From NCBI RefSeq assembly GCF_023115425.1, contig NZ_CP096032.1, positions 1,922,001 through 1,986,000 of the forward strand: a stretch of 64,000 bases of DNA. Direction: 5' to 3'. A program made the position numbers and the translations under genes. Source of the DNA: Synechococcus sp. A10-1-5-1 (GTDB lineage: Bacteria > Cyanobacteriota > Cyanobacteriia > PCC-6307 > Cyanobiaceae). The notes under the pieces are model-generated. The model saw only the letters and a program-made list of their open reading frames with translations. It ran no database searches and was not told the DNA's origin. Numbering within the stretch: position 1 is the stretch's first letter; each line of letters begins with the position of its first letter. Positions 1-64,000 of this stretch are shown here, in pieces.

Positions 1-143
1 AGGTGCCCTTCACTCTCAGCTTCGAAGCAACTGACGTCTTCTGCGCAGAAGTTCGAGTAAGCCTGCCAATCCCCGGAAGCCACGCTATTGAGCATGGATT
101 GATTCAGTTCCAGGATCTCTTGATCGCGCTCGCTAAAAGCCAT
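1..143 (-). CDS. CaMKII-association-domain-like (SnoaL/NTF2 fold) protein, N-terminal part
   Basis: Only the first 47 codons are inside the window; the gene runs off the left edge. It starts at an ATG at 143 and overlaps the last 11 bases of mtnC, so the two are probably co-transcribed. The translation begins MAFSERDQEILELNQ and continues with GDWQAYSNFCAEDVSCFEAE. This matches the start of the calcium/calmodulin kinase II association-domain family (NTF2-like fold), where a 'GDW..Y..LC..D.TCFEPEA.GH' pattern is typical. The family in bacteria is small, usually about 130 residues, and of unclear function. The family call is recognition of the motif; a role in methionine salvage is only suggested by position. 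Confidence 0.7.
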   Translation of the reverse strand, partial: MAFSERDQEILELNQSMLNSVASGDWQAYSNFCAEDVSCFEAESEGH

Positions 144-876
144 CTCCAGGATTCAGGCTGCTGTAATCACTAATCTTCGCAAAGCGTCCGGCCTGGCGGG
201 CTGGGTTTCCTTCTCGATCGCTAAAGAGCGTCTTCATTCCCGATGCATCCGCTGCCTCAAGTTCCTGAGTGGAGTCACTAATGAAGAGCACATTGGATGG
301 ATCTGTTTGCATTGCCCTGGCGATAGCGATGTAGCTTTCCTTCGCTTGTTTGGCTCCAGTCTTGGTGTCAAACCAGTAGCTAAAGAGCTCCGTCAGATCT
401 CCGGCTAGGCAATGGCCATAGAGCAGCTGTTGGGCCGGAACCGACCCGGATGAATACACAGCCAGGGTGAATCCATCGCGGTGCCAGCGTTTCAGGGATT
501 CTGGGACATCGTTAAAGAGAGGTGCTACCAGGTCGCCTGACGCGTATCCGGATCGCCAGATTTGTCCTTGGAGATCTTTGAGTGGAGTCAACTTGATATC
601 GCGTTTAATCAGTTGCCTCAAGTACGCGCTAATGGCTTCGCTCGAGAGGGGCGATGCGCTCTCCTGTCGCTCCAGCAGGGCTTTGGCCTCAAGGTGGGTA
701 TCTTCTTTCCAGGCGGCCTCTACTTCGCGTTTTAGACCTTCGATTTCGGCGTCTTCCCGGTGCTCTTCGAGATAGCGCTCCATTGATGCGCTCGCATAGG
801 GGAAGAGCACCTCGGAGACAAAGCTCACCGGGCAAGTCGTTCCTTCGATATCTAAGAGAATGTGGCTGATACTCAT
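133..876 (-). CDS. mtnC: Acireductone synthase / enolase-phosphatase E1
   Basis: A 247-residue HAD-superfamily enzyme of the methionine salvage pathway. MtnC enolises and dephosphorylates 2,3-diketo-5-methylthiopentyl-1-phosphate to acireductone in the cytosol. HAD motif I is seen at residues 9-14 as DIEGTT (nucleophile Asp9, with the Glu11 variant typical of E1 enzymes). Motif II is YSSGS near residue 142, and the acidic motif III is FISDSTQE near 198. Length and motifs fit the single-chain E1 family. Its start lies four bases after the end of mtnB, so mtnB and mtnC form an operon behind mutM. The acireductone it makes is the substrate of MtnD, which is encoded about 9 kb away at 9952-10500. 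Confidence 0.95.
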   Translation of the reverse strand: MSISHILLDIEGTTCPVSFVSEVLFPYASASMERYLEEHREDAEIEGLKREVEAAWKEDTHLEAKALLERQESASPLSSEAISAYLRQLIKRDIKLTPLKDLQGQIWRSGYASGDLVAPLFNDVPESLKRWHRDGFTLAVYSSGSVPAQQLLYGHCLAGDLTELFSYWFDTKTGAKQAKESYIAIARAMQTDPSNVLFISDSTQELEAADASGMKTLFSDREGNPARQAGRFAKISDYSSLNPGDGF

Positions 877-879
877 TGC

Positions 880-1527
880 TTACTTCGCCAGAATCGAGTC
901 CAGTAGAAGTTGCCGCCAGCGCTGCTCCAAGAGGAACTCGAGAATCTCTAAGTGCCTCATCGCGCTTCCCAGATTCCGCCCCCAGGCGTAGAGCCCATGG
1001 CCGCCAATGAGTAGCCCATGGGGTGCATCGCCTAAGACCGATCTGGCGAGGGCTGATAGTTCTGAGAGGTTTTGATTGTTCGCCAGGACTGGCAGATCCA
1101 CAGTGCAGTCGTGGGTCTTGATGCCATCGAGGCCTTTCAGCATCTCGAGGCCACTGAGCTCAAGACTCGCTTGCATGCGGTTCCCAAGCCGTAGGGCCCA
1201 TTGGGAGAGGAGTGTTCCGGCCTGCGAATGGGTATGCAACACAGCCCCAGCTGCGCAGGTTTTCACGATTTCGAGATGCAGGGCTGTCTCGGCACTGGCT
1301 TTGCCGTTGCCCAAGACCACATGGCCTTCCCGGTTCACCTGAATCAGATCAATCGGAGCGACTGATCCTTTGTGGACTCCGCTTGGGGCCATCAGTAGTC
1401 GTATGGGGTCGGCCTCGAGCACGCAGCTGAAATTGCCTCCGGTCCCGTCACACCAACCGCGCCGATGGATCTCGCCCATCGCTCCGCATAGGGCCTTGGC
1501 CAAGGCGGTGGTGTTGGCATCGGGCAT
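880..1527 (-). CDS. mtnB: Methylthioribulose-1-phosphate dehydratase
   Basis: A class II aldolase/adducin-family zinc enzyme (215 residues from the chosen start) that dehydrates methylthioribulose-1-phosphate, the step before MtnC. Visible features are TGGNFS near residue 29, the substrate-phosphate loop APSGVHKG, the zinc ligands HTH at about residues 98-100, and a third histidine in GGHGLYAWG near 176. The frame is open upstream to 1683, but the extra 52 residues lie inside mutM and do not look like the family. I take ATG 1527 (MPDANTTALAK), 14 bases past the mutM stop; a GTG at 1533 is an alternative. Order on the minus strand is mutM, mtnB, mtnC, CaMKII-AD-like protein. Confidence 0.93.
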   Translation of the reverse strand: MPDANTTALAKALCGAMGEIHRRGWCDGTGGNFSCVLEADPIRLLMAPSGVHKGSVAPIDLIQVNREGHVVLGNGKASAETALHLEIVKTCAAGAVLHTHSQAGTLLSQWALRLGNRMQASLELSGLEMLKGLDGIKTHDCTVDLPVLANNQNLSELSALARSVLGDAPHGLLIGGHGLYAWGRNLGSAMRHLEILEFLLEQRWRQLLLDSILAK

Positions 1528-1540
1528 CGGCACGTCCAAC

Positions 1541-2398
1541 TCAGGCGGTTTCTCCACCCTGGCAGGAGGGGCACCAGTGGCTACTGCGCCCGCCCAACTT
1601 GTCACGCCGGATTGGCGTTCCGCAGACCCGGCAGGGTTCACCGGTGCGCCGGTACACCCAAGCGGCATTGCCGTAGTTTCCATTCGTTCCGGTCAGATCC
1701 CGGAAGTCACTGAAGGTGGTGCCGCCTGCCCCAATGCTGGTGGTCAGGACCTCCACGAGGGCGGCATGCAGGCGCTCGAGCTGCCTTGGCTTCAGTGCGC
1801 CTGCCCGCTCCTCCGGGGCAATGCGGCTCATGAATAGGGACTCATCGGCGTAGATGTTCCCGACCCCGGCCACCAGTGACTGATCCAGTAGGGCGGTCTT
1901 GATGGCGCGGTTTGATCCCTGGAGCTTCTCGCGCAGGTAGCTGGGCGTGAAGTCAGGGCTAAAGGGCTCCGGTCCCAGGCGCCTGAGTCCGGTCATCACC
2001 GACTCCAGTGGCTCACCGGGAGGCACCCACCACATCTCTCCAAAACTGCGCAGATCCACAAACCGCAGCTCCTGGCCTTGTGGATTCCAGAACCGCACTC
2101 GCGTGTGGCTGCAGGGTTCCTTGTCCGTCTCCATCCAAAGGAACTGTCCAGTCATCCGCAGGTGCACACCCCAATGCCCAGCATCCGCGCCGGATCGTCT
2201 GAGGCTTGCCATCAAATATTTGCCGCGCCGCATCCACTGATCCACGCTGCACCCTTCCAGGGCCGAGCAGAACTGCTCTGGAACGGGTGGTGATGCGATG
2301 GCTCGGGCCCGCAAGACCTCGACCCGCTCAATCGTGAAGCCGTGGGTCTGGCGCTCCAGGCCGCGCCGCACCGTTTCCACTTCAGGGAGCTCTGGCAC
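1541..2398 (-). CDS. mutM: Formamidopyrimidine-DNA glycosylase (Fpg)
   Basis: Base-excision repair glycosylase/AP lyase removing 8-oxoguanine and formamidopyrimidines. The 285-residue chain begins MPELPEVETVRRGL, giving the catalytic Pro2 (exposed after Met removal) and Glu3. The conserved lysine is in RRGKYLM near residue 60. The N[IV]YADE helix (GNIYADES) lies near 173. The C-terminal zinc finger shows four cysteines in CRVCGTPIRRDK and WCPSCQ. It follows psaE with a terminator in between. In photosynthetic cells oxidative DNA damage makes Fpg a natural neighbour of a photosystem gene, but that link is only positional. Confidence 0.96.
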   Translation of the reverse strand: MPELPEVETVRRGLERQTHGFTIERVEVLRARAIASPPVPEQFCSALEGCSVDQWMRRGKYLMASLRRSGADAGHWGVHLRMTGQFLWMETDKEPCSHTRVRFWNPQGQELRFVDLRSFGEMWWVPPGEPLESVMTGLRRLGPEPFSPDFTPSYLREKLQGSNRAIKTALLDQSLVAGVGNIYADESLFMSRIAPEERAGALKPRQLERLHAALVEVLTTSIGAGGTTFSDFRDLTGTNGNYGNAAWVYRRTGEPCRVCGTPIRRDKLGGRSSHWCPSCQGGETA

Positions 2399-2451
2399 CC
2401 GTCTGCACAGGAGAGATCAGGGCCACAGACTGCCACGGAGGCTCCAACAGC

Positions 2452-2484
2452 AAAAAACCCCGACCTGAACCCAGGCCGGGGTTT
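2452..2484 (-). terminator. Rho-independent terminator of psaE
   Basis: On the minus strand the stem AACCCCGGCCT pairs with AGGTCGGGGTT around a short GGGTTC loop and runs into six T residues. It lies 25 bases past the psaE stop and before the mutM start. It should separate the strongly expressed psaE from the mutM-mtnB-mtnC unit. Confidence 0.85.
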
Positions 2485-2508
2485 GATACGTGGCTTTGAT
2501 TCTGTGGA

Positions 2509-2718
2509 TCAGGCCTTCTCGAGTTCGCTCTCGGCGAAGTTGTTGGTGTTGATGCCGCCTTCGGAGCCGCTAACGCCGTTGTAGTTCACCTTCTCGAAGC
2601 GCACCACGACGGGGTAACGGATGCCGGAGGTGTCAATGGAGGCAACGGTGCCCACATCGTTGAACCAGTAGGACTCAGGACGCTTGATGCGCACCTTGTC
2701 ACCGCGGGAGATGGCCAT
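2509..2718 (-). CDS. psaE: Photosystem I reaction centre subunit IV
   Basis: PsaE is the small stromal/cytoplasmic-side subunit of photosystem I that helps dock ferredoxin and supports cyclic electron flow. The 69-residue product starts [18 protein letters not shown] and has the family's SH3-like beta-barrel signature ([27 protein letters not shown]). Size and sequence are typical. It is monocistronic: divergent from the gene at 2829 and followed by a strong terminator. The promoter must lie in the 110 bases between 2718 and 2829. Confidence 0.98.
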
Positions 2719-2828
2719 CGCTGCGCTGTAAAGGGGTGGCTGTCATTGGGAATTTACCCGTAGCGGGAGTCCTGAAAGCTGGCCCGTCACGAAACGTGGC
2801 ACCATCGATCTCTCACGAGCGTTTCCCC

Positions 2829-3872
2829 ATGGCCGAGGCCCCCTCCTTCAGCCTCGAATTGCCTGATCCCGAGAGCGAAAGCATCAGCTCGATGGAGTTC
2901 ATGGCTCGGATCGAGGAGGCCTGGGCGATTTGTGACCGCTTTGATCTGCAGACTGAGATCTGGCGGGGCCGGATTCTTCGCAGCGTTCGGGACCGGGAGC
3001 GCCGCGGCGGTGATGCCCGCGGAGGTGGCTTCCTGCAGTGGCTCCGTGAGCAGGAGATCAGCAAAACCAGGGCCTATGCCCTGATTCAGTTGGCGGAATC
3101 CGCCGATCAGATGCTGGGTGAGGGGGTGCTCGAGGAGACCAGTGTCAACAACTTCTCGAAGCGTGCCTTCATGGAGACGGCCCAGTCGGATCCCGAAGTC
3201 CAACTGATGATCGGAGAGGCCGCCAATGACGGCCAGCAGATCACCCGCAAACAGGTTCGCCAGCTGACCGACGAGTTCACGGCAGCCACCAGCCCCCTTC
3301 TGCCGGAGGAAATTCGTCAGCGCACGGCTGAGAACTTGCTCCCGCCCAAGGCCGTTGCGCCCTTGGTCAAGGAGCTGGCCAAGCTCCCCGACGAGCAGCA
3401 GGAGGATCTCCGCAAGGTCCTGCGGGATGAGCCCGAACTCGAGCGGGTGAAAGATGTCACCAGCACAGCCCGGTGGCTGAGCAAAGCCTCGGAAGCTGGA
3501 CTGGCCGTTCGCGCCTTCCAGCAGGGGGAGCTCGATCTGGATAAGGCCATGCAGGAAGCCCTTCGCCTCGATGCCTTGGGACTGCTCTCCGATGCGGTGG
3601 GCCAAGCCCAAGCGTTGGAGTCGGCCGTCCTCAAACTCCACACCAGCTGGCGTCGACTCAATGGATTGCAGGAGCGCCTCTGGGTGGAGAGCGGAAGCAG
3701 CACCCCCCACCTGCGTGAGCTCCTGACGGCCCTGCAAACGCTTAGTGGCAACACCATGCGTGTCTCGCTTGGGGAACTTGCAGGGGGCAAGAGGGTGCGG
3801 CTGCAGCTGGTAGAGGAATCGCCTGATCAGCTCGAGGCTCCGACCATTGCGGTGATGGCCCAGGCCGGCTGA
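2829..3872 (+). CDS. Conserved hypothetical helical protein, DUF3102-like N-terminal segment
   Basis: I do not recognise a characterised family. The frame is open from 2736, but the more natural start is the ATG at 2829 (MAEAPSFSLELPD), giving 347 residues. Residues 20-95 have the look of DUF3102-type phage/plasmid proteins: a W..GR.L pattern, then GGGFLQWL and a predicted helix-turn-helix-like run (ISKTRAYALIQLAESADQM). The middle and C-terminal parts are charged, mostly helical and without cysteines or membrane segments. It ends 10 bases before recQ, so the two are likely co-transcribed. A DNA-associated role alongside RecQ is an inference from that pairing. Confidence 0.75.
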   Translation: MAEAPSFSLELPDPESESISSMEFMARIEEAWAICDRFDLQTEIWRGRILRSVRDRERRGGDARGGGFLQWLREQEISKTRAYALIQLAESADQMLGEGVLEETSVNNFSKRAFMETAQSDPEVQLMIGEAANDGQQITRKQVRQLTDEFTAATSPLLPEEIRQRTAENLLPPKAVAPLVKELAKLPDEQQEDLRKVLRDEPELERVKDVTSTARWLSKASEAGLAVRAFQQGELDLDKAMQEALRLDALGLLSDAVGQAQALESAVLKLHTSWRRLNGLQERLWVESGSSTPHLRELLTALQTLSGNTMRVSLGELAGGKRVRLQLVEESPDQLEAPTIAVMAQAG

Positions 3873-3882
3873 GATCCGGTTG

Positions 3883-5367
3883 ATGAGCGATCCCCTTGAG
3901 TCGGCCCTTCAGGAACACTTCGGCTGGTCGGCCTTTCGTCCCGGCCAGCGTCCTGTGATTGAAGCGATGCTCGCTGGGCAGGATTGCCTGGCGGTGCTCC
4001 CCACCGGGGCGGGGAAGTCCCTCTGTTATCAACTGCCGGCCCTAGTCCGAGAGGGCCTGGTTTTAGTCATCTCCCCGCTGGTGGCCTTGATGGAGGACCA
4101 GGTTCAGCACATGCAGCGACGCGGGATTCCTGCCGCTTGTCTGCACCGAGGCCTGGACCCGATGCGCCGGCGGGATCTGTTGCAGCGGGTGCGCAGCAAC
4201 CGGCTGCGCCTCCTGTATCTGGCCCCTGAACGTCTTCAGGTGGAGGCCACCCGGCGGTTGCTCGAGGAGATCCACGAGGAGGGGAAATTGGTGGGGCTGG
4301 CCATCGATGAGGCCCACTGCATCAGCGCCTGGGGCCATGACTTCCGCCCTGACTATCGGCGCTTGGGGCAGTTGCGCCGGCTCTGTCCCGGTGTTCCGGT
4401 GGTGGCCCTGAGCGCCACGGCCGCTCCCAGAGTCCGCGCGGACCTGATCCGTCTGCTGGAGCTTCGGCGTCCGCTGATTCAGGTGCGCTCTGCCCGGCGG
4501 GAGAACCTCTCCTATGTGATGCGCCGTCGTCCGGCTGATCCCCTGCCAGAGGTCCTCAAGGCGGTGGAGGAGGCCCGTGGTGCGGTCTTGATCTACGCCC
4601 GCACCCGGCGCTCCGTGGAGAGCTGGGCCAAGCGCCTCAGCGAGAACGGAGTCGAGGCCATCGCTTATCACGCCGGCATGGATCCGGAGAGCCGCGCCCT
4701 GGCTTTGACCCATTTCCAGGACCACGACATGCCAGTCCTGGTGGCCACAGTGGCGTTTGGGATGGGGGTGGATCGGCCGGATGTCGGCCTGGTCTTGCAT
4801 CTGGATCTCCCCGCCAGCACCGAGGGTTATCTCCAGGAGTCGGGCCGCGCTGGTCGTGATGGTCTCCCGGCTCGCTGCATCGTTCTCTTTGATCCCGATG
4901 ACCGCTCCAGCCTGGCCTGGGCTATTCGCTCCTCCGCTGAGGAATCAGGCGATCCCCAGGACCGGACACGGGCGGAGCTTTCCCAGCAGCAGCTTCGGCG
5001 GATGGAGGCGGTCGCCGAGGGCTCAGGATGCCGGGAGCAGGCCCTGCTGCTCTCGGTTGGTGAGTTGGTCTCCCCCTGCGGTCGCTGCGATCGCTGCAGC
5101 CAGACACCCCGTTGGAAGGACTGGTCCGATCAGGCATCCCAGGTACTCGAACAACTGGATCAGCGCAGCGGCGTGGACCTGCGCAGCCTCGGTGACGACC
5201 TGGCCAAGGCCGAGGGGGACGAGGTGGACCAATGGCGCTGGTTGGCACGGCGCCTGGTTCAGGAAGACCTGATCAGCGAAAGCAATGACGGCAGTCAGCG
5301 CCTCTGGCTTAGGCCGGCGGGTCGACGCTTCCTGCGGCAGCCCTGGACGCTGAAATTGGCGGCCTGA
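3883..5367 (+). CDS. recQ: RecQ-family ATP-dependent DNA helicase (short form)
   Basis: A 3'-5' superfamily 2 helicase for recombination and fork repair. Motif I is LPTGAGKSLCYQ near residue 40. The DEAH box with RecQ aromatic loop is DEAHCISAWGHDFRPDY near 140, and motif VI is ESGRAGRDG near 318. Zinc-binding cysteines appear in GCREQ and CGRCDRC near 385-410. At 494 residues it has the helicase core, the zinc domain and a winged-helix-like tail, but no obvious C-terminal HRDC domain, unlike E. coli RecQ (about 600). I use ATG 3883; a TTG lies one codon upstream. Its stop abuts the stop of the convergent LysM gene exactly (TGATCA at 5365-5370). Confidence 0.93.
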   Translation: MSDPLESALQEHFGWSAFRPGQRPVIEAMLAGQDCLAVLPTGAGKSLCYQLPALVREGLVLVISPLVALMEDQVQHMQRRGIPAACLHRGLDPMRRRDLLQRVRSNRLRLLYLAPERLQVEATRRLLEEIHEEGKLVGLAIDEAHCISAWGHDFRPDYRRLGQLRRLCPGVPVVALSATAAPRVRADLIRLLELRRPLIQVRSARRENLSYVMRRRPADPLPEVLKAVEEARGAVLIYARTRRSVESWAKRLSENGVEAIAYHAGMDPESRALALTHFQDHDMPVLVATVAFGMGVDRPDVGLVLHLDLPASTEGYLQESGRAGRDGLPARCIVLFDPDDRSSLAWAIRSSAEESGDPQDRTRAELSQQQLRRMEAVAEGSGCREQALLLSVGELVSPCGRCDRCSQTPRWKDWSDQASQVLEQLDQRSGVDLRSLGDDLAKAEGDEVDQWRWLARRLVQEDLISESNDGSQRLWLRPAGRRFLRQPWTLKLAA

Positions 5368-6510
5368 TCAGCCGGGCTTGGCCCTGCAGAGATCTGTGAT
5401 CAGCTTCTGCTCAAAGTCGCTCTGGGGGGCATCCCAGGTTTTCCAGGCTCCCGATTGGCCGGTGGCATTCAGGCGCTTGGCGTTGCAGTTGATCGCCAGG
5501 TAAAGGGGCTGCCCGTCGCTGTTGAGGCTTGGCGCCACGTAGCTGCCGCCCATGGCCTGCCAGTTGGCCCAATCCACCTGAAGGGGGCCGTAGCTCCGCC
5601 AATCGGGCGAGCTCCCTGCAGCGGTTTTGCTCGAGGGCTCAGCCTTGGCCGTGGTTGCGGTTGGCTTGGTCACCGTTGCCTTGGCGATTGCAGGTTTGGG
5701 GGTCTCCGCTTTCGCCGGTTCTGCCTTCTTCTCGGGCTGAGCCACAACGGCTGTGGTGGTGGTCATTGCCGCGACGGTGGTGGCCACCGAGGGCTTGACC
5801 TTCATGGGTTCGGCTTTGGCGACTGCGGGCTTGGCCGCCTCGACCTTCGCGGGCTCAGCTTTTTTGACCGGCTTGGATGCTGCCGCCACCGCTGGCTTGG
5901 GCTTGGGTTTCGCTGCCACGGGGGCAGCCGCTGGACGAGGCTTCGGCTTGGGCTTGCTGGCGCTGCGCAGGGTCAGGGTGCTGCCCGCCATCACCTGGTT
6001 GGGGTTGCTGATGCCGTTGATGGCGATCAATCGCTGCATCGAGACGCCATAGCGATCGGCGATCGATGAGAGGCTTTCCCCAGGCTGAACCTGGTGGGTT
6101 TTGGCGTTTTTATTCACGGCCACCCGAGGACGGGCGCTGGCGCCAGGCACCTGGATGCGGCTACCGGCCCAGAGGTCATTCGCATCCCGCAGGCCATTGA
6201 GTCGGACCAGGCGATCGACGCTGGTGCCGTAGCGATCGGCGATCTCTGAGAGGGTCTCGCCTGCCTTGACGGTGTAGTTGCCCGAGCCACCACCGCTGTA
6301 GACGTTGCCGGGAACCTTGATGCGGCTGCCGGCCCAGAGGTCGTTGGCATCCCGCAGGCCGTTCATCTCCATCAGCCGATTGACCGAGGTCCCGTAGCGG
6401 TCGGCAATTTCAGAGAGGGTCTCACCGCGCTTGACCACCACCTCGCCGGCCAACCCCGGGAGGGGAAGCAGAAGGGCCAGGGCTAAAGCGGCGGCAGAGC
6501 GGCGGCGCAT
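5368..6510 (-). CDS. Secreted protein with three LysM peptidoglycan-binding domains
   Basis: The 380-residue product starts at ATG 6510 with a clear signal peptide (MRRRSAAALALALLLPLPGLAG). The in-frame sequence above it to 6585 has no conservation signal. Three LysM modules follow at about residues 24-68, 79-123 and 138-183. Modules 1 and 2 are nearly identical (GETLSEIADRYGTSV, NGLRDANDLWAGSRI), suggesting recent duplication; module 3 has diverged. Next is an Ala/Pro/Lys-rich linker of about 110 residues, then a compact C-terminal domain with DWRSYGPLQVDW and two cysteines, a pattern I associate with cyanobacterial cell-wall proteins. There is no visible catalytic domain. It probably binds peptidoglycan in the periplasm. 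Confidence 0.88.
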   Translation of the reverse strand: MRRRSAAALALALLLPLPGLAGEVVVKRGETLSEIADRYGTSVNRLMEMNGLRDANDLWAGSRIKVPGNVYSGGGSGNYTVKAGETLSEIADRYGTSVDRLVRLNGLRDANDLWAGSRIQVPGASARPRVAVNKNAKTHQVQPGESLSSIADRYGVSMQRLIAINGISNPNQVMAGSTLTLRSASKPKPKPRPAAAPVAAKPKPKPAVAAASKPVKKAEPAKVEAAKPAVAKAEPMKVKPSVATTVAAMTTTTAVVAQPEKKAEPAKAETPKPAIAKATVTKPTATTAKAEPSSKTAAGSSPDWRSYGPLQVDWANWQAMGGSYVAPSLNSDGQPLYLAINCNAKRLNATGQSGAWKTWDAPQSDFEQKLITDLCRAKPG

Positions 6511-6595
6511 CGGGTCTAACAACGGTCGACTGGGCGCACCATACGGGGCCTGGAGGCGGGCGCTAGTCCCCCTTCCATAAGGCATGGAAATGGCT

Positions 6596-7975
6596 TCACC
6601 CCAGGAGTCGTCGAATCAAGGGGAGACGTCCGGCGTAGGGGGGGTAGCGGAAGGGGAGATCGAGGGCAAAGGGCCGGCGCAGAACGCTGCGGCGGTGGGA
6701 AAATGCGTCGAAACCAGCTTTGCCGTGATAGGCCCCCATCCCGCTGGCGCCCACGCCGCCAAAGGGGAGTTCGGGAACCCCGACCTGCATCACCACATCG
6801 TTGAAACAGACCCCGCCGGAGCTGGTGTGCCGAAGCACGGTCTCCTGGTGCTGCTTCGAGCGGCTGAAGAGATAAAGAGCGAGGGGCTTGGGGCGTTGGT
6901 TAATCCACTGGATCGCTTGTCCCAATCCATCCACCTCCAGCACCGGCAGCAGAGGTCCGAAGAGCTCTTCCTGCATCAGTGGATCCTCGCGATCACGCAC
7001 CGCAACCACGGTGGGGGCGATGCGCTTCCGTTCTGGGTCGCAGGTGCCCCCCAGCAGGATCTGGCCCTGCTCTCGGGCGCGCTCCAGCAGCCCACTCAGT
7101 CGCTGGTACTGGGCGGCATTGACGATCGAGGCCAGGTCGCTGGAGTGCAGCGGCTCTTCGCCAAAGCAAGCCGTGATGCGTTCGCCTAGGGCCTGGATCA
7201 ATGCCTCGCGGATACCGCTCTCGACTAGGAGGTAGTCAGGGGCGATGCAGGTTTGACCCGCATTCAGGCACTTGCCCCAGACCAGCCTGCGACTGGTGAC
7301 CTCCAGGTCCGCATCGCTGAGGACCACCGCCGGGCTCTTGCCGCCGAGCTCCAGAGTGACCGGGGTCAGGTGTTGAGCTGCGGCGCCCATCACGATCTTC
7401 CCGATGCGCTCGCCGCCGGTGAAAAAGATGTGATCAAACCGTTCAGCCAGTAGGGCCTGGGCGGTGCTCCCGTCCCCTTGGACCACCTGGACGATCTCAG
7501 GCGGGAAGGCCTGCTCAATTAACGCGCTGATGAGTTGCGCGGTGGCAGGGGCGTGCTCAGAGGGCTTGAGGATGGCGGTGTTGCCGGCTGCCAGGGCACT
7601 GACAAGGGGCTGAAGTGCCAGGTGGAACGGGTAATTCCAGGGTCCAATGATCAGGACACAGCCCAAGGGCTCGGCGATGACCTCGGCTTGTCCTGGCCGT
7701 TGGCTCACCGGAACGCTGACCTTTTTGGGGGCAATCCAGCGCCGCAGTTGGCGGCGGCAGAGGTTGATCTCCTGGCGAACCGCGACGACCTCGAAGTAGG
7801 CCTCCACATCGGGTTTGCCCAAGTCACTAGCCAGGGCGGCCAGCACGGCATCGCTGTTGGCGCTGAGGGCGGCATCGAGGCGATCGAGCTGCTCGAGGCG
7901 CCAGGGCAGTGGGCGGGTGGTCCCATCGCTGACCAGCTGACGCATTGCGGCGATGGGGGCAGTCAGCTGGAGCAC
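6596..7975 (-). CDS. Aldehyde dehydrogenase, class 3 / fatty-aldehyde type
   Basis: A 459-residue NAD(P)+-dependent aldehyde dehydrogenase. The cofactor-binding segment GPWNYPFHLALQPL is near residue 110. The FFTGGERIGK motif is near 180, the catalytic Glu in LELGGKSP near 208, and the catalytic Cys in NAGQTCIAPDY near 242. The short length and missing N-terminal extension place it with class 3 ALDHs, the group of the cyanobacterial long-chain fatty aldehyde dehydrogenase (slr0091 type). That enzyme oxidises fatty or apocarotenoid aldehydes. Substrate preference cannot be read from the sequence. The gene precedes the LysM gene on the same strand with an 85-base gap. Confidence 0.93.
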   Translation of the reverse strand: MLQLTAPIAAMRQLVSDGTTRPLPWRLEQLDRLDAALSANSDAVLAALASDLGKPDVEAYFEVVAVRQEINLCRRQLRRWIAPKKVSVPVSQRPGQAEVIAEPLGCVLIIGPWNYPFHLALQPLVSALAAGNTAILKPSEHAPATAQLISALIEQAFPPEIVQVVQGDGSTAQALLAERFDHIFFTGGERIGKIVMGAAAQHLTPVTLELGGKSPAVVLSDADLEVTSRRLVWGKCLNAGQTCIAPDYLLVESGIREALIQALGERITACFGEEPLHSSDLASIVNAAQYQRLSGLLERAREQGQILLGGTCDPERKRIAPTVVAVRDREDPLMQEELFGPLLPVLEVDGLGQAIQWINQRPKPLALYLFSRSKQHQETVLRHTSSGGVCFNDVVMQVGVPELPFGGVGASGMGAYHGKAGFDAFSHRRSVLRRPFALDLPFRYPPYAGRLPLIRRLLG

Positions 7976-8030
7976 AGATCAGCGGGCGGGTCGCCAGATC
8001 ACCCTATGGAAAGCAGCCGAAACCCCGTGG

Positions 8031-8279
8031 TTAGGGCTTGGATGACTTCGCCATGAAGCCCTTGCTGGGAGGCTCTGCTGCGGCGGTGGCGGTGGTGGCT
8101 GGGGGGCCTGAGAGTTTGGCTTCGATCCAACGGGAGAGGACATAGATGCCGACGAACATCGGCACATAGATCACACCGGCGCTGCGTTGATCCAAGTCCA
8201 GCTGGCTCACCACGGCGACACCAGCGCTGCTCAGGGCGAAGTAGATCAAGACCCGGCGCAGAGCGATTGACTTCAGCAT
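8031..8279 (-). CDS. Small two-helix membrane protein, unknown function
   Basis: An 82-residue hypothetical protein with two hydrophobic stretches, VLIYFALSSAGVAVVSQL (about 10-27) and GVIYVPMFVGIYVLSRW (about 35-51). A soluble Ala/Thr/Pro-rich tail ends KGFMAKSSKP. The arrangement resembles small cyanobacterial thylakoid or plasma-membrane proteins, but I recognise no family. It sits 55 bases upstream of the aldehyde dehydrogenase on the same strand and could be its operon partner. Confidence 0.7.
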   Translation of the reverse strand: MLKSIALRRVLIYFALSSAGVAVVSQLDLDQRSAGVIYVPMFVGIYVLSRWIEAKLSGPPATTATAAAEPPSKGFMAKSSKP

Positions 8280-8629
8280 CCGTTGAGGGTCCCTTCGACG
8301 TTCAGCATTTCACGCGCTCTGGCTTGCTCTCAATCTGCCGATCAGCATCGCCTTGTTGGCGATGCGGTTGCTTGTCTCCCACGATCAAGCAGCTCAGAGA
8401 TTGTGGAGGGGTTCCGCTCAAGAAAGACGTCGGATTGGTCTGGGCAAATGACCATGCCTTGGCCTCAAGACTGCCATCAAGCTGACAGTGCTTCATCACG
8501 GCTTGAGGCCTGATTGTGTACATCAGCTGCGCGCAATCCTGAGCCCGCATTGACAGGCGCAAAAAAAAACCGGCTCAAGCGCCCGCGGGTTGACAAGTCT
8601 GGTGCCACTTGACTTGTCGGTGTTTTGGA
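8280..8629. other. 350-base region without a convincing gene
   Basis: No open frame here has a credible start or protein-like composition. It holds a perfect hairpin GCATCGCC-TTGTT-GGCGATGC (8345-8365). Nearer the tRNA genes there is an inverted repeat GACAAGTC/GACTTGTC (8592-8618), followed on the minus strand by a run of nine T residues (about 8563-8571). The latter probably belongs to termination of the tRNA transcript. The promoter of the gene ending at 8031 should also lie here. Confidence 0.5.
8563..8618 (-). terminator. Probable terminator downstream of tRNA-Thr(GGT)
   Basis: On the minus strand, 12 bases after the tRNA, an 8-bp inverted repeat (GACAAGTC...GACTTGTC) is followed by GC-rich sequence and then nine consecutive T residues. 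The T run is about 20 bases past the repeat, so the exact stem used is uncertain. Confidence 0.45.
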
Positions 8630-8701
<72 letters not shown>

Positions 8702-8711
8702 ATGTGGAAGG

Positions 8712-8793
8712 TGGGCCGGGTTGGATTTGAACCAACGTAGGCAGAGCCAGCGGATTTACAGTCCGCCCCCATTAACCACTCGGGCACCGACCC
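8712..8793 (-). tRNA. tRNA-Tyr (anticodon GTA)
   Basis: An 82-base class II tRNA with a long variable arm, read on the minus strand. The acceptor arms GGGTCGG and CCGGCCC pair with one T-G wobble. The anticodon stem GCGGA/TCCGC encloses CTGTAAA, giving GTA. The T arm GTTGGTTCAAATCCAAC is intact, and the discriminator is A. It is upstream of tRNA-Thr(GGT) in the same transcript. Confidence 0.97.
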
Positions 8794-8885
8794 GAACCAC
8801 ACCCGAAGAATTTACCAGCCGGTGGGGCCTCTCTTGGCACGCTCCCTACGATCGCCGCAGTGGACCTTGACCTTGGCCGGCTCCG

Positions 8886-9326
8886 ATGCACCTGTTGTTG
8901 CTGAACGGCCCCAACCTCAATCTGTTGGGGCAGCGTGAGCCGGGGCTCTACGGCGCCGACACCCTGGAGGCCATCGAGCAGCGCCTGAGCGCTGAAGCCG
9001 CTGCACTCGGCTCCGAGCTCAGCTGTTTTCAGAGCAACCATGAAGGGGCTCTGGTGGATCGGATCCATCAGTCCCGCGGTCAGGTGGACGGGATCTTGAT
9101 CAATGCTGGGGCCTTCACCCACACCTCGATTGCCCTAAGGGATGCGCTGCTCGGGGTGGCGATTCCTTATGTGGAGCTTCACCTGAGCAATGTCCATGCC
9201 CGCGAGGACTTCCGCCAACACTCCTATCTGGCGGATCAGGCGCTGGGGGTGATCAGCGGTTTTGGTCCCGCCAGCTATTCCTTGGCGCTTCAGGGCTTGG
9301 TGGCCAAGCTGCGGGGCCAGGCATGA
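8886..9326 (+). CDS. aroQ: 3-dehydroquinate dehydratase, type II
   Basis: A 146-residue shikimate-pathway enzyme catalysing trans-dehydration of 3-dehydroquinate. Family motifs are complete: [17 protein letters not shown] at 8-24 with the catalytic Tyr, the [12 protein letters not shown] helix, [16 protein letters not shown] near 75, and HLSNVHARE followed by the catalytic His in HSY. The stop overlaps the start of miaE by four bases (ATGA), so the two are translationally coupled. Confidence 0.97.
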
Positions 9327-9955
9327 CGGTGGTCTTGGAGAGCCAGGTGGCTCGGGTCAAGTGGTTGACGGCCCCCAGCTCAGAGGCCTGGCTGGAGCAG
9401 GCCATCAATCGCTCGGATCTGGTGCTGATTGACCATGCCCACTGCGAGCGGAAGGCGGCGGGGGTGGCCCTGCAGTTGATGTTCCGCTACCCCTCCGATG
9501 AGCAACTGGGTGAGCAGCTCAGTGGCCTGGCTCGCGAAGAGTTGGAGCACTTTGAGCAGGTCCTGGCCCTGCTGCAGCGCCGTGGGATTCCTTTGAAGCA
9601 GCTGCCGGCTCCGGCCTACGGCTCCAGCCTGACGGCCCAGGTCCGCAAGGCTGAACCCCAGCGGATGCTGGACACTTTTTTGGTGGCTGGCTTGATCGAG
9701 GCCCGCAGCCACGAGCGCATGGCCCTGCTGGCGGCCCATAGCCCCGACCCTGAATTGAAGGAGCTTTACGGCGAGCTTCTGGCGAGTGAGGCGCGCCACT
9801 TCGGCCTCTATTGGGTGCTCTGCGAGCAGCGCTTTGGCCGGGAGGTCACGGTGGAGCGGCTCCAGGAGCTGGCTCAACTGGAAGCCCAAGCCCTCAGCGG
9901 CAGCTTGGAGCGACCGGAGTTGGTCCGAATGCATTCAGTTGGTATTCGGGACTAA
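9323..9955 (+). CDS. miaE: tRNA-(ms2io6A37) hydroxylase MiaE
   Basis: A 210-residue non-heme di-iron monooxygenase of the ferritin-like fold. It hydroxylates the isopentenyl group of 2-methylthio-N6-isopentenyladenosine-37 in tRNA. The iron-binding pattern is seen as [10 protein letters not shown] near residue 38, EELEHFEQ near 75, IEARSHERM near 129 and [10 protein letters not shown] near 158. The start ATG overlaps the aroQ stop. It converges on mtnD, and the two stops share CTAA at 9952-9955. Confidence 0.93.
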
Positions 9956-10500
9956 CTCAAGCGGGGGAAGCGATCGGCGATCGGGTCGCCGCTGAATTGC
10001 GCCACCCAACCCTCTGGGTTGTCGAAGAAGCGAATGGCGCAGAAGGACGGCTCTGCCCCCATGTCGAACCAGTGCTTGGTGCCGGCGGGAACGCTGATCC
10101 AGTCGTCGGTTTCGCAGAGCACCTGCAGCACCTCCTGGCCGATGTGCAGGCAGAACAGCCCGCGGCCTTCGACAAAAAAACGCACCTCGTCTTCGGCGTG
10201 GGTGTGCTCCGAGAGGAACTTCTGTCGCAGCGCCTCGCGATCGGGGTGATCCGGTGTCATCCGAATGGCATCGACGGTCGGATAACGGCCCCGCGTCTGC
10301 ACCGCCTGGATCTCCTGGGCATAGGCGGCCAGTACGGCCTCGGGGCCAGCACCCGCTGGAAGCTCCGCGCGGGCTGGCCAGCGCTCAAAGCCGATGCCGC
10401 GCGCGGCGAGTTCAGCGGCAATCACCGCCGGATCGTTCGTGGTCAGATTGGGCAGCTGAGCGGCCTCGCCCGTGGCCTCGAACACCTGCAGGTCGCTCAT
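9952..10500 (-). CDS. mtnD: Acireductone dioxygenase
   Basis: A 182-residue cupin that oxidises acireductone to 2-keto-4-methylthiobutyrate plus formate (Fe form), late in methionine salvage. Metal ligands are visible in the cupin motif HTHAEDEVRFFVEG (two His and one Glu) near residues 95-110 and in GTKHWFDMG near 140. It is separated from mtnB/mtnC by about 8.3 kb. It stands alone on its strand between miaE (convergent) and cobI (divergent, 56 bases apart). Confidence 0.95.
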   Translation of the reverse strand: MSDLQVFEATGEAAQLPNLTTNDPAVIAAELAARGIGFERWPARAELPAGAGPEAVLAAYAQEIQAVQTRGRYPTVDAIRMTPDHPDREALRQKFLSEHTHAEDEVRFFVEGRGLFCLHIGQEVLQVLCETDDWISVPAGTKHWFDMGAEPSFCAIRFFDNPEGWVAQFSGDPIADRFPRLS

Positions 10501-10556
10501 CGCTCTGCCCGCTGAGTGGCCTCAGCCTAGAAAGGGGCCGACTGAGCCCCCCGCCC

Positions 10557-11327
10557 ATGCGCTCCAGCCCTGTCGTGGCAGCCAAGCCTGGGGTCACCCT
10601 GGTGGGAGTCGGTCCAGGTGATCCCAATCTTTTGACCGTGGCGGCGGTCCAGGCCGTTGCCTCTGCGGCCGTTGTGGCCTACCCGGTGGCTCGCCCGGAT
10701 GCCGAGGGCATGGCGGCACAGATCGCCGCGCCTTGGATTGCGGCCGAGCAGCGACGCCTGCCGTTGCTGTTTCCGATGGTGGCCGAGGCCGAGCCTCGGC
10801 AGCAGGCCTGGCGCGAGGCCGCTGATGCCTTGGCGGCGGAGGTGGAGCAGGGGCTCGCGGTGGTCTTGCTCTGCGAGGGGGATGCCTCCCTCTTCGCCAG
10901 CTGCTCCTATGCCCTGCTGGCGCTGGCCGATCGCCATCCCTCGACACCTGTCGCTGTGATTCCTGGGATCACAGCGGCAGCTGCGGCCGCCGCGGCGGCT
11001 TCAGCCCAGGGCATGCCCTGGCCCTTGGCCCTGCAGCAGGAGGGGCTGATGATTCGCCCCACCCCAGAGACCCCCGAGGACCTGGAGGCGTTGCTGGATT
11101 GGGCCCAGGGCCAACAGGTGGTGCTGGCGCTGCTCAAGTTGGGCCGCCGCTGGCGCTGGGTACAGCCGCTCTTGGAACGTCGCGGCCTGCTCAGCCGCAG
11201 CCTCTTTGCCCAACGGGTGGGCTGGCCTGATCAGCTCTTGGCCCCTGCTGATTCGATCCCAGCCGATGAGCAGCCCTACTTTTCACTTCTGCTGATCCGT
11301 CAGGGTTGGCCCAAGGTTCTGCCCTGA
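10557..11327 (+). CDS. cobI: Precorrin-2 C(20)-methyltransferase
   Basis: A SAM-dependent tetrapyrrole methylase of cobalamin synthesis (256 residues from ATG 10557). The family start GVGPGDPNLLTVAAVQAV is at about residues 17-34. The substrate-cleft motif LLCEGDASLFASCSY lies near 103, and VIPGITAAAAAAA near 137. The open frame extends upstream to 10254 but overlaps mtnD on the other strand without family similarity, so ATG 10557 is preferred. Thirteen bases downstream starts the DUF4079 gene, probably in the same transcript. Confidence 0.92.
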   Translation: MRSSPVVAAKPGVTLVGVGPGDPNLLTVAAVQAVASAAVVAYPVARPDAEGMAAQIAAPWIAAEQRRLPLLFPMVAEAEPRQQAWREAADALAAEVEQGLAVVLLCEGDASLFASCSYALLALADRHPSTPVAVIPGITAAAAAAAAASAQGMPWPLALQQEGLMIRPTPETPEDLEALLDWAQGQQVVLALLKLGRRWRWVQPLLERRGLLSRSLFAQRVGWPDQLLAPADSIPADEQPYFSLLLIRQGWPKVLP

Positions 11328-11340
11328 AGGAGCTGCTGCC

Positions 11341-11982
11341 ATGAGCACCATCGACTGGTTCGCCCTGCTGCACCCGGTGCTGGTGATCCTGTTCGTCTAC
11401 CCCTTGATGGGGGCGACGGTGCGGCTGGGATTGCTGGTGCGCGAGAAGCGCTTGGGTATTACCAAGCAGCCGGAACCTGTGCCCCAAGAACACGCGGACC
11501 ATGGCCTTTGGCTGACCGCCGGTGTGATCCTGGCGGTGCTGATTGCCCTGGTCTATTCCTTCAGCAAGGCCTTTGTTGAGGCTGGAGCGGACTTCAGCGG
11601 CGGTGCCAGTCGCTATGGGTTGTTGCTCTTGGTCTCGGCCGGTTCCCTGGTGGCCCTGGCAGCGCTCATGCGGGTCCGCCGGGCGGTCTGGCGAGCGAGC
11701 TTTGCCCTGCTCTGCTGGGCCGGAGTCCTGGGTCTGGGCAGTCAGGCCGAGATCTGGCGGCTCTCGGATAACCCCTTCAGCGCTGGGTTCTGGAGTTCCC
11801 ACTACTGGGCTGGAGTTCTGCTGAGCGGCTTGCTGCTCTTCACTCTCTCGGCCCGGCCTGAGATCAAGCGAAATCCTCGGCTGAGGCGGCTGCACATCAG
11901 CGCCAATGTGCTGATCCTGCTGTTGTTTGCAGTCCAAGGGGTCAGCGGCACCCGCGACCTCCTGCAGATTGGCGGCAACTAG
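11341..11982 (+). CDS. DUF4079 family membrane protein
   Basis: A 213-residue integral membrane protein with about five to six hydrophobic segments: near residues 8-25, 58-78, 95-110, 118-134, 148-165 and 188-204. The layout with FALLHPVLVILFVYPLMGA at the start and SHYWAGVLLSGLLL and RRLHISANV later matches the cyanobacterial/plastid DUF4079 family, of unknown function. The distribution of histidines resembles membrane cytochrome b561-like proteins, but this is a guess. Its stop shares CTAG (11979-11982) with the convergent dihydrouridine synthase. Confidence 0.85.
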   Translation: MSTIDWFALLHPVLVILFVYPLMGATVRLGLLVREKRLGITKQPEPVPQEHADHGLWLTAGVILAVLIALVYSFSKAFVEAGADFSGGASRYGLLLLVSAGSLVALAALMRVRRAVWRASFALLCWAGVLGLGSQAEIWRLSDNPFSAGFWSSHYWAGVLLSGLLLFTLSARPEIKRNPRLRRLHISANVLILLLFAVQGVSGTRDLLQIGGN

Positions 11983-12986
11983 GCCGAGAGGGCCGCGGCG
12001 GTTTGATCCAACAGGGCCACCGCTTCGGCGGGCGTGGGCGCCCGCATCAGGGCGTGCCGCAACTGGGGCGCTCCGGTAAAGCCGTTGCAGGTCCAGCTCA
12101 TGTGCTTGCGGGCGATCAGCAGCCCGTGGTCGCCCTTGGATGCCACCAGGGCCTGCAGCTGTTCTTTGGCCAATAGGACCCGCTCGAGGGGCGTGGGTTC
12201 CTCTGGAATCGGTCGGCCGCTGAGGGCCGCATCGATCTGGCCCACCAGCCAGGGGGCCCCCATGCTGCCCCGGCCCACCATGACCCCATCGGCACCGGTC
12301 TGCTCCAGGCAGCGCAGGGCATCGGCGGAGGAGTTGACGTCGCCATTGGCAATCACCGGGATGGCGAGGGCCCCTTTGACCGCGGCGATGGCGTCCCAAT
12401 CGGCGCTGCCTTTGAAGGCCTGTTCGCGGGTGCGGCCATGGAGGGTCAGCAGCTGGGCGCCGGCGCTCTCGAGTTGCTGGCACCAAGCCACGGGGTTCAG
12501 GTCGCTTCCGCACCAGCCCAGTCGGGTTTTCACGGTGACAGGAATCGAGACCGCCGCTGAGACGGTCTCCACGATGCGGCTGGCCAGATCGGGTTCGCGA
12601 ATGAGACCGCTTCCGCCGCCCTTCTTGGCGATCTTCTTGACCGGGCAGCCCATGTTGATGTCGATCAGGAACGCTCCTGCGGCTTCCGCCCTGCGGGCCG
12701 CATCGGCCATGGACTGGGGCCGGTGATCAAAGAGCTGCACGCCGATGGGGCCCTGCTCGAGGGCGAGTTCCTCCACCTTTTGCAGGCCATGGCCCAGCTC
12801 CAGGCTGGTCGCGTTGACCATCTCGGTGAACAGCAGGGCGTCGGGGGCCCAGCGCCGCACCAGACCGCGGAAGATGCGATCGCTCACCCCGGCGAGGGGT
12901 GACTGCAGGACGCGGCAGCGCAGCAGGCGTTCTGTCCCCCGGCCGGGGAGCTGGAGCGGTTCGCAGGAGCGGGCGGGCGTGATCAT
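11979..12986 (-). CDS. tRNA-dihydrouridine synthase (DusB-like)
   Basis: An FMN enzyme of 335 residues reducing uridine to dihydrouridine in tRNA D-loops. An FMN/TIM-barrel core begins with LQSPLAGVSDRIFRGL. NMGCPVKKIAKKGGGSGLI near residue 113 carries the catalytic Cys. KTRLGW, TLHGRTREQAFKG, IPVIANGDV and VMVGRGSMGAPWL are all Dus signatures, and the KHMSWTCNGF region belongs to the C-terminal helical domain. The N-terminal 20 residues are unusual and the start could be slightly internal. The divergent DUF1823 gene begins 28 bases away. Confidence 0.93.
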   Translation of the reverse strand: MITPARSCEPLQLPGRGTERLLRCRVLQSPLAGVSDRIFRGLVRRWAPDALLFTEMVNATSLELGHGLQKVEELALEQGPIGVQLFDHRPQSMADAARRAEAAGAFLIDINMGCPVKKIAKKGGGSGLIREPDLASRIVETVSAAVSIPVTVKTRLGWCGSDLNPVAWCQQLESAGAQLLTLHGRTREQAFKGSADWDAIAAVKGALAIPVIANGDVNSSADALRCLEQTGADGVMVGRGSMGAPWLVGQIDAALSGRPIPEEPTPLERVLLAKEQLQALVASKGDHGLLIARKHMSWTCNGFTGAPQLRHALMRAPTPAEAVALLDQTAAALSA

Positions 12987-13014
12987 GGTGATCCGATTCT
13001 CGGACTCCAGGTCG

Positions 13015-13470
13015 ATGCCCGTCCCCTACCCCCTCAGCCGGGAGCTCTTGGAGGCGGTCCTGGAGGACCGCACCAGCGACCGTTTCGTTTGTGAGTTGAT
13101 CTGGCCGCGCTTGGGATACGAGCAAAACGGCGAGGGGATCTGGAGCGCCGGCCCAGGGACGGAGGCCAACTGGCGGGAGTCCTTCCCGATCGAGCCCCAG
13201 TTCATCGCCGAGCGCCCCGCAAGCGTGGCGCTGACCCGATCGGTCGCCAAGCCCTACAAGCAATTGCTCAAGGAGCAATTGGGTTTTGGCGGTTACAAGA
13301 TTGGCGGCCTCTACCCCCGCCGGACCCGCAGGGCCACCGCCGTGAACTGGTTGCTGGCTGATTTGGCGGAGCGGGGGGAGCCCCTGCCAGCTAGCGGGCC
13401 AATGCCTCCGCTGTTGGATCAGCCGGCTGATCCGGTCCAGGGGCATCCAGGCGATCTGCCGATTGCCTGA
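13015..13470 (+). CDS. DUF1823 family protein
   Basis: A 151-residue soluble protein of a family found in cyanobacteria and plastid-bearing eukaryotes, function unknown. Recognisable family blocks are LIWPRLGYE, FIAERPASVALTRS, KQLLKEQLGFGGYKIG and PRRTRRATAVNWLL. I take ATG 13015 (MPVPYPLSREL). An ATG at 12985 would overlap the start codon of the divergent dus gene. The last 25 residues are Pro-rich and lie opposite a small minus-strand frame. Confidence 0.85.
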   Translation: MPVPYPLSRELLEAVLEDRTSDRFVCELIWPRLGYEQNGEGIWSAGPGTEANWRESFPIEPQFIAERPASVALTRSVAKPYKQLLKEQLGFGGYKIGGLYPRRTRRATAVNWLLADLAERGEPLPASGPMPPLLDQPADPVQGHPGDLPIA

Positions 13471-13582
13471 TCCCAGGGCTGGCGGGAGCTTGATGGGCAG
13501 GGAGGGCCAGGACCCACAGGCCCACGATTAACAGCTCCAGGCTCAGGAGCTGCAGGATCCGACTGGTCGACCCTCCCCGCAT
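13391..13582 (-). CDS. Possible small single-pass membrane protein behind the L,D-transpeptidase
   Basis: A 63-codon frame whose ATG comes two bases after the stop of the YkuD gene, a typical coupling distance. It has one hydrophobic helix (LQLLSLELLIVGLWVLALPA, residues 10-29) and a hydrophilic tail. Its 3' third is antisense to the end of the DUF1823 gene, which weakens the case, and I recognise no family. Confidence 0.35.
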   Translation of the reverse strand: MRGGSTSRILQLLSLELLIVGLWVLALPAHQAPASPGIRQSADRLDAPGPDQPADPTAEALAR

Positions 13583-13584
13583 GG

Positions 13585-13968
13585 TCAGGCCTGGATGCTG
13601 ACGGGAGTTCCCTTCGGGGTGTTCTCAAACAGCCAGCGGGCATGGGGGCTGGGGATCCGGATGCAGCCGTGGCTGCGGGGGACGCCAAACGCTTCGTTGG
13701 CCTGCTCTTGCCAGGGGGCCCCATGCATGCAGATCATCCCGTTCTGGGTGATGCACATGGCCCAGGGGACGTTGGGGGCCACGTAGTCCCGGCCGCGCAT
13801 GGTGACGCTGCGGTACTTGTCGTAGACCTGGCCGAGCCCCATCGGCGTGGGCGTGGCGCCCTTGCCAGTGCTCACTAGCACCGTGCGAACGAGCTCCTGT
13901 TGTTGGTTGTAGACGTAGAGCTTCTGGTCGGAGAGATCGACCACGATCGAGGCAATCAGTTCCACCAT
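13585..13968 (-). CDS. L,D-transpeptidase catalytic domain protein (YkuD family)
   Basis: A 127-residue protein that is just the YkuD catalytic domain. It starts with ASIVVDLSDQKLYVYNQQ, has the PTPMG region of the YkuD domain, an HG in MICMHGAP, and the active-site motif SHGCIRIPSPHA near residues 99-110 with the nucleophilic Cys. The family cross-links peptidoglycan outside the membrane, yet no signal peptide or membrane anchor is present from this ATG. No upstream in-frame extension supplies one before der. Either export is unusual, or the neighbouring small hydrophobic frame matters. Confidence 0.88.
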   Translation of the reverse strand: MVELIASIVVDLSDQKLYVYNQQQELVRTVLVSTGKGATPTPMGLGQVYDKYRSVTMRGRDYVAPNVPWAMCITQNGMICMHGAPWQEQANEAFGVPRSHGCIRIPSPHARWLFENTPKGTPVSIQA

Positions 13969-14108
13969 CGCGGGAGACCGCCGTCGGGCGGGGGACAGAA
14001 CACCCTTCCTCTAGCGAGACTCGTGCAGTCTTGTTTTGAGACTGGCGGAAAGATTTTCGCTTCTGCCGGCCTGTAGGGTCGAGGTAAGGCAGTTGTTGCG
14101 ATAACTCT

Positions 14109-15473
14109 TTGGCGTTGCCAGTCGTTGCCATCATTGGCCGCCCCAACGTGGGCAAATCCACCCTTGTGAACCGCCTCTGCCGCAGTCGCGAGGCCATCGT
14201 TCACGACGAACCGGGTGTGACCCGCGACCGCACCTATCAACAGGGGTATTGGCGGGATCGCCACTTCAAGGTGGTCGACACCGGTGGTCTGGTCTTCGAC
14301 GACGACAGCGAATTTCTGCCGGAAATTCGGGAGCAGGCCAACTTGGCCCTCTCTGAAGCCTCGGTGGCGGTGGTCATCGCTGATGGTCAGCAGGGGTTAA
14401 CGGCGGCGGACCAGTCCATCGCTGAGTGGCTTCGTGGGCACAACGTTCCGGTGCTGCTTGCGGTTAATAAATGCGAGTCGCCCGAGGCGGGTCTCGCCAT
14501 GGCGGCTGAGTTCTGGAGCCTGGGTCTGGGTGAGCCCTACCCGATTTCGGCCATCCACGGGGCCGGCACGGGGGACCTGCTGGATCAGATGGTGGACCAC
14601 CTGCCTGCCGCCGAGGAGCTGGAGGGGGAAGAGCCCATTCAGATGGCCATCGTTGGCCGTCCCAACGTCGGGAAGTCCAGCCTTCTAAACGCGGTCTGTG
14701 GTGAGAAGCGGGCGATCGTCAGTCCGATTCGCGGTACCACCCGCGACACCATTGACACCTCGATCGAGCGGGAAGGGAAAGCTTGGAAACTGCTTGATAC
14801 CGCGGGCATTCGTCGCCGCCGTTCGGTCAGCTACGGGCCGGAGTACTTCGGCATTAACCGCAGCTTCAAGGCGATTGAGCGCTCCGACGTCTGCGTGTTG
14901 GTGATCGATGCCCTCGATGGCGTGACTGAACAGGATCAGCGTCTCGCTGGCCGCATCGAAGAAGAGGGCCGGGCCTGCGTGGTGGTGGTCAACAAATGGG
15001 ACGCCATCGAAAAAGACAGCCACACCATGCCGGCCATGGAAAAAGAGCTGCGGGCCAAGCTCTATTTCCTGGATTGGGCCCCGATGCTCTTTACCTCCGC
15101 ATTGACCGGTCAACGGGTGGAAAGCATCTTCGCGATTGCGGCCGTTGCGGTGGAGCAGCACCGCCGCCGGGTCAGCACCTCGGTGGTGAATGAGGTGCTG
15201 CGGGAAGCGGTCAGCTGGCGTTCTCCGCCCACCAGCCGCGGTGGTCGCCAGGGCCGCATCTATTACGGCACCCAGGTGGCTGTTCGTCCCCCAAGCTTCA
15301 CGCTGTTTGTGAACGACCCGAAGTTGTTTGGGGACACCTACCGTCGCTACGTCGAACGGCAAATCCGTGAGGGTCTGGGCTTTGAGGGGTCGCCGCTCAA
15401 ATTGTTCTGGCGCGGCAAGCAGCAGCGCGATGCGGAGCGTGATCTGGCCCGGCAGCAGGCCAAGGGACGCTGA
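14109..15473 (+). CDS. der: Ribosome-associated GTPase Der (EngA)
   Basis: A 454-residue double-GTPase needed for 50S subunit maturation. The first G domain has GRPNVGKST at 10-18, DTGG near 58 and NKCE near 119. The second has GRPNVGKSS near 183, DTAG near 230 and NKWD near 296. The C-terminal KH-like domain follows ([15 protein letters not shown] to [11 protein letters not shown]). The start is a TTG at 14109 (TTG GCG TTG CCA), consistent with the family N-terminus. Next comes the EcfT-type gene 24 bases later. Confidence 0.97.
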
Positions 15474-15497
15474 GCTTCTGATTCAGCTTCAACCCTG

Positions 15498-16406
15498 ATG
15501 GATTGGTTGCGGCAAATTCCCATCGGTCAATACGTCGATGGGACCGGTAGCTGGCTACGTCTCCTGGATGCCCGCTTGAAGCTGGGCTGGACGGTGGTGT
15601 TTTTGCTCACCCCGATCCTGGCTGGGCCCTGGTGGCGCTTGTCCCTGGTGGGTCTCTTGCTCGTCTTTACAGCCTTGAGTGGTTTGCCCTGGCGCCTCTG
15701 GCGCCGCACTCTGCCCCTGTTGCTCGCTCTCTCGGTTTTGGTGGGGGCGCTGGCCACCACCCTGCCGACGGGATCGCTGGCACCCGCGTCCTTAAACCGG
15801 CCTCCCCAGGAGTTGGCACTGGGAGCTGATCAGCAAGGGATGCGTTGGGAGCTCTTGCGGCTCGGGCCGGTGCAATTGGGGCCGCTGCCACTGGGTCCCT
15901 TCGTGGTGACCCGCCGCTCGGCGGAGCTCGGGATTAACAGCGCCACGCTGCTCTTCACGGTGATTCATAGCGCCAACCTGCTGCTCCTGACGACGCCGCC
16001 CGAGGAGTTGGTCTGGGGCTTGAGCTGGTGCATGGCCCCCCTGGCTCGCCTGGGGGTCCCGGTGGAGCGCCTGGGCTTCACCTTGCTGTTGTCCCTTCGA
16101 TTTCTGCCGCTGGTCCAAGAGGAATTCCAGAACCTTTTGCGCTCCCTGGCCACCCGTTCGGTCAACCTGCGGCGGCTCGGCTTCCAGGCCTCGGTCGCTC
16201 TGGTCTTGGCCTTGGGTGAGCGCCTGCTGGCTAACGTTTTATTGAGGGCTGAACAGGGGGCTGAAGCCCTCTTGGCCCGGGGCGGTCAGTGGATCGCGCC
16301 CTCGCAACTCCTGCGCTCCCGGCTGCGGGCTCCGCTTCTTCAAGCCCTGGGTTGGCTTGGTTTGCTGGCTGTTCTCGTTCTGCGCTGGCGCTTTGGTGCG
16401 CTTTGA
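15498..16406 (+). CDS. Energy-coupling factor transporter T component (CbiQ/EcfT family)
   Basis: A 302-residue integral membrane protein with five to six helices. The family's coupling-helix signatures are ALGERLLANVLLRAEQGAEAL and the FLPLVQEEFQNLLRSLATR region. EcfT links paired ABC ATPases to a substrate-binding S component for vitamin or metal uptake. No S component or ATPase gene is nearby, so the substrate is unknown. An approximately 50-residue periplasmic/loop insert (about 98-145) is rich in Leu, Gly and Pro. It lies between der and pipX with short spacers. Confidence 0.85.
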   Translation: MDWLRQIPIGQYVDGTGSWLRLLDARLKLGWTVVFLLTPILAGPWWRLSLVGLLLVFTALSGLPWRLWRRTLPLLLALSVLVGALATTLPTGSLAPASLNRPPQELALGADQQGMRWELLRLGPVQLGPLPLGPFVVTRRSAELGINSATLLFTVIHSANLLLLTTPPEELVWGLSWCMAPLARLGVPVERLGFTLLLSLRFLPLVQEEFQNLLRSLATRSVNLRRLGFQASVALVLALGERLLANVLLRAEQGAEALLARGGQWIAPSQLLRSRLRAPLLQALGWLGLLAVLVLRWRFGAL

Positions 16407-16430
16407 TAGACGGTTGGCCGACCTAGGCGT

Positions 16431-16697
16431 GTGAGTAACGAGCGCTATCTCAATCACCCCACTTTTGGCCTGCTGTATCGGGTCGCTGAGACGGGTGAAG
16501 GCCGTGAGCTCTACGCCACCCTCTATGCCCAGAGGATGTTTTTCCTGGTCACGGTGCAGGGCCGCAGCGTGGAATTTGAGGTCATCCCGTTGATGGATGC
16601 CCGCCATCTGGCCGAGCAAAATCTCAACCGCGCGCGAAGGGAAGGTCCCGAAGTGCATGCCGGCTGGAGAGAATTGTTCGACAAGACCTTCATCTAG
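16431..16697 (+). CDS. pipX: PII-interacting protein X
   Basis: PipX is the small coactivator shuttling between NtcA (low nitrogen, high 2-oxoglutarate) and PII/GlnB. The 88-residue product has the diagnostic N-terminus NERYLNHPTFGLLYR, then ATLYAQRMFFLV and FEVIPLMDARHLAEQNL. A Tudor-like domain (1-55) and two C-terminal helices make up the family fold. The start is GTG at 16431. It is followed three bases later by pipY, the conserved cyanobacterial pipX-pipY pair. Confidence 0.95.
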   Translation: MSNERYLNHPTFGLLYRVAETGEGRELYATLYAQRMFFLVTVQGRSVEFEVIPLMDARHLAEQNLNRARREGPEVHAGWRELFDKTFI

Positions 16698-16700
16698 CTG

Positions 16701-17348
16701 TTGGGCCTTTCCTCTGCTGCAGCCCGTCTTCAGGCTCTGAACGAGCACTTGCCCTCCCACACCCGCCTGCTGGCGGTGAGCAAGGGGCACCCCTCCAGCA
16801 GTATTCGCGAATTGGCGGAAGCCGGGCAGCGGAGTTTTGGAGAAAGCCGCCTGCAAGAAGCCACAGCAAAACAGCAGGAGCTGGCCGATCTTGAGGGGCT
16901 CGATTGGCACTTCATCGGGCGTCTTCAGGCCAACAAGGTGCGGCCAGTGCTGAAGCAATTCAGCTCGATTCACTCCGTGGACTCCCCGGCTTTGGCCGAG
17001 CGGATCTCGCGGATTGCAGGAGAGGAAGGCCTCAATCCATCTGTTTTTCTGCAGGTCAAACTTCGGCCAGACCCCAACAAAGGGGGGCTCACGGCTGATG
17101 AATTGGAGCGGGAATGGCCACGGCTTCAGCAGCTGCCCAACCTGCGGATTGTGGGGCTGATGACCATGGCTCCCCTCGGTCTGGAGGCGGAGCAGCGGCA
17201 GGAGCTTTTTGCGGACTGTTCGGCTCTCGCCCAGCGCATCGGACTGGCGGAATTGTCGATGGGAATGAGCGGCGATTGGCCCGAGGCGGCCGCCGCCGGA
17301 AGCACCTGGGTCCGGGTGGGTTCAGCCCTCTTTGGTCCGAAGCGTTGA
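16701..17348 (+). CDS. pipY: PLP-binding protein PipY (YggS/PLPBP family)
   Basis: A 215-residue pyridoxal-phosphate homeostasis protein with an alanine-racemase-like N-terminal barrel. The PLP lysine is Lys28 in LLAVSKGHPSS. Other family motifs are GQRSFGESRLQEA, WHFIGRLQANKVRP, SVDS, GLMTMAPLG and LSMGMSGDWPEA. The start is TTG 16701 (or the CTG just before), three bases past the pipX stop, so coupling to PipX is likely. PipX and PipY are genetically linked in nitrogen/carbon balance in Synechococcus elongatus. Confidence 0.95.
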   Translation: MGLSSAAARLQALNEHLPSHTRLLAVSKGHPSSSIRELAEAGQRSFGESRLQEATAKQQELADLEGLDWHFIGRLQANKVRPVLKQFSSIHSVDSPALAERISRIAGEEGLNPSVFLQVKLRPDPNKGGLTADELEREWPRLQQLPNLRIVGLMTMAPLGLEAEQRQELFADCSALAQRIGLAELSMGMSGDWPEAAAAGSTWVRVGSALFGPKR

Positions 17349-17442
17349 AACCGGCATAAAAGCCAACAATGATCCGCTGAATCCCTTGTCAGCACCCGCG
17401 TGGGACGCTATCTAGGTTAAAAGCCAAATCCGAGGTTTCACG

Positions 17443-18003
17443 GTGTCGTTGTTCTCCCGCCTGCGTGCAGTTGTCTCCGGAGACGATTACCTCGACGGTT
17501 ACGACGACGACGATCTGGATTACGACCAGGGCGAGATGCCGGAAACCAGTGGCTCGACCCCCTCTGGTGCACTCGCGCTGACCAGCGATTTCGATGCCGT
17601 TGATCCCTTCGCTGGGAGCAATGTGATTGGCATGCCCGGTATCTCTACCTCGGCGGCGGAGGTCACCCTGATGGAGCCCCGCAGCTTTGATGAGATGCCT
17701 CGCGCGATTCAGGCCCTGCGCGAGCGCAAGACCGTGATCCTGAACCTCACGATGATGGAGCCCGACCAGGCTCAGCGCGCTGTGGACTTCGTTGCCGGCG
17801 GCACCTTCGCCATCGATGGCCATCAAGAGCGCGTTGGCGAGAGCATCTTCTTGTTCGCTCCCAGCTGTGTCACCGTCACCAGCGCCGGCAGCGAAGAAGC
17901 CTCGGCTCCCACGGTTGTCTCCCGCGACAGCGTGGACGAGCCTCAGCAGGACATCGCCCCCACCCCCGCTTGGGGCCGCGAGTACGGCGCGAACGTCGGT
18001 TGA
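17443..18003 (+). CDS. sepF: Cell division protein SepF (Ycf50/Cdv2)
   Basis: A 186-residue FtsZ-ring membrane-anchoring protein. The amphipathic N-terminus [16 protein letters not shown] is the membrane anchor. An acidic linker follows ([10 protein letters not shown]), then the SepF core from about residue 77 ([51 protein letters not shown]). The start is GTG 17443. The last base pair of the gene overlaps the TTG start of proC (TTGA at 18000-18003). The order pipX-pipY-sepF-proC is shared by many cyanobacteria. Confidence 0.96.
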
Positions 18004-18809
18004 GCAGCACCTCCCCCACATCCTTCGGGGTGATTGGCCTGGGCCGTATGGCCCAGGCTTTGCTGTTTCCATGGCTGGAGAGCGGACTGGTGCCGCGCAC
18101 AGCGGTGCGAGCAGTCGTTGCCTCCCAGGCCTCGGCTCAGCGTCTGCAGAACGAGAACCTGCGCGTGAGTGTCGATGGCCAAGAGGCCTGGGCGGCTCCG
18201 GTGGTTCTGCTGGCGGTCAAGCCCCAGCAGCTCGAAGCCGTGGCAGCCGCAGCACCGGCTCCCGCTCCGGGCACATCGCCTCTATTGATTTCTGTGTTGG
18301 CGGGGGTGAAGCTCGAGCGCCTGCAGCGGCTCTTCCCTGGCTGGCGAGTGGTGCGCTCGGTGCCCAATACCCCCTGTTTGGTGCGCGCTGGTCTCACGGC
18401 ATTGGCCTGGGGGGAGGGTGTTGAGGCCGAGCAGAAGCGCTGGTTGCTGGAGTTGTTCGCCCAGGTCGGGGAGGTGCTGGAGCTGCCCGAAACCCAGCTG
18501 GATGCATTCCTCGCTCTGACCTCCTCAGGACCCGCCTTTGTGGCTCTGGTGGCTGAAGCCATGGCCGATGGGGCGGTGGCCTCGGGATTGCCCCGGGTTC
18601 AGGCCTTGCATCTGGCCCACCGGACCTTGGCCGGTACCGCCGCATTGCTGCAGGAGCAGCAGTTGCACCCCGGTCAGCTCAAAGACATGGTGACGAGCCC
18701 AGGCGGGACGACCATTGCGGGAGTCCGCGCCCTTGAGCGTGCGGGTCTGCGCTCCGCTTTGATCGAAGCCGTGGTTGCGGCAGCCGAGCGCAGCCGAGCC
18801 CTGGGCTAG
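18000..18809 (+). CDS. proC: Pyrroline-5-carboxylate reductase
   Basis: The last enzyme of proline synthesis, reducing 1-pyrroline-5-carboxylate with NAD(P)H. From TTG 18000 the product is 269 residues: MSSTSPTSF followed by the Rossmann motif [13 protein letters not shown]. Other marks are [21 protein letters not shown], and the C-terminal signature [19 protein letters not shown] with VTSPGGTT. The open frame extends to 17970 in the sepF end, but the TTGA overlap start fits better. Its stop shares CTAG (18806-18809) with convergent plsY. Confidence 0.96.
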
Positions 18810-19459
18810 GCCTCTTTCTTCTTGTCCCCGAGTCGGGGCTCGGTGCCGGCGGCGATGCGGCTGAGGTTGCTCCGGTGCCTCCAGATCACCAACACCGCCG
18901 CCACGACCGAGAGGCTGAGGTAGGCCGGACGAATCGCCTCGCCGAGGGAGGCGAAGCGCGCCAGCATCAACAGGGGCAAGCTGAGGGCGGCCAGCACGCT
19001 CGAGAGCGAGACAATCCGGCTGAGGCTGATCACCCCCAGGAAGACCCCGAAGCAGGCCAGTCCGACGGGCCAGGCCAGGCCCAGAAGCATTCCCAACCCA
19101 GTAGCCACGGCCTTACCGCCGCGCCAGCCGAGCCAGATCGGCCAGATGTGACCAGCCAACGCCGCTAAACCGGAGGCGACGACCCACCAATCACTCAGGG
19201 CGTTGTAGCCATCGGGCTGGAGCAGGGCCTTGGCCAGCAGTACGGCGGCGGTTCCCTTGAGCACATCGATCAGGAACACCACCAGTGCGGGGCCCTTGCC
19301 GACTTGGCGGAGAACGTTTGTGGCTCCGGTGGAGCCGGAGCCCAGGCTGCGAATGTCGACGCCTTTGAGCCAACGCCCCGCCAGGTAGCCACTGGGGAAG
19401 GAGCCCAGGAGGTAGGCAAGAACCAGGGTGAGCAGAGGCGCGATGAAGAAGTCGGTCAC
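18806..19459 (-). CDS. plsY: Acyl-phosphate:glycerol-3-phosphate acyltransferase
   Basis: PlsY makes lysophosphatidic acid from acyl-phosphate and glycerol-3-phosphate at the cytoplasmic membrane, the first committed step of phospholipid and galactolipid synthesis. The 217-residue product starts at GTG 19459 (MTDFFIAPLLTLVLAYLLG). The three family motifs are GSFPSGYLAGR, SLGSGSTGATNVLR and GWRGGKAVATGLG. About five membrane helices are visible. The start overlaps the DUF3086 stop by four bases (GTGA), making it the last gene of the mlaE-DUF3119-DUF3086-plsY unit. Confidence 0.95.
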   Translation of the reverse strand: MTDFFIAPLLTLVLAYLLGSFPSGYLAGRWLKGVDIRSLGSGSTGATNVLRQVGKGPALVVFLIDVLKGTAAVLLAKALLQPDGYNALSDWWVVASGLAALAGHIWPIWLGWRGGKAVATGLGMLLGLAWPVGLACFGVFLGVISLSRIVSLSSVLAALSLPLLMLARFASLGEAIRPAYLSLSVVAAVLVIWRHRSNLSRIAAGTEPRLGDKKKEA

Positions 19460-20361
19460 AGCAGGCTGTCCTCCAGGGCGAGTTCGGTGGGGCTGCCGGC
19501 AAAGGCCAACCAGACCGGGAATTGCAGGATCGGGATTTCGACGGCGGGCTCTGCCGCATCGACCACGATGAAGGGGAGTTCTCCTCGCTCCTCCAGGCGG
19601 TCGGCCCGTTCGATCAGGGCATCGGCGCGCTCGAAGAGAACGATGCCGCTGTTGGGCCCAAAGTCTTCGCGGTTCAGCCCGAGGCAATCCTGCAGGCCCC
19701 GGCGCCATTCGCCCAGCCGCTCGGGCATCCCAGCCAGCACCAAGGTTTGAAAGCGTTCGCCGTAGAGCTCACCCAGGATTGAGATCGCTGCGGCGGTCGC
19801 TAAGGCATTGCGGTTGCGGCTGCCGCAACTGGGCTGGGCGCCTCGGCCGCCTTGGGCCAAGAACCAGTCCTCCAGCAGGGATGCTCCACCGGGTTCGAGG
19901 CTTCGGCGCAGCTTCCAGGGATCCGCATAGAAATCCGCCTGGCCTTGAAAGGCTGCGAGTCGATCGCGGATCAGCGCTTCGTCATGGCTGAACAGCCCCG
20001 CTGGTGCCGGAGCTGGGATCTCAGCTGCCGCTGCTGCCTGTGCCTCGGCGGCGGCAGCCTGATCCAGAGGGGAGGGTTGCACCACCAGGGGTTGCACCAC
20101 CAGCTCCATTTGTTCGGCGGACACCGCTAGTTCTTGGAGGGCTCCCACGAGATAGTCCTGGAACCCCTTCACCCGCCGGGCGATGGAGTCGGATTGCCCC
20201 GCGAAGCTGCTGTTGATGTCCTGCTGAAGCTGATCCCTGCGGCCCGTGAGCTCGCTGATCTCCTGCTGCAGGGCCTCGCGCTGCTGACGCAGTTCGTTGG
20301 TGGCGAGCTCCTTCCAGTCCTCAGGCTGTGGGGACGTTGGGTTGGTGGCCTCGTCGCTCAT
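19456..20361 (-). CDS. DUF3086 family cyanobacterial protein
   Basis: A 301-residue soluble protein. Residues 15-60 form a predicted coiled coil (ELRQQREALQQEISELTGRR and on). An Ala/Pro-rich linker follows near 105-125. The conserved DUF3086 core is about 130-300 (DPWKLRRSLEPG, LEDWFLAQGGRGAQPS, FGPNSGIVLFERADALIERADR). I know no assigned function for the family. Start and stop overlap those of DUF3119 (upstream) and plsY (downstream) by four bases each. Tight coupling between a lipid-transport permease and PlsY suggests a lipid-related role, as an inference. Confidence 0.88.
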   Translation of the reverse strand: MSDEATNPTSPQPEDWKELATNELRQQREALQQEISELTGRRDQLQQDINSSFAGQSDSIARRVKGFQDYLVGALQELAVSAEQMELVVQPLVVQPSPLDQAAAAEAQAAAAAEIPAPAPAGLFSHDEALIRDRLAAFQGQADFYADPWKLRRSLEPGGASLLEDWFLAQGGRGAQPSCGSRNRNALATAAAISILGELYGERFQTLVLAGMPERLGEWRRGLQDCLGLNREDFGPNSGIVLFERADALIERADRLEERGELPFIVVDAAEPAVEIPILQFPVWLAFAGSPTELALEDSLL

Positions 20362-20759
20362 GGCTGGGCGATCACGTGACGGTTGAGCTGCTCGCGCAGG
20401 CTGTTGGCATCAAATAACACCGGCAGGAAGTGAATGCTTTGCTGTTCACGGAAATAGAACAGCACAGGGAAGGGCTCCCAGAACAGCGTCCAATTCAGCC
20501 ACTCGCTGTAGGGAAATCGGCGCAGGACGGTGTTCCCGCGCCAGACGATGAGGGCCTCGGCGCAGAACTGCAAGCGCAGGATCTGGCTCTGGATCAGCAG
20601 GAAGAGACCAAAGACACTCACTAGCGCTGCGGCCCAGATGTTGATCAGAAGGCAGGCCACGCCCAGGATCAGGACGCCCAAGGGCACCCAGATGCGCGGG
20701 GCCAGAATGGCGCCCTGCTCTGGGTTGGGGCCGGATCCAGTCACGGTCGAAGGGCTCAT
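20358..20759 (-). CDS. DUF3119 family membrane-associated protein
   Basis: A 133-residue protein with two adjacent hydrophobic helices (IWVPLGVLILGVACLLINIW, AALVSVFGLFLLIQSQILRL) followed by a PH-like beta-rich cytoplasmic part (ALIVWRGNTVLRRFPYSEW, FPVLFYFREQQSIHFLPVLF). This matches the cyanobacterial/plastid DUF3119 family, without known function. The start ATG at 20759 overlaps the mlaE stop (ATGA) and its stop overlaps the DUF3086 start. The helix-pair plus PH-like arrangement is common in membrane-lipid-associated proteins. Confidence 0.87.
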   Translation of the reverse strand: MSPSTVTGSGPNPEQGAILAPRIWVPLGVLILGVACLLINIWAAALVSVFGLFLLIQSQILRLQFCAEALIVWRGNTVLRRFPYSEWLNWTLFWEPFPVLFYFREQQSIHFLPVLFDANSLREQLNRHVIAQP

Positions 20760-21529
20760 GAGCCGAAGAGCAATTGGGTTAAGACCACGTCCACCAGCGA
20801 GACAGTCACCAAGATCATCACCACAGCACCGGTGGTGCTGGTGCCCACTTCCTTGGGGCCACCCCGGGTGGTGAGACCCCAGCCGCACGCGATCACAGCA
20901 ATCTGAAGGCCGAAGACCACGGCCTTCAGCAGCATCGCCGGCAGGTCGGAGGGCTGCATCCAGCCCCGAACGGAGTTCCAGAAGACATCGGGCGGGATGT
21001 TGTAGAGGATCGCGCTACTGACCTGGCCCGACCAGATCGCCACCGCAAAGAAGGCGAGGCATTGGACCGGGGTCATGACGATCATTGCCAGCAGGCGCGG
21101 GACCACGAGGTACTGGACCGGGTCGGTGCGCAGCATCGTGATCGCATCGATCTGCTCGGTGACCTTCATCGTCCCCAGTTGGGCGGCATAGGCCGTCGCC
21201 ACCTTGCCCGTCACCAGGGTGGCTGTGAGGATCGGAGCAATTTCCCGGGCGAGCCCCAGGGCGAGAATCCCGCCCACGGTGGATCCGGCCCCCTGTTTAA
21301 CCAGCTCGGAGGCGGCTTGGATGTTGAAGACCGTGCCGGCCGCTAGACCCGTGATCAAGATGATCAGGAAGCTGCCGGGGCCAGCCTCCATCAATTCGGC
21401 GATCAGGTCATTGGGGTTGATCTGGCCCTTGGCCAGGGCGGAGACGGCTTGACCACCAATCAGCAGGCTCTCGCCCAAGCGGGTCAACCAGCGGGGGAGA
21501 AGCCAGGCGGGGAGGCGACGGGCAGGCAT
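20756..21529 (-). CDS. MlaE-family lipid ABC transporter permease
   Basis: A 257-residue permease of the MlaE/TGD1 family, which moves phospholipids or, in plastids, phosphatidic acid between membranes together with an MCE-domain protein (MlaD/TGD2) and an ATPase (MlaF/TGD3). Family features are an amphipathic N-terminal helix, the QGAGSTVGGILALGLAREI and PILTATLVTGKVATAYAAQLGTMK region (near 85-125) with the EQIDAI motif, and five membrane helices. The partner ATPase and MCE protein are not in the window. It heads the coupled unit leading to plsY. Confidence 0.93.
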   Translation of the reverse strand: MPARRLPAWLLPRWLTRLGESLLIGGQAVSALAKGQINPNDLIAELMEAGPGSFLIILITGLAAGTVFNIQAASELVKQGAGSTVGGILALGLAREIAPILTATLVTGKVATAYAAQLGTMKVTEQIDAITMLRTDPVQYLVVPRLLAMIVMTPVQCLAFFAVAIWSGQVSSAILYNIPPDVFWNSVRGWMQPSDLPAMLLKAVVFGLQIAVIACGWGLTTRGGPKEVGTSTTGAVVMILVTVSLVDVVLTQLLFGS

Positions 21530-21541
21530 GCGACGGAGTGA

Positions 21542-22933
21542 CTAGCTGGCTTCAAGATGCAGGCCCCTCTCGGGCCAGCGGCGCGTTACCACTAACCCAA
21601 GAACCACCAACACTGCGGGAATGATGCCCATGCACAGCCGGATCGCCACCAGGGCGCTGGTCGGTTGGGCCGTATTGGCCAGGGCTTCGTCGTAACCGCT
21701 GGCGCTGAGCACCATTCCCAGTAGAGCGATCACCGCACTAATGCAGACCTTCTGGGCCAGGACCATCCAGGCGGTGTATTGGCCGGCCGGCTTCTCCGGA
21801 TCGGCATCAATCGCATCGGGCAACAGGGACCAGGGAATGAGATAGGCGGTGGAGGCCCCGACCCCAGCCAGGACGATGGATAGGACCAGTAGAACCAGCT
21901 TGAGCAAATTGCTGGCGGCCATGACCGGTAGGGCCGGATTGAGGGGTTGCAGCACCATCACCAGCAGGCAACCGGCAACCCAAAGCAGCCCCCCTTGGCG
22001 CAGGGCTTGCAGGCGTCCAGCCCGATGGGAAACGGTGTTCCAGAGCCAGAGACCCCCGAGGGAACTGAGCAGGAAGGGGAGGAGGATGAGCTTGCTCAGG
22101 CCCTCGGGCACCTGGAGCACCACAGGCAGGAAGAAGAGCGAGACCGCCTGCATCAGCTGCAGGGAACACCAGAGCAGGAGGTAGAGGCCCAGCACCATGA
22201 GGAAGCGGCCGTTCTGGGCAACCCGCCTGAGCAACTTGCGGGTGGTGCCGGGGGTGGGTTCGGGGCGTTGGCAGTTGCGGGCGGCCGGTAACAGGCCCCA
22301 GCCGCAGAGCAGGCCAGAGGCGCTGATGATCACGCCGGAGACCAGTCCGACGGGTAGGTAGGAGGAGGGATCACCCAGGTTGCCCACCAGGACCCCCGCC
22401 AGAAGCGCGGCGGTGATCGTGGCCAGGATCGAGCCTGTGAAACGGGAGGTGTTCAGCCGAGTGCGCAGGCCGACGTCGGTCGTCAGTTCGGCGGCAAGGG
22501 CTGTGTAGGGGAGGTTGACGCAGGTGTAGAGGCTGTTGGCGACCACGGAGACCACCAGAAACACCCAGAACTTGGTCCAGATGCTTTCCCAGGGCGGCAG
22601 CCACCACATCAGGGCCATGGAGGCACCCAGCGGCACGGCGCTCCAGAGGATCCAGGGGAGCCGAGGGCCGAGTTGGGTGTTGACGGTCTTATCGCTTAAC
22701 CAGCCGACGATCGGGTCGTTGACGGCATCCCAGAGGCGCCCCAGTCCATAGGCCAGGCCGGCGAGCCAGGGGGGGAGGCCTGCTGCGACATAGAAGCGCA
22801 GCAAATAGAAGCCGATGAGGGAAGCACCCATGCCGGTGCCCACGTCCCCCAGGCCGTAGGCCCAGAGCAGGCGCTGCCTGGGGCGGCCCCGCAGATCGAC
22901 GGCATCGCTAGGGGCTTGAGGCGTGGCGGCCAA
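21542..22933 (-). CDS. MFS transporter, GPH (MelB-like) family
   Basis: A 463-residue twelve-helix transporter of the glycoside-pentoside-hexuronide:cation symporter group. Signatures are AYGLGDVGTGMGASLIGFYLLRFY at the start, GRLWDAVNDPIVGWLSDKT in the first loop, and CVNLPYTALAAELTTDVGLRTRLN in helix 4/loop. Related proteins sit in many marine picocyanobacteria without a known substrate. It ends 12 bases before mlaE on the same strand, so it may be the first gene of that transcript, though unlike the next three junctions it is not overlapping. Confidence 0.88.
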   Translation of the reverse strand: MAATPQAPSDAVDLRGRPRQRLLWAYGLGDVGTGMGASLIGFYLLRFYVAAGLPPWLAGLAYGLGRLWDAVNDPIVGWLSDKTVNTQLGPRLPWILWSAVPLGASMALMWWLPPWESIWTKFWVFLVVSVVANSLYTCVNLPYTALAAELTTDVGLRTRLNTSRFTGSILATITAALLAGVLVGNLGDPSSYLPVGLVSGVIISASGLLCGWGLLPAARNCQRPEPTPGTTRKLLRRVAQNGRFLMVLGLYLLLWCSLQLMQAVSLFFLPVVLQVPEGLSKLILLPFLLSSLGGLWLWNTVSHRAGRLQALRQGGLLWVAGCLLVMVLQPLNPALPVMAASNLLKLVLLVLSIVLAGVGASTAYLIPWSLLPDAIDADPEKPAGQYTAWMVLAQKVCISAVIALLGMVLSASGYDEALANTAQPTSALVAIRLCMGIIPAVLVVLGLVVTRRWPERGLHLEAS

Positions 22934-23030
22934 GGACGCTGTCCCGAACGCAGGTCATAATGCTCCAGTCAGCGCGAAACCCGTTCCGCTGGCATTCAGC
23001 ATCAGACGCTCCTAGTGCGTTTGTACTGCT

Positions 23031-23101
<71 letters not shown>

Positions 23102-23106
23102 TTTCT

Positions 23107-25248
23107 CTAGGAGCAGCTCTGCTCCACCAAGAGCACCAAGCTGCGGCTTCTCAAGGTCTGTGCTGAACCGCTCCAGGGTTGGGGGGCTGCTGGCGCAGCA
23201 TCGGCTTCAGCGGTGTTGATGAGTTGGAGCCAACCGCTACTGCCCTTGGGGACTTCGAAGCTCAGGTCCTCTGAGTAGGCGTTCATGCCGCACCAGATCA
23301 GGGGACCGCGCTGGCCATCATTCAGGCTCCAGGCCAGGGTGTGGGACCAGCTGGCCCAATCCGGTTGTCCGAGCTTGGGGCCGTGCCACTGCCGAGTGAG
23401 ATGTCCTGGCTGATCGAAGCGAGTGGACTTGGCTTCGGCGTGGGGCACCTCCGGATTGAATAAATCAGCCCACCTGTGGCGGATCTGAATCAGGCGCTGA
23501 AGGAACTCTTTTAAAGCGAGATCCTCAGTGTCCGGCATCCAATGCATCCAACCGAGGATGTTGTTCTGGCACCAGGTGTTGTTGTTCCCGCCTTGGCTGC
23601 GGCGCACTTCATCGCCCATAAGCAGCATCGGCACCCCAGGGGAGAGCAGCAGCGTGGCTAGCAGGTTCCGCACTTGCCGATTTCTCAGGGCCTGGATCTC
23701 GGGATCACTGCAGGGCCCCTCGGCGCCGTGATTCCAATTGTTGTTGTGGTTATCCCCGTCGCGGTTGTCCTCGCCGTTGGCAAGGTTGTGCTTGCCGCCG
23801 TAGCTCACCAGATCATTCAGGGTGTAGCCGTCATGGGCGGTCAGGAAGGTGATGCTGCGCCCCAGGACCGCCGGTTGGCCGCCGAAGAGATCGGGACTTC
23901 CGCTCAGCCGTTGTCCCATCGCCCAGCAACTTTTCTCATCCCCTTTCCAGAAGCGTCGGACGTCATCGCGGAAGCGACCATTCCAGCTGCCGATGCGCCT
24001 CGCTGGAAAATCAGCCAGGCGATAGAGCCCGCCACAGTCCCATGGTTCGCTGACCAGCTTCAGATCGGAGAGCTCTGGATCGGCTTCGATCTCTTCAAAC
24101 AGCGGAGGTTTGTCCAGCGGAGCGAGTTCTTCACCGCGGCTCAGGGCGATGCCGAGGTCGAAGCGGAAGCCATCGACCCCGAGCTCTAGGGCCCAACAGC
24201 GCATGGATTCCAGAATCAAGCGCCGCACCAGGGGGCGGTTCGCGGCGATGGAGTTGCCGCAGCCGCTGACATCCAGGTAGTCGCCTTTGGCATTCTGGTG
24301 GTAGTAGAGCCGATCATCGATCCCGCGCCAGCTCAGGGTGGGGCCCGCCTGGTTGCCCTCGCAGGTGTGGTTGTAAACCACATCCACCAGCACCTCGAGA
24401 CCGGCCTGATGGCACGCGGTCACCAGTTGACGCACCTGATGGCGGATCTGCAGTGGATCGTCTCCCTGCTGGTAGCCGTGATGGGGTGCCAGCCAACTCA
24501 GGGGGCTGTAGCCCCAGTAGTTCATCCGCCCCTCGGGAGCGTCATGGGGATCGAAGGCCATCACCGGCAGCAGTTCGATCGTCGTGATCCCAAGTCCCTT
24601 GAGGTAGGGAATCAGTTCGATTAATCCCAGATAGGTCCCCTGCGCCTCCTGGCTGACGGGGCTGCCCTGGCCGCGGCTAAAGCCGCCCACGTGCAATTCA
24701 TAGATGAGGGTTCGCTGCCAGCTGTGGCGCGGTCTCGGAGCAGCGCGGAAATCAAAGCGATCCCGTTCGGTGACGACCCCCTTGAGGCACTTCGCCGTGT
24801 TCGGCATTCCTCCGAGGGCATCGACACGCTTGTAGACGTCCCACCCCGCGATGGCACGGGCGCAGGGATCCAAGAGCAACTTCGAGGGGTTGTACCCGTG
24901 TTGGCCCGGTTGCAGGGGGCCAAAGACCCGGTAGGCATAGCAGCAGCCGATGCCGACGCCCTCCACCTCGACATGCCAGATGTCGCCTGAGCGGTGCGCG
25001 CTGTGGAGCTCAATCGTCTGCTCCGGTTCGCTGGCGCTCCCGTCGCGAAACAGCAGCAGTTCAATTCTGCTGGCACTGGGGGCGGCCAGTGAAAAGTTCA
25101 CCCCCCTGGGTGTGGCTTGCGCCCCTAGGGGCCAGGGCTGTCCGAGGTGGATCGAAGCCAACGGATCCTGCGGGCTGCTGCCACAAGCTAAAGGTGGTCG
25201 AGCGGATGTGGCCTGCCATGAGTGAGGAGAACCCCAAGCTGGCTGCAT
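23107..25248 (-). CDS. glgX: Glycogen debranching enzyme (GlgX/isoamylase type)
   Basis: A GH13 debranching enzyme hydrolysing alpha-1,6 branches of glycogen, up to 713 residues. An N-terminal CBM48-like domain (GQPWPLGAQATPRGVNFSLA, about 35-130) precedes the TIM barrel. Conserved regions are VLVDVVYNHT, DGFRFDLGIAL with the nucleophile Asp, KLVSEPWD with the acid/base Glu, and FLTAHDGYTL with the stabilising Asp. Within the family the NGE(D)NRDGDNHNNNWNHG segment is characteristic. The longest frame starts at 25248 but overlaps the start of the divergent gene at 25218, so a later start such as TTG 25161 is plausible. Confidence 0.93.
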   Translation of the reverse strand: MQPAWGSPHSWQATSARPPLACGSSPQDPLASIHLGQPWPLGAQATPRGVNFSLAAPSASRIELLLFRDGSASEPEQTIELHSAHRSGDIWHVEVEGVGIGCCYAYRVFGPLQPGQHGYNPSKLLLDPCARAIAGWDVYKRVDALGGMPNTAKCLKGVVTERDRFDFRAAPRPRHSWQRTLIYELHVGGFSRGQGSPVSQEAQGTYLGLIELIPYLKGLGITTIELLPVMAFDPHDAPEGRMNYWGYSPLSWLAPHHGYQQGDDPLQIRHQVRQLVTACHQAGLEVLVDVVYNHTCEGNQAGPTLSWRGIDDRLYYHQNAKGDYLDVSGCGNSIAANRPLVRRLILESMRCWALELGVDGFRFDLGIALSRGEELAPLDKPPLFEEIEADPELSDLKLVSEPWDCGGLYRLADFPARRIGSWNGRFRDDVRRFWKGDEKSCWAMGQRLSGSPDLFGGQPAVLGRSITFLTAHDGYTLNDLVSYGGKHNLANGEDNRDGDNHNNNWNHGAEGPCSDPEIQALRNRQVRNLLATLLLSPGVPMLLMGDEVRRSQGGNNNTWCQNNILGWMHWMPDTEDLALKEFLQRLIQIRHRWADLFNPEVPHAEAKSTRFDQPGHLTRQWHGPKLGQPDWASWSHTLAWSLNDGQRGPLIWCGMNAYSEDLSFEVPKGSSGWLQLINTAEADAAPAAPQPWSGSAQTLRSRSLVLLVEQSCS

Positions 25249-25952
25249 CAGGTTCGGTCTTTGCCGAGCCCTTGCCAGAAGGGCGTCCGCCTCGCCAGGT
25301 GTTGGAGAACCTCTGGTTGTTTGCCCCCAACCGCGACACCCTCGGGGGCTCAGCCTGGTGGCTTGAGACCCCGGAGTTGCCGGAATGCTCCGGCCTTCTG
25401 ATCGACTGCCCGGGTCTGAACCAGGCCAACCTCGCTTTCCTCCAGCAGCGCGGCCCAGGCCGCATGGTGTTGACCAGTCGTGATGGCCATGGCCGCACCC
25501 GACGTTTTCAAGAAGAGCTGCAGTGGCCGGTCTCCCTGCAGGAGCAGGAGGCCTACCTGTTACCCACCGTGACCGGACTCGAGCCCTTCGCGTCAGAGCA
25601 CTGCCTGGGCCGCGGTTACAGCCTGCGCTGGACCCCTGGTCCTACCCCCGGTAGTGCCGTGCTGCTTGCCGATACGGCGTTCCATGGCGGTCCGTTGTTG
25701 TTCAGCGGGCGGCTGCTCAGTCCCGTTGCTGCGGGTGAGGCCCGTCCGTTGCGCACCCGCCGATCGTTTCATTGGAGCCGCTGGTTGCGCAGCCTTGAGG
25801 CCTTGCAGCTCTGGTTGCCGCGTTCAACTCCCGTTGGCTTGGCCAGTGGGGCTGGCTTGGGAGCGCTGCGCGGAGAGGCGTTGATTGCCGATGTTCAGAA
25901 GCAGTTGGAGACCCTGGACTGGGCTGCCCTGCGGTGCCAAGAACCCATCTAG
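25218..25952 (+). CDS. Metallo-beta-lactamase-fold relative lacking the metal-binding motif
   Basis: A 244-residue protein from ATG 25218 (MSEENPKLAASG). Parts recall the cyanobacterial MBL-fold hydrolases: FAPNRDTLGGSAWWLE, LLIDCPGL, GRMVLTSRDGHGRTRRFQEEL, LRWTPGPTPGSAVLL and LLFSGRLL. The places where HxHxDH and the later ligands occur are replaced: the first motif reads SRDGHGRTRR and the family's HTPGHSPGS equivalent reads WTPGPTPGS. It therefore looks like a non-catalytic or non-metal member. Divergent from glgX; HU follows with a 195-base leader. Confidence 0.72.
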   Translation: MSEENPKLAASGSVFAEPLPEGRPPRQVLENLWLFAPNRDTLGGSAWWLETPELPECSGLLIDCPGLNQANLAFLQQRGPGRMVLTSRDGHGRTRRFQEELQWPVSLQEQEAYLLPTVTGLEPFASEHCLGRGYSLRWTPGPTPGSAVLLADTAFHGGPLLFSGRLLSPVAAGEARPLRTRRSFHWSRWLRSLEALQLWLPRSTPVGLASGAGLGALRGEALIADVQKQLETLDWAALRCQEPI

Positions 25953-25980
25953 CGGGCTGCTCGCGGGGGCACAAAACCGC

Positions 25981-26069
25981 CCGAAAGCGCTGATTTCGGC
26001 AGCAAATGTGGCAAAAACGGTATGGGAAAAGGGGTTTTGAGGTTGCCGCCCCTTGCCAACCCCCATACC
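25981..26069 (+). promoter_or_regulatory. Structured leader upstream of HU
   Basis: Two inverted repeats lie in the 195 bases between the MBL-like gene and HU. The first is CCGAAA-GCGCTGA-TTTCGG (25981-25999). The second is a nested structure with outer arms GGTATGGG (26019-26026) and CCCATACC (26062-26069) and inner arms AGGGG (26030-26034) and CCCCT (26049-26053). No T run follows, so neither is a simple terminator for the gene before. They may be a folded 5' leader of HU mRNA. Confidence 0.5.
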
Positions 26070-26147
26070 ATTGGCGCGCTGAAACCAGTGGTGGCGGGGC
26101 TTTATCACTCCGCCCTGCTGCTACTGAGCCCAGAGGCTTCCATCCCG

Positions 26148-26423
26148 ATGAACAAAGCTGACCTCGTCAATCTCGTGGCTGCTCGCACCGAGTTGACCAA
26201 GACCGACGTGGCCCAGGTGGTCGACGCGGCTATCGACACCATCATCGATTCGGTTGTCGAAGGCAAAAAAGTGTCGATCCTGGGCTTCGGCTCCTTTGAG
26301 CCCCGCGAGCGTTCTGCCCGTCAAGGCCTGAACCCCAAGACCGGCCAGAAGATCAAAATTCCTGCCAAGCGCGTCCCTGCCTTCACCGCCGGCAAGCTGT
26401 TCAAGGATCGCGTTCAAGGCTGA
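26148..26423 (+). CDS. hup: DNA-binding protein HU
   Basis: A 91-residue nucleoid protein of the HU/IHF family (MNKADLVNLVAARTELTKTD). The conserved GFGSFEPRERSARQGLNPKT segment is near 46-65. The beta-arm PxKxVPAF equivalent is IPAKRVPAFTAGK, near 70-82. It is a homodimeric bender of DNA. The open frame continues upstream to 26022, but the family N-terminus places the start at ATG 26148. A strong hairpin follows at 26467. Confidence 0.97.
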   Translation: MNKADLVNLVAARTELTKTDVAQVVDAAIDTIIDSVVEGKKVSILGFGSFEPRERSARQGLNPKTGQKIKIPAKRVPAFTAGKLFKDRVQG

Positions 26424-26466
26424 TCCAGCAGCTACGTCTATGCCCGTCTCACGCGGCGTAGAGCAG

Positions 26467-26490
26467 AGGGCGACCTTCGGGTCGCCCTTT
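26467..26490 (+). terminator. Hairpin terminator of HU gene
   Basis: A perfect 9-bp stem AGGGCGACC/GGTCGCCCT with a TTCG tetraloop, followed by a short TTCG tail. It lies 44 bases past the HU stop. The U tract is weak, but the UUCG loop makes the hairpin very stable. Confidence 0.75.
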
Positions 26491-26517
26491 CGCGTGTTGG
26501 GGTCCTAGCGCTTGTCC

Positions 26518-27501
26518 ATGGCCGCCTTGCTACCCACCCACCTCAGGACCCTGCAGGCCGAGGTTGCTGATCTGCGGGCAACGGCTCGCCGGGGTCGCTA
26601 CGCGCCCTCCCCCACGGGGCGACTTCACTTGGGCAACCTCCGTACGGCCTTGCTCTCGTGGTTGATCACCCGGCTGCAGGGCGGGGAGTGGTTGCTGCGG
26701 ATTGACGATCTCGATACTCCGCGCAATCGTCCGGGCGCTGAGGCCAGCATTCAAGACGACCTGCGCTGGCTGGGTTTGTTCTGGGATGGCCCGGTGCTGC
26801 GCCAAAGCGAGCGTCGCGGTCTCTACGCCTCTGTCCTGTCGGCGCTGCGTCGTAGCGGTCAGTTGTATCCCTGCCGTTGCAGCCGCCGGATGTTGGCTGA
26901 TGTCTCAGCTCCCCACGGCCGATCGGGGGTCTATCCCGGTTTCTGCAGATCCCTCACTCCGCATTGGGGCCTGAAGGATCGACGGCTGCCGAGCTGGCGT
27001 CTGCGTTTGGAGCCGGGCTCGCTCCAGTGGCAGGAGCAGCTGGGCCCTGAGGGCTGCTTAGACGCTCTTAGGGAGGTGGGTGATGTGGTCCTGCGCCGGG
27101 CTGACGGCTTCTTGGCGTATCACCTGGCGACCGCGGTGGATGAGTGGGCCCTGGGTATCAGTGATGTCGTCCGTGGCCTTGATCTTTGGCCGGCCACGGG
27201 TCCTCAGGTCGCTGTTCTTGAACAACTGGGCGTCGATCCGCCGCGTTACTGGCACCTCCCCCTCTGGATGGATGCCCAGGGCCAGCGCTTGTCCAAAAGA
27301 GACGGGGGGCTGGGGCTCGCGCTTTGGCAGGACCAAGGCCTGAGCCCAGATGTAGCGATCGGCCGCCTGGCTGCCTCACTGGAGCTGGTGCCCGCGGGAG
27401 CCAAGCTCAGCGCTGAAGAGCTTCTGCAGCAGAGTCAGTTGGAGCGCCTGCGGCGGCTCTTGCGCCAGCCCCAGGTCGTGTCTTTTGGGGTCGAGTCTTA
27501 A
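26518..27501 (+). CDS. gluQ: Glutamyl-Q tRNA(Asp) synthetase
   Basis: A truncated GluRS paralogue of 327 residues that glutamylates queuosine in the wobble base of tRNA-Asp. The catalytic-domain HIGH motif appears as YAPSPTGRLHLGN near residue 28-40, and the KMSKS-like motif as LSKRDGG near 262. Zinc-site cysteines are in YPCRCSRR and PGFCRS. No anticodon-binding domain is present, as expected. The start is ATG 26518 (or TTG 26512). A short hairpin GATCCC-TTC-GGGATC (27503-27517) follows the stop. Confidence 0.93.
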   Translation: MAALLPTHLRTLQAEVADLRATARRGRYAPSPTGRLHLGNLRTALLSWLITRLQGGEWLLRIDDLDTPRNRPGAEASIQDDLRWLGLFWDGPVLRQSERRGLYASVLSALRRSGQLYPCRCSRRMLADVSAPHGRSGVYPGFCRSLTPHWGLKDRRLPSWRLRLEPGSLQWQEQLGPEGCLDALREVGDVVLRRADGFLAYHLATAVDEWALGISDVVRGLDLWPATGPQVAVLEQLGVDPPRYWHLPLWMDAQGQRLSKRDGGLGLALWQDQGLSPDVAIGRLAASLELVPAGAKLSAEELLQQSQLERLRRLLRQPQVVSFGVES

Positions 27502-27564
27502 TGATCCCTTCGGGATCGAACCCCCTTGCCGCGACCAAAGTGAACCCATCACTAGGAGCGGCCC

Positions 27565-27741
27565 ATGGCCAGGTCCGAGGAGCGGGGGGACATGACTGAG
27601 AAACAGGGTTCTCAGCCCTGTCCCAGTTGTGGTGGCAGCGGGATTCAGCGCACCCAAGCTGCCGGCTATCGCACCTGCTTGCAGTGCGTGGGCCAGGGCA
27701 CTCTTCTGTTGATCAGCGCTTCGACTTCTGCCGCCAGATGA
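27565..27741 (+). CDS. Small zinc-finger-like protein (DnaJ-type CxxCxGxG)
   Basis: A 58-residue protein missed by length filters. It is preceded by AGGAG at 27554-27558, six bases before the ATG. The centre holds two cysteine pairs, CPSCGGSG and CLQCVGQG, about 18 residues apart, the zinc-ribbon pattern of DnaJ/BSD2-type chaperone domains. The rest is short and polar. A second ATG at 27592 with GAGGAG upstream is an alternative. Similar tiny zinc-ribbon proteins in photosynthetic organisms assist protein folding or assembly, but the role here is unknown. Confidence 0.7.
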   Translation: MARSEERGDMTEKQGSQPCPSCGGSGIQRTQAAGYRTCLQCVGQGTLLLISASTSAAR

Positions 27742-27823
27742 AGAACGCTGCAGTCGCGACAACCACCAACAAGGGTGTGGCAGTCAGCAAGAGCAGAGCA
27801 ACGGAGGTCCAGTCGGTGTACAT
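27713..27823 (-). CDS. Possible 36-residue single-pass membrane protein
   Basis: The minus-strand frame from ATG 27823 reads MYTDWTSVALLLLTATPLLV and continues into VVATAAFFIWRQKSKR. It is a textbook single transmembrane helix with an acidic N-terminus and a basic C-terminal tail, like small photosystem or NDH subunits. I cannot match it to a named Psb, Psa, Pet or Ndh protein. It overlaps the end of the zinc-finger gene by 29 bases and the start of the secreted-protein gene by 8, and has no clear ribosome-binding site. Confidence 0.45.
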   Translation of the reverse strand: MYTDWTSVALLLLTATPLLVVVATAAFFIWRQKSKR

Positions 27824-28097
27824 CGCGGCGAAGGCGCAAGCGGCGCCCATCCTCTCAGGCGCTCTGCTCGTTCTGAACTGTTGTTTCTTCCCTGCTTTGG
27901 CCCGCTCTGGGGTGGTCTTCGATGACTGCCAGCCCACGCCCGATGGAGGCGTGACCTGCGATACCCGGCCGACGGGAAACACCCTTTTGGATGACGAGGC
28001 GGCCCGCTACGGCCTCTTCAATGAAGCCAGTCCCGGCTGGGCTGAATTTGACCCCTACCAGGGCTATGACGACATGTTTGGCGGGAACGAAACCTGA
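27816..28097 (+). CDS. Small secreted protein, conserved in cyanobacteria, unknown function
   Basis: A 93-residue product from GTG 27816, chosen because GGAGG sits nine bases upstream and because the start gives a signal peptide (MYIAAKAQAAPILSGALLVL and on, ending before ARSGVVFDDC). The mature part is short and acidic with two cysteines (DDCQPTPDGGVTCDTRPTGN) and ends PYQGYDDMFGGNET. I recall similar CDTRPTGNT-type proteins in other picocyanobacteria but no function. The frame is open further upstream to 27627 without support. Confidence 0.6.
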   Translation: MYIAAKAQAAPILSGALLVLNCCFFPALARSGVVFDDCQPTPDGGVTCDTRPTGNTLLDDEAARYGLFNEASPGWAEFDPYQGYDDMFGGNET

Positions 28098-28153
28098 TTA
28101 GCCCCAGCTGAGACCACGCTCAGACCAGTGAGCCCCCGCCGAGCTCTCTAGCT

Positions 28154-28438
28154 TTGGGGGGATTCTGTGGCGAACGCGTCGTGCTGCACTTTTGGTCGCC
28201 GAATCTCGATCCAGAGCACGGCCGCAATGGCCTGCACCCTGAGCGCTATGTCCTGCGCTTGGTCGACGGCCAGGGCTTTTTGGCGATCGGGACGGATGGT
28301 CAATCCTTGGTCGTGGTGAGCTCTGCCGCTGAGGCCCATCAGTTTCATGTGCATGAGGTGGCCGTGGGGGCCGCCCAGGAACTCAATGCAGAAGGCCGCG
28401 GTCCCCTCGACGTGGTGAAACTCGAGGAGGCTCCGTAG
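28154..28438 (+). CDS. Hypothetical protein upstream of hemB
   Basis: Up to 94 residues from TTG 28154; a GTG at 28181 gives MLHFWSPNLDPEHG and may be the real start. The sequence is a compact globular type (RYVLRLVDGQGFLAIGTDGQ, HQFHVHEVAVGAAQELN) without membrane segments. I do not recognise a family. It ends 37 bases before hemB on the same strand and is probably co-transcribed with it. Confidence 0.55.
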   Translation: MGGFCGERVVLHFWSPNLDPEHGRNGLHPERYVLRLVDGQGFLAIGTDGQSLVVVSSAAEAHQFHVHEVAVGAAQELNAEGRGPLDVVKLEEAP

Positions 28439-28475
28439 GATCCGCCGCATCTTGAGTTCGCTGAGCCAGCCCCTG

Positions 28476-29477
28476 ATGGAGCTCACCTACCGCCCCCGCC
28501 GCCTGCGCCGTTCCCCTGCCCTGCGGGCCATGGTGCGGGAGACCTCCCTCAGCCCCGCCGATTTCATCTATCCACTGTTTGTTCACGAGGGGGCCAGCAA
28601 TGAGCCGATCGGCGCCATGCCCGGCTGTCAGCGTTGGAGCCTTGATGGGCTGGTGCAGGAAGTTGGTCGTGCCTGGGAGCTGGGGATCCGTTGCGTGGTC
28701 CTCTTCCCCAAGGTGGCCGATGGCCTGAAGACTGAAGACGGGGCCGAGTGCTTTAACGAAGGAGGACTGATCCCCCGGGCGATCCGCCGCCTGAAGGAGG
28801 TCCATCCCGGGATGGCGATCATGACCGACGTCGCCCTGGACCCCTATTCCTGCGACGGCCATGACGGGATCGTCAGCGGTGAAGGGGTGGTGCTGAACGA
28901 CGAAACCGTGGCGCTTCTCTGTAAACAGGCCGTCGCTCAAGCCCGCGCTGGTGCTGATCTGATTGGTCCCAGCGACATGATGGATGGCCGTGTCGGCGCT
29001 ATCCGCGAAGCCCTCGATGAGGAAGGCTTCGAGCACGTCGGCATCATTAGCTATACGGCGAAATACGCCTCGGCGTACTACGGCCCCTTCCGCGAAGCCC
29101 TGGATTCAGCACCACGCGCTGTGGCCAGCAAGCCCATCCCCAAGGACAAGTCCACCTATCAGATGGATCCGGCCAACGCCCGCGAAGCCATCACCGAGGC
29201 CCAGCTCGATGAGCAAGAGGGCGCCGACATCATGATGGTCAAGCCCGGTCTGGCCTACCTCGACATCATTCACCGCCTCCGGGAGGAGAGTGAATTGCCG
29301 ATTGCGGCTTACAACGTCAGTGGCGAGTACGCCATGGTCAAGGCGGCCGCCGAGAAGGGCTGGATTGATGAGCGTGCCGTGGTGCTCGAAACCCTGCTTT
29401 GCTTCAAGCGCGCTGGTGCTGACCTGATCCTCACGTATCACGCCTGTGATGCAGCTCAGTGGATGCGCCAGGGCTGA
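28476..29477 (+). CDS. hemB: Porphobilinogen synthase (delta-aminolevulinic acid dehydratase)
   Basis: Condenses two 5-aminolevulinate molecules to porphobilinogen for haem, chlorophyll, bilins and cobalamin. It has 333 residues from ATG 28476 (MELTYRPRRLRRSPALRAMV); a TTG at 28452 is in frame. Schiff-base lysines are in YTAKYASAYYGPFR near 199 and MMVKPGLAYLD near 253. The allosteric/metal segment DVALDPYSCDGHDG carries Asp rather than the three-Cys zinc cluster, which indicates the Mg-dependent type. It supplies the same pigment pathway branch that cobI draws on. Confidence 0.97.
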   Translation: MELTYRPRRLRRSPALRAMVRETSLSPADFIYPLFVHEGASNEPIGAMPGCQRWSLDGLVQEVGRAWELGIRCVVLFPKVADGLKTEDGAECFNEGGLIPRAIRRLKEVHPGMAIMTDVALDPYSCDGHDGIVSGEGVVLNDETVALLCKQAVAQARAGADLIGPSDMMDGRVGAIREALDEEGFEHVGIISYTAKYASAYYGPFREALDSAPRAVASKPIPKDKSTYQMDPANAREAITEAQLDEQEGADIMMVKPGLAYLDIIHRLREESELPIAAYNVSGEYAMVKAAAEKGWIDERAVVLETLLCFKRAGADLILTYHACDAAQWMRQG

Positions 29478-29547
29478 AGCCGGCTCTGATCGCAAGCACT
29501 TCGGGGCAACCTCCCTAGGGTTATCGGGTTGACCGCGGGCTGCCGCG

Positions 29548-31209
29548 ATGGGGCTGCGCGCGTTACGCCACCTTCTGCTCGCCATTGCCGTTCTCCTGCC
29601 GGTCTGTGCTGGTGCGCGCGAACAAAACATCCCGCCGGCGCTGCTGCCGCTGGTCAAGAGTTTTGAGGCCTATGCCCGGGACCTCGATCGCCTGGATGGG
29701 GTCCTGAAGCTCGCCCCAGCGGATGTTCCCGCCGCCCAGGTCACACCAGAGCTGCTGCAACAGCTGCGCCCCCCGCCGCCCGGAGCCTTGCCGGCCCAAG
29801 TGGAAGCCGTTGCCGTTGAGCAGCGGCTGCGGCTGGATCTCCAGCAGGTCATCGCTGTGGCGGTGCAGAACGATCCGGTGTTGCAGGAGCAGATCGCCCG
29901 CGTGCAGGAGCAGCAGGGCTGGTTGAAGTCGGTCCGTGGTCGGCTCTACCCGATCCTGGGACTGAACATTGGCGGCGGCTACAGCCAGCAGAAGGTGGGC
30001 AGCCTCGCCTGGCAGGGCAACGAGAGCATTTACGGCGTTGATTCCGCCTTCTATGTCCCCACAGGCGGGTGGGCGCGCACCCAGACCAATGTCGGGGATG
30101 GATTTGCCCTGCTTCAGCTCGACTACGAGCTGCTGAGCTTCGAGCGCAACGCTGCCCTCGCTGAAGTCAAGGCGGAGCTCCAGGCCTCCCAGCAGCGCTA
30201 CGGCAACCGCCTGCGGCAGCTGCAGCTCAATGTGAGTGAGGCCTACTACCAGCTGCAACTGGCTGACCAGTTGCGCCGCATTCGTCAGGTCGTCGTCGAC
30301 AACGACACCGTCATCTACGACCAGGTCATGGCGATGAAGATCGCTGGCCTGGTGCCCCGGGTGGATCTCTTGCGTGCTGAGGCGATGCTTCAGCAGAGTC
30401 GATTTCGCCTGCAGCAGGCCGACGCCCTGCGGCTAGGACAGCAGCGGCGCCTGAGCAATCTGGTCAATGCACCCTTCCAGATCACCCTGGAGGCGAGCGA
30501 GGCCGTCCGCCTCCAGCCGCCCTGGCCGTTGGACCTGCAACAGACCATCGTCCGAGGCTTCCAGGACAACCCCCAGCTCGAGGCCCTGCAATCAGCCCGT
30601 ACAGCGTTGCTGCGTCAGGCGGATCGCCGGGCTGCAGAGTTGCTGCCGCGGCTCGGGTTGTTTGCTACGGGTGGCTACCTGGCGGCCCAGTCCACCTCGC
30701 CCTTGGTGGATCTGCAGGGCTGCTGCAAGGGTCCGGCCTACATCCCAGGTCTGAATGCACAGAGTGGGGAATGGGCCGCTGGGGTGAGGCTCAATTGGCG
30801 CCTCTTCGATGCAGGCATCACCTCTGGGGCGGTGGCTGCAAGCCGCGCGGCGGCGGGCCGCACTCTGCAAATGGAGGCGGCTGAGCGCAATGCGATTCGC
30901 CAACGCCTCGAATCGGCTTATTACGACCATCGCGCAGCCCTCAGCCAGATCATTGCGGCGAATGCTTCCTTCAGGGCCGCTCGTGAGGCCTACCGCGATA
31001 GTCGCGCCCGCTTTGAGTTCGGCCTGGCGGATTACACCGACCTGGCGGACACGATTCGGTCACTGACGACGGCCATGGAGCAGCAGGCCGAAGCGATGAC
31101 CTTGGCCAATGTCAGCTATGCCCAGTTGCTGCGGGAGTTGTTGCCTGTTCCCACCACGCTTGATGCGCCGGTGAGCTTGCCGATCACTTTGTCGGCCGCG
31201 CAGGATTGA
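29548..31209 (+). CDS. TolC-family outer membrane efflux protein
   Basis: A 553-residue outer membrane channel subunit with an N-terminal signal peptide (MGLRALRHLLLAIAVLLPVC, then AGA). Two OEP repeats are seen, with long helical stretches (ALAEVKAELQASQQRYGNRL; RLESAYYDHRAALSQIIAAN). The conserved RADYTDLADT-like end of the helical barrel reads FGLADYTDLADTIRSL. The first 100 residues form an additional Pro-rich domain common in cyanobacterial TolC proteins. It converges on the HlyD gene with a 26-base overlap. HlyD and the DHA2 pump behind it are likely partners. Confidence 0.92.
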   Translation: MGLRALRHLLLAIAVLLPVCAGAREQNIPPALLPLVKSFEAYARDLDRLDGVLKLAPADVPAAQVTPELLQQLRPPPPGALPAQVEAVAVEQRLRLDLQQVIAVAVQNDPVLQEQIARVQEQQGWLKSVRGRLYPILGLNIGGGYSQQKVGSLAWQGNESIYGVDSAFYVPTGGWARTQTNVGDGFALLQLDYELLSFERNAALAEVKAELQASQQRYGNRLRQLQLNVSEAYYQLQLADQLRRIRQVVVDNDTVIYDQVMAMKIAGLVPRVDLLRAEAMLQQSRFRLQQADALRLGQQRRLSNLVNAPFQITLEASEAVRLQPPWPLDLQQTIVRGFQDNPQLEALQSARTALLRQADRRAAELLPRLGLFATGGYLAAQSTSPLVDLQGCCKGPAYIPGLNAQSGEWAAGVRLNWRLFDAGITSGAVAASRAAAGRTLQMEAAERNAIRQRLESAYYDHRAALSQIIAANASFRAAREAYRDSRARFEFGLADYTDLADTIRSLTTAMEQQAEAMTLANVSYAQLLRELLPVPTTLDAPVSLPITLSAAQD

Positions 31210-32245
31210 TCAGCGTGTTCACCGTCGCATGGGAGGTCGCTCCCGCACGCAGGGGGTGGCGGCTGTTCTGCTCCATCAGGATTCGCACCGGGAAGCGCTG
31301 CGGCACCTTCACCCAGTTGCCCGTCGCGTTCTGTGGCGGCAGCAGGGAGTAGTAGGCGCCACTGCCCGAGCTGATGTTGATGACCCGGCCCTTGAAGGTC
31401 ACCCCCGGATACATGTCGAGCTGCACCTTGGCGGGCATCCCATCGCGGATCCGGTGGATTTGGGTCTCGAGATAGTTGGCGTCCACCCACCAGTGGTTGT
31501 TGTCCACGAGGGTGAACATGGCCTGACCTGGTTTGACATATTGACCAGTGCGAATTGAGAAGTTGTTGCTGACATATCCGTCCATCGGCGCGTAGTAGCG
31601 GGTGTAGTTCAAGTTGACCTTGGCGTTGCCCAGCGCGGCTCTGAGGGCGCGGATGTTGGCTTCCTGCTCACCGATCTGTTTCTCCAATCGGCTGATGTCG
31701 AGGTTGGCGCCCCTGACCTTGGCTCGTGCTTCGAGTTTCGCGGCTTGAAATTCCTGCTCCTTCTCTAAGGAGACCACCTGTTGCTGTTGGAGGTAGGCGT
31801 AACGCTGCTGGTTCAGGTCAATCAGCCATTGGCTGGCCTGTTGGTCCTTTAGGGCTTGCTTGGCCTGCAGGCGCTGTTGCTCAAGGGCTTCTTTCTGGGC
31901 GATGGCGGCATCGAGTTGATGCTGTTGTTGATCGACACTCAGTTGAAAGGGAAGCGGGACGATCTCATAGAGCAGCTGCCCCTCTTTCACGAAGGCATTG
32001 GGCTCAGTATTGACCGTTTTGATGTAGCCCTCCACGTAGGGAGAGACGGTCACTGTGTAGGCGTGGACATAGGCGTCGTCGGTGTAGGGGAAGAAGTAGC
32101 CGTGGATGAAGTACGAGGCGAGGCTGGTCGCCACCAGCCCGATGGCCCCACCGGCGATCAGGCGGGTGCGCTGTTTCTTGCGGGCGGCCTCTTCAGGGCT
32201 GACGACCTTGCTCTCCCCTGCGGGTTGTGCCGCTGATGCGCTCAC
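31184..32245 (-). CDS. HlyD/EmrA-type membrane fusion protein
   Basis: A 353-residue periplasmic adaptor of an MFS-type tripartite pump. A single N-terminal helix lies near 30-50 (RLIAGGAIGLVATSLASYFI). The first lipoyl half is YTDDAYVHAYTVTVSPYVEG near 55-75, with a coiled-coil hairpin of about 100 residues (QLDAAIAQKEALEQQRLQAK). The second lipoyl half is APMDGYVSNNFSIRTGQYV, followed by a beta-barrel domain with VDNNHWWVDANYLETQI. The family normally bridges an EmrB-type transporter to TolC. It is 28 bases downstream of the DHA2 transporter. Confidence 0.93.
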   Translation of the reverse strand: MSASAAQPAGESKVVSPEEAARKKQRTRLIAGGAIGLVATSLASYFIHGYFFPYTDDAYVHAYTVTVSPYVEGYIKTVNTEPNAFVKEGQLLYEIVPLPFQLSVDQQQHQLDAAIAQKEALEQQRLQAKQALKDQQASQWLIDLNQQRYAYLQQQQVVSLEKEQEFQAAKLEARAKVRGANLDISRLEKQIGEQEANIRALRAALGNAKVNLNYTRYYAPMDGYVSNNFSIRTGQYVKPGQAMFTLVDNNHWWVDANYLETQIHRIRDGMPAKVQLDMYPGVTFKGRVINISSGSGAYYSLLPPQNATGNWVKVPQRFPVRILMEQNSRHPLRAGATSHATVNTLINPARPTK

Positions 32246-32273
32246 GCCCGGCTCGCCTCACTATTTGCGGAGG

Positions 32274-33914
32274 CTAGGGCTGTTCTTTCGTTTTGGCTGG
32301 TGCTGTGGCCTGGGGGCTTCGGTGGAGCTGGGGCAGCACGCAGAGCACCAGCAGGACGAGCCCCACCATGGTGGCGATGTTGATGAAGTTCACCACTTCG
32401 GCCTGTTGGGCGATGGCTTTGTTGAGCACCTCAAGGGAGCCTTGGGACCAGAGGTTGCCGCTGATCCCCATGGGTTGCCCGTTCAAGGGTTCTTGGAAGG
32501 TCTCGAGCCCCCAGTTGGATCCGTAGATCTGTTCTCGAAACCGTTCCCAACTGCCTTGGGTGCTGACGGTGCGGATGGCGGAACTCACACCGCCAGAGAG
32601 GGCCTTGGAGATGTTCGTGCAGAAGAACAGCACGGAGCTGGCGCTGGTCATCAGTTCCGACGGCATCGTCGAGAACGACATCTGAATCTCGAGGCAATTG
32701 ATCAGGGCGAAGCAGATCCCCACGAGGATCAATTGCAGGGTGACGTTGCTGTTGCTCTGCTGGGCTGAGGTGTAAGCCATCCAGAGCGCCGTCAACGCAA
32801 AGGTGAAGATCGCTGCCGAGCAGAGTTTCTTTTTGGCGGGGATGGTGGCGGCAATGAGATGGGGGCTGGCCCCCGGAGTGACCATCAGGCCCGTGAGGAC
32901 CGCCGCAACGACAAAGGGCAGAAAGGACCAGGCGTAGTTCTCAATGGTGTTGTTGACGACAACCATCAAGAAGCGCGGGACGATCGCAAAGACCATGAAC
33001 AGAAAGAACATCACGGAGCTCAGGTTCACGGCACTCACGCAGTAATTGATGTCCTGAAAGATCTTGAGGTTGATCAGTTTGGGGACCGTGGCCACGCGCC
33101 AGCCAAAGAGCCCGAGCAACAGCAATGAGCTCCAGAGCATCACCACATAGATCCCGCTGCTGAACCACTCCCGTTGGTTCCCCACCACCAGCGAGAGGCT
33201 CAGGAGCCCAAAGCCACCGGCCATCAGCCCATAGCCCAGCCAGTCGATCTCCGCTTTCGGGTCGCCCGGGGTCGCGGGCATCAACCGCAGGATCACGGCG
33301 ACTGCGGCCAGGGCCGCCAGGCCCAGACCGGCGTAGAGCGTCCGCCAACTGAGATACCAGGTGACGAAGGCAGAGAGTGGAATGCCGATGGTGGAGCCCG
33401 TCACCAAGGCCAGAGCCACCAATCCCTTGCCCATGGGCGTGTATTTCTCCCCCAGTTGCCCGCCCAGGTAGCCCCCTGCTGCCGCCGGGATCACCCCGGC
33501 TCCGAGTCCCTGCAGTACGCGCATCGCGATGAACAGCTGCGGATCGGTCGCGACGGAGCTGAGCAGGCAGGCGATGCCGAAGACCCCAGGCCCAACCGTG
33601 GCGATGGCCTTGGCCCCGACCCGCTCTTTCAGGCTGCCCAAAAGGGGCATGATCAAGGCGGCTGGCACCAGAAAGGCCACTTGAAACCAAACCGCGAGAT
33701 AGGGCGTGCCTCCCACATCGCCGCTGACATACATGTGGGCGGGCACACCGATGGAGTCGGTGGAGAAAAACACCAGCTCCAGCGCCAGAAAGCAGATCGC
33801 CACCACCCCGCGATTGGTGGCCCAGAGGCTGCTGGTCAAGGGGGTCGATCGGTGCTCGCCCAGTGTTGCCACGCCAGCCGGGGCCTGCACGACAGAGAAT
33901 GGAGCTAATGCCAA
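32274..33914 (-). CDS. DHA2-family (EmrB-like) MFS multidrug transporter
   Basis: A 546-residue fourteen-helix transporter. The first helix region TNRGVVAICFLALELVFFSTD, the loop GSLKERVGAKAIATVGPGVF, and the motif C-like GLGAGVIPAAAGGYLGGQLG near 145-165 fit the drug:H+ antiporter 2 group. Between helices 13 and 14 there is a periplasmic loop of about 100 residues, as in EmrB. It is followed by the HlyD gene on the same strand and, in convergent orientation, by tolC, giving all three parts of an Emr-type pump. Substrate unknown. Confidence 0.9.
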   Translation of the reverse strand: MALAPFSVVQAPAGVATLGEHRSTPLTSSLWATNRGVVAICFLALELVFFSTDSIGVPAHMYVSGDVGGTPYLAVWFQVAFLVPAALIMPLLGSLKERVGAKAIATVGPGVFGIACLLSSVATDPQLFIAMRVLQGLGAGVIPAAAGGYLGGQLGEKYTPMGKGLVALALVTGSTIGIPLSAFVTWYLSWRTLYAGLGLAALAAVAVILRLMPATPGDPKAEIDWLGYGLMAGGFGLLSLSLVVGNQREWFSSGIYVVMLWSSLLLLGLFGWRVATVPKLINLKIFQDINYCVSAVNLSSVMFFLFMVFAIVPRFLMVVVNNTIENYAWSFLPFVVAAVLTGLMVTPGASPHLIAATIPAKKKLCSAAIFTFALTALWMAYTSAQQSNSNVTLQLILVGICFALINCLEIQMSFSTMPSELMTSASSVLFFCTNISKALSGGVSSAIRTVSTQGSWERFREQIYGSNWGLETFQEPLNGQPMGISGNLWSQGSLEVLNKAIAQQAEVVNFINIATMVGLVLLVLCVLPQLHRSPQATAPAKTKEQP

Positions 33915-33922
33915 CGGATGCC

Positions 33923-34327
33923 ATGGCCGTCTCCCATCGCCTTGGCCATGTCGCCCTGCGGGTGCAGGACATGGAGCGGGCCAAGCGCTTTTATCTCGAC
34001 TTAGGTCTGCGGCTGACCTGGGAAGCCGACGACTGGTGCTACGTCCAGTGGCCCACCGGAGAGGGCATCGCTCTGCTCAGCCCGGACTACAAGGCAGCGG
34101 GCCCCCACTTCGCCTTTCACGTCCAGAAGCGCTCCGAAGTGGACCAGGTGCGTGAGCAGCTGCTGGCGAAGGGGCACGCCTGCGGCCCGGTCCATGACCA
34201 CCGCGACGGCACGGCCTCCTTCTACATGCAGGATCCAGAGGGGAACTGGTTGGAGATGCTCTATGAGCCCGCCGGAGGGCTGCCCTCCAATATCGGAGCT
34301 GAGCCGATTCCTCTGACCTACTCGTGA
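33923..34327 (+). CDS. Glyoxalase/VOC-family protein
   Basis: About 134 residues from ATG 33923 (MAVSHRLGHVALRVQDMERA); ATG 33908 is also in frame and just possible. It is a single-domain vicinal-oxygen-chelate protein with two beta-alpha-beta-beta-beta modules. Likely metal ligands are His in LGHVALRV, a histidine in HFAFHVQK and the Glu in NWLEMLYEP. The function could be lactoylglutathione lyase-like detoxification or another dioxygenase-fold reaction. Its stop overlaps the GTG start of mutS2 by four bases. Confidence 0.85.
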   Translation: MAVSHRLGHVALRVQDMERAKRFYLDLGLRLTWEADDWCYVQWPTGEGIALLSPDYKAAGPHFAFHVQKRSEVDQVREQLLAKGHACGPVHDHRDGTASFYMQDPEGNWLEMLYEPAGGLPSNIGAEPIPLTYS

Positions 34328-36759
34328 CGGCTGAGCTGCACGCCCCAATCCAACAGGAGGCCCTGGATCTGCTGGAGTGGCCGCGCCTCGCCCAGCACGT
34401 CTCCAGCTTTGCCAGCACCAGTGCCGGTCGCATAGTGGCGGCCCAGCTGCCCCTGGCCAAGACCCGCCAGCAGAGTGTGGGCTGGTTGGCTGAGACGACC
34501 GAGCTGCTAGCGCTCGATGGTCTGATCGAAGGGGGGCTGAGCTTTCAGGGGGCCGCTGATCTGGACCACACCCTGCAGCTCTGTGCCAAGGGGGGCGTGG
34601 CGAGCGGTGATGACCTCTTGGCCGTGGCCACAACCTTGGCGGCGGCCCGGCGCCTGCGTCGTCAGATCGATGATCCTGAGCTCCGGCCGGTGACGACAGC
34701 CCTGGTGGAGCCCCTGCGCACCCTCCCGGAGCTGGAGCAGCGCCTGCGCTTCTGCATTGAAGACGGAGGGCGGGTGGCAGATCGCGCCAGCCCTCCCCTC
34801 TCCGGACTGCGCCGTCAGCTGGCGTCGGTGCGGATGGAACGCCGTGACCGTCTCAATGAGCTGATTCGCCGCTACGCCGCGCTGCTGCAAGACAACGTGG
34901 TGGCTGAGCGCAATGGTCGGCCGGTCCTGGCGGTCAAGGCTGGTGTCGGCAGTCAGTTGCCAGGCCTTGTGCATGACAGTTCCGCCTCGGGGAACACTGT
35001 CTTCATTGAGCCTCAGGCGGTGATTCCCCTGGGCAATCGGATCCGTCAACTCGAAGGGGAGGAGCGCGAGGCAGAACGGGCGGTTCTCCGAGAACTCAGC
35101 GCCTTGGTGGGGGAAGAGCAGCCGGCGCTCGAACACCTTCAGCAGGTTCTGATTCAGTTGGATCTGGCCTTGGCCCGGGCCCGCTACAGCGCCTGGCTGG
35201 GGGCGGTGCGACCGGAGCTGGAAGCGGATCCCCTGGCGCCGCTTCAGCTGGAAGGCCTGCGTCATCCCCTCTTGCTCTGGCAAGAACGCCGCCAAGGCGG
35301 CCAAGCGGTGGTTCCCGTCAGCGTTCGCGTGGACACCAGCCTTCGGGTGGTGGCGATCACCGGTCCCAACACCGGTGGCAAGACGGTGACCCTGAAAAGC
35401 GTGGGGCTGGCGGTGCTCATGGCGCGGGCCGGCCTGTTCTTGCCCTGCAAGGGGTCTCCGCGGTTGCCCTGGTGTCAGCAGGTCCTCGCTGACATTGGCG
35501 ACGAGCAGTCGCTGCAGCAGAACCTCTCCACCTTCAGTGGCCATGTGCGCCGAATCGCTCGGATTCTCGAGGCCCTGCCTGCCGCCGGCAGTGATCTGGC
35601 GACCCAGCCCGGAGCCCAGCTGGTGCTCCTCGATGAGGTGGGGGCCGGTACTGATCCCACCGAGGGAACCGCGCTGGCCATCGCCCTGCTCAAGCAATTG
35701 GCGGACCGTGCCCGGTTGACGATCGCCACGACCCACTTCGGGGAGCTCAAAGCGCTGAAGTACGACGACCCGCGCTTTGAGAACGCCTCCGTCGCCTTCG
35801 ATGTCGAGAGCCTCTCGCCGACCTATCACCTGCAATGGGGGATCCCGGGGCGCAGCAACGCCCTGGCCATTGCTACGCGACTGGGCTTGGACGGCAGCGT
35901 CTTGGAGGCCGCGCAGGCCCTGCTGGCCCCCCGGGGAGAGGGTGAGCTCAATCAGGTCATTGCCGGGCTGGAAAGCCAACGGCAACGCCAGCAGGACGCG
36001 GCGGAAGAGGCGGCTTCGCTGCTGGCCCGCACCGAGCTGCTGCACGAAGAGCTCCTGCAGCGCTGGCAGCAGCAGAAGGAGCAGAGCGCAGAGCTCCAGG
36101 AGCAGCGTCGACAGCAACTGGAGCGCTCGATCCGCGATGGCCAAAAGGAGGTGCGCCGCATCATTCGGCGCCTGCGTCATGGCCGCGGCAATGACAGCAG
36201 CGAACTTGGAGAATCAGCGCGTCGGGCTGGGCAAAAGCTTAAGCAGCTCGAGCAGCAGCATCGCCCGCTACCCGAGCGCCGGGACCACAAGGGTTGGCTC
36301 CCCAAGGTTGGCGATCGCGTTCGGGTCCTCTCCCTGGGCAAGGCCGGCGAGGTCCTCTCCCTCAGTGAAGGCGGCCGCGAGCTCAGCGTCCGCTGTGGGG
36401 TGATGCGCCTCAACCTTGAGCTCTCCGCCATTGAGGGTCTGCAGGGTGAGAAGCCGGCTCCGCCCGAGGCCCAGGTGGCGATCCGCAGTCGCCGCAATCC
36501 CGCCAGCCGGGGGCCGGAGGTGCGCACCGAGCGCAACACCATTGATGTGCGGGGGATGCGGGTGCATGAAGCCGAGGCCGCCGTGGAGGAACACCTGCGC
36601 GGAGCCAATGGCCCGGTTTGGGTGATCCACGGAATCGGGACCGGCAAGCTCAAGAGAGGACTGAGGGAATGGCTCTCCAGCGTTCCCTATGTGGAGCGGG
36701 TCACCGATGCCGCCCAGGGCGATGGCGGCCAGGGCTGCAGTGTGATCTGGGTGAGGTAA
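34324..36759 (+). CDS. mutS2: Endonuclease MutS2
   Basis: An 811-residue MutS homologue with a C-terminal Smr nuclease domain. It starts at GTG 34324 inside the VOC stop. The ATPase core holds Walker A GPNTGGKTVTLKSVG near residue 345, LSTFSGHVRRIA, Walker B LLDEVGAGTDPTEG near 435, and TTHFGELK. A long Gln/Glu/Arg coiled coil runs about 535-620. The Smr domain carries IDVRGMRVHEAE and VIHGIGTGKLKRGLREWL near 770-790. It lacks the MutS mismatch-binding domain. The family acts on recombination intermediates or on collided ribosomes; which applies here is not visible. Confidence 0.95.
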   Translation: MTAELHAPIQQEALDLLEWPRLAQHVSSFASTSAGRIVAAQLPLAKTRQQSVGWLAETTELLALDGLIEGGLSFQGAADLDHTLQLCAKGGVASGDDLLAVATTLAAARRLRRQIDDPELRPVTTALVEPLRTLPELEQRLRFCIEDGGRVADRASPPLSGLRRQLASVRMERRDRLNELIRRYAALLQDNVVAERNGRPVLAVKAGVGSQLPGLVHDSSASGNTVFIEPQAVIPLGNRIRQLEGEEREAERAVLRELSALVGEEQPALEHLQQVLIQLDLALARARYSAWLGAVRPELEADPLAPLQLEGLRHPLLLWQERRQGGQAVVPVSVRVDTSLRVVAITGPNTGGKTVTLKSVGLAVLMARAGLFLPCKGSPRLPWCQQVLADIGDEQSLQQNLSTFSGHVRRIARILEALPAAGSDLATQPGAQLVLLDEVGAGTDPTEGTALAIALLKQLADRARLTIATTHFGELKALKYDDPRFENASVAFDVESLSPTYHLQWGIPGRSNALAIATRLGLDGSVLEAAQALLAPRGEGELNQVIAGLESQRQRQQDAAEEAASLLARTELLHEELLQRWQQQKEQSAELQEQRRQQLERSIRDGQKEVRRIIRRLRHGRGNDSSELGESARRAGQKLKQLEQQHRPLPERRDHKGWLPKVGDRVRVLSLGKAGEVLSLSEGGRELSVRCGVMRLNLELSAIEGLQGEKPAPPEAQVAIRSRRNPASRGPEVRTERNTIDVRGMRVHEAEAAVEEHLRGANGPVWVIHGIGTGKLKRGLREWLSSVPYVERVTDAAQGDGGQGCSVIWVR

Positions 36760-36763
36760 CGCC

Positions 36764-38017
36764 CTAACCCAGGGACGGCAGCACGGGCTCGGGGCCCGCG
36801 GTGGGTTCGGCGATCGGCTCGGGCGCCATCGGGATGGCCTCCCCGTTGGCGTCAAAGAACCGCCAGCCCTTCGGATCGATCTCCAAGTGAACGGTCTCCC
36901 CTGGGGTCAGGCGCTCGCTGGGTTCAGCCCGCAGCTGGACCAGATGGCTTCCCTCCTCCAGACGGCAGGTGAGCAATTGTTCGTTCCCCAGCCCCTCCAC
37001 GTGGCACACCTCGGCCGGCAGGTTGCGGTTCGTGGCTGGGGCCAAGCGCAGGTGTTCCGCCCGCAGGCCGCCGGTGAGGGTCTCGCTGCCCCCAGCGTCC
37101 TGCCAGTGCAACAGGGCCTCCCCACTGGGGCCTTCGGGGAGGAAGCGCCGGTTCCCGAGTTGGAGCTGGCCTTTGCCCGCAACGGTGATGGGCAGCAGAT
37201 TCATCGCCGGGCTGCCGATGAATTGCGCCACAAACAGGTTGCTGGGCCATTGATAGAGCTCCGTTGGCGTCCCGAGTTGCTGCAGAGAACCGCGGTTCAA
37301 GACCGCAATCCGGTGGCCCATGGTCATCGCCTCCACCTGGTCGTGGGTCACATAGACCGTTGTGGTTCCCAGTCGGCGCTGTAGTTCGACGATCTGCGCA
37401 CGGGTTCCCGTGCGCAACTTGGCATCCAGATTGCTCAGGGGCTCATCCATCAGAAAGACGGAGGGCTGGCGGGCGATGGCGCGGCCGAGGGCCACCCGTT
37501 GTTTTTGACCGCCGGAGAGTTCCTTGGGCATCCGATCCAGCAGATGCTCCAGCTCGAGGGTGCTCGCGACCTCCTGGATGCGCCCCTCAATCCGTTGCTC
37601 CCTGCTCGAGGGAACCCGCAGGGCCTGGGGCAGGGTTCGCCCCGCTCGATGCAGGCTGTCTTGGATCTGCTGAACGGTCGTCCGTTGGCGCTGGCGCCGC
37701 AGGCCAAAGCCGATGTTGTCCGCCACGCTCAGGTGGGGATAGAGGGCGTAGCTCTGAAACACCATCGCTACATCCCGCTGGGAGGGCCGCAGATGGGTGA
37801 CCTGGCGCCCCCCCACGACGATCTCGCCGCCGGTGGGGCTCTCCAGTCCAGCGAGGAGGCGTAGCAAGGTGCTTTTGCCGCAGCCGGAAGGGCCCACGAG
37901 GACCAAAAACTCACCATCACGGATGGAGAGATCCAGCTGTCGCAGCACCTCGACCGCCGCACCGCCTCGTCGCGGTGGGTAGGTCTTGCTGACCTGCTGG
38001 AAGCGAACCTCTGCCAA
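36764..38017 (-). CDS. ABC transporter ATP-binding protein, CUT1/MalK type
   Basis: A 417-residue ATPase with an N-terminal nucleotide-binding domain. Walker A is GPSGCGKST near 42, the Q-loop is in [14 protein letters not shown], the signature [14 protein letters not shown] is near 173, and Walker B is [14 protein letters not shown]-terminal TOBE/MalK regulatory region runs from about 290. An insert of about 30 residues ([20 protein letters not shown]) interrupts the helical domain, and the last 20 residues are Pro/Glu-rich. CUT1 ATPases energise sugar or compatible-solute uptake (GgtA in cyanobacteria). Its permeases are not nearby. Confidence 0.88.
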
Positions 38018-38056
38018 GAACCGGCCTCACGGCGGCCCGATCTTAGGGTTGGTCAA

Positions 38057-39046
38057 ATGCAATTCATTGATCAAGCTCGGATCTCACTGCAGGCAGGACG
38101 CGGCGGCGATGGGATTGCCGCTTTTCGCCGTGAGAAGTACGTCCCCGCCGGTGGTCCCTCCGGTGGCGATGGCGGTCGGGGTGGGGATGTGTGGCTGGAG
38201 GCCGACCCCAACCTGCAAACCCTTCTGGATTTCAAATACAAGCGCCTGTTCGCCGCTGACGATGGTCGTCGCGGAGGACCCAACAAGGCCACGGGGGCCA
38301 GTGGTTCACCCCTGGTGATCAAGGTGCCCTGTGGAACGGAGGTGCGCGATTCCCGCACCCACATCCTGTTGGGAGACCTCACAGAGAAGGGTGAGCGCCT
38401 GCTTGTGGCCGTCGGTGGCCGCGGCGGCCTCGGCAATGCCCATTACCTGAGTAACCGCAATCGTGCTCCGGAGAAATTCACCGAGGGTCGCGATGGAGAG
38501 GAGTGGCTGCTTCAGCTGGAGCTGAAGTTGTTGGCAGAGGTGGGAATCATTGGCTTGCCCAACGCCGGCAAGAGCACGCTGATCTCAGTCCTCTCCTCGG
38601 CTCGGCCGAAGATTGCCGATTACCCGTTCACCACCCTGGTTCCCAACCTGGGGGTGGTGCGGCGCCCCAGCGGCGATGGCACTGTTTTTGCTGATATCCC
38701 CGGCTTGATCGCGGGGGCCGCCCAGGGCGCCGGTCTCGGTCATGATTTCCTGCGCCACATCCAGCGCACCCGCCTGCTGATCCATCTTGTTGATGCCAGC
38801 TCAGAGGATGTATTGAGAGACTTCCAGGTGGTGCAGCAGGAGCTGGCCGCCTATGGCAATGGGTTGGATGAGCGCCCCTGCTTGGTGGCCCTCAACAAAA
38901 CAGAGTTGCTGCTGGATGACGAACTGAAGGAGCGCATTCAGCTGGTTAGCGACCACTGCGGCCAACCGGTGCTGGATGTCTCAGCTGCGACATCGAAAAA
39001 CTTGGATCAGCTCTTGTCGCGTGTTTGGAAAGAGCTGGGGGTGTGA
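38057..39046 (+). CDS. obg: Obg-family GTPase (CgtA/ObgE)
   Basis: A 329-residue ribosome-assembly and stress-linked GTPase. The Gly-rich OBG fold fills 1-158 ([34 protein letters not shown]). The G domain follows: GLPNAGKST near 166, [20 protein letters not shown] near 211, and NKTE near 282. There is no C-terminal OCT domain, as in other short cyanobacterial Obg proteins. A perfect inverted repeat begins inside the stop region and separates it from the convergent CP12-like gene. Confidence 0.96.
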
Positions 39047-39075
39047 GCCAGGAACACCAAGGTGCCCTGGCTCAC
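39043..39075. terminator. Shared hairpin between obg and the CP12-like gene
   Basis: A perfect 10-bp inverted repeat GTGAGCCAGG/CCTGGCTCAC with a 13-base centre that itself can form CACC-AA-GGTG. It starts on the last codons of obg and ends 17 bases before the stop of the convergent gene, so it can serve as a bidirectional terminator. No T tract is present on either side. Confidence 0.6.
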
Positions 39076-39092
39076 GTCCGAAGCTTTGAGGC

Positions 39093-39311
39093 TCAGTCGT
39101 CGTAGACGAGGCACTCAGGCGCGTCGGGGTTCAGGTCGCAATAGACCTCCATGGGGCTGGGGTCTTTCTTTTCGTCTGGATGGTGGTTCTTGTATTCCTC
39201 GAGGCCCTTCACTTCGTCCTCGAGGTGACGCACCTTGCTTTGATCACCAGCAGCTTTGGCTGCTTCGATCTCGCTTTTGTCCTTAGCGATGTGCTCGTCG
39301 ATCGTGTTCAT
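39093..39311 (-). CDS. CP12-like protein with only the C-terminal cysteine pair
   Basis: CP12 is a redox-controlled linker that assembles GAPDH and phosphoribulokinase in the dark. This 72-residue protein has the C-terminal CP12 signature, Cys58 and Cys67 in CDLNPDAPECLVYDD, which is the GAPDH-binding half. The N-terminal cysteine pair of canonical CP12 is absent. Instead residues 5-40 are a highly charged helix (DEHIAKDKSEIEAAKAAGDQ). The core AWD_VEEL motif is not obvious. It may be a regulator, or one of the atypical CP12 variants described in cyanobacteria. Confidence 0.85.
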   Translation of the reverse strand: MNTIDEHIAKDKSEIEAAKAAGDQSKVRHLEDEVKGLEEYKNHHPDEKKDPSPMEVYCDLNPDAPECLVYDD

Positions 39312-39460
39312 TGAATGAGGCCGGAGAGATCAGGCTGCTCGACGTCGGGCACACCTTACGGGGTGTCTGGCGGATACGGAGCCATTTGTGATCGGCTGCT
39401 GATTTCGTCTTTGGCTTTTCTTCGCGGCCGGATGGGAGAGCTCTGGCTAGCAGAGGGCTA

Positions 39461-39964
39461 GTGAAGGACTTCGAGATGGCGCGGATCACGCAGCGACATG
39501 ATCGTCACTTCATGGACGAGTCCGGTCGTTTGTTCTGGATCAACGGCCCTGACCATCACTGTTACCTCTCCGAGCAGAGGCAGTGGCGCGATGGTCTGAC
39601 CTTTGAAGACACCCTGGAGTGGAAGCAATGCTCCCCGACCGGGTTGGTCAGTCAGCGCTTTCATTCGTTGCAGGCTGCCTGCGAGGCCTTTGAGCACAAC
39701 CAGATCCAGTGGACCTTGGATCTTTACCTGCGGCACATGGGTGATGAGATGGCCCTGCAGCGCAGCCTGAGTGATTACAAGCCAACGGCGATGAAGGAGG
39801 CCGAGGCCCGCTCTGGCCGCTGCCGCCAGCAGCCCTGGTTGGGTCAGGGCGCTCCACTGATGCGATGCGATCTCAGTGCAAGGCCATCCCGCGGAGCAGC
39901 GGAGCTCCTCCCCCACGCCCATCGCCGCCGGCGCAGTAGCGCCTCTATCCGGGCATCTCGCTGA
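39461..39964 (+). CDS. Conserved hypothetical protein
   Basis: 167 residues from GTG 39461; ATG 39476 (MARITQRHDRHFMDESG) may be the true start. The first 120 residues are globular and hydrophilic, rich in His and Trp (FWINGPDHHCYLSEQRQWRD, LQWTLDLYLRHMGDE). The last 45 are Arg/Ser/Ala-rich with no structure and overlap the end of the convergent ABC-F gene by 20 bases. The sense of that tail is doubtful, and a frameshift that lengthened the gene cannot be excluded. No family recognised. Confidence 0.55.
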   Translation: MKDFEMARITQRHDRHFMDESGRLFWINGPDHHCYLSEQRQWRDGLTFEDTLEWKQCSPTGLVSQRFHSLQAACEAFEHNQIQWTLDLYLRHMGDEMALQRSLSDYKPTAMKEAEARSGRCRQQPWLGQGAPLMRCDLSARPSRGAAELLPHAHRRRRSSASIRASR

Positions 39965-41882
39965 GTTCGAGCCAGCGTTCTTCGCCTGTGGCGATGTTCT
40001 CCAAGAGGCCGGAGAGCTCTTCGCTCAGGGCCTCGAGGGCGGCGTAATCACTGCCGCCCGCAGCGAGGAGTGTTTCGAGCTCCTCCTTGCGGACCTCCCA
40101 GAGGGGGAGGTTCGTGTCGAGCTGCTCGAGTTCACGGTTCTCCTTAAAGCTGCGGCGCCTGACCTTCGCTGGCTTGGCCTTGGGCGCAGGTTCCTCCTTG
40201 GGGGGCGTTGGTGCTGGAGTGGCTGTTGCTGGTCGACTGGCGGATTGCCGCTCGAGATAACTGCTGTAGTTGCCCTCAAAGCGCTGCAGCTGGCCGTCCT
40301 CGAAGCTGAAGAGCCGATCGACGGTGCGATCAAGGAAGTAGCGGTCGTGGGACACCACGACGACACAGCCGCGGAAGTCCTCCAAGAAATCCTCAAGCAC
40401 CGTCAGGGTCTGGACGTCCAGGTCGTTGGTGGGCTCATCGAGCAGCAGAACGTTGGGAGCCTCGATCAGCAGGCGACAGAGGTGCAGTCGGCGGCGCTCG
40501 CCACCTGAGAGCTTGCTGACGGGTTGGTGTTGTTGTGCGGGAGGGAAGAGAAACCGCTCCAGCAACTGGGAGGCGCTCAGGGTGGATCCATCAAGCTCGA
40601 CGCTGCTGGCGGCCTCTTTGACGACGTCAATGACCTTTCGCTCCCGGCCGGCGGCATCGATCTGATCGAGCACGGCGTGGCTGTGCTGGTCGAAGTAGGC
40701 GAGCTTCACCGTGGTGCCCAGCTCCACCCGTCCGCCTTGGGGGGTGCGTCGACCGGCAATGAGATCCAGGAGGGTTGATTTGCCGGAGCCATTCGGCCCG
40801 ATGATTCCGATCCGATCCTCAGGGCTGAAGTCGTAGCTGAAGTCCCGAAGCAGTGGTGTCTGGCCGCTGGTCTGGGCCTCCTCACTGGCCCAGACCAGCA
40901 CGTCCTCGGCTTCGATCGCACGCTTCCCCAGTCGCCGTTGGTTGCTGGTCAGGCTCAGGTCCCCCTTGGTTTGGCGCTTGGGGGCCTCCTGCATCGCCTC
41001 GATCCGTTGGATCCGCGCTTTTTGTTTGGTGCTTCGCGCTTTGGGCCCCCGCTTGAGCCACTCCAGCTCGCGCCGCAGAACGCCTTTGAATTTCGCTTCG
41101 CTGGCGGCAGCTGCCGCTTCTTCCTCGCTTTTACGGGCGAGGTAAAAGGCGTAGTTGCCGCTGTAGTTGCGGGCCTCGCCGCGGTCCACCTCCACGATCC
41201 GGTTGGTCACCTGATCAAGGACATAGCGGTCGTGGGTGATCAGGACCAGGGATCCGCTGAAGCGCTGCAGATAGCCCTGGAGCCATTGGATGCAGTCGGC
41301 GTCGAGATGGTTGGTGGGCTCGTCCAGCAGCAGGACATCGGGGTCGGCCACCAGGGCAGCGGCCAGCGCTAGGCGTTTGCGGTAACCACCGGAAAGATCC
41401 CCGACCCGCCGTTGGGTGTCGCCGATTCCGAGCTGTTGCAGGACTTCGCGGATTTGCTGCTCCAAGCCCCAGGCTTGGCTTTGGTCCATCCGTCCATTGA
41501 GTTGGCCCAGCTCCGCCAGCAAGGCGGCATCGTCCTCGCCTAGCTCGTGGGCGGCGGCCAGAGCCTCGCTGACTTCGGTGTAGCGGCGCAGCAGTTGCAT
41601 CTTCTCGCCGCTGTTGGCGAAGACCTGCTCGAGGACACTCCGCTGCGGATCCATCTCCGGCTCCTGGCTCACCAGGACGATCCGGGCTTGTGGCAGAACC
41701 CGGCGGCTGCCTCCGCCGGTGGGCTCAAGCCCGGCCAGGACACGCATCAAGGTGGACTTACCAGCGCCATTGGGGCCGATCAGTCCCAGGCGCTCCCGCT
41801 CGCCGATGTGCAGGGTCAGCCCGTCGAAGAGGGTGCGGATGCCGAAGTCCTTACGGACATCCACCAGGCTGATCAGGCTCAC
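39945..41882 (-). CDS. ABC-F family ATPase (Uup/EttA-like)
   Basis: A 645-residue soluble protein with two ATP-binding cassettes, no membrane part, and a GTG start at 41882. Cassette 1 has GPNGAGKST near 39, LSGGYRKRLALAAAL near 160 and LLDEPTNHLD. Cassette 2 has GPNGSGKST near 363, LSGGERRRLHLCRLL and LLDEPTNDLD. A charged linker lies between (KRGPKARSTKQKARIQRIEA), followed by a C-terminal Ala/Pro-rich and coiled-coil region near 545-640 typical of Uup. ABC-F proteins act on ribosomes. The start overlaps the stop of DUF2301 (GTGA). Confidence 0.92.
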   Translation of the reverse strand: MSLISLVDVRKDFGIRTLFDGLTLHIGERERLGLIGPNGAGKSTLMRVLAGLEPTGGGSRRVLPQARIVLVSQEPEMDPQRSVLEQVFANSGEKMQLLRRYTEVSEALAAAHELGEDDAALLAELGQLNGRMDQSQAWGLEQQIREVLQQLGIGDTQRRVGDLSGGYRKRLALAAALVADPDVLLLDEPTNHLDADCIQWLQGYLQRFSGSLVLITHDRYVLDQVTNRIVEVDRGEARNYSGNYAFYLARKSEEEAAAAASEAKFKGVLRRELEWLKRGPKARSTKQKARIQRIEAMQEAPKRQTKGDLSLTSNQRRLGKRAIEAEDVLVWASEEAQTSGQTPLLRDFSYDFSPEDRIGIIGPNGSGKSTLLDLIAGRRTPQGGRVELGTTVKLAYFDQHSHAVLDQIDAAGRERKVIDVVKEAASSVELDGSTLSASQLLERFLFPPAQQHQPVSKLSGGERRRLHLCRLLIEAPNVLLLDEPTNDLDVQTLTVLEDFLEDFRGCVVVVSHDRYFLDRTVDRLFSFEDGQLQRFEGNYSSYLERQSASRPATATPAPTPPKEEPAPKAKPAKVRRRSFKENRELEQLDTNLPLWEVRKEELETLLAAGGSDYAALEALSEELSGLLENIATGEERWLELSEMPG

Positions 41883-42520
41883 AGGTTGGGGGAATGCCGC
41901 TGCGCTTCCAGATAAGCAAACACGCTTTTGTCGCCCACATCGGCCGCGGCATCCATCGGGAATTTCCGCAGGGTCAGCACCAGCAGTAGAGCGGCTTCGA
42001 TCGCCAGCAACGTCGCCGTGACTTCGGGGCTCAGGAGGCCGCTGAGGCGCCCCAGTAGCGCCATCGGCAGGAGCAACGTCACGCCGATGGCCTCAGGGCG
42101 GCGGAAGCAGAAGAATTCCTTGAAGCCGATTCCCGCGAGGGCGGCAAAGAACGGCCCCACCGCCCAGATCCAACGGCTGTCAACGGTCAGTGCTTCCGCC
42201 ATGCCCTGGGGACCGGCGCTAAGGAGCAAGGCCAGAAAGCCCACGCATCCCACCAACCACAACCACTGCAGGGCACGGTGCAGCGGACGCAGGTAGATGT
42301 GAATCCAGCGCAGGGCCAGGCCAACCCCCGCGGCCAGGGGGAGAAGCCAGGGCCAGATCCAGGCCCCTCCCAGCTGCTGCCATTGGATCAAGAGCGCAGC
42401 TTGGGCCACCGCGGCGGCGAAGAGGGCCAGCCGGTACCCCAGGACCTCGCGGCGGTCCGTCTCCGTAATGCTGTAGGTGCCATAGACACCTTCAAAGACC
42501 GGATCGGCTGGGGCGCTCAT
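41879..42520 (-). CDS. DUF2301 domain membrane protein
   Basis: A 213-residue integral membrane protein, start ATG 42520 (MSAPADPVFEGVYGTYSITE). The cyanobacterial DUF2301 pattern is seen in YGTYSITETDRREVLGYRLAL, IHIYLRPLHRALQWLW, IGFKEFFCFRRPEA and about six to seven hydrophobic segments; function unknown. Start overlaps the stop of the glutathionyl transferase gene (ATGA, 42517-42520) and stop overlaps the ABC-F start, so all three are translated from one message. An in-frame extension to 42622 lies inside the transferase gene and is unlikely. Confidence 0.87.
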   Translation of the reverse strand: MSAPADPVFEGVYGTYSITETDRREVLGYRLALFAAAVAQAALLIQWQQLGGAWIWPWLLPLAAGVGLALRWIHIYLRPLHRALQWLWLVGCVGFLALLLSAGPQGMAEALTVDSRWIWAVGPFFAALAGIGFKEFFCFRRPEAIGVTLLLPMALLGRLSGLLSPEVTATLLAIEAALLLVLTLRKFPMDAAADVGDKSVFAYLEAQRHSPNL

Positions 42521-43482
42521 GCTGAAACGGTTCCTTCCACCAGTGTGGCCAGGGCCGGGCCCGCAGGCACGATCCCCGAAGGATTGAGGGGAAACAAGGC
42601 GCCGAAGTAGTCCTCGCGCCAAGCCTGATCGCAGCAGGTCTCGGCCACACCAGAGAGAGCGAAGAAGCGTTGCCGCCAGCGCCAGAGCCCTGGGAATTGC
42701 CAGAGCGGCTGGCGGCTGACCCCAAAGAGTGGGGCGTAGACCAATTCCAGGCGGATCAAGGTGGGGAAGAGCTGGACATCCGCCAGGGTCGGGGTCTCGG
42801 CGCAGAGCCAGGGCGAGGCGTTGGGGCCAGAGAGGGTGGCTTCCGCCTCGGCCAGGGTCTGAAACAGCGCCGATTCAGCACGGTCGTAGGCCCCTTGGTT
42901 CCTGGCAAATCCGCAGCGGTAGACCCCATCATTGACGCTGTACTGCAGTCGCTCGCGCCAATCCTGGATGGCTCGAGCGTGGCTGGTTGGCTCCAGGTCC
43001 AGCACTTCTTTGGGGGCAGGCCAACTGTTCAGCAGCTCCATCAGGCGAGCGCTTTCTCCCACCACCACAGCTCCGGAGTGGCGCTCGACCAGGACAGGCA
43101 CAGAGGCCCGTTGGTTGGGGTCTGCCCCTGCGGCTCGGTAGAGCTCCTGGAGGGTCTGGCAACCGCGAAAGGGCGTACTGAAGCGCCAGCGCCCTGCCTT
43201 GGGGTCAGGCTCCACCACCAGCAGATCAATGCTCTGCTGCAGCTGCCTGAGCTGCCTGACGAGCCAAGCCCGATGGGCCCAGGGGCAGCTTCGGCCCACG
43301 ATCAGCACGTGGGCGCCCGGCTCTCCGGCCGATTGAGGAAGTTCGGGTTTGGCTACAAACGCCCCAGCCGGACGCCTGTAGTTCCCCTCGGGATCGGCGG
43401 GACCCAGGCCGCCCATCAGCTGCTGCCACTGCCAATGCCAGCCGGTTCGGGCCGCTGCCACAACGGCAGGGGGGATGGCCAT
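42517..43482 (-). CDS. Glutathionyl-hydroquinone reductase-like glutathione transferase
   Basis: A 321-residue Xi-class glutathione transferase relative, start ATG 43482 (MAIPPAVVAAARTGWHW). The catalytic Cys is in GRSCPWAHRAWLVRQL near 65, the hallmark of glutathionyl-hydroquinone reductases (CPWAHR). The C-terminal helical domain contains YDRAESALFQTLAEAEATL and ETPTLADVQLFPTLIRLELVY. These enzymes remove glutathione from quinone conjugates. The first gene of the unit with DUF2301 and the ABC-F ATPase. Its start is 56 bases from the divergent aspartoacylase-type gene. Confidence 0.88.
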   Translation of the reverse strand: MAIPPAVVAAARTGWHWQWQQLMGGLGPADPEGNYRRPAGAFVAKPELPQSAGEPGAHVLIVGRSCPWAHRAWLVRQLRQLQQSIDLLVVEPDPKAGRWRFSTPFRGCQTLQELYRAAGADPNQRASVPVLVERHSGAVVVGESARLMELLNSWPAPKEVLDLEPTSHARAIQDWRERLQYSVNDGVYRCGFARNQGAYDRAESALFQTLAEAEATLSGPNASPWLCAETPTLADVQLFPTLIRLELVYAPLFGVSRQPLWQFPGLWRWRQRFFALSGVAETCCDQAWREDYFGALFPLNPSGIVPAGPALATLVEGTVSA

Positions 43483-43537
43483 GGAGGTTCGGAACACTTC
43501 TGCCAGGCTGGCGCAGCTGCGGGCTGGAGAACAGGGG

Positions 43538-44482
43538 ATGGGTCGGGCTCAGGTGTTGGTGGTGGCGGGCACCCATGGCAATGAGCGCAATGCTCCGGCC
43601 TTGCTCGAGCGATGGCGGAGCGAGCCCCAGGCCCTGAATCGCGCTGGACTGCCTGTGCAGTTGGTCCTGGGTAACCCAGTGGCCCTTGGGGCGAATCGCC
43701 GCTACATCGATCGCGATCTCAACCGCTGCTTTGCCCCAGATTTGCTCGCCAATCCCGCCCTCCAGCAGTTGGAGATGCAGCGAGCGCGGGAGCTGCTGGC
43801 GGAGTTTGCACCGACGGGCCCCAATTCCTGTGCAGTGGCGATTGACCTGCACAGCACCACCAGTGGCATGGGGAATTCGCTGGTGGTCTACGGACGCCGT
43901 CCTGCGGACTTGGCCCTGGCGGCGGGGATCCAGGGGCGCCTGGGTTTACCGATTTATCTGCATGAGGCGGATGCGGCTCAGACCGGCTTCCTGGTGGAGC
44001 GTTGGCCCTGCGGTCTGGTGATTGAAGTGGGCCCCGTGGCCCAAGGACTGCTCAGTGCCTCCATCCTTCGCCAAACCCAGCTGGCCCTTGAGGCGGCCTT
44101 GGCGGTCTTGGCCGAGGCGGCTTCCGGAGTGCTTCGCCTGCCCGCTGGGCTTCAGGTCTACCGCCATTGCGGCAGCGTTGATCTACCCCGGGACGGGACC
44201 GGGGAGGCCATCGCTTGTGTGCATCCGGCCTTGGAGCGCCAGGACTGGAAGCCGCTGCGGCTCGGGCAGCCCCTCTTCTGGAACCCTGCTTTGAAGGGTT
44301 GTCCGGCTGACTGGCGCTTCGATCCCGATGCCCTGGGCTTCCCTGCTGAGGCCCATTGGCCTGTCTTTATCAATGAAGCGGCTTACGGCGAGAAAGGCAT
44401 TGCCTTCAGCCTTTGTCGCCGGGAGCGCTGGTCCAGTGATGCTGCCTGGCTTCAAGCCTTGCAGGGGCTGACGGCGGCCTAA
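43538..44482 (+). CDS. Succinylglutamate desuccinylase/aspartoacylase family protein
   Basis: A zinc carboxypeptidase-fold amidohydrolase of 314 residues. The start is ATG 43538 (MGRAQVLVVAGTHGNERN), chosen because GGAGA lies eight bases upstream and this begins right at the family core. Upstream ATGs at 43475/43481 would overlap the divergent gene. Zinc-binding residues are H and E in GTHGNE near 11-14 and His in DLHSTTSGMG near 100. The substrate-Arg region is YIDRDLNRCF near 55. Aspartoacylases cleave N-acetylaspartate; the natural substrate in cyanobacteria is unknown. Confidence 0.88.
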   Translation: MGRAQVLVVAGTHGNERNAPALLERWRSEPQALNRAGLPVQLVLGNPVALGANRRYIDRDLNRCFAPDLLANPALQQLEMQRARELLAEFAPTGPNSCAVAIDLHSTTSGMGNSLVVYGRRPADLALAAGIQGRLGLPIYLHEADAAQTGFLVERWPCGLVIEVGPVAQGLLSASILRQTQLALEAALAVLAEAASGVLRLPAGLQVYRHCGSVDLPRDGTGEAIACVHPALERQDWKPLRLGQPLFWNPALKGCPADWRFDPDALGFPAEAHWPVFINEAAYGEKGIAFSLCRRERWSSDAAWLQALQGLTAA

Positions 44483-44793
44483 CCGCAGGCCCAGGTGCCC
44501 TGTTCCTTGGTGCAGGGCAGGTCGCTGGTGCTTCCGTCAGCCCAATAGATCCGCAGACGGTCATCGGCGCTGTCGGTTCGGAAAGTCAGCGACTTGACCG
44601 GACCGGCCGGGGCTTTGCCGGTGGGGTCGCTGGTGTCCGCCCCGCCGGGATTGGCTTGCCTTTGCTCCAATTGCTGCAGGCGCAGTTCCAGTCGGTTCAG
44701 GCGTTCGTCCTCGGCTGTCTTGGTGGGCCGTTCTCCCCATTGGCAGCCCGGCAGCACGAGAGCGGCAGCAAGCAGCAGCAGGGGTAGGCGCAT
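44479..44793 (-). CDS. Small lipoprotein, unknown function
   Basis: A 104-residue product from ATG 44793 with a lipoprotein signal: MRLPLLLLAAALVLPGCQWG, lipobox LPGC with Cys17. A short coiled-coil segment (DERLNRLELRLQQLEQRQ) anchors a Pro-rich linker. The conserved C-terminal globule (KSLTFRTDSADDRLRIYWAD) ends with two cysteines. I know no family function. Its stop shares CTAA (44479-44482) with the convergent aspartoacylase-type gene. It is divergent from psbA; the 190 bases between hold the psbA promoter. Confidence 0.8.
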   Translation of the reverse strand: MRLPLLLLAAALVLPGCQWGERPTKTAEDERLNRLELRLQQLEQRQANPGGADTSDPTGKAPAGPVKSLTFRTDSADDRLRIYWADGSTSDLPCTKEQGTWACG

Positions 44794-44877
44794 GACGCTG
44801 AGGGTGTGACAGGCGACTCCTAGCAGCGGTTTTGGGGCTTGGCTACCCGCCTGGATGAGGGCGCTGAGCAAGATCGC

Positions 44878-44907
44878 TTTACAAAGCGCGCAAACTTCCT
44901 TTACATT
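44878..44907 (+). promoter_or_regulatory. Putative psbA promoter with HLR1-like repeats
   Basis: TTTACA (44878-44883) and TTACAT (44901-44906) are placed like -35 and -10 boxes with a 17-base spacer. Both also match the half-site (G/T)TTACA(T/A)(T/A) of the RpaB high-light regulatory element: TTTACAAA (44878-44885) and TTTACATT (44900-44907), though the 14-base gap is wider than the consensus 2. The start codon follows at 44985, leaving a leader of about 70 bases. Confidence 0.5.
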
Positions 44908-44984
44908 CGCTCGGGCAGCCCGTATGGGTCGCCCTAACTACCGCTCCAACGGCAAGTCCGTTGAGGCCTTTCTTTCCCGTACTC

Positions 44985-46064
44985 ATGACGACCACCATCC
45001 AGCAGCGCCAAGGCGCTTCTGCGTGGAACCAGTTCTGCGAGTGGGTCACCAGCACCGACAACCGCCTCTATGTGGGTTGGTTCGGCGTTCTGATGATTCC
45101 CTGCCTGCTGGCCGCCACCATCTGCTTCATCGTTGCCTTCGTGGCAGCACCCCCCGTCGACATCGACGGCATCCGTGAGCCTGTTGCCGGCTCCCTGATC
45201 TACGGCAACAACATCATCTCTGGCGCTGTCATCCCCAGCAGCAACGCCATTGGTCTGCACTTCTATCCCATCTGGGAAGCTGCCAGCCTCGACGAGTGGC
45301 TGTACAACGGCGGTCCTTTCCAGCTGGTTGTTTTCCACTTCCTCATCGGCATCTACGCCTACATGGGTCGTGAGTGGGAACTCTCCTACCGCCTCGGCAT
45401 GCGCCCCTGGATCTGCGTTGCTTACAGCGCACCCGTGGCTGCTGCTTCCGCTGTGTTCCTGGTGTATCCCTTCGGTCAGGGCTCCTTCTCGGACGCCATG
45501 CCCCTCGGCATCTCCGGCACCTTCAACTACATGTTGGTGTTCCAGGCTGAGCACAACATCCTGATGCACCCCTTCCACATGCTTGGTGTGGCTGGTGTCT
45601 TCGGTGGTTCCCTGTTCTCCGCCATGCACGGCTCCCTGGTGACCTCCTCCCTGGTGCGTGAAACCACCGAGAGCGAGTCCCAGAACTACGGCTACAAGTT
45701 CGGCCAAGAGGAAGAGACCTACAACATCGTGGCTGCCCACGGTTACTTCGGTCGCCTGATCTTCCAATACGCCTCCTTCAACAACAGCCGCAGCCTGCAC
45801 TTCTTCCTGGCTGCCTGGCCTGTGGTTGGCATCTGGTTCACCGCCCTGGGCGTGAGCACCATGGCGTTCAACCTGAACGGCTTCAACTTCAACCAGTCGA
45901 TCCTGGATTCCCAGGGTCGTGTGCTGAACACCTGGGCTGACGTGCTGAACCGCGCCAACCTCGGTATGGAAGTGATGCACGAGCGCAACGCTCACAACTT
46001 CCCCCTCGACCTGGCTGCTGCTGAGTCCACTCCTGTGGCTCTGCAAGCTCCCGCCATCGGCTGA
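44985..46064 (+). CDS. psbA: Photosystem II protein D1 (Glu130, D1:2-type)
   Basis: The reaction-centre core protein binding P680, pheophytin, QB and the Mn cluster. From ATG 44985 the precursor is 359 residues. Key residues are in register: Tyr161, Asp170, His190, His198, and at the C-terminus the Mn-ligand region FPLDLAAAE, with cleavage expected after Ala344 leaving a 15-residue extension. Residue 130 is Glu ([10 protein letters not shown]), the high-light D1:2 form; the D1:1 form has Gln. Five membrane helices as usual. It is monocistronic with its own terminator. Confidence 0.99.
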
Positions 46065-46122
46065 GGCTGAACCCAACCAACGATTCAGCTTCTACTCGAA
46101 CCTCGAGGACGGTTGAATCAGA

Positions 46123-46150
46123 AGCCCCTACCGCAAGGTGGGGGCTTTTT
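46123..46150 (+). terminator. Rho-independent terminator of psbA
   Basis: A perfect 10-bp stem AGCCCCTACC/GGTGGGGGCT (one G-T) with a GCAA tetraloop, followed by TTTT, 58 bases past the psbA stop. It ends the psbA transcript before the acetolactate decarboxylase gene. Confidence 0.9.
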
Positions 46151-46247
46151 GTTGTTGGAACCCTGAATTTTGCGTGGAGATCTTTAGTTGACGCTCAAGG
46201 TCAGGGCAATGGCCCTTCCATAGGCCTTTCATTGCGTTCAGATTCCG

Positions 46248-47102
46248 ATGAGCACGCAGCATGCAAGCGGTCACCACCTGAACGTCACGCTCGGGGATGG
46301 CCTCTGGGACGCGCTGCACGCTTTAGCGGACCGAACCGGTGAGAGCGTCAGCCACATCCTCCGCCGCTCCCTCGCGGACACCCTGGACGTGGATCACCAC
46401 ACGATCTATCAGGTCTCCACGTCCGGAGCCCTGGTCCAGGGGGTCTATCAGGGGTGTGTCCGGGTCGCTGACATCAAGCGCCACGGGGATTTCGGGCTCG
46501 GCACCTTCGATGGTCTTGATGGCGAGGGGATCATGCTGGACGGCACCTGCTGGCAGGCCCGCAGTGACGGATCGGTGCGGGTCGCTCCGGAGGAGGCCTT
46601 GGCTCCCTTTTGGGCCACGACGTTTTTCGCGGCGGACCGCACCGCGACGTTGCCGTCGGTGGTCAGTTGGGAGGACCTCACGGCGCAATTGGATGCGCTG
46701 CGCCGCAGTGACAATCTCTTCTGCGCGATTCGGGTCGAGGGCACGTTCGAGCGGATCCACTACCGCGTGGCCTGCAAGAGCGCCCATGGCACGGATCTGG
46801 TAACCGCCACCAGTCACCAGGCGGAGTTCACCCAGCGCGGCATTCGCGGAAGTCTGGTGGGGTTCTGGACCCCCAGCTATGCCCGCACGATCAATGTGCC
46901 CGGCTATCACCTACATCTGCTGAGCGATGACCACCAACACGGCGGTCACATCCTCGATCTAGAGGCCAAGGACCTAACGGTGCAACTGCATATGGACAAC
47001 CACGTGCATCTGGCTCTGCCGGAGACGCCGGCTTTCCTGGAGGCTGATCTCAAGGGGGATCCCGCTGAGGCCCTAGCCAGGGCGGAGAGCAAGCACAGCT
47101 GA
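46248..47102 (+). CDS. budA: Alpha-acetolactate decarboxylase with N-terminal ribbon-helix-helix-like segment
   Basis: Acetolactate decarboxylase converts 2-acetolactate to acetoin with a zinc centre. The 284-residue product has the family core from about residue 52: IYQVSTSGALVQGVYQGCVR, DFGLGTFDGLDGEGIMLDG, and the zinc ligands His221, His223 and His234 in YHLHLLSDDHQHGGHIL. Residues 10-46 (LNVTLGDGLWDALHALADRT then ESVSHILRRSLADTL) form a beta-strand plus two helices like a CopG/Arc ribbon-helix-helix DNA-binding unit, which is not part of the classic enzyme. No acetolactate synthase gene is adjacent. Its 3' end overlaps convergent rsmE by 30 bases. Confidence 0.87.
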   Translation: MSTQHASGHHLNVTLGDGLWDALHALADRTGESVSHILRRSLADTLDVDHHTIYQVSTSGALVQGVYQGCVRVADIKRHGDFGLGTFDGLDGEGIMLDGTCWQARSDGSVRVAPEEALAPFWATTFFAADRTATLPSVVSWEDLTAQLDALRRSDNLFCAIRVEGTFERIHYRVACKSAHGTDLVTATSHQAEFTQRGIRGSLVGFWTPSYARTINVPGYHLHLLSDDHQHGGHILDLEAKDLTVQLHMDNHVHLALPETPAFLEADLKGDPAEALARAESKHS

Positions 47103-47804
47103 ACCCTGGGCCAGGGTCGCGGTGAGGGCCGTGTCCACACTCAACGTCCGCTCCCCCAGATGGACGGGGCGGGCACCATTGGCTTGGGCGAGCTCCAGCT
47201 CGAAGGGAACAAAGCCTCCTTCCGGCCCGATCATGACCAGTGCTGGTGTGCCGGCGTACTGCCCAAGGGGCTCCTGGGCGCCCATGTCGGTGATCAGGCA
47301 GGGTCGTTCTCCAGTCAGTCCAGGCAGCTCGTCTTCGATGAAGGGTCTGAAGCGTGGGTGCAGGTGAACCTGTGGGGCGATGGTGTCTCGGGAGCGCTCC
47401 ATGCCGGCGAGCAGCGCTTCCTCCACCTTGCGGGCCTGGAGCAGGGGGCTCTGCCAGTAGCTCTTCTCGACCCGCGCGCTGTGGATCAGGTGCAGGTGGC
47501 TGATCCCGAATTCCGCGCATTGGCGCAGGATGCGGCGCAGCATTTTGGGCCTGGGCAGAGCCAGCACCAAATCGAAAGGGTGGCGCGGGGGTGGGGCTTC
47601 GGTGAGGACCGTGCTGAGCACCACGCCATGGGCATCGAGGGATTCGATCAGGCCCTGGCCGCAGGCACCTCCAAGGCGGCCCACTCGAAGGGTGTCCCCT
47701 GCACTGGCGCGAAGCACCTTGCGGATGTGGGTGGCCCGCTGGTCCTTCAGCAGCACCCGCTGCTCGTCGATCCAGTCCTCAGGTCTCAGCAAGACGATGT
47801 TCAT
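47073..47804 (-). CDS. rsmE: 16S rRNA (uracil1498-N3)-methyltransferase
   Basis: A 243-residue SPOUT methyltransferase that methylates U1498 of 16S rRNA. A PUA-like N-terminal domain (THIRKVLRASAGDTLRVGRL) is followed by the SPOUT core: ALPRPKMLRRILRQCAEFGI, and the SAM knot IGPEGGFVPFELELA near residue 195 with LGERTLSVDTALTATL. Size and motifs are typical. It converges on the acetolactate decarboxylase gene with a 30-base overlap, and the deaminase gene (47811) ends six bases upstream of its ATG. Confidence 0.94.
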   Translation of the reverse strand: MNIVLLRPEDWIDEQRVLLKDQRATHIRKVLRASAGDTLRVGRLGGACGQGLIESLDAHGVVLSTVLTEAPPPRHPFDLVLALPRPKMLRRILRQCAEFGISHLHLIHSARVEKSYWQSPLLQARKVEEALLAGMERSRDTIAPQVHLHPRFRPFIEDELPGLTGERPCLITDMGAQEPLGQYAGTPALVMIGPEGGFVPFELELAQANGARPVHLGERTLSVDTALTATLAQGSAVLALRPG

Positions 47805-47810
47805 GGCCGG

Positions 47811-48245
47811 TCAGCAGCCGATGTCTTCGGCCCAGAGCTCAGGCTTCTGCTCCTGCATGGTTCGCATCAACTGCTCGCAGCCTGGATCATCGAGGCAGCT
47901 CACCTCGATGCCGGCCTGCTCGAGCCAGGACTCAGCCCCTTGAAAGGTGGTGCGTTCGCCGATGACGACCCGCCGAAAGCCCAGCAGAACGGCGGTCCCA
48001 GCGCACATCGGACAGGGTGAGAGGGTCGTGACCAAGGTCAGCTCACGCCAATCCCGGCGACGGCCGGCGTTGCGGATGCACTGGGTTTCGCCGTGGCTGG
48101 TGGGATCACCGTTTTGGACCCGTTGGTTGTGCCCGCGGGCCACGATCGTTCCATCCTCTTGGGCCAGGACAGCACCGATCGGAATGCCCCCTTCACTCCA
48201 GCCCCGCTCCGCCTCGGCTCGGGCCGCATCGACGAGACGTTGCAT
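47811..48245 (-). CDS. Nucleoside deaminase (CMP/dCMP deaminase family)
   Basis: A 144-residue zinc deaminase of the cytidine/guanine/tRNA-adenosine deaminase superfamily, start ATG 48245 (MQRLVDAARAEAERGWSEGG). The zinc signature is complete: HGETQCIRN (His and catalytic Glu) near residue 51, and SPCPMCAGTAVLLGF (PCxxC) near 77. GGIPIGAVL near 20 is characteristic of the guanine/cytosine deaminase group. The C-terminal region is acidic. Substrate not determinable by reading; guanine or cytosine are likeliest. Confidence 0.9.
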   Translation of the reverse strand: MQRLVDAARAEAERGWSEGGIPIGAVLAQEDGTIVARGHNQRVQNGDPTSHGETQCIRNAGRRRDWRELTLVTTLSPCPMCAGTAVLLGFRRVVIGERTTFQGAESWLEQAGIEVSCLDDPGCEQLMRTMQEQKPELWAEDIGC

Positions 48246-48317
48246 CGTGCTGCGATCGATCACACCTCCGTGCCGTTGGCTCAAGCATGGCGAGGGGATC
48301 GCGCTTTGGCTTTTGGC

Positions 48318-48815
48318 ATGACGCAGGACAACCTCGCTCAGTGGGATCCTGAACGCCACAGCGTTGCTGAGATCGTTGCAGCCCTCGATCTGCAACCCCA
48401 CCCGGAGGGTGGTTGGTATCGCGAGACCTTCCGCAGCGGCCTGAAGGTGCGCCGCGCTGATGGCGCTCAGCGTGATGCCTTCACCCAGATCCTGTTTCTG
48501 CTGGGGCCAGGGGAGATCAGTCGCTGGCATCGGGTGAACCACGCCGATGAGAGTTGGTGCTGCCTGGCTGGCGATCCCTTGGCTCTGCTGATGGTGGGAC
48601 CTGCGCCGGAAGGCCTGCAGGAATGGCGTCTTCTGCCGGGGTCAGCGCAAACCGTCGTGGTGCCCGCCGGCGTTTGGCAGGCGGCACGGGGCTTGGGACG
48701 TTGGAGCTTGATGCTGTGTGCAGTTGCCCCTGGTTTTGACTTTGATGACTTTCAAATGCTCAGTGAACTTTCGCCCTCTGAACATCCAGCAGCTGCACTA
48801 GCTGAGTATCGCTAG
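48318..48815 (+). CDS. DUF985-type cupin protein
   Basis: A 165-residue cupin, start ATG 48318 (MTQDNLAQWDPERHSVAEIV). The family block HPEGGWYRETFRSG near 27-40 is diagnostic of the DUF985 cupins (YML079w-like). ILFLLGPGEISRWHRVNHAD and VVPAGVWQAARGLG form the double-stranded beta-helix. The enzymatic role of the family is unknown. It is divergent from the deaminase gene, 72 bases apart. The in-frame extension to 48093 lies opposite that gene and is not supported. Confidence 0.88.
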   Translation: MTQDNLAQWDPERHSVAEIVAALDLQPHPEGGWYRETFRSGLKVRRADGAQRDAFTQILFLLGPGEISRWHRVNHADESWCCLAGDPLALLMVGPAPEGLQEWRLLPGSAQTVVVPAGVWQAARGLGRWSLMLCAVAPGFDFDDFQMLSELSPSEHPAAALAEYR

Positions 48816-48914
48816 CCCCCAGGGCTGCGGTGATGCAGCGTGAAGAGCCATCAGCGCAGATGTCTTGCTGTGACTGCTTGGTCCTATCTCGTTTGAGAGC
48901 GCCAAGGCTTGAAA

Positions 48915-48986
<72 letters not shown>

Positions 48987-49032
48987 AGCCCAGTGAAATT
49001 AGCATTCAGGCTTCGATGCCTGAGCTGCGCGG

Positions 49033-49293
49033 ATGCCCCCTGAATCCCGTCCCCCCTTGGATCCGGCCCTGAAGGCTCGCCTGCTTCAGGAGGCACGGAC
49101 CCCGTGGCGTGGCTTACGGCGTGGGCTCTGGTTGGCTTTCACGGCCTCGGCAGCGGTGGGCCTGGCCACGATGGCGATGCGCTCTGCTGTCGGAGATGTG
49201 GTTTCTACCTCTGATCTGTTGATTCAGGTTTCGGCCCTAGCTCTCTTCGGGCTTCTCCTCTGGCGCGACCGCTCCCCCAGCATCGACGACTGA
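49033..49293 (+). CDS. DUF3493 family small membrane protein
   Basis: An 86-residue protein with the cyanobacterial/plastid DUF3493 pattern (LKARLLQEARTPWRGLRRGL, then FTASAAVGLATMAMRSAVGD). Two hydrophobic helices lie at about 37-52 and 66-79. Plant proteins containing this domain (LPA3 type) are linked to photosystem II assembly, so a thylakoid role is plausible. The last 57 bases overlap the end of the convergent acidic-tailed membrane protein. Confidence 0.85.
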   Translation: MPPESRPPLDPALKARLLQEARTPWRGLRRGLWLAFTASAAVGLATMAMRSAVGDVVSTSDLLIQVSALALFGLLLWRDRSPSIDD

Positions 49294-50259
49294 CGCCTCT
49301 TCGCTGTCGTCTTTGGCCGGGGCTTCCTCAGCATCCTGGTCGTCCTGGGGTGCTTCGGGACCGACCTCTTCCGCCTCGGGCTTTGCGTCGGCTTCTAGTT
49401 CTGTGTCTGAGTCTTCGGCTTCCTCTTGGGGAACCTCGACGTCTGCTGAGACGACGGCTTCGGCGCTTGACTCGTGGGCGTCGTCTTTCTGAACGGCCTC
49501 TGGGTCAGTCTGCAAAAGCTCTGCAGCCGGTTCTAGGGATTCTGCGGTGACGGCCACCGTCTCGGCAGGGGAGTCGGTCTGCTCGGCTTCAGGGGCAACA
49601 GCTTCGGGTTGCTCTTGTTGGTCTTGCGGTTCGGCCTTCGGTGCTGGAGCGACAGGAGCCGCGGGTTCCGCAAAGGCCAGCGGGGGGAGAAGCAAGAGCG
49701 GAAGCCCAGCGTTGAGGCGTTGCTCGGCAGCCTGGACTTGGGTCAGGGGCAGGGTTTGATCCACCAGGCCGGCGGGCCGGCTCAACATCCAGATCGCCTG
49801 GATCACCTGGGCCCATTGCCACTGGATCAATGCCAAGACGGGGATGCAGAGCAAGAGCACCACCAACCTCGGACTGCTTGAGAGGGGAGACCAGGCCCAG
49901 GCCATCCCGGCATGGCTGTCGGCCCACCAGGTCAAGGGCAGTAGCAGTGCAGCACCCAGGGCAATGACAACCTTCAGGGGCAGTGCGGTCTGCAGTGCAC
50001 TGAGACGAAACTGCTCCGGACGTCGACCCCGAAGGGGCACCTTCAGGATCAGCAAGGACCAGAGGTCAGGCGGCAGTCGCCAGAACAGAACGGCACTCCC
50101 CAGAGCACCGACCGCCCAGGTCAGTAGGCGTTCAAATCCTGGGAAAGGCCCGGGGTCAGCTCCTGCAAACAGCAGGAACAGCAACAGAATCTCGAGCGGC
50201 AAGGACGCGAGCCCGAGTAGCTGGAGCCACAGGAGGGGTTCGCGTCTTGCCGGATTCAC
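49237..50259 (-). CDS. Membrane protein with long acidic low-complexity tail
   Basis: A 340-residue protein with four to five membrane helices in the first 165 residues (LLWLQLLGLASLPLEILLLF, LTWAVGALGSAVLFWRLPPD, VVIALGAALLLPLTWWADSH, LVVLLLCIPVLALIQWQWAQ). A long Glu/Ala/Asp/Pro tail from about 195 to the end follows. Picocyanobacteria have a membrane protein of this layout whose tail varies in length. Function unknown; the tail is probably disordered and cytoplasmic. It starts three bases after infB ends, so it could be the last gene of the translation operon. Confidence 0.8.
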   Translation of the reverse strand: MNPARREPLLWLQLLGLASLPLEILLLFLLFAGADPGPFPGFERLLTWAVGALGSAVLFWRLPPDLWSLLILKVPLRGRRPEQFRLSALQTALPLKVVIALGAALLLPLTWWADSHAGMAWAWSPLSSSPRLVVLLLCIPVLALIQWQWAQVIQAIWMLSRPAGLVDQTLPLTQVQAAEQRLNAGLPLLLLPPLAFAEPAAPVAPAPKAEPQDQQEQPEAVAPEAEQTDSPAETVAVTAESLEPAAELLQTDPEAVQKDDAHESSAEAVVSADVEVPQEEAEDSDTELEADAKPEAEEVGPEAPQDDQDAEEAPAKDDSEEASVVDAGGAVAPEEKPEES

Positions 50260-50261
50260 GA

Positions 50262-53200
50262 TTAGTTGCTGAGGGTGCGTCGCTGTGTGACCAGTTTGAA
50301 GGCTTCCACCCGATCGCCTTCCTGCCAGTTGGCAAAACGATCACAGCCGATGCCGCATTCGAAGCCGGTGGCGACTTCTTTGACATCGTCCTTGGCACGG
50401 CGCAGCGAGTCGAGGTCTCCCTCGAACATCTTTTCCTTGCCGCGCCAGACCCGCACCTTGCAGTTGCGCTGCAGTTTGCCGTTGGTGACGTAGCAGCCCG
50501 CCACGGCGCTCTTGCCGATGGTGAAGATCGCGCGAACCTCGGCTTCGCCCAGGGACTCCTCCACCAGCTCGGGCTCCAGAAGGCCTTCCATGGCCATCTG
50601 AATGTCCTCGAGCAGCTTGTAGATGACCTCGTAATCACGCACGTCTACGCCGGTGGCGTCAGCGGCACGCTTTGCGCCGGGGGCCATCGAGGTGTTGAAG
50701 CCGACGATCACGGCGCCGGAGGCCGCTGCCAGGTCGACGTCGGTTTCGGTGACTTCACCCGGTGCGGAGAGCAGAACGCGGACCTGGACCTCTTCTTGGG
50801 GCAGTTGCTCCAAGGAACCGAGGATCGCCTCGACGGAACCTTGGACGTCGGCCTTAAGGATGAGGTTGAGTTCCTTGAGCTCCCCTTCGCTGGCCTGGCC
50901 AGACATGGAGGCCAGGGACACCCGGCGGGAGGCCATTTGTTGGGCCAGGCGGGTGGCACGAGCTTCGGTGGCGCGATCGCCGACCACAGCACGGGCTGTC
51001 TTTTCGTCGGTGTAGACCTCAAATTCGTCACCAGCCGTCGGTACTTCGCTGAAGCCCAGGGCTTCAACGGCATAGGAGGGGCCGGCTTCTTTGACACGCT
51101 TGCCGTTGTCGTCAACCATGGCGCGGACTTTGCCCAGGATCGGGCCCGCGGCCAGCACGTCGCCGGTGCGCAGGGTGCCGTTCTGGATCAGCAGGGTGGC
51201 CACAGGTCCCTTCGCCTTGTCGAGGTGTGCCTCGATGACGGTGCCCCGAGCCATGCGATCAGGGTTGGCCTGAAGGTCCTCCACCTCGGTGACCAGCAGG
51301 ATCATCTCCAGCAGCTTGTCGATGTTCTCGCCCTTGATGGCGCTCACCGGCACCATCACGGTGTTGCCGCCCCAATCCTCAGCCACCAGTTCGTGGGAGG
51401 AGAGTTCCTGTTTGACGCGATCCGGGGAGGCGCCTTCTTTGTCGATCTTGTTGATCGCCACCACGATCGGCACCTTGGCGGCGCGGGCGTGGCTGATGGC
51501 TTCCAGGTTTTGGGGACGCACGCCGTCATCGGCGGCGACCACCAGCACGGCGACGTCGGTGACCTTCGTGCCGCGTGCACGCATGGCCGTGAAGGCCTCG
51601 TGGCCCGGGGTGTCGAGGAAGGTGATCTTCCGCTGCTCCCCAGCGTGGGGAACTTCGACTTGGTAGGCACCGATGTGCTGGGTGATGCCACCGGCTTCAC
51701 CGGCGGTGACACGGGTTTTGCGAATCGAGTCCAGCAGGCTGGTTTTGCCGTGGTCCACGTGGCCCATGACCGTGACCACAGGTGGGCGACGGATCAGGTG
51801 AGCCAGGTCGCTCTCTTCGATCATCTCGACCGTCTTGGCGGCCGCTTCTTCGACGTCGTCCTCGAGAACGGGGACACCGAATTCTTTGGACACCGTCTCG
51901 ATCGCTGAGAGATCGAGGGTCTGGGTCACCGTGGCGATGATGCCCTTGAAGAAGAGGCTCTTGATGATCTCGGAGCTCTCGACGCCGAGCTTGTCGGCCA
52001 GCTCCTGCACCGTGAGGTTGCCCTCCGGCACCACCAGCATTTCGGGCCGCTGTTGCTTGGCTTCCCGTGCTGCCCGCAGCTCCATCGCACGGCGGCGCTG
52101 ACGCTGACGTGCCGTTTCCTTGCGGCGTTTGCGGGCCACGACGGTCGGCTTGGGTTGCCCCGAGCTGGCGCTGCGGGGTTTCGCAGGGCGTGCGAGGGAG
52201 GCCTGCAGCACCACTGCGTCCGTGTCACCGGCGTATCCGCCGGTTTGTGCGGCCAGGGAGTCGTCGTTCTCGCCAATGATGTGAACCCGCTGGCGCTGCT
52301 TCTGGGGCGAGCGGCTGCGCAGTGCATCCAGACGGGCGCTGTCGTCCCAATCGGGGCGGCGGGGACGGGCACCTCCCGGGGGTTGGGGAGCGCGGAAGTT
52401 GGGGCGCCGGGGTGCCGAGGGAGGAGTCGCTGAGGGCCGAGCTGCATCACCGGTCGTGCCACCCGGGGCACCCGCAGGAGCGCCGGGTGCACCAGGGCGC
52501 CGTGGTGGCGGTGCACTGGGCCGTGCTCCGGGCTTCTGGAGCTGCATGAGCTCGCCTGGGGCCACTGGCTTCCGCATCCCGGGCATGCCAGGACGGGTCG
52601 GGGGTGCGGGGCGATTTCCGCCGCCAGGACCGCCCACATCGCGACGGATGGGCTTGCCCACCAGTTCCACCTGAGGGCGGGCCGGTTTAGCGGGCTTGCT
52701 GCCTTGGCCCACCCGCGTTGGGGCAGGCGCACCAGGGCGAGTGGGCATCCCTGGACGCTGGCTCAGGGCCGGACGACCGGACGGTGTGGAAGGACGCGCA
52801 CCGCCTTGACCGCCTTGAGGACGGCTGACCAGTTGGGGGCGACCAGCCCCTCCGCCTGCAGGGCGGGCGGGAGCGCCAGGGCGCTGTGGGCTGCCGGCAG
52901 CAGGCCGGGATACAGGAGGGGCTGGCTTCCGAGCCGGCGGAGCACCTGCGGGGGTCTTGGAGACGATGGCCGGAGCAGGGCGGCTCGGGGCGGGAGCGCC
53001 GGGACGGCTGGGGGGGGCACCAGCAGCCGGCTTGACCACAGGCTTTGCCGCGGTGGGTCGGGCTGGAGGCGCTGAAGGGGCGGCTGGACGGCTGGGAGGC
53101 GCACTGGCCGCGGGTTTCGCGGCTGGCTTTGCAGCGGGCTGAGCCACAGGCTTGGCAGCCGCAGGCTTCGCAGCAGGAGCAGGTGCTGCAGTGGGCCGGC

Positions 53201-53603
53201 TGGGGGGAGCTGTGGGTGAAGCTGGGCGAGCTGGAGCAGCAGGCTTGGCGGCCTGAGGCTGGGGCCGAGGAGCAGGGGACGCAGCCGCAGGCTTAGCCGG
53301 AGCAGGGCTTGTCGCAGCCGGTTTGGTCGCCGCGGGTTTCGCGGGCGCTGCCGGTGCGGCAGGGGCAGCTTTCTTCACCGAAAGGATGGCTTTTTGGGGT
53401 TCGGCCGCTGCCGGAGAAGCCTTGCTGCCGTTTCCGCCACCTTTGATCAGGCTGCGAATCTGCGCTGCCTCGTCATCGCTGATGGAGCTGCTGTGGCTCT
53501 TCGCTGCGATCGACAGTTTCTCGGCGGCATCGAGCACATCCTTGTTCTCAAGGCCCAAGTCCTTGGACAGCTCGTAAATCCTGACTTTGCCGCTGCTGGT
53601 CAT
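50262..53603 (-). CDS. infB: Translation initiation factor IF-2
   Basis: IF-2 places initiator tRNA on the 30S subunit. The product is 1113 residues. A short IF2N motif is at 1-60 ([20 protein letters not shown]). A disordered Pro/Ala/Lys/Arg-rich region of about 400 residues with many [10 protein letters not shown]-like repeats follows. A second IF2N domain is near 525-580 ([19 protein letters not shown]). The GTPase domain has [17 protein letters not shown] near 617, DTPGHEAF near 664 and NKID near 718. Domains II-IV end at [10 protein letters not shown]. The order behind rimP, nusA and rnpM is the classical bacterial nusA operon. Confidence 0.97.
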
Positions 53604-53689
53604 TCAGTGCTCCAAGTGGTCGGGGGCAACACGTGCCACCGGGCCATCACCCACAGTGAGGCCACTATTTATCTTGCCTCAGCGCCTGA

Positions 53690-53947
53690 TTAAGAGGTGG
53701 CATTCAGGCGCTGCTCCAAGGCCGAGTAGATGGAATCTGACACTTGGCACCGGAGTGCCTTCTGCAGACGTTTGCGGCGCTTGGCTTCCTCAAAACAGCT
53801 CTCAGTCGGGCAGAGGTAGGCCGATCGGCCCATTCCCTGGTCAAGAGCCATGCCGCCCTCGGCAAGGCGGATGACCCGCAGCAGTTGCTGGCGATCCAGC
53901 AGTGCTCGGCAGGTCACACAACGCCTGAGGACGGACTGTTGTTTCAC
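53690..53947 (-). CDS. rnpM: YlxR/RnpM-family RNA-binding protein (DUF448)
   Basis: An 85-residue protein with CVTCRALLDRQQLLRVIRLA at 8-27 and GRSAYLCPTESCFEEAKRR near 42-60, the YlxR fold. The Bacillus homologue RnpM binds RNase P RNA. The start overlaps the nusA stop by four bases (ATGA, 53944-53947). It is followed by infB after 86 bases. Confidence 0.93.
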   Translation of the reverse strand: MKQQSVLRRCVTCRALLDRQQLLRVIRLAEGGMALDQGMGRSAYLCPTESCFEEAKRRKRLQKALRCQVSDSIYSALEQRLNATS

Positions 53948-55389
53948 CGGGCTCCTTCCTCGTCGCTGACGTCCTCGGTGACCTCTTCAGCTGCCTCTTC
54001 GACAACCTCTTCGGCGACCTCTGCAACGGCCTCTGCCACGGGCTCCTGCTCGTAGGCAGTTTCGTCATAGTTGGCCTGGTCGCCGTACTCCTCTTCGTCT
54101 TCAGGCAGCGGATAGAGCTCCCGGAGACGGGCATCCTCCTCGGCACGGAGGGCGTGTTCAGCCTCCATCCGGGCTTCGGCTTCGGCCTGAAGTGCCTCCT
54201 CTTCTTGGCGCATGGCGATCAGCTCTGAGACCTTTTCGTCCTCAGATGTCTGGTCGTACTCGGTGCTGTTCTTGATATCGATTTTCCAGCCGGTCAGGCG
54301 AGCAGCGAGGCGCACGTTCTGACCCTCACGGCCGATGGCCAGGCTGAGCTGATCGGGGGGGACCAGGACGTGGGCGTGCTGTCCTTCCGGATCCACCAGG
54401 CGCACCGCTTCAACGCGGGCGGGGCTGAGGGAGTTGGCGATGTACTGGCCGGGGTCATGGGACCAGCGGATCACGTCGATTTTTTCGCCGCGCAGTTCGT
54501 TGACGACCTGCTGGATGCGGGAACCACGGGCACCGATGCAAGCGCCCACGGGATCGACCTCACGCTCAACGCTGTCGACGGCCACTTTCGTCCGGGGACC
54601 CACCGAGCGGGACGGGGGGTTCGCCTCTCGGGCGACCGCGACGATGCGGACGGAGCCTTCCTGGATCTCGGGAACCTCGTTCTCGAAGAGATAAACCACA
54701 AGGCCGGCGTTGGCTCGGCTGACAAAGAGCTGGGGACCCCGGCGGGGGATTTCGCTGACTTCCTTGAGGAAGACCTTGAAGGTGGCGTTGGCTCGGTAGT
54801 TGTCGTTCGGCAGTTGATCGCGGCGGGGCAGTTCGGCCTCCACTTCGGGGCGACCCAGGCCGCTGCTCACGGCCATGATCACGCTCTGTCGCTCGAAGCG
54901 GATCACGCGAGCAGTCAGAACGGGATCTTCGAGGTCGGCGAATTCCTCCTGGATCATCCGGCGCTGCTGATCGCGCAGCTTCTGGGCCAGAACTTGTTTG
55001 GTGGTGGCAGCGGCCATCCGACCGAAGTCTTCTTTCTCGGGGGTGACATCCAGCACCACCGTGTCACCGGCCTGGGCGTCTTCGGCCACCTGCATCACCT
55101 CTGCCAGGGCGATTTGGTGGTCTTCGCTCTCGACCTCTTCCACGATGATCTTCGAGGCCAGCACCCGATAACCCTCTTCATCGAGGTCCAGGGCGACATC
55201 AAAGTTGGAGAAGTAGTCCTCTTCGAAGGGGTCTTCACTGATCCCCAGATAAAGGGTGCGCCGGTAACGCTCATAGCCCTTGAGTAGGGCTTCACGCAGG
55301 GCTGCTTCCACCACCGCAGGGGGCAGCTTCTTCTCTTCGCTGATGTCCTCGATCAGGTTGGAGAGACCGGGGAGCAGGACCAGTGCCAT
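53944..55389 (-). CDS. nusA: Transcription termination/antitermination factor NusA
   Basis: A 481-residue RNA polymerase-binding factor. The N-terminal domain (MALVLLPGLSNLIEDISEEK) is followed by S1 (EDAQAGDTVVLDVTPEK; VIRFERQSVIMAV), KH1 and KH2 domains (DPVGACIGARGSRIQQVVNE near 280; LSLAIGREGQNVRLAARLTG near 350). The last 100 residues are strongly acidic, replacing the AR repeats of E. coli NusA, as in other cyanobacteria. It lies between rimP and rnpM. Confidence 0.97.
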   Translation of the reverse strand: MALVLLPGLSNLIEDISEEKKLPPAVVEAALREALLKGYERYRRTLYLGISEDPFEEDYFSNFDVALDLDEEGYRVLASKIIVEEVESEDHQIALAEVMQVAEDAQAGDTVVLDVTPEKEDFGRMAAATTKQVLAQKLRDQQRRMIQEEFADLEDPVLTARVIRFERQSVIMAVSSGLGRPEVEAELPRRDQLPNDNYRANATFKVFLKEVSEIPRRGPQLFVSRANAGLVVYLFENEVPEIQEGSVRIVAVAREANPPSRSVGPRTKVAVDSVEREVDPVGACIGARGSRIQQVVNELRGEKIDVIRWSHDPGQYIANSLSPARVEAVRLVDPEGQHAHVLVPPDQLSLAIGREGQNVRLAARLTGWKIDIKNSTEYDQTSEDEKVSELIAMRQEEEALQAEAEARMEAEHALRAEEDARLRELYPLPEDEEEYGDQANYDETAYEQEPVAEAVAEVAEEVVEEAAEEVTEDVSDEEGAR

Positions 55390-55431
55390 GGCAGGTGGTT
55401 GGGTGCGGAATGGAGAGGGGGAAGGAGGGGG

Positions 55432-55905
55432 TTAGGCCTCTTTGGGTGTGACCAGCTTCACGCTGATCACGTCAGGGCGCGGGATTCGAACCGTGCGTCC
55501 GCGGACATTGAGGAGAACGTTCTCCCCATCGCGTTCGAGCAGGAGGCCCTCACGCTCGCTTTCGCCCCCCGATTTGGCGTCGCGGTAGCGGATCGAGACC
55601 GGGAAGCCGCGGAAGCTGCGGAAGTCGCGATCGTCGTGCAGCTCCTCGCTGACACCCGGACTGCTGATTTCCAGAACATAAGCGTCCTCGAGCAGACCGC
55701 TGTTCTCAATGGCGTCGCCCAGCACTCCGCTGAAGCTGGCGCAGTTGTCCAGGCTGACGTCTCCGCCATCGGCTAGACGCAGCTGAACTAGCAGCGTCAT
55801 TGGGATCCGGTGGGTCAGCAGTTCAAGGCCGCAGACCTGGAATCCAGCAGCTTCCGCCACCTGGCTAGCCAGGTTTTGGAGGTCGAGGAGCAGGGGATGC
55901 GGCAA
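55432..55905 (-). CDS. rimP: Ribosome maturation factor RimP
   Basis: A 30S assembly factor. From TTG 55905 the product is 157 residues (MPHPLLLDLQNLASQVAEAA). The family core is seen in GLELLTHRIPMTLLVQLRLA, SLDNCASFSGVLGDAIE and YVLEISSPGVSEEL, followed by a small SH3-like C-terminal domain. The frame continues to another TTG at 55986, but those 27 extra residues are not like the family. First gene of the rimP-nusA-rnpM-infB operon, with a 42-base gap to nusA. Confidence 0.92.
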   Translation of the reverse strand: MPHPLLLDLQNLASQVAEAAGFQVCGLELLTHRIPMTLLVQLRLADGGDVSLDNCASFSGVLGDAIENSGLLEDAYVLEISSPGVSEELHDDRDFRSFRGFPVSIRYRDAKSGGESEREGLLLERDGENVLLNVRGRTVRIPRPDVISVKLVTPKEA

Positions 55906-56056
55906 AGCCTGGACAGTGAACAGGGGAACGGGCAACCCGTCCGGCACCTGCAGTGATCTGCTGTCTGGCTGGTCAGTGGCTCCCAAGGAGACGTCACTGC
56001 TCAGTCAGAGGTGCCCGCCGGGCACAAGCAAACCCTACGCGATCGCCGTCGGAGCG

Positions 56057-56326
56057 TCAGGCCCCCATGCCGCTGAGATCTGCGGCCGGGGGTTCCATGT
56101 AGGAATCGCCAGGCTGGGTCTCTCCCCTCAAGCTGGGGTCCTGATTCAGGCACTGCGCTTTCTGTTCATCGGTGCGCAGGAACTGGCAAACCCGTGCGTA
56201 GAGCTTGGAGCGGGTGGAGGGCTGGCCTTGGCTGAAGTGCACCTGCTCGACTCCACCCACGAGGCCCTGGATCTCCACTTGGCAAAGCGCGCAGCGTTGA
56301 CGGGTGCCCGAGGGAATAGCGGCCAT
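56057..56326 (-). CDS. Hypothetical protein with single CxxC, picocyanobacterial type
   Basis: An 89-residue protein from ATG 56326 (MAAIPSGTRQRCALCQVEIQ). A CALC pair near 12-15 and two further cysteines (RVCQFL, AQCLNQ) suggest a small zinc or disulphide site. The C-terminus is Pro/Glu/Ser-rich with no structure (PGDSYMEPPAADLSGMGA). I recognise no family. It is divergent from the phosphoesterase gene, and their start codons overlap in CCATGCC. An in-frame start at 56362 is possible but adds little. Confidence 0.6.
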   Translation of the reverse strand: MAAIPSGTRQRCALCQVEIQGLVGGVEQVHFSQGQPSTRSKLYARVCQFLRTDEQKAQCLNQDPSLRGETQPGDSYMEPPAADLSGMGA

Positions 56327-57170
56327 GCCAGCTCGTGAAAGAAGGGGCAACTTAGGGCGCAAGTCCCGGTCGATTGGTGTGCCAGGCCTCCTGCAGTTCA
56401 GCGATCCCCATCTGTTGGCAGACCCAGGTGGTTATTGCCGCGGTCGCCCCTCCATGACTTCCTTGGTCCATGGCCTCAGGCAGGCCCTGGTTCAGATCGA
56501 TCGGCGACCGGATCTGCTCTTGATCACCGGAGACCTCTGCCAGGACGAGAGTTGGGGTGGCTATCGGCGTCTGCTGGACGCTTTGGATCAGTTTGAGGCG
56601 CTTCAGCAGGTGCCCTTGGCCTTGACCCCGGGTAACCATGACCATCTGGCCTTGCTTCGCGCGGCCTTGGGACGGCGGGCGGTGATCGCCCCGGCGGCCC
56701 TGGACTGCGGTGGCTGGACCCTGCTCTTGCTCTCGACCCACCGCAGTGGTTGTGTTGCGGGTTCCCTCGATCCTCGGCAGCTGGCCTGGCTGGAGCGCCA
56801 GCTGGCGGCTGCTCGACAGCCCGTGGTTCTGGCCCTTCACCATCCCCCGGTGCCAATCGGGGACCCTGGACTGGACCCGATCGCGCTGCAGGATTCGGGG
56901 CCCCTTTTGCAGTGCCTCCAGCAGGCCCCGGTGATCAAGGCCGTTCTGTTTGGCCATGTCCATCAGCATTGGCAGGGGGAACTGCCTCGCGCCGGTGGCG
57001 GCCCTCCGATTCCCCTTTGGGCGTGTCCTTCGTCGCTGGCGCCGTTTGCGGCTGTGCAGCCCTGCCCCTTAGGGCATTCGGATTGGCCAGGGGGCCGGTG
57101 GCTCACCCTGCAGGATTCCGCAGAGGTGGTCTCGACCCTGCTGCGCTGGTCTCCTTTGGAATCTGCCTAG
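56325..57170 (+). CDS. Metallophosphoesterase (CpdA-like)
   Basis: A 281-residue calcineurin-like phosphoesterase from ATG 56325; the domain itself begins near GTG 56379 (VPGLLQFSDPHLLADPG). Di-metal motifs are complete: DPHL near 33, GDLCQDES near 73, GNHDH near 107, HHPPVP near 174 and GHVHQHW near 211. The pattern fits the cyclic 3',5'-AMP phosphodiesterase CpdA group. True substrate unproven. The HtrA-type protease starts 13 bases after its stop. Confidence 0.88.
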   Translation: MPARERRGNLGRKSRSIGVPGLLQFSDPHLLADPGGYCRGRPSMTSLVHGLRQALVQIDRRPDLLLITGDLCQDESWGGYRRLLDALDQFEALQQVPLALTPGNHDHLALLRAALGRRAVIAPAALDCGGWTLLLLSTHRSGCVAGSLDPRQLAWLERQLAAARQPVVLALHHPPVPIGDPGLDPIALQDSGPLLQCLQQAPVIKAVLFGHVHQHWQGELPRAGGGPPIPLWACPSSLAPFAAVQPCPLGHSDWPGGRWLTLQDSAEVVSTLLRWSPLESA

Positions 57171-58298
<1,128 letters not shown>

Positions 58299-58336
58299 GG
58301 CCTGAGCTACGGTCGCCGGTCAGTGAAAACGGCGTG

Positions 58337-59050
58337 ATGGCGGATCTGCAGGATCAAATGAAACAGGCGGTCGCTGCGGCTGCCACCGAGCAGATCCAGA
58401 GCGGCATGGTGGTGGGCCTGGGGTCAGGTTCAACCGCGGCCCTGATGATTCAGGCCCTCGGCGCCAAGCTCAAAAGCGGCGAACTGCAGGACATTGTTGG
58501 GGTCACGACCTCCTTTCAAGGAGAGGTACTGGCGGCCGAGCTGGGTATTCCGTTGCAGAGCCTGAATGCGGTGGATCGAATCGATCTGGCCATCGATGGT
58601 GCCGATGAGGTGGATCCCTCCTTCCAGCTGATCAAGGGCGGTGGCGCCTGCCATGTTCAGGAAAAGCTGGTGGCGGTCCGCGCCAAGCGCTTCGTGGTGG
58701 TGGTGGATTCCACCAAGCTTGTGGACACGCTCAACCTGGGCTTCCTGCTTCCTGTCGAAGTGATGCCCGGTGCCTGGCGTCAGGTTCAGGGGCAACTTAA
58801 AGAGATGGGTGGTGATGCCCAGCTCCGCATGGCGCTCAAGAAGGCCGGCCCGGTGGTGACCGATCAGGGCAACCTGGTGCTGGATGTCAAGTTCAGCGGC
58901 GGCATCGGCGATCCCGTCAGCTTGGAGAAGGAGATCAACAACCTCCCCGGTGTCCTGGAGAACGGCCTGTTCGTGAACATCACTGACCAGGTGCTGGTCG
59001 GTGAAATCACCGATGGCGTCGCTGGCGTTCGGGACCTGGTCAAGCGCTGA
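58337..59050 (+). CDS. rpiA: Ribose-5-phosphate isomerase A
   Basis: A 237-residue isomerase of the Calvin cycle and pentose phosphate pathway, start ATG 58337 ([20 protein letters not shown]). Family motifs are [13 protein letters not shown] near 25-37, DGADEVDP near 84-91 and [11 protein letters not shown] near 98-108, with the catalytic Glu in the last. The frame is open to 58295, inside the protease stop, with no extra family sequence. It precedes convergent hisD by 22 bases. Confidence 0.97.
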
Positions 59051-59072
59051 CCCGCGCCCGCTGGTTTAGGCG

Positions 59073-60407
59073 TTAGGTCAGCCGGCGGCGGACGGACTCC
59101 GCGTGGCTGTGGAGTCCTTCACTGTCGGCCAGGATGCCAACGGCAGTGCCAGTGGCTTCCAAGGCTTGCCGGTTGAACTGAATCAAGCTGGTGTGGCGCA
59201 TGAAGGTCTCCACACACAGGGCTCCAGCAAACCGGGCCGTCCCCGCGGTGGGCAGGGTGTGGTTTGGGCCGGCCAGGTAATCGCCAACGGCTTCCGGAGT
59301 CCAGGCCCCCATGAAGATGGCCCCGGCCTGTTGGATTTGGTCGGCCAGGGGCTCAGGGTGCTCCACCTGCAGTTCCAGGTGTTCTGGAGCGAAGCGATCG
59401 CTGAGTTGGGCTGCCTCGTCCAGGTTCGAGCAGACCACGATCAAGCCCCAGTCGTTCAGGGCCTGGCGGGTGATGGTGGCGCGGGGGTGCCCCTCTAGTT
59501 GCTTCTCGATGGCTCCGGGGATGGCTTGCGCCAGGTCCTCGCTGGTGGTCAGCAAGATGGCTGCTGCCAGGGGGTCATGCTCCGCCTGGGCCAGCAGATC
59601 GGCCGCGACATGGTCGGGGTTGGCGCTCCCGTCAGCAATGACCAGCACTTCACTGGGGCCGGCGAGTGAATCGATGGCCACCCGGCCATAGACCGCTTTC
59701 TTAGCCAAGGTCACGTAGAGATTGCCCGGACCGCTGATGACGTCGACCCTGGGGATGGATTCGGTGCCGTAGGCCAGGGCTCCGACGGCTTGGGCACCTC
59801 CGACCCGGTAGATCTCATCGATGCCAGCCAGATGGGCTGCGGCCAAGACGGTGGTGTTGATCCGGCCGTCTGGACCGGGAGGGGTGACCATGACCACCCG
59901 CTGGACCCCAGCGACCTTGGCGGGCACGGCGTTCATCAGAACAGTGCTCGGGTAGCTGGCGCGGCCACCGGGGACGTACAGACCGGCCCGCTCCACCGGC
60001 CGCCAGCGGCGGCCCAGGCGTTCACCGTGCTGACCGGTGATGGCCAGATCGTTGGGGAGTTGGCGTTGGTGAAAATCCAGGATTCGGCGGTGGGCCAGGC
60101 CCAGGGCCTCCTGCAACTCCGAGGGTGTGGCGGCCCATGCCGCCTTGATCTCCTCTTGGGGGACGCGCAGGGGGTCAGGGCGCACCCCGTCGAATCGCTC
60201 CGTCAGCTCAAAGAGGGCGGCATCGCCCTGGTGCTGGACCTGCTCGAGGATCGACTCGACCCGTTGAGCAACGTCGCGGCTTTGACCACTTCCGGTGCGC
60301 TCGGCAATGGCCTCAAGCCGTTGACCGGCTTGCTCGGCATCCCGGAGCAGCTCAATCTGCAGCTGCGCGATGGACTCGGCACGGCTTGGAGGGGAGCTGG
60401 CGGTCAC
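59073..60407 (-). CDS. hisD: Histidinol dehydrogenase
   Basis: A 444-residue NAD-dependent zinc enzyme catalysing the last two steps of histidine synthesis. Recognised by GLYVPGGRASYPSTVLMNAV near 137, AAHLAGIDEIYRVGGAQAVG near 190, SGPGNLYVTLAKK near 222, the zinc-site residues QAEHDP and the catalytic EHLELQ near 343, plus NHTLPT near 388. Length fits the family. The first 40 residues are more variable. It is single on its strand between rpiA and rpsT. Confidence 0.97.
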   Translation of the reverse strand: MTASSPPSRAESIAQLQIELLRDAEQAGQRLEAIAERTGSGQSRDVAQRVESILEQVQHQGDAALFELTERFDGVRPDPLRVPQEEIKAAWAATPSELQEALGLAHRRILDFHQRQLPNDLAITGQHGERLGRRWRPVERAGLYVPGGRASYPSTVLMNAVPAKVAGVQRVVMVTPPGPDGRINTTVLAAAHLAGIDEIYRVGGAQAVGALAYGTESIPRVDVISGPGNLYVTLAKKAVYGRVAIDSLAGPSEVLVIADGSANPDHVAADLLAQAEHDPLAAAILLTTSEDLAQAIPGAIEKQLEGHPRATITRQALNDWGLIVVCSNLDEAAQLSDRFAPEHLELQVEHPEPLADQIQQAGAIFMGAWTPEAVGDYLAGPNHTLPTAGTARFAGALCVETFMRHTSLIQFNRQALEATGTAVGILADSEGLHSHAESVRRRLT

Positions 60408-60428
60408 GAAACCGTTGTGCTGCGGTGA

Positions 60429-60818
<390 letters not shown>

Positions 60819-60829
60819 TTTTTTAGGTT

Positions 60830-60853
60830 GGATCCAAGGTGACCCTTGGATCC
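60830..60853 (+). promoter_or_regulatory. Perfect 24-base palindrome immediately before tatD start
   Basis: GGATCCAAGG-TGAC-CCTTGGATCC: ten base pairs with a four-base loop, starting 12 bases after the rpsT stop and ending directly before ATG 60854. No T tract follows. As RNA it would place a strong hairpin exactly where the tatD ribosome-binding site should be. Confidence 0.6.
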
Positions 60854-61675
60854 ATGGCAGCTGCCGTTGCTCTCGAGAGCCTTTCGGCTCCTTTGATTGA
60901 TAGCCACTGCCACATCGTCTTTCGAAATTTTGACGAGGACTTGGAGGAGGTTGCCCAACGCTGGCGGGATGCCGGCGTGGGTCGCCTCCTTCACGCATGT
61001 GTGGAGCCCTCTGAAATTCCGGCGATTCGAGCGCTAGCGGATCGATTTCCTGAGCTCCGCTACTCCGTCGGTGTCCATCCCCTGGACCCGGAACATTGGG
61101 CCCCCGATACGCAACAGGTGCTGCGGGAGGCGGCGCAGGCCGACCCCAGGGTTGTGGCGATCGGAGAGCTCGGCCTGGATCTCTTCCGCGACAAAAATCT
61201 CGAGCAGCAGCTGGCGATGCTGCGGCCCCAGCTCGATCTTGCCGTGGAGCTGGATCTTCCGGTGATCATTCACTGCCGTGATGCCGCCGAGCCGATGCTG
61301 AGCGAGTTGCGCGATCGTGCGGATCGAGGCGCCTGTCCCAAAGGCGTGATGCACTGCTGGAGCGGGACCCCTGAGGAGATGCAGGGCTTTCTTGAGCTTG
61401 GCCTCTACATCAGCTTCAGCGGAAACGTGACCTTCCCGAAGGCCACCGACACCCACGCTTGTGCCCAGGCGGTTCCGGCTGAGCGCTTCCTGGTGGAGAC
61501 CGATTGCCCGTTCTTGGCCCCGGTGCCGCGACGTGGAAAGCGCAACGAACCGTCCTATGTCATGGCCGTGGCTCAGCGGGTTGCAGAGCTGCGCCAGGAC
61601 TCTCTGCAGGCCGTCGCCTTACAGAGCACCTCCAACGCATGTGCGCTGTTTGGTCCCGCTCTTCACAATGTATGA
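60854..61675 (+). CDS. tatD: TatD-family metal-dependent hydrolase
   Basis: A 273-residue TIM-barrel DNase/hydrolase. Metal-binding motifs are DSHCHI near 15, GELGLDLFR near 104, IHCRDA near 137, HCWSG near 165 and ETDCPFLAP near 213. I choose ATG 60854 (MAAAVALESLSAPLIDSHCH); a GTG at 60839 would begin inside the palindrome. The TatD family has 3'-5' exonuclease activity and is linked to DNA repair or RNA quality control. It lies between rpsT and rpoB. Confidence 0.93.
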   Translation: MAAAVALESLSAPLIDSHCHIVFRNFDEDLEEVAQRWRDAGVGRLLHACVEPSEIPAIRALADRFPELRYSVGVHPLDPEHWAPDTQQVLREAAQADPRVVAIGELGLDLFRDKNLEQQLAMLRPQLDLAVELDLPVIIHCRDAAEPMLSELRDRADRGACPKGVMHCWSGTPEEMQGFLELGLYISFSGNVTFPKATDTHACAQAVPAERFLVETDCPFLAPVPRRGKRNEPSYVMAVAQRVAELRQDSLQAVALQSTSNACALFGPALHNV

Positions 61676-61991
61676 TGTTTCATTGGCCTGGCAGCGAGTC
61701 GTGATTTATCCGTGCTCGTTGCAGCCCGAGAGCGCTTACCAGGGATCTGGTGAGTTAGCCCATGACCAGTGGTGCGTTGTCTTTCCGGTGCGAGTTGTCG
61801 TTTCCTGCGGTGTTCAAGCGATCTGAATAGGCGCCTCAGCTGGCCAGCCGTCCCCTTCGGGAGCGGCTGGCTCTGTCGTCTGTGTGGTGGTGTCGCGCTG
61901 ACATCCCCTGATCTGTCTTGATCACCGCCTGGTTCTGAAACTTCTGTCCAGGCCCTCCGTTCCGTTTCACCCGTTCCTGCAGGTTCACCGC
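61676..61991. other. 316-base leader/promoter region of rpoB
   Basis: No credible gene. It contains a stem GCCAGCCG/CGGCTGGC around TCCCCTTCGGGAG (61843-61871), which has no T tract. Long promoter-proximal regions before rpoB are usual. Regulatory boxes are not clear enough to name. Confidence 0.5.
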
Positions 61992-64000
61992 ATGAGCAGC
62001 GCGATTCAGGTCGCCAAGACCGCCACTTACCTCCCCGATCTGGTGGAGGTGCAGCGCGCGAGCTTCAAATGGTTTCTGGAGAAGGGCCTGATCGAGGAGC
62101 TGGAGAGCTTCTCCCCGATCACCGACTACACCGGCAAGCTTGAGCTGCACTTCATCGGTAGCGAGTACCGCCTGAAGCGCCCTCGTCACGACGTTGAAGA
62201 GGCCAAGCGCCGTGACGCGACCTTCGCGTCCCAGATGTATGTGACCTGCCGCCTGGTCAACAAGGAGACCGGCGAGATCAAGGAGCAGGAAGTCTTCATC
62301 GGGGAACTGCCCCTGATGACCGAGCGCGGCACCTTCATCATCAACGGTGCAGAGCGCGTGATCGTGAACCAGATCGTGCGTTCCCCCGGCGTCTATTTCA
62401 AGGACGAGCAGGACAAGAACGGCCGCAAGACCTTTAACGCCAGCCTGATCCCCAACCGTGGTGCCTGGCTGAAGTTTGAAACCGACAAGAACGACCTGCT
62501 GCACGTTCGTGTCGACAAAACCCGCAAGATCAACGCCCACGTGTTGATGCGGGCCATCGGCCTGTCCGACAACGACGTTCTCGACAAGCTGCGGCACCCC
62601 GAGTACTACCAAAAGTCCATCGAGGCGGCGAACGACGAAGGCATTGCCTCGGAAGACCAGGCCCTGCTGGAGCTCTACAAGAAGCTGCGTCCGGGTGAAC
62701 CCCCCTCGGTGAGCGGTGGTCAAACCCTGCTGCACAGCCGTTTCTTCGATCCCAAGCGCTACGACCTGGGCCGGGTTGGTCGCTACAAGATCAACAAGAA
62801 GCTGCGCCTGACCATCCCTGATGCGACGCGCACCCTCACCCCTGAGGACGTGCTCAGCACGATCGACTATCTGATCAACCTTGAGCTCGATGTGGGTGGC
62901 GCCACCCTTGATGACATTGACCACCTCGGTAACCGCCGCGTTCGCTCCGTGGGCGAATTGCTGCAGAACCAGGTTCGCGTCGGTCTGAACCGCCTCGAGC
63001 GGATCATCAAAGAGCGCATGACCGTTGGTGAGACCGAGAGTCTGACCCCTGCGCAGCTGGTGAACCCCAAGCCCCTGGTGGCGGCGATCAAGGAGTTCTT
63101 TGGCTCCAGCCAGCTGAGCCAGTTCATGGACCAGACGAACCCTCTGGCTGAGCTGACCCACAAGCGCCGCATCAGCGCCCTCGGCCCAGGCGGTCTGACC
63201 CGTGAGCGCGCCGGCTTTGCTGTGCGTGACATCCATCCTTCCCACTACGGCCGGATCTGCCCGATTGAGACCCCTGAAGGTCCGAACGCAGGTCTGATCG
63301 GCTCCCTGGCCACCCACGCCCGGGTGAATGAGTACGGCTTCATTGAGACCCCCTTCTGGAAGGTCGAAGACGGGATCGTTCTGAAGCAGGGCGACCCCCT
63401 CTACCTCTCGGCTGACCTCGAAGACGAGTGCCGCGTTGCCCCTGGCGACGTCGCCACCGATGCGGACGGCCGGATCAAGGCCGATCTGGTTCCCGTGCGC
63501 TATCGCCAGGACTTCGAGACCGTGCCCCCCGAGCAGGTCGACTACGTGCAGCTCTCACCGGTTCAGGTGATCTCCGTTGCGACCTCGCTGATCCCCTTCC
63601 TCGAGCACGACGACGCCAACCGGGCCCTGATGGGCTCGAACATGCAGCGCCAGGCCGTGCCTCTGCTGCGCCCCGAGCGTCCTCTGGTCGGTACCGGTCT
63701 GGAGACCCAGGTCGCCCGCGACTCGGGGATGGTGCCCATCACCACCGTCAATGGCACGGTGACCTTTGTGGATGCCACCGCGATCGTCATCCGTGACGAA
63801 GAGGGGAACGACCACACCCATTACCTGCAGAAGTACCAGCGCTCCAACCAGGACACCTGCCTGAACCACCGCCCGATCGTCAAGCTCGGCGATCAGGTCA
63901 TCGCTGGTCAGGTCCTGGCCAACGGTTCTGCCTGTGAGGGTGGCGAAATCGCCCTGGGTCAGAACGTTCTGATCGCTTACATGCCCTGGGAGGGCTACAA
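61992..64000 (+). CDS. rpoB: RNA polymerase beta subunit, N-terminal part
   Basis: Starts at ATG 61992 ([20 protein letters not shown]) and runs past the right edge; 669 full codons are visible of a family length near 1,100. Diagnostic blocks are [20 protein letters not shown] near 100-120, [10 protein letters not shown] near 124, and the rifampicin-pocket region [20 protein letters not shown] (about 375-394) with [20 protein letters not shown] and [14 protein letters not shown]. The Rif-region residues look wild type. It is the first gene of rpoB-rpoC1-rpoC2. Confidence 0.98.

Follow-up and report, generated by a model that had tools for sequence, protein, structure and literature searches.

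A ribbon-helix-helix domain on the acetolactate decarboxylase of Synechococcus sp. A10-1-5-1, an orphan within what appears to be one old subfamily

The window, i.e. the whole 64,000-nucleotide stretch analysed here (Synechococcus sp. A10-1-5-1, contig NZ_CP096032.1, positions 1,922,001 to 1,986,000; its genome is referred to as G000), contains an acetolactate decarboxylase gene, alsD, with a ribbon-helix-helix (RHH) domain at the N-terminus of its product. The features of the locus are as follows.

44985..46064, plus strand: psbA, the upstream neighbour
46120..46149, plus strand: terminator-like hairpin after psbA
46157..46245, plus strand: putative deletion scar; in the two nearest relatives (G092 and G009) alsS, about 1.8 kb, sits here between psbA and alsD
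46248..47102, plus strand: RHH-fused acetolactate decarboxylase (AlsD/BudA), 284 amino acids (open reading frame and translation; PF03306 and TIGR01252 above cut-off)
46272..46388, plus strand: RHH domain, residues 9-47, with the ribbon at about 10-15, helix A at 17-30 and helix B at 34-45 (RHH_1, hhalign, AF2 model and PDB matches)
46389..46403, plus strand: short linker, residues 48-52 (AF2 model of the whole protein)
46404..47054, plus strand: catalytic core, residues 53-269 (PF03306; alignment to B. brevis ALDC 4bt2)
46908..46949, plus strand: zinc-binding stretch H221-x-H223...H234 (invariant in 44/44 relatives; aligns with HxH..H of 4bt2)
47085-47087, plus strand: C-terminal E280, outside the core match
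47073..47804, minus strand: convergent gene, which we take to be rsmE-like, overlapping the 3' end of alsD by 30 bp and kept in G092 and G009

The alsD frame (46248-47102) starts with ATG, and upstream of it a stop is reached after eight in-frame codons, none of which is a start codon, so the N-terminus of the protein is not a matter of annotation choice. In profile searches the 284-residue protein matched PF03306 over residues 53-269 with 248.6 bits (cut-off 25) and TIGR01252 with 225.1 bits (cut-off 180.65). All 44 aligned relatives share H221, H223, H234, E93 and R173, and E280 hardly varies. We take the residues of 4bt2 that align with these six to be E65, R145, H194, H196, H207 and E253, all presumably zinc-binding or catalytic in the B. 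brevis enzyme, with HxH..H supplying zinc ligands. In other words, the gene encodes a complete acetolactate decarboxylase with an intact active site, and its product is probably active, converting 2-acetolactate to acetoin and CO2. The protein shares the whole core, the zinc histidines and the active-site residues with the plain AlsD/BudA/ALDC enzymes (PF03306, TIGR01252; 4bt2), and the alsS-alsD operon is common to these and to relatives of the window gene. It differs from them by about 50 extra N-terminal residues, which make up the RHH domain. In the full-length AF2 model residues 47-58 have a pLDDT below 50, so the orientation of the two domains is not fixed by the model.

The N-terminus of the window protein lies at the edge of detection. 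RHH_1 matched residues 11-46 with E 0.0022 and 18.3 bits, and gave 20.4 bits when residues 1-51 were searched by themselves, against a curated cut-off of 20.5; a score just under the cut-off means that this protein, taken alone, would stay unlabelled. A six-frame RHH_1 scan of G000 likewise returned no match at E<=0.001. The picture is different for the relatives, as the AlsD N-termini of G023, G064 and G009 exceed the cut-off (31.5, 24.1 and 22.6 bits, respectively) in a blind six-frame scan of 61 Cyanobiaceae genomes, and the AlsD of G009 shares 90% identity with the window protein. A match at E<=0.01 was obtained for 20 of 45 related N-termini, the best being 8.9e-8. The profile check proposed in the preliminary description thus comes out in favour of an RHH domain for the relatives, with the window protein itself just short of the cut-off.

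Comparison of 24 diverse AlsD N-termini with 14 stand-alone cyanobacterial RHHs by hhalign gave a probability of 97.6% and E 3.6e-12 over 42 columns. The profile of diverse N-termini matched CopG in the PDB (E 0.0015) as a single stretch over the whole domain. TALE proteins and designed repeats also scored against this profile and were set aside, being mostly sums of many weak stretches. An AF2 model of residues 1-52, built on an alignment of 88 rows (88 of 92 different N-termini), reached a pLDDT of 80.8 with helices at 17-30 and 34-46; the ribbon appears as coil, which is expected of a monomer model given that the strand pairs only in the dimer. Among the listed Foldseek and VIA-align matches to this model the structures are overwhelmingly RHH proteins (Arc, CopG, NikR, PutA, ParD and antitoxins). 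The PutA-operator complex 2rbf stands first among the listed VIA matches, tied at Z 6.0 with an rmsd of 2.9 over 44 residues, and close fits are seen for NikR 2cad (rmsd 1.1 over 41), ORF56 3ft7 (0.8 over 40) and ParD 6xrw_D (0.7 over 40). With CopG/Arc/VapB-type RHHs (PF01402) the domain has in common the overall RHH pattern, a conserved Gly before helix B and the hydrophobic core. Profiles, profile-profile comparison and the structure model together support an RHH fold for AlsD residues ~9-47. A plain helical extension, which the narrowly sub-threshold Pfam score and the TALE and repeat matches might suggest, is hardly credible, since relatives pass the cut-off and the repeat matches are summed weak stretches as opposed to the single stretch of CopG. 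The preliminary description, which had seen an RHH-like N-terminus on a complete BudA core with three zinc histidines and had asked whether structure prediction might show another fold, is borne out, the predicted fold being that of an RHH.

The fusion is conserved in other picocyanobacteria, as the preliminary description proposed to check. Whole-protein matches were found in 43 of 300 sampled Cyanobiaceae genomes and 36 of the 43 extend into the N-terminal domain, the remainder being fragments, contig ends or broken frames. Across the cyanobacterial class AlsD occurs in 35 of 388 sampled genomes, and the proteins fall into two sets, one RHH-fused and one with a signal-peptide-like N-terminus that the window protein lacks. 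A GTDB scan, which took one genome per species, was seeded with a core motif and is therefore not even-handed, collected 80 loci: 69 with RHH, 10 without and one truncated at the edge of its contig. Represented among them are Alpha-, Beta- and Gammaproteobacteria, Acidobacteria, Verrucomicrobia, a Melainabacterium and an Acidimicrobiaceae bin. The fusion had been called unusual; in the sense of rare this was wrong. Even-handed samples of two classes, one that of a Paraburkholderia and the other that of a Pararhizobium, had AlsD in 17 of 370 and 14 of 387 genomes, respectively; among the loci fetched, RHH is clear in L292, L293, L295, L297 and L298 of the latter class and weak in L279 of the former.

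On a tree of 105 AlsD cores the RHH label requires 4-5 changes as compared with ~34 in shuffles, the tree being fit for rough use only (a "quick" method, many long non-RHH branches, 44 of its 102 inner branches left open). The RHH domain has been lost, with the operon kept, in some Paraburkholderia (L151, L153) and Legionellaceae (L154, L158). Judging from these sequences, the RHH-fused AlsDs appear to be essentially one old subfamily with few losses, spread over several phyla. Three further observations concern the sampled loci. In three cyanobacterial genomes of one family (L072, L073, L074) two distant AlsD paralogues, both with a signal-peptide-like start, lie in tandem ~1 kb apart. The alsS-alsD pair on a Verrucomicrobia-labelled contig (L087) shows 81-83% identity to that of picocyanobacteria, and the contig is probably a misbinned cyanobacterial one. 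Finally, AlsD-like sequence is present in ten unannotated phage records (e.g. OR849019.1, OR846813.1 and OR844989.1), where it is probably host DNA.

The acetolactate synthase gene alsS lies within 600 bp up- or downstream of alsD in 42 of 79 RHH-type loci, which contradicts the earlier claim that the gene stands apart from acetoin operons. By its gene neighbourhoods RHH-alsD belongs to acetoin operons, and alsS-alsD would be the ancestral setting of the subfamily. The order is psbA-alsS-alsD in G092 and G009. Blastn blocks against G092 stop at window position 46156 and restart at 46246, with nearly identical ends for G009, which implies that ~1.8 kb with alsS is missing from the window. The absence of a synthase nearby, noted in the preliminary description, is thus true of the window and reflects a local deletion, the gene being kept in both relatives. 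Window positions 44964-46223, i.e. psbA with its 3' flank, are 98.8% identical over 1263 bp to a second psbA (G000:C1:873090-874352). That the identity of the two copies includes the 3' flank is a sign of gene conversion or recombination, coincident with the loss of alsS. We infer that recombination with the second copy may have swapped the psbA 3' flank and removed alsS in one event, which would have left alsD an orphan.

No AlsS was found elsewhere in G000, where the best match has 31% identity, as expected of IlvB, whereas an AlsS query from G009 gave matches of 68-87% in G092, G064, G115, G253 and G193. The search also covered 16 Cyanobiaceae genomes with RHH-alsD; each of the 12 with a completeness of at least 90% yielded no more than an IlvB-type match of 30-32%, apart from a second, weaker one of 26% in G162. 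A lone alsD is therefore not unique to G000: judged by these searches, an orphan RHH-alsD persists in at least 12 genomes of the family. In G181 there are broken alsD pieces (L195 and L196; C1:465385-465687 and C1:1695515-1695766), one of them beside psbA and a short alsS remnant, meaning that the operon was lost in another strain too. Near alsS-alsD in G064 lies an open reading frame (L193:5770-7446), presumably a pyruvate or indolepyruvate decarboxylase, which with the als genes would form a small fermentation cluster. Beside alsD no recurrent regulator or toxin showed up among the 25 of 107 families listed from a Pfam scan of neighbour ORFs, which covered 112 of the 120 collected at 38 chosen loci. 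Viewed as a possible type II antitoxin, the window gene has as neighbours psbA and a gene conserved in relatives. The only Rfam match was a tRNA gene on the minus strand (window 48915-48986).

Among metabolic enzymes RHH domains are best known from PutA. According to the accessible text of PMC5293562, the N-terminal RHH mediates dimerisation of PutA and turns the enzyme into its own repressor. Trifunctional PutA (RHH, proline dehydrogenase and P5C dehydrogenase) shares with RHH-AlsD an RHH of ~45 residues at the N-terminus of a metabolic enzyme; RHH-AlsD differs in its unrelated enzyme part, in the acidic start of helix B and in that a palindrome scan found no operator. One reading is that AlsD is an enzyme-repressor of the same kind: its RHH dimer would bind an operator of the als operon, in the orphans one at the ilv or alsD promoters, with the enzyme end as the sensor of acetolactate flux. 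In favour of this, the repressor role of trifunctional PutA is proven (PMC5293562, in the part accessible), and the best fold matches of the AlsD domain include PutA along with other DNA-binding RHHs. Control of alsSD/budABC operons by the LysR-type regulators AlsR/BudR is described in the accessible part of PMC10466699. The synthase is beside the decarboxylase in both kinds of operon, but a LysR gene was found within 500 bp in 0 of 42 RHH-type alsS-alsD loci as compared with 3 of 11 non-RHH operons (at 105-112 bp), a contrast that rests on three loci and is confounded with taxonomy.

The sequence of the domain itself points the other way. Position 34, with which helix B starts, is basic in only 4 of 92 RHH-AlsDs as opposed to 26 of 28 stand-alone or J-domain RHHs, so that, unlike CopG/Arc/VapB-type proteins, the enzyme-fused domain is without the basic residue after Ser/Thr. 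An acidic residue occupies position 32 in 65 of 92 and 0 of 28, respectively, and the mean net charge is -1.21 in RHH-AlsDs and +1.18 in the stand-alone RHHs. The comparison set comprises all 28 cyanobacterial RHH loci without an AlsD core, which come from few families and are in part J-domain proteins, and the p value of 1e-8 for charge overstates independence as kinship is ignored. A basic, conserved contact face is absent: the outer face of the ribbon (positions 10, 12 and 14) is the most variable part of the domain, with an entropy of 2.38 bits in the 36 Cyanobiaceae-like members as compared with 0.70 for the core and 1.42 for other positions, the same order being seen in 10 beta/Legionella members (1.68, 0.63 and 1.20 bits). 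At strand residue 14, 29 of the 36 Cyanobiaceae-like members have R, K or H, which would suit DNA. Acidic residues there were not counted against DNA binding, since they also occur in 7 of 22 stand-alone RHHs.

There is also no excess of palindromes upstream of alsD (7 of 95 regions at p<=0.05, mean p 0.54), the scan being sensitive to palindromic operators only. Inspection by eye picked out two clade-specific palindromes there, CACTATAGTG in L101, L105 and L107, and GCGACAATTGTCGC in L149 with near-copies in L090 and L098. Neither stands out in the scan: the former are not the best palindromes of their regions, and the latter, for L149, L090 and L098, are the best but not beyond shuffles (p 0.17, 0.46 and 0.42). 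DNA binding by the AlsD domain is possible in view of PutA, although its sequence leans against ordinary sequence-specific binding, and the DNA-binding role suggested in the preliminary description is left unsupported by the acidic domain, the helix-B start and the variable ribbon face. We regard an enzyme-repressor as a possibility with the odds against it. One could go further and see in the RHH-AlsDs a second large class of moonlighting enzymes of the PutA kind, which by means of a non-canonical acidic RHH surface would regulate their own operon, taking the place of an adjacent LysR regulator, or, in the marine picocyanobacteria with an orphan gene, would regulate genes for branched-chain amino acids; this is rather doubtful.

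A separate observation concerns proteins of 339-365 amino acids with an RHH_1 N-terminus and a C-terminal end (HPDSGGS...MRRLNEAYQLLK) that we take to be J-domain-like. They recur in picocyanobacteria, including those with Prochlorococcus-sized genomes (L179, L180, L181, L185, L187, L188 and L189).

The acidic domain, the variable ribbon face next to a conserved core, the residues at positions 34 and 32 and the lack of a palindrome excess lead us to favour a role of the RHH domain in pairing or assembly over the reading of DNA; dimerisation was the second possibility raised in the preliminary description. The domain would most likely pair two N-termini and so fix how the catalytic domains join. 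A precedent is available in the accessible text of PMC5293562, where an RHH fusion alone made monomeric PutA a dimer. There are several points on the other side. The four losses mentioned above (L151, L153, L154 and L158), in which the operon was kept, may speak against a structural role, as may the frequent R, K or H at strand residue 14. By analogy, PutA, the nearest precedent, binds DNA and may likewise argue against it. As a class, RHH domains serve in DNA binding or in antitoxins, which makes a purely structural role the less usual reading, and AlsD cores may dimerise without the RHH, so that the benefit of a second pairing domain is not evident.

The domain could instead dock AlsD to AlsS, IlvB or another protein, as antitoxin RHHs hold their toxins, and so channel the unstable acetolactate. 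This would fit the fact that alsS adjoins RHH-alsD in either gene order, and that all 36 Cyanobiaceae-like members carry an acidic residue at E32, with hardly any variation at H9 and D47; the RHH is, however, kept in orphans without AlsS, and we consider docking improbable.

Is the orphan gene still in use? Between the window alsD and that of G092 dN/dS is 0.053 overall, 0.118 in the RHH part and 0.040 in the core, i.e. the gene is under strong purifying selection. With G009 as outgroup, 16 synonymous changes and 1 non-synonymous change fall on the window lineage, as compared with 22 and 1 on that of the alsS-bearing G092. These values imply that the orphan is still constrained or else that the loss of alsS is very recent. 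A relic on its way out would agree with the missing alsS, with the lack of a sigma-70-type promoter match in 45950-47250 in the promoter scan and with the broken als remnants of G181. It is very unlikely, given the low dN/dS, a ratio of changes similar to that of the alsS-keeping relative, and the retention of orphan RHH-alsDs in at least 12 Cyanobiaceae genomes.

On balance we lean towards the reading that the window gene encodes a working AlsD of an old RHH-fused subfamily, in which the RHH pairs the N-termini, and which, orphaned here from alsS, now serves as a branched-chain overflow valve. The ancestral setting would be the alsS-alsD acetoin operon. The orphan enzyme would draw its acetolactate from the remaining, anabolic IlvB-type synthase, 31% identical to AlsS and the sole remaining source in G000, much as in other marine Cyanobiaceae with a lone RHH-alsD. 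This makes the tie to branched-chain amino acid metabolism, put forward in the preliminary description, plausible in this strain; the enzyme would act as an overflow valve for branched-chain amino acids and not in a dedicated fermentation pathway.

As far as searched, the fusion is undescribed in the open-licence literature, while the enzyme itself is ordinary: the terms "acetolactate decarboxylase" and "ribbon-helix-helix" were not found together there, and the fusion may be noted elsewhere. In its accessible part, PMC7600106 has acetolactate decarboxylase and CopG in separate table rows; PMC9281055 also contains both terms. Genes for acetolactate synthase and decarboxylase are reported for acetoin fermentation in deep Black Sea Synechococcus (PMC6776005, PMC8955281), and the accessible text of these two papers makes no mention of an RHH for the decarboxylase. 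An Ancylobacter copy, with a divergent, weak RHH (score 20.6), is annotated publicly just as budA.

An RHH-fused subfamily of a biotechnologically important enzyme, present in several phyla, offers a natural test of the RHH as a pure pairing module, and its operons a test of what regulates acetoin operons that have no LysR gene beside them. The marine orphans raise the question of why a photosynthetic cell should retain a drain for acetolactate if its sole source of the compound feeds valine, leucine and isoleucine.
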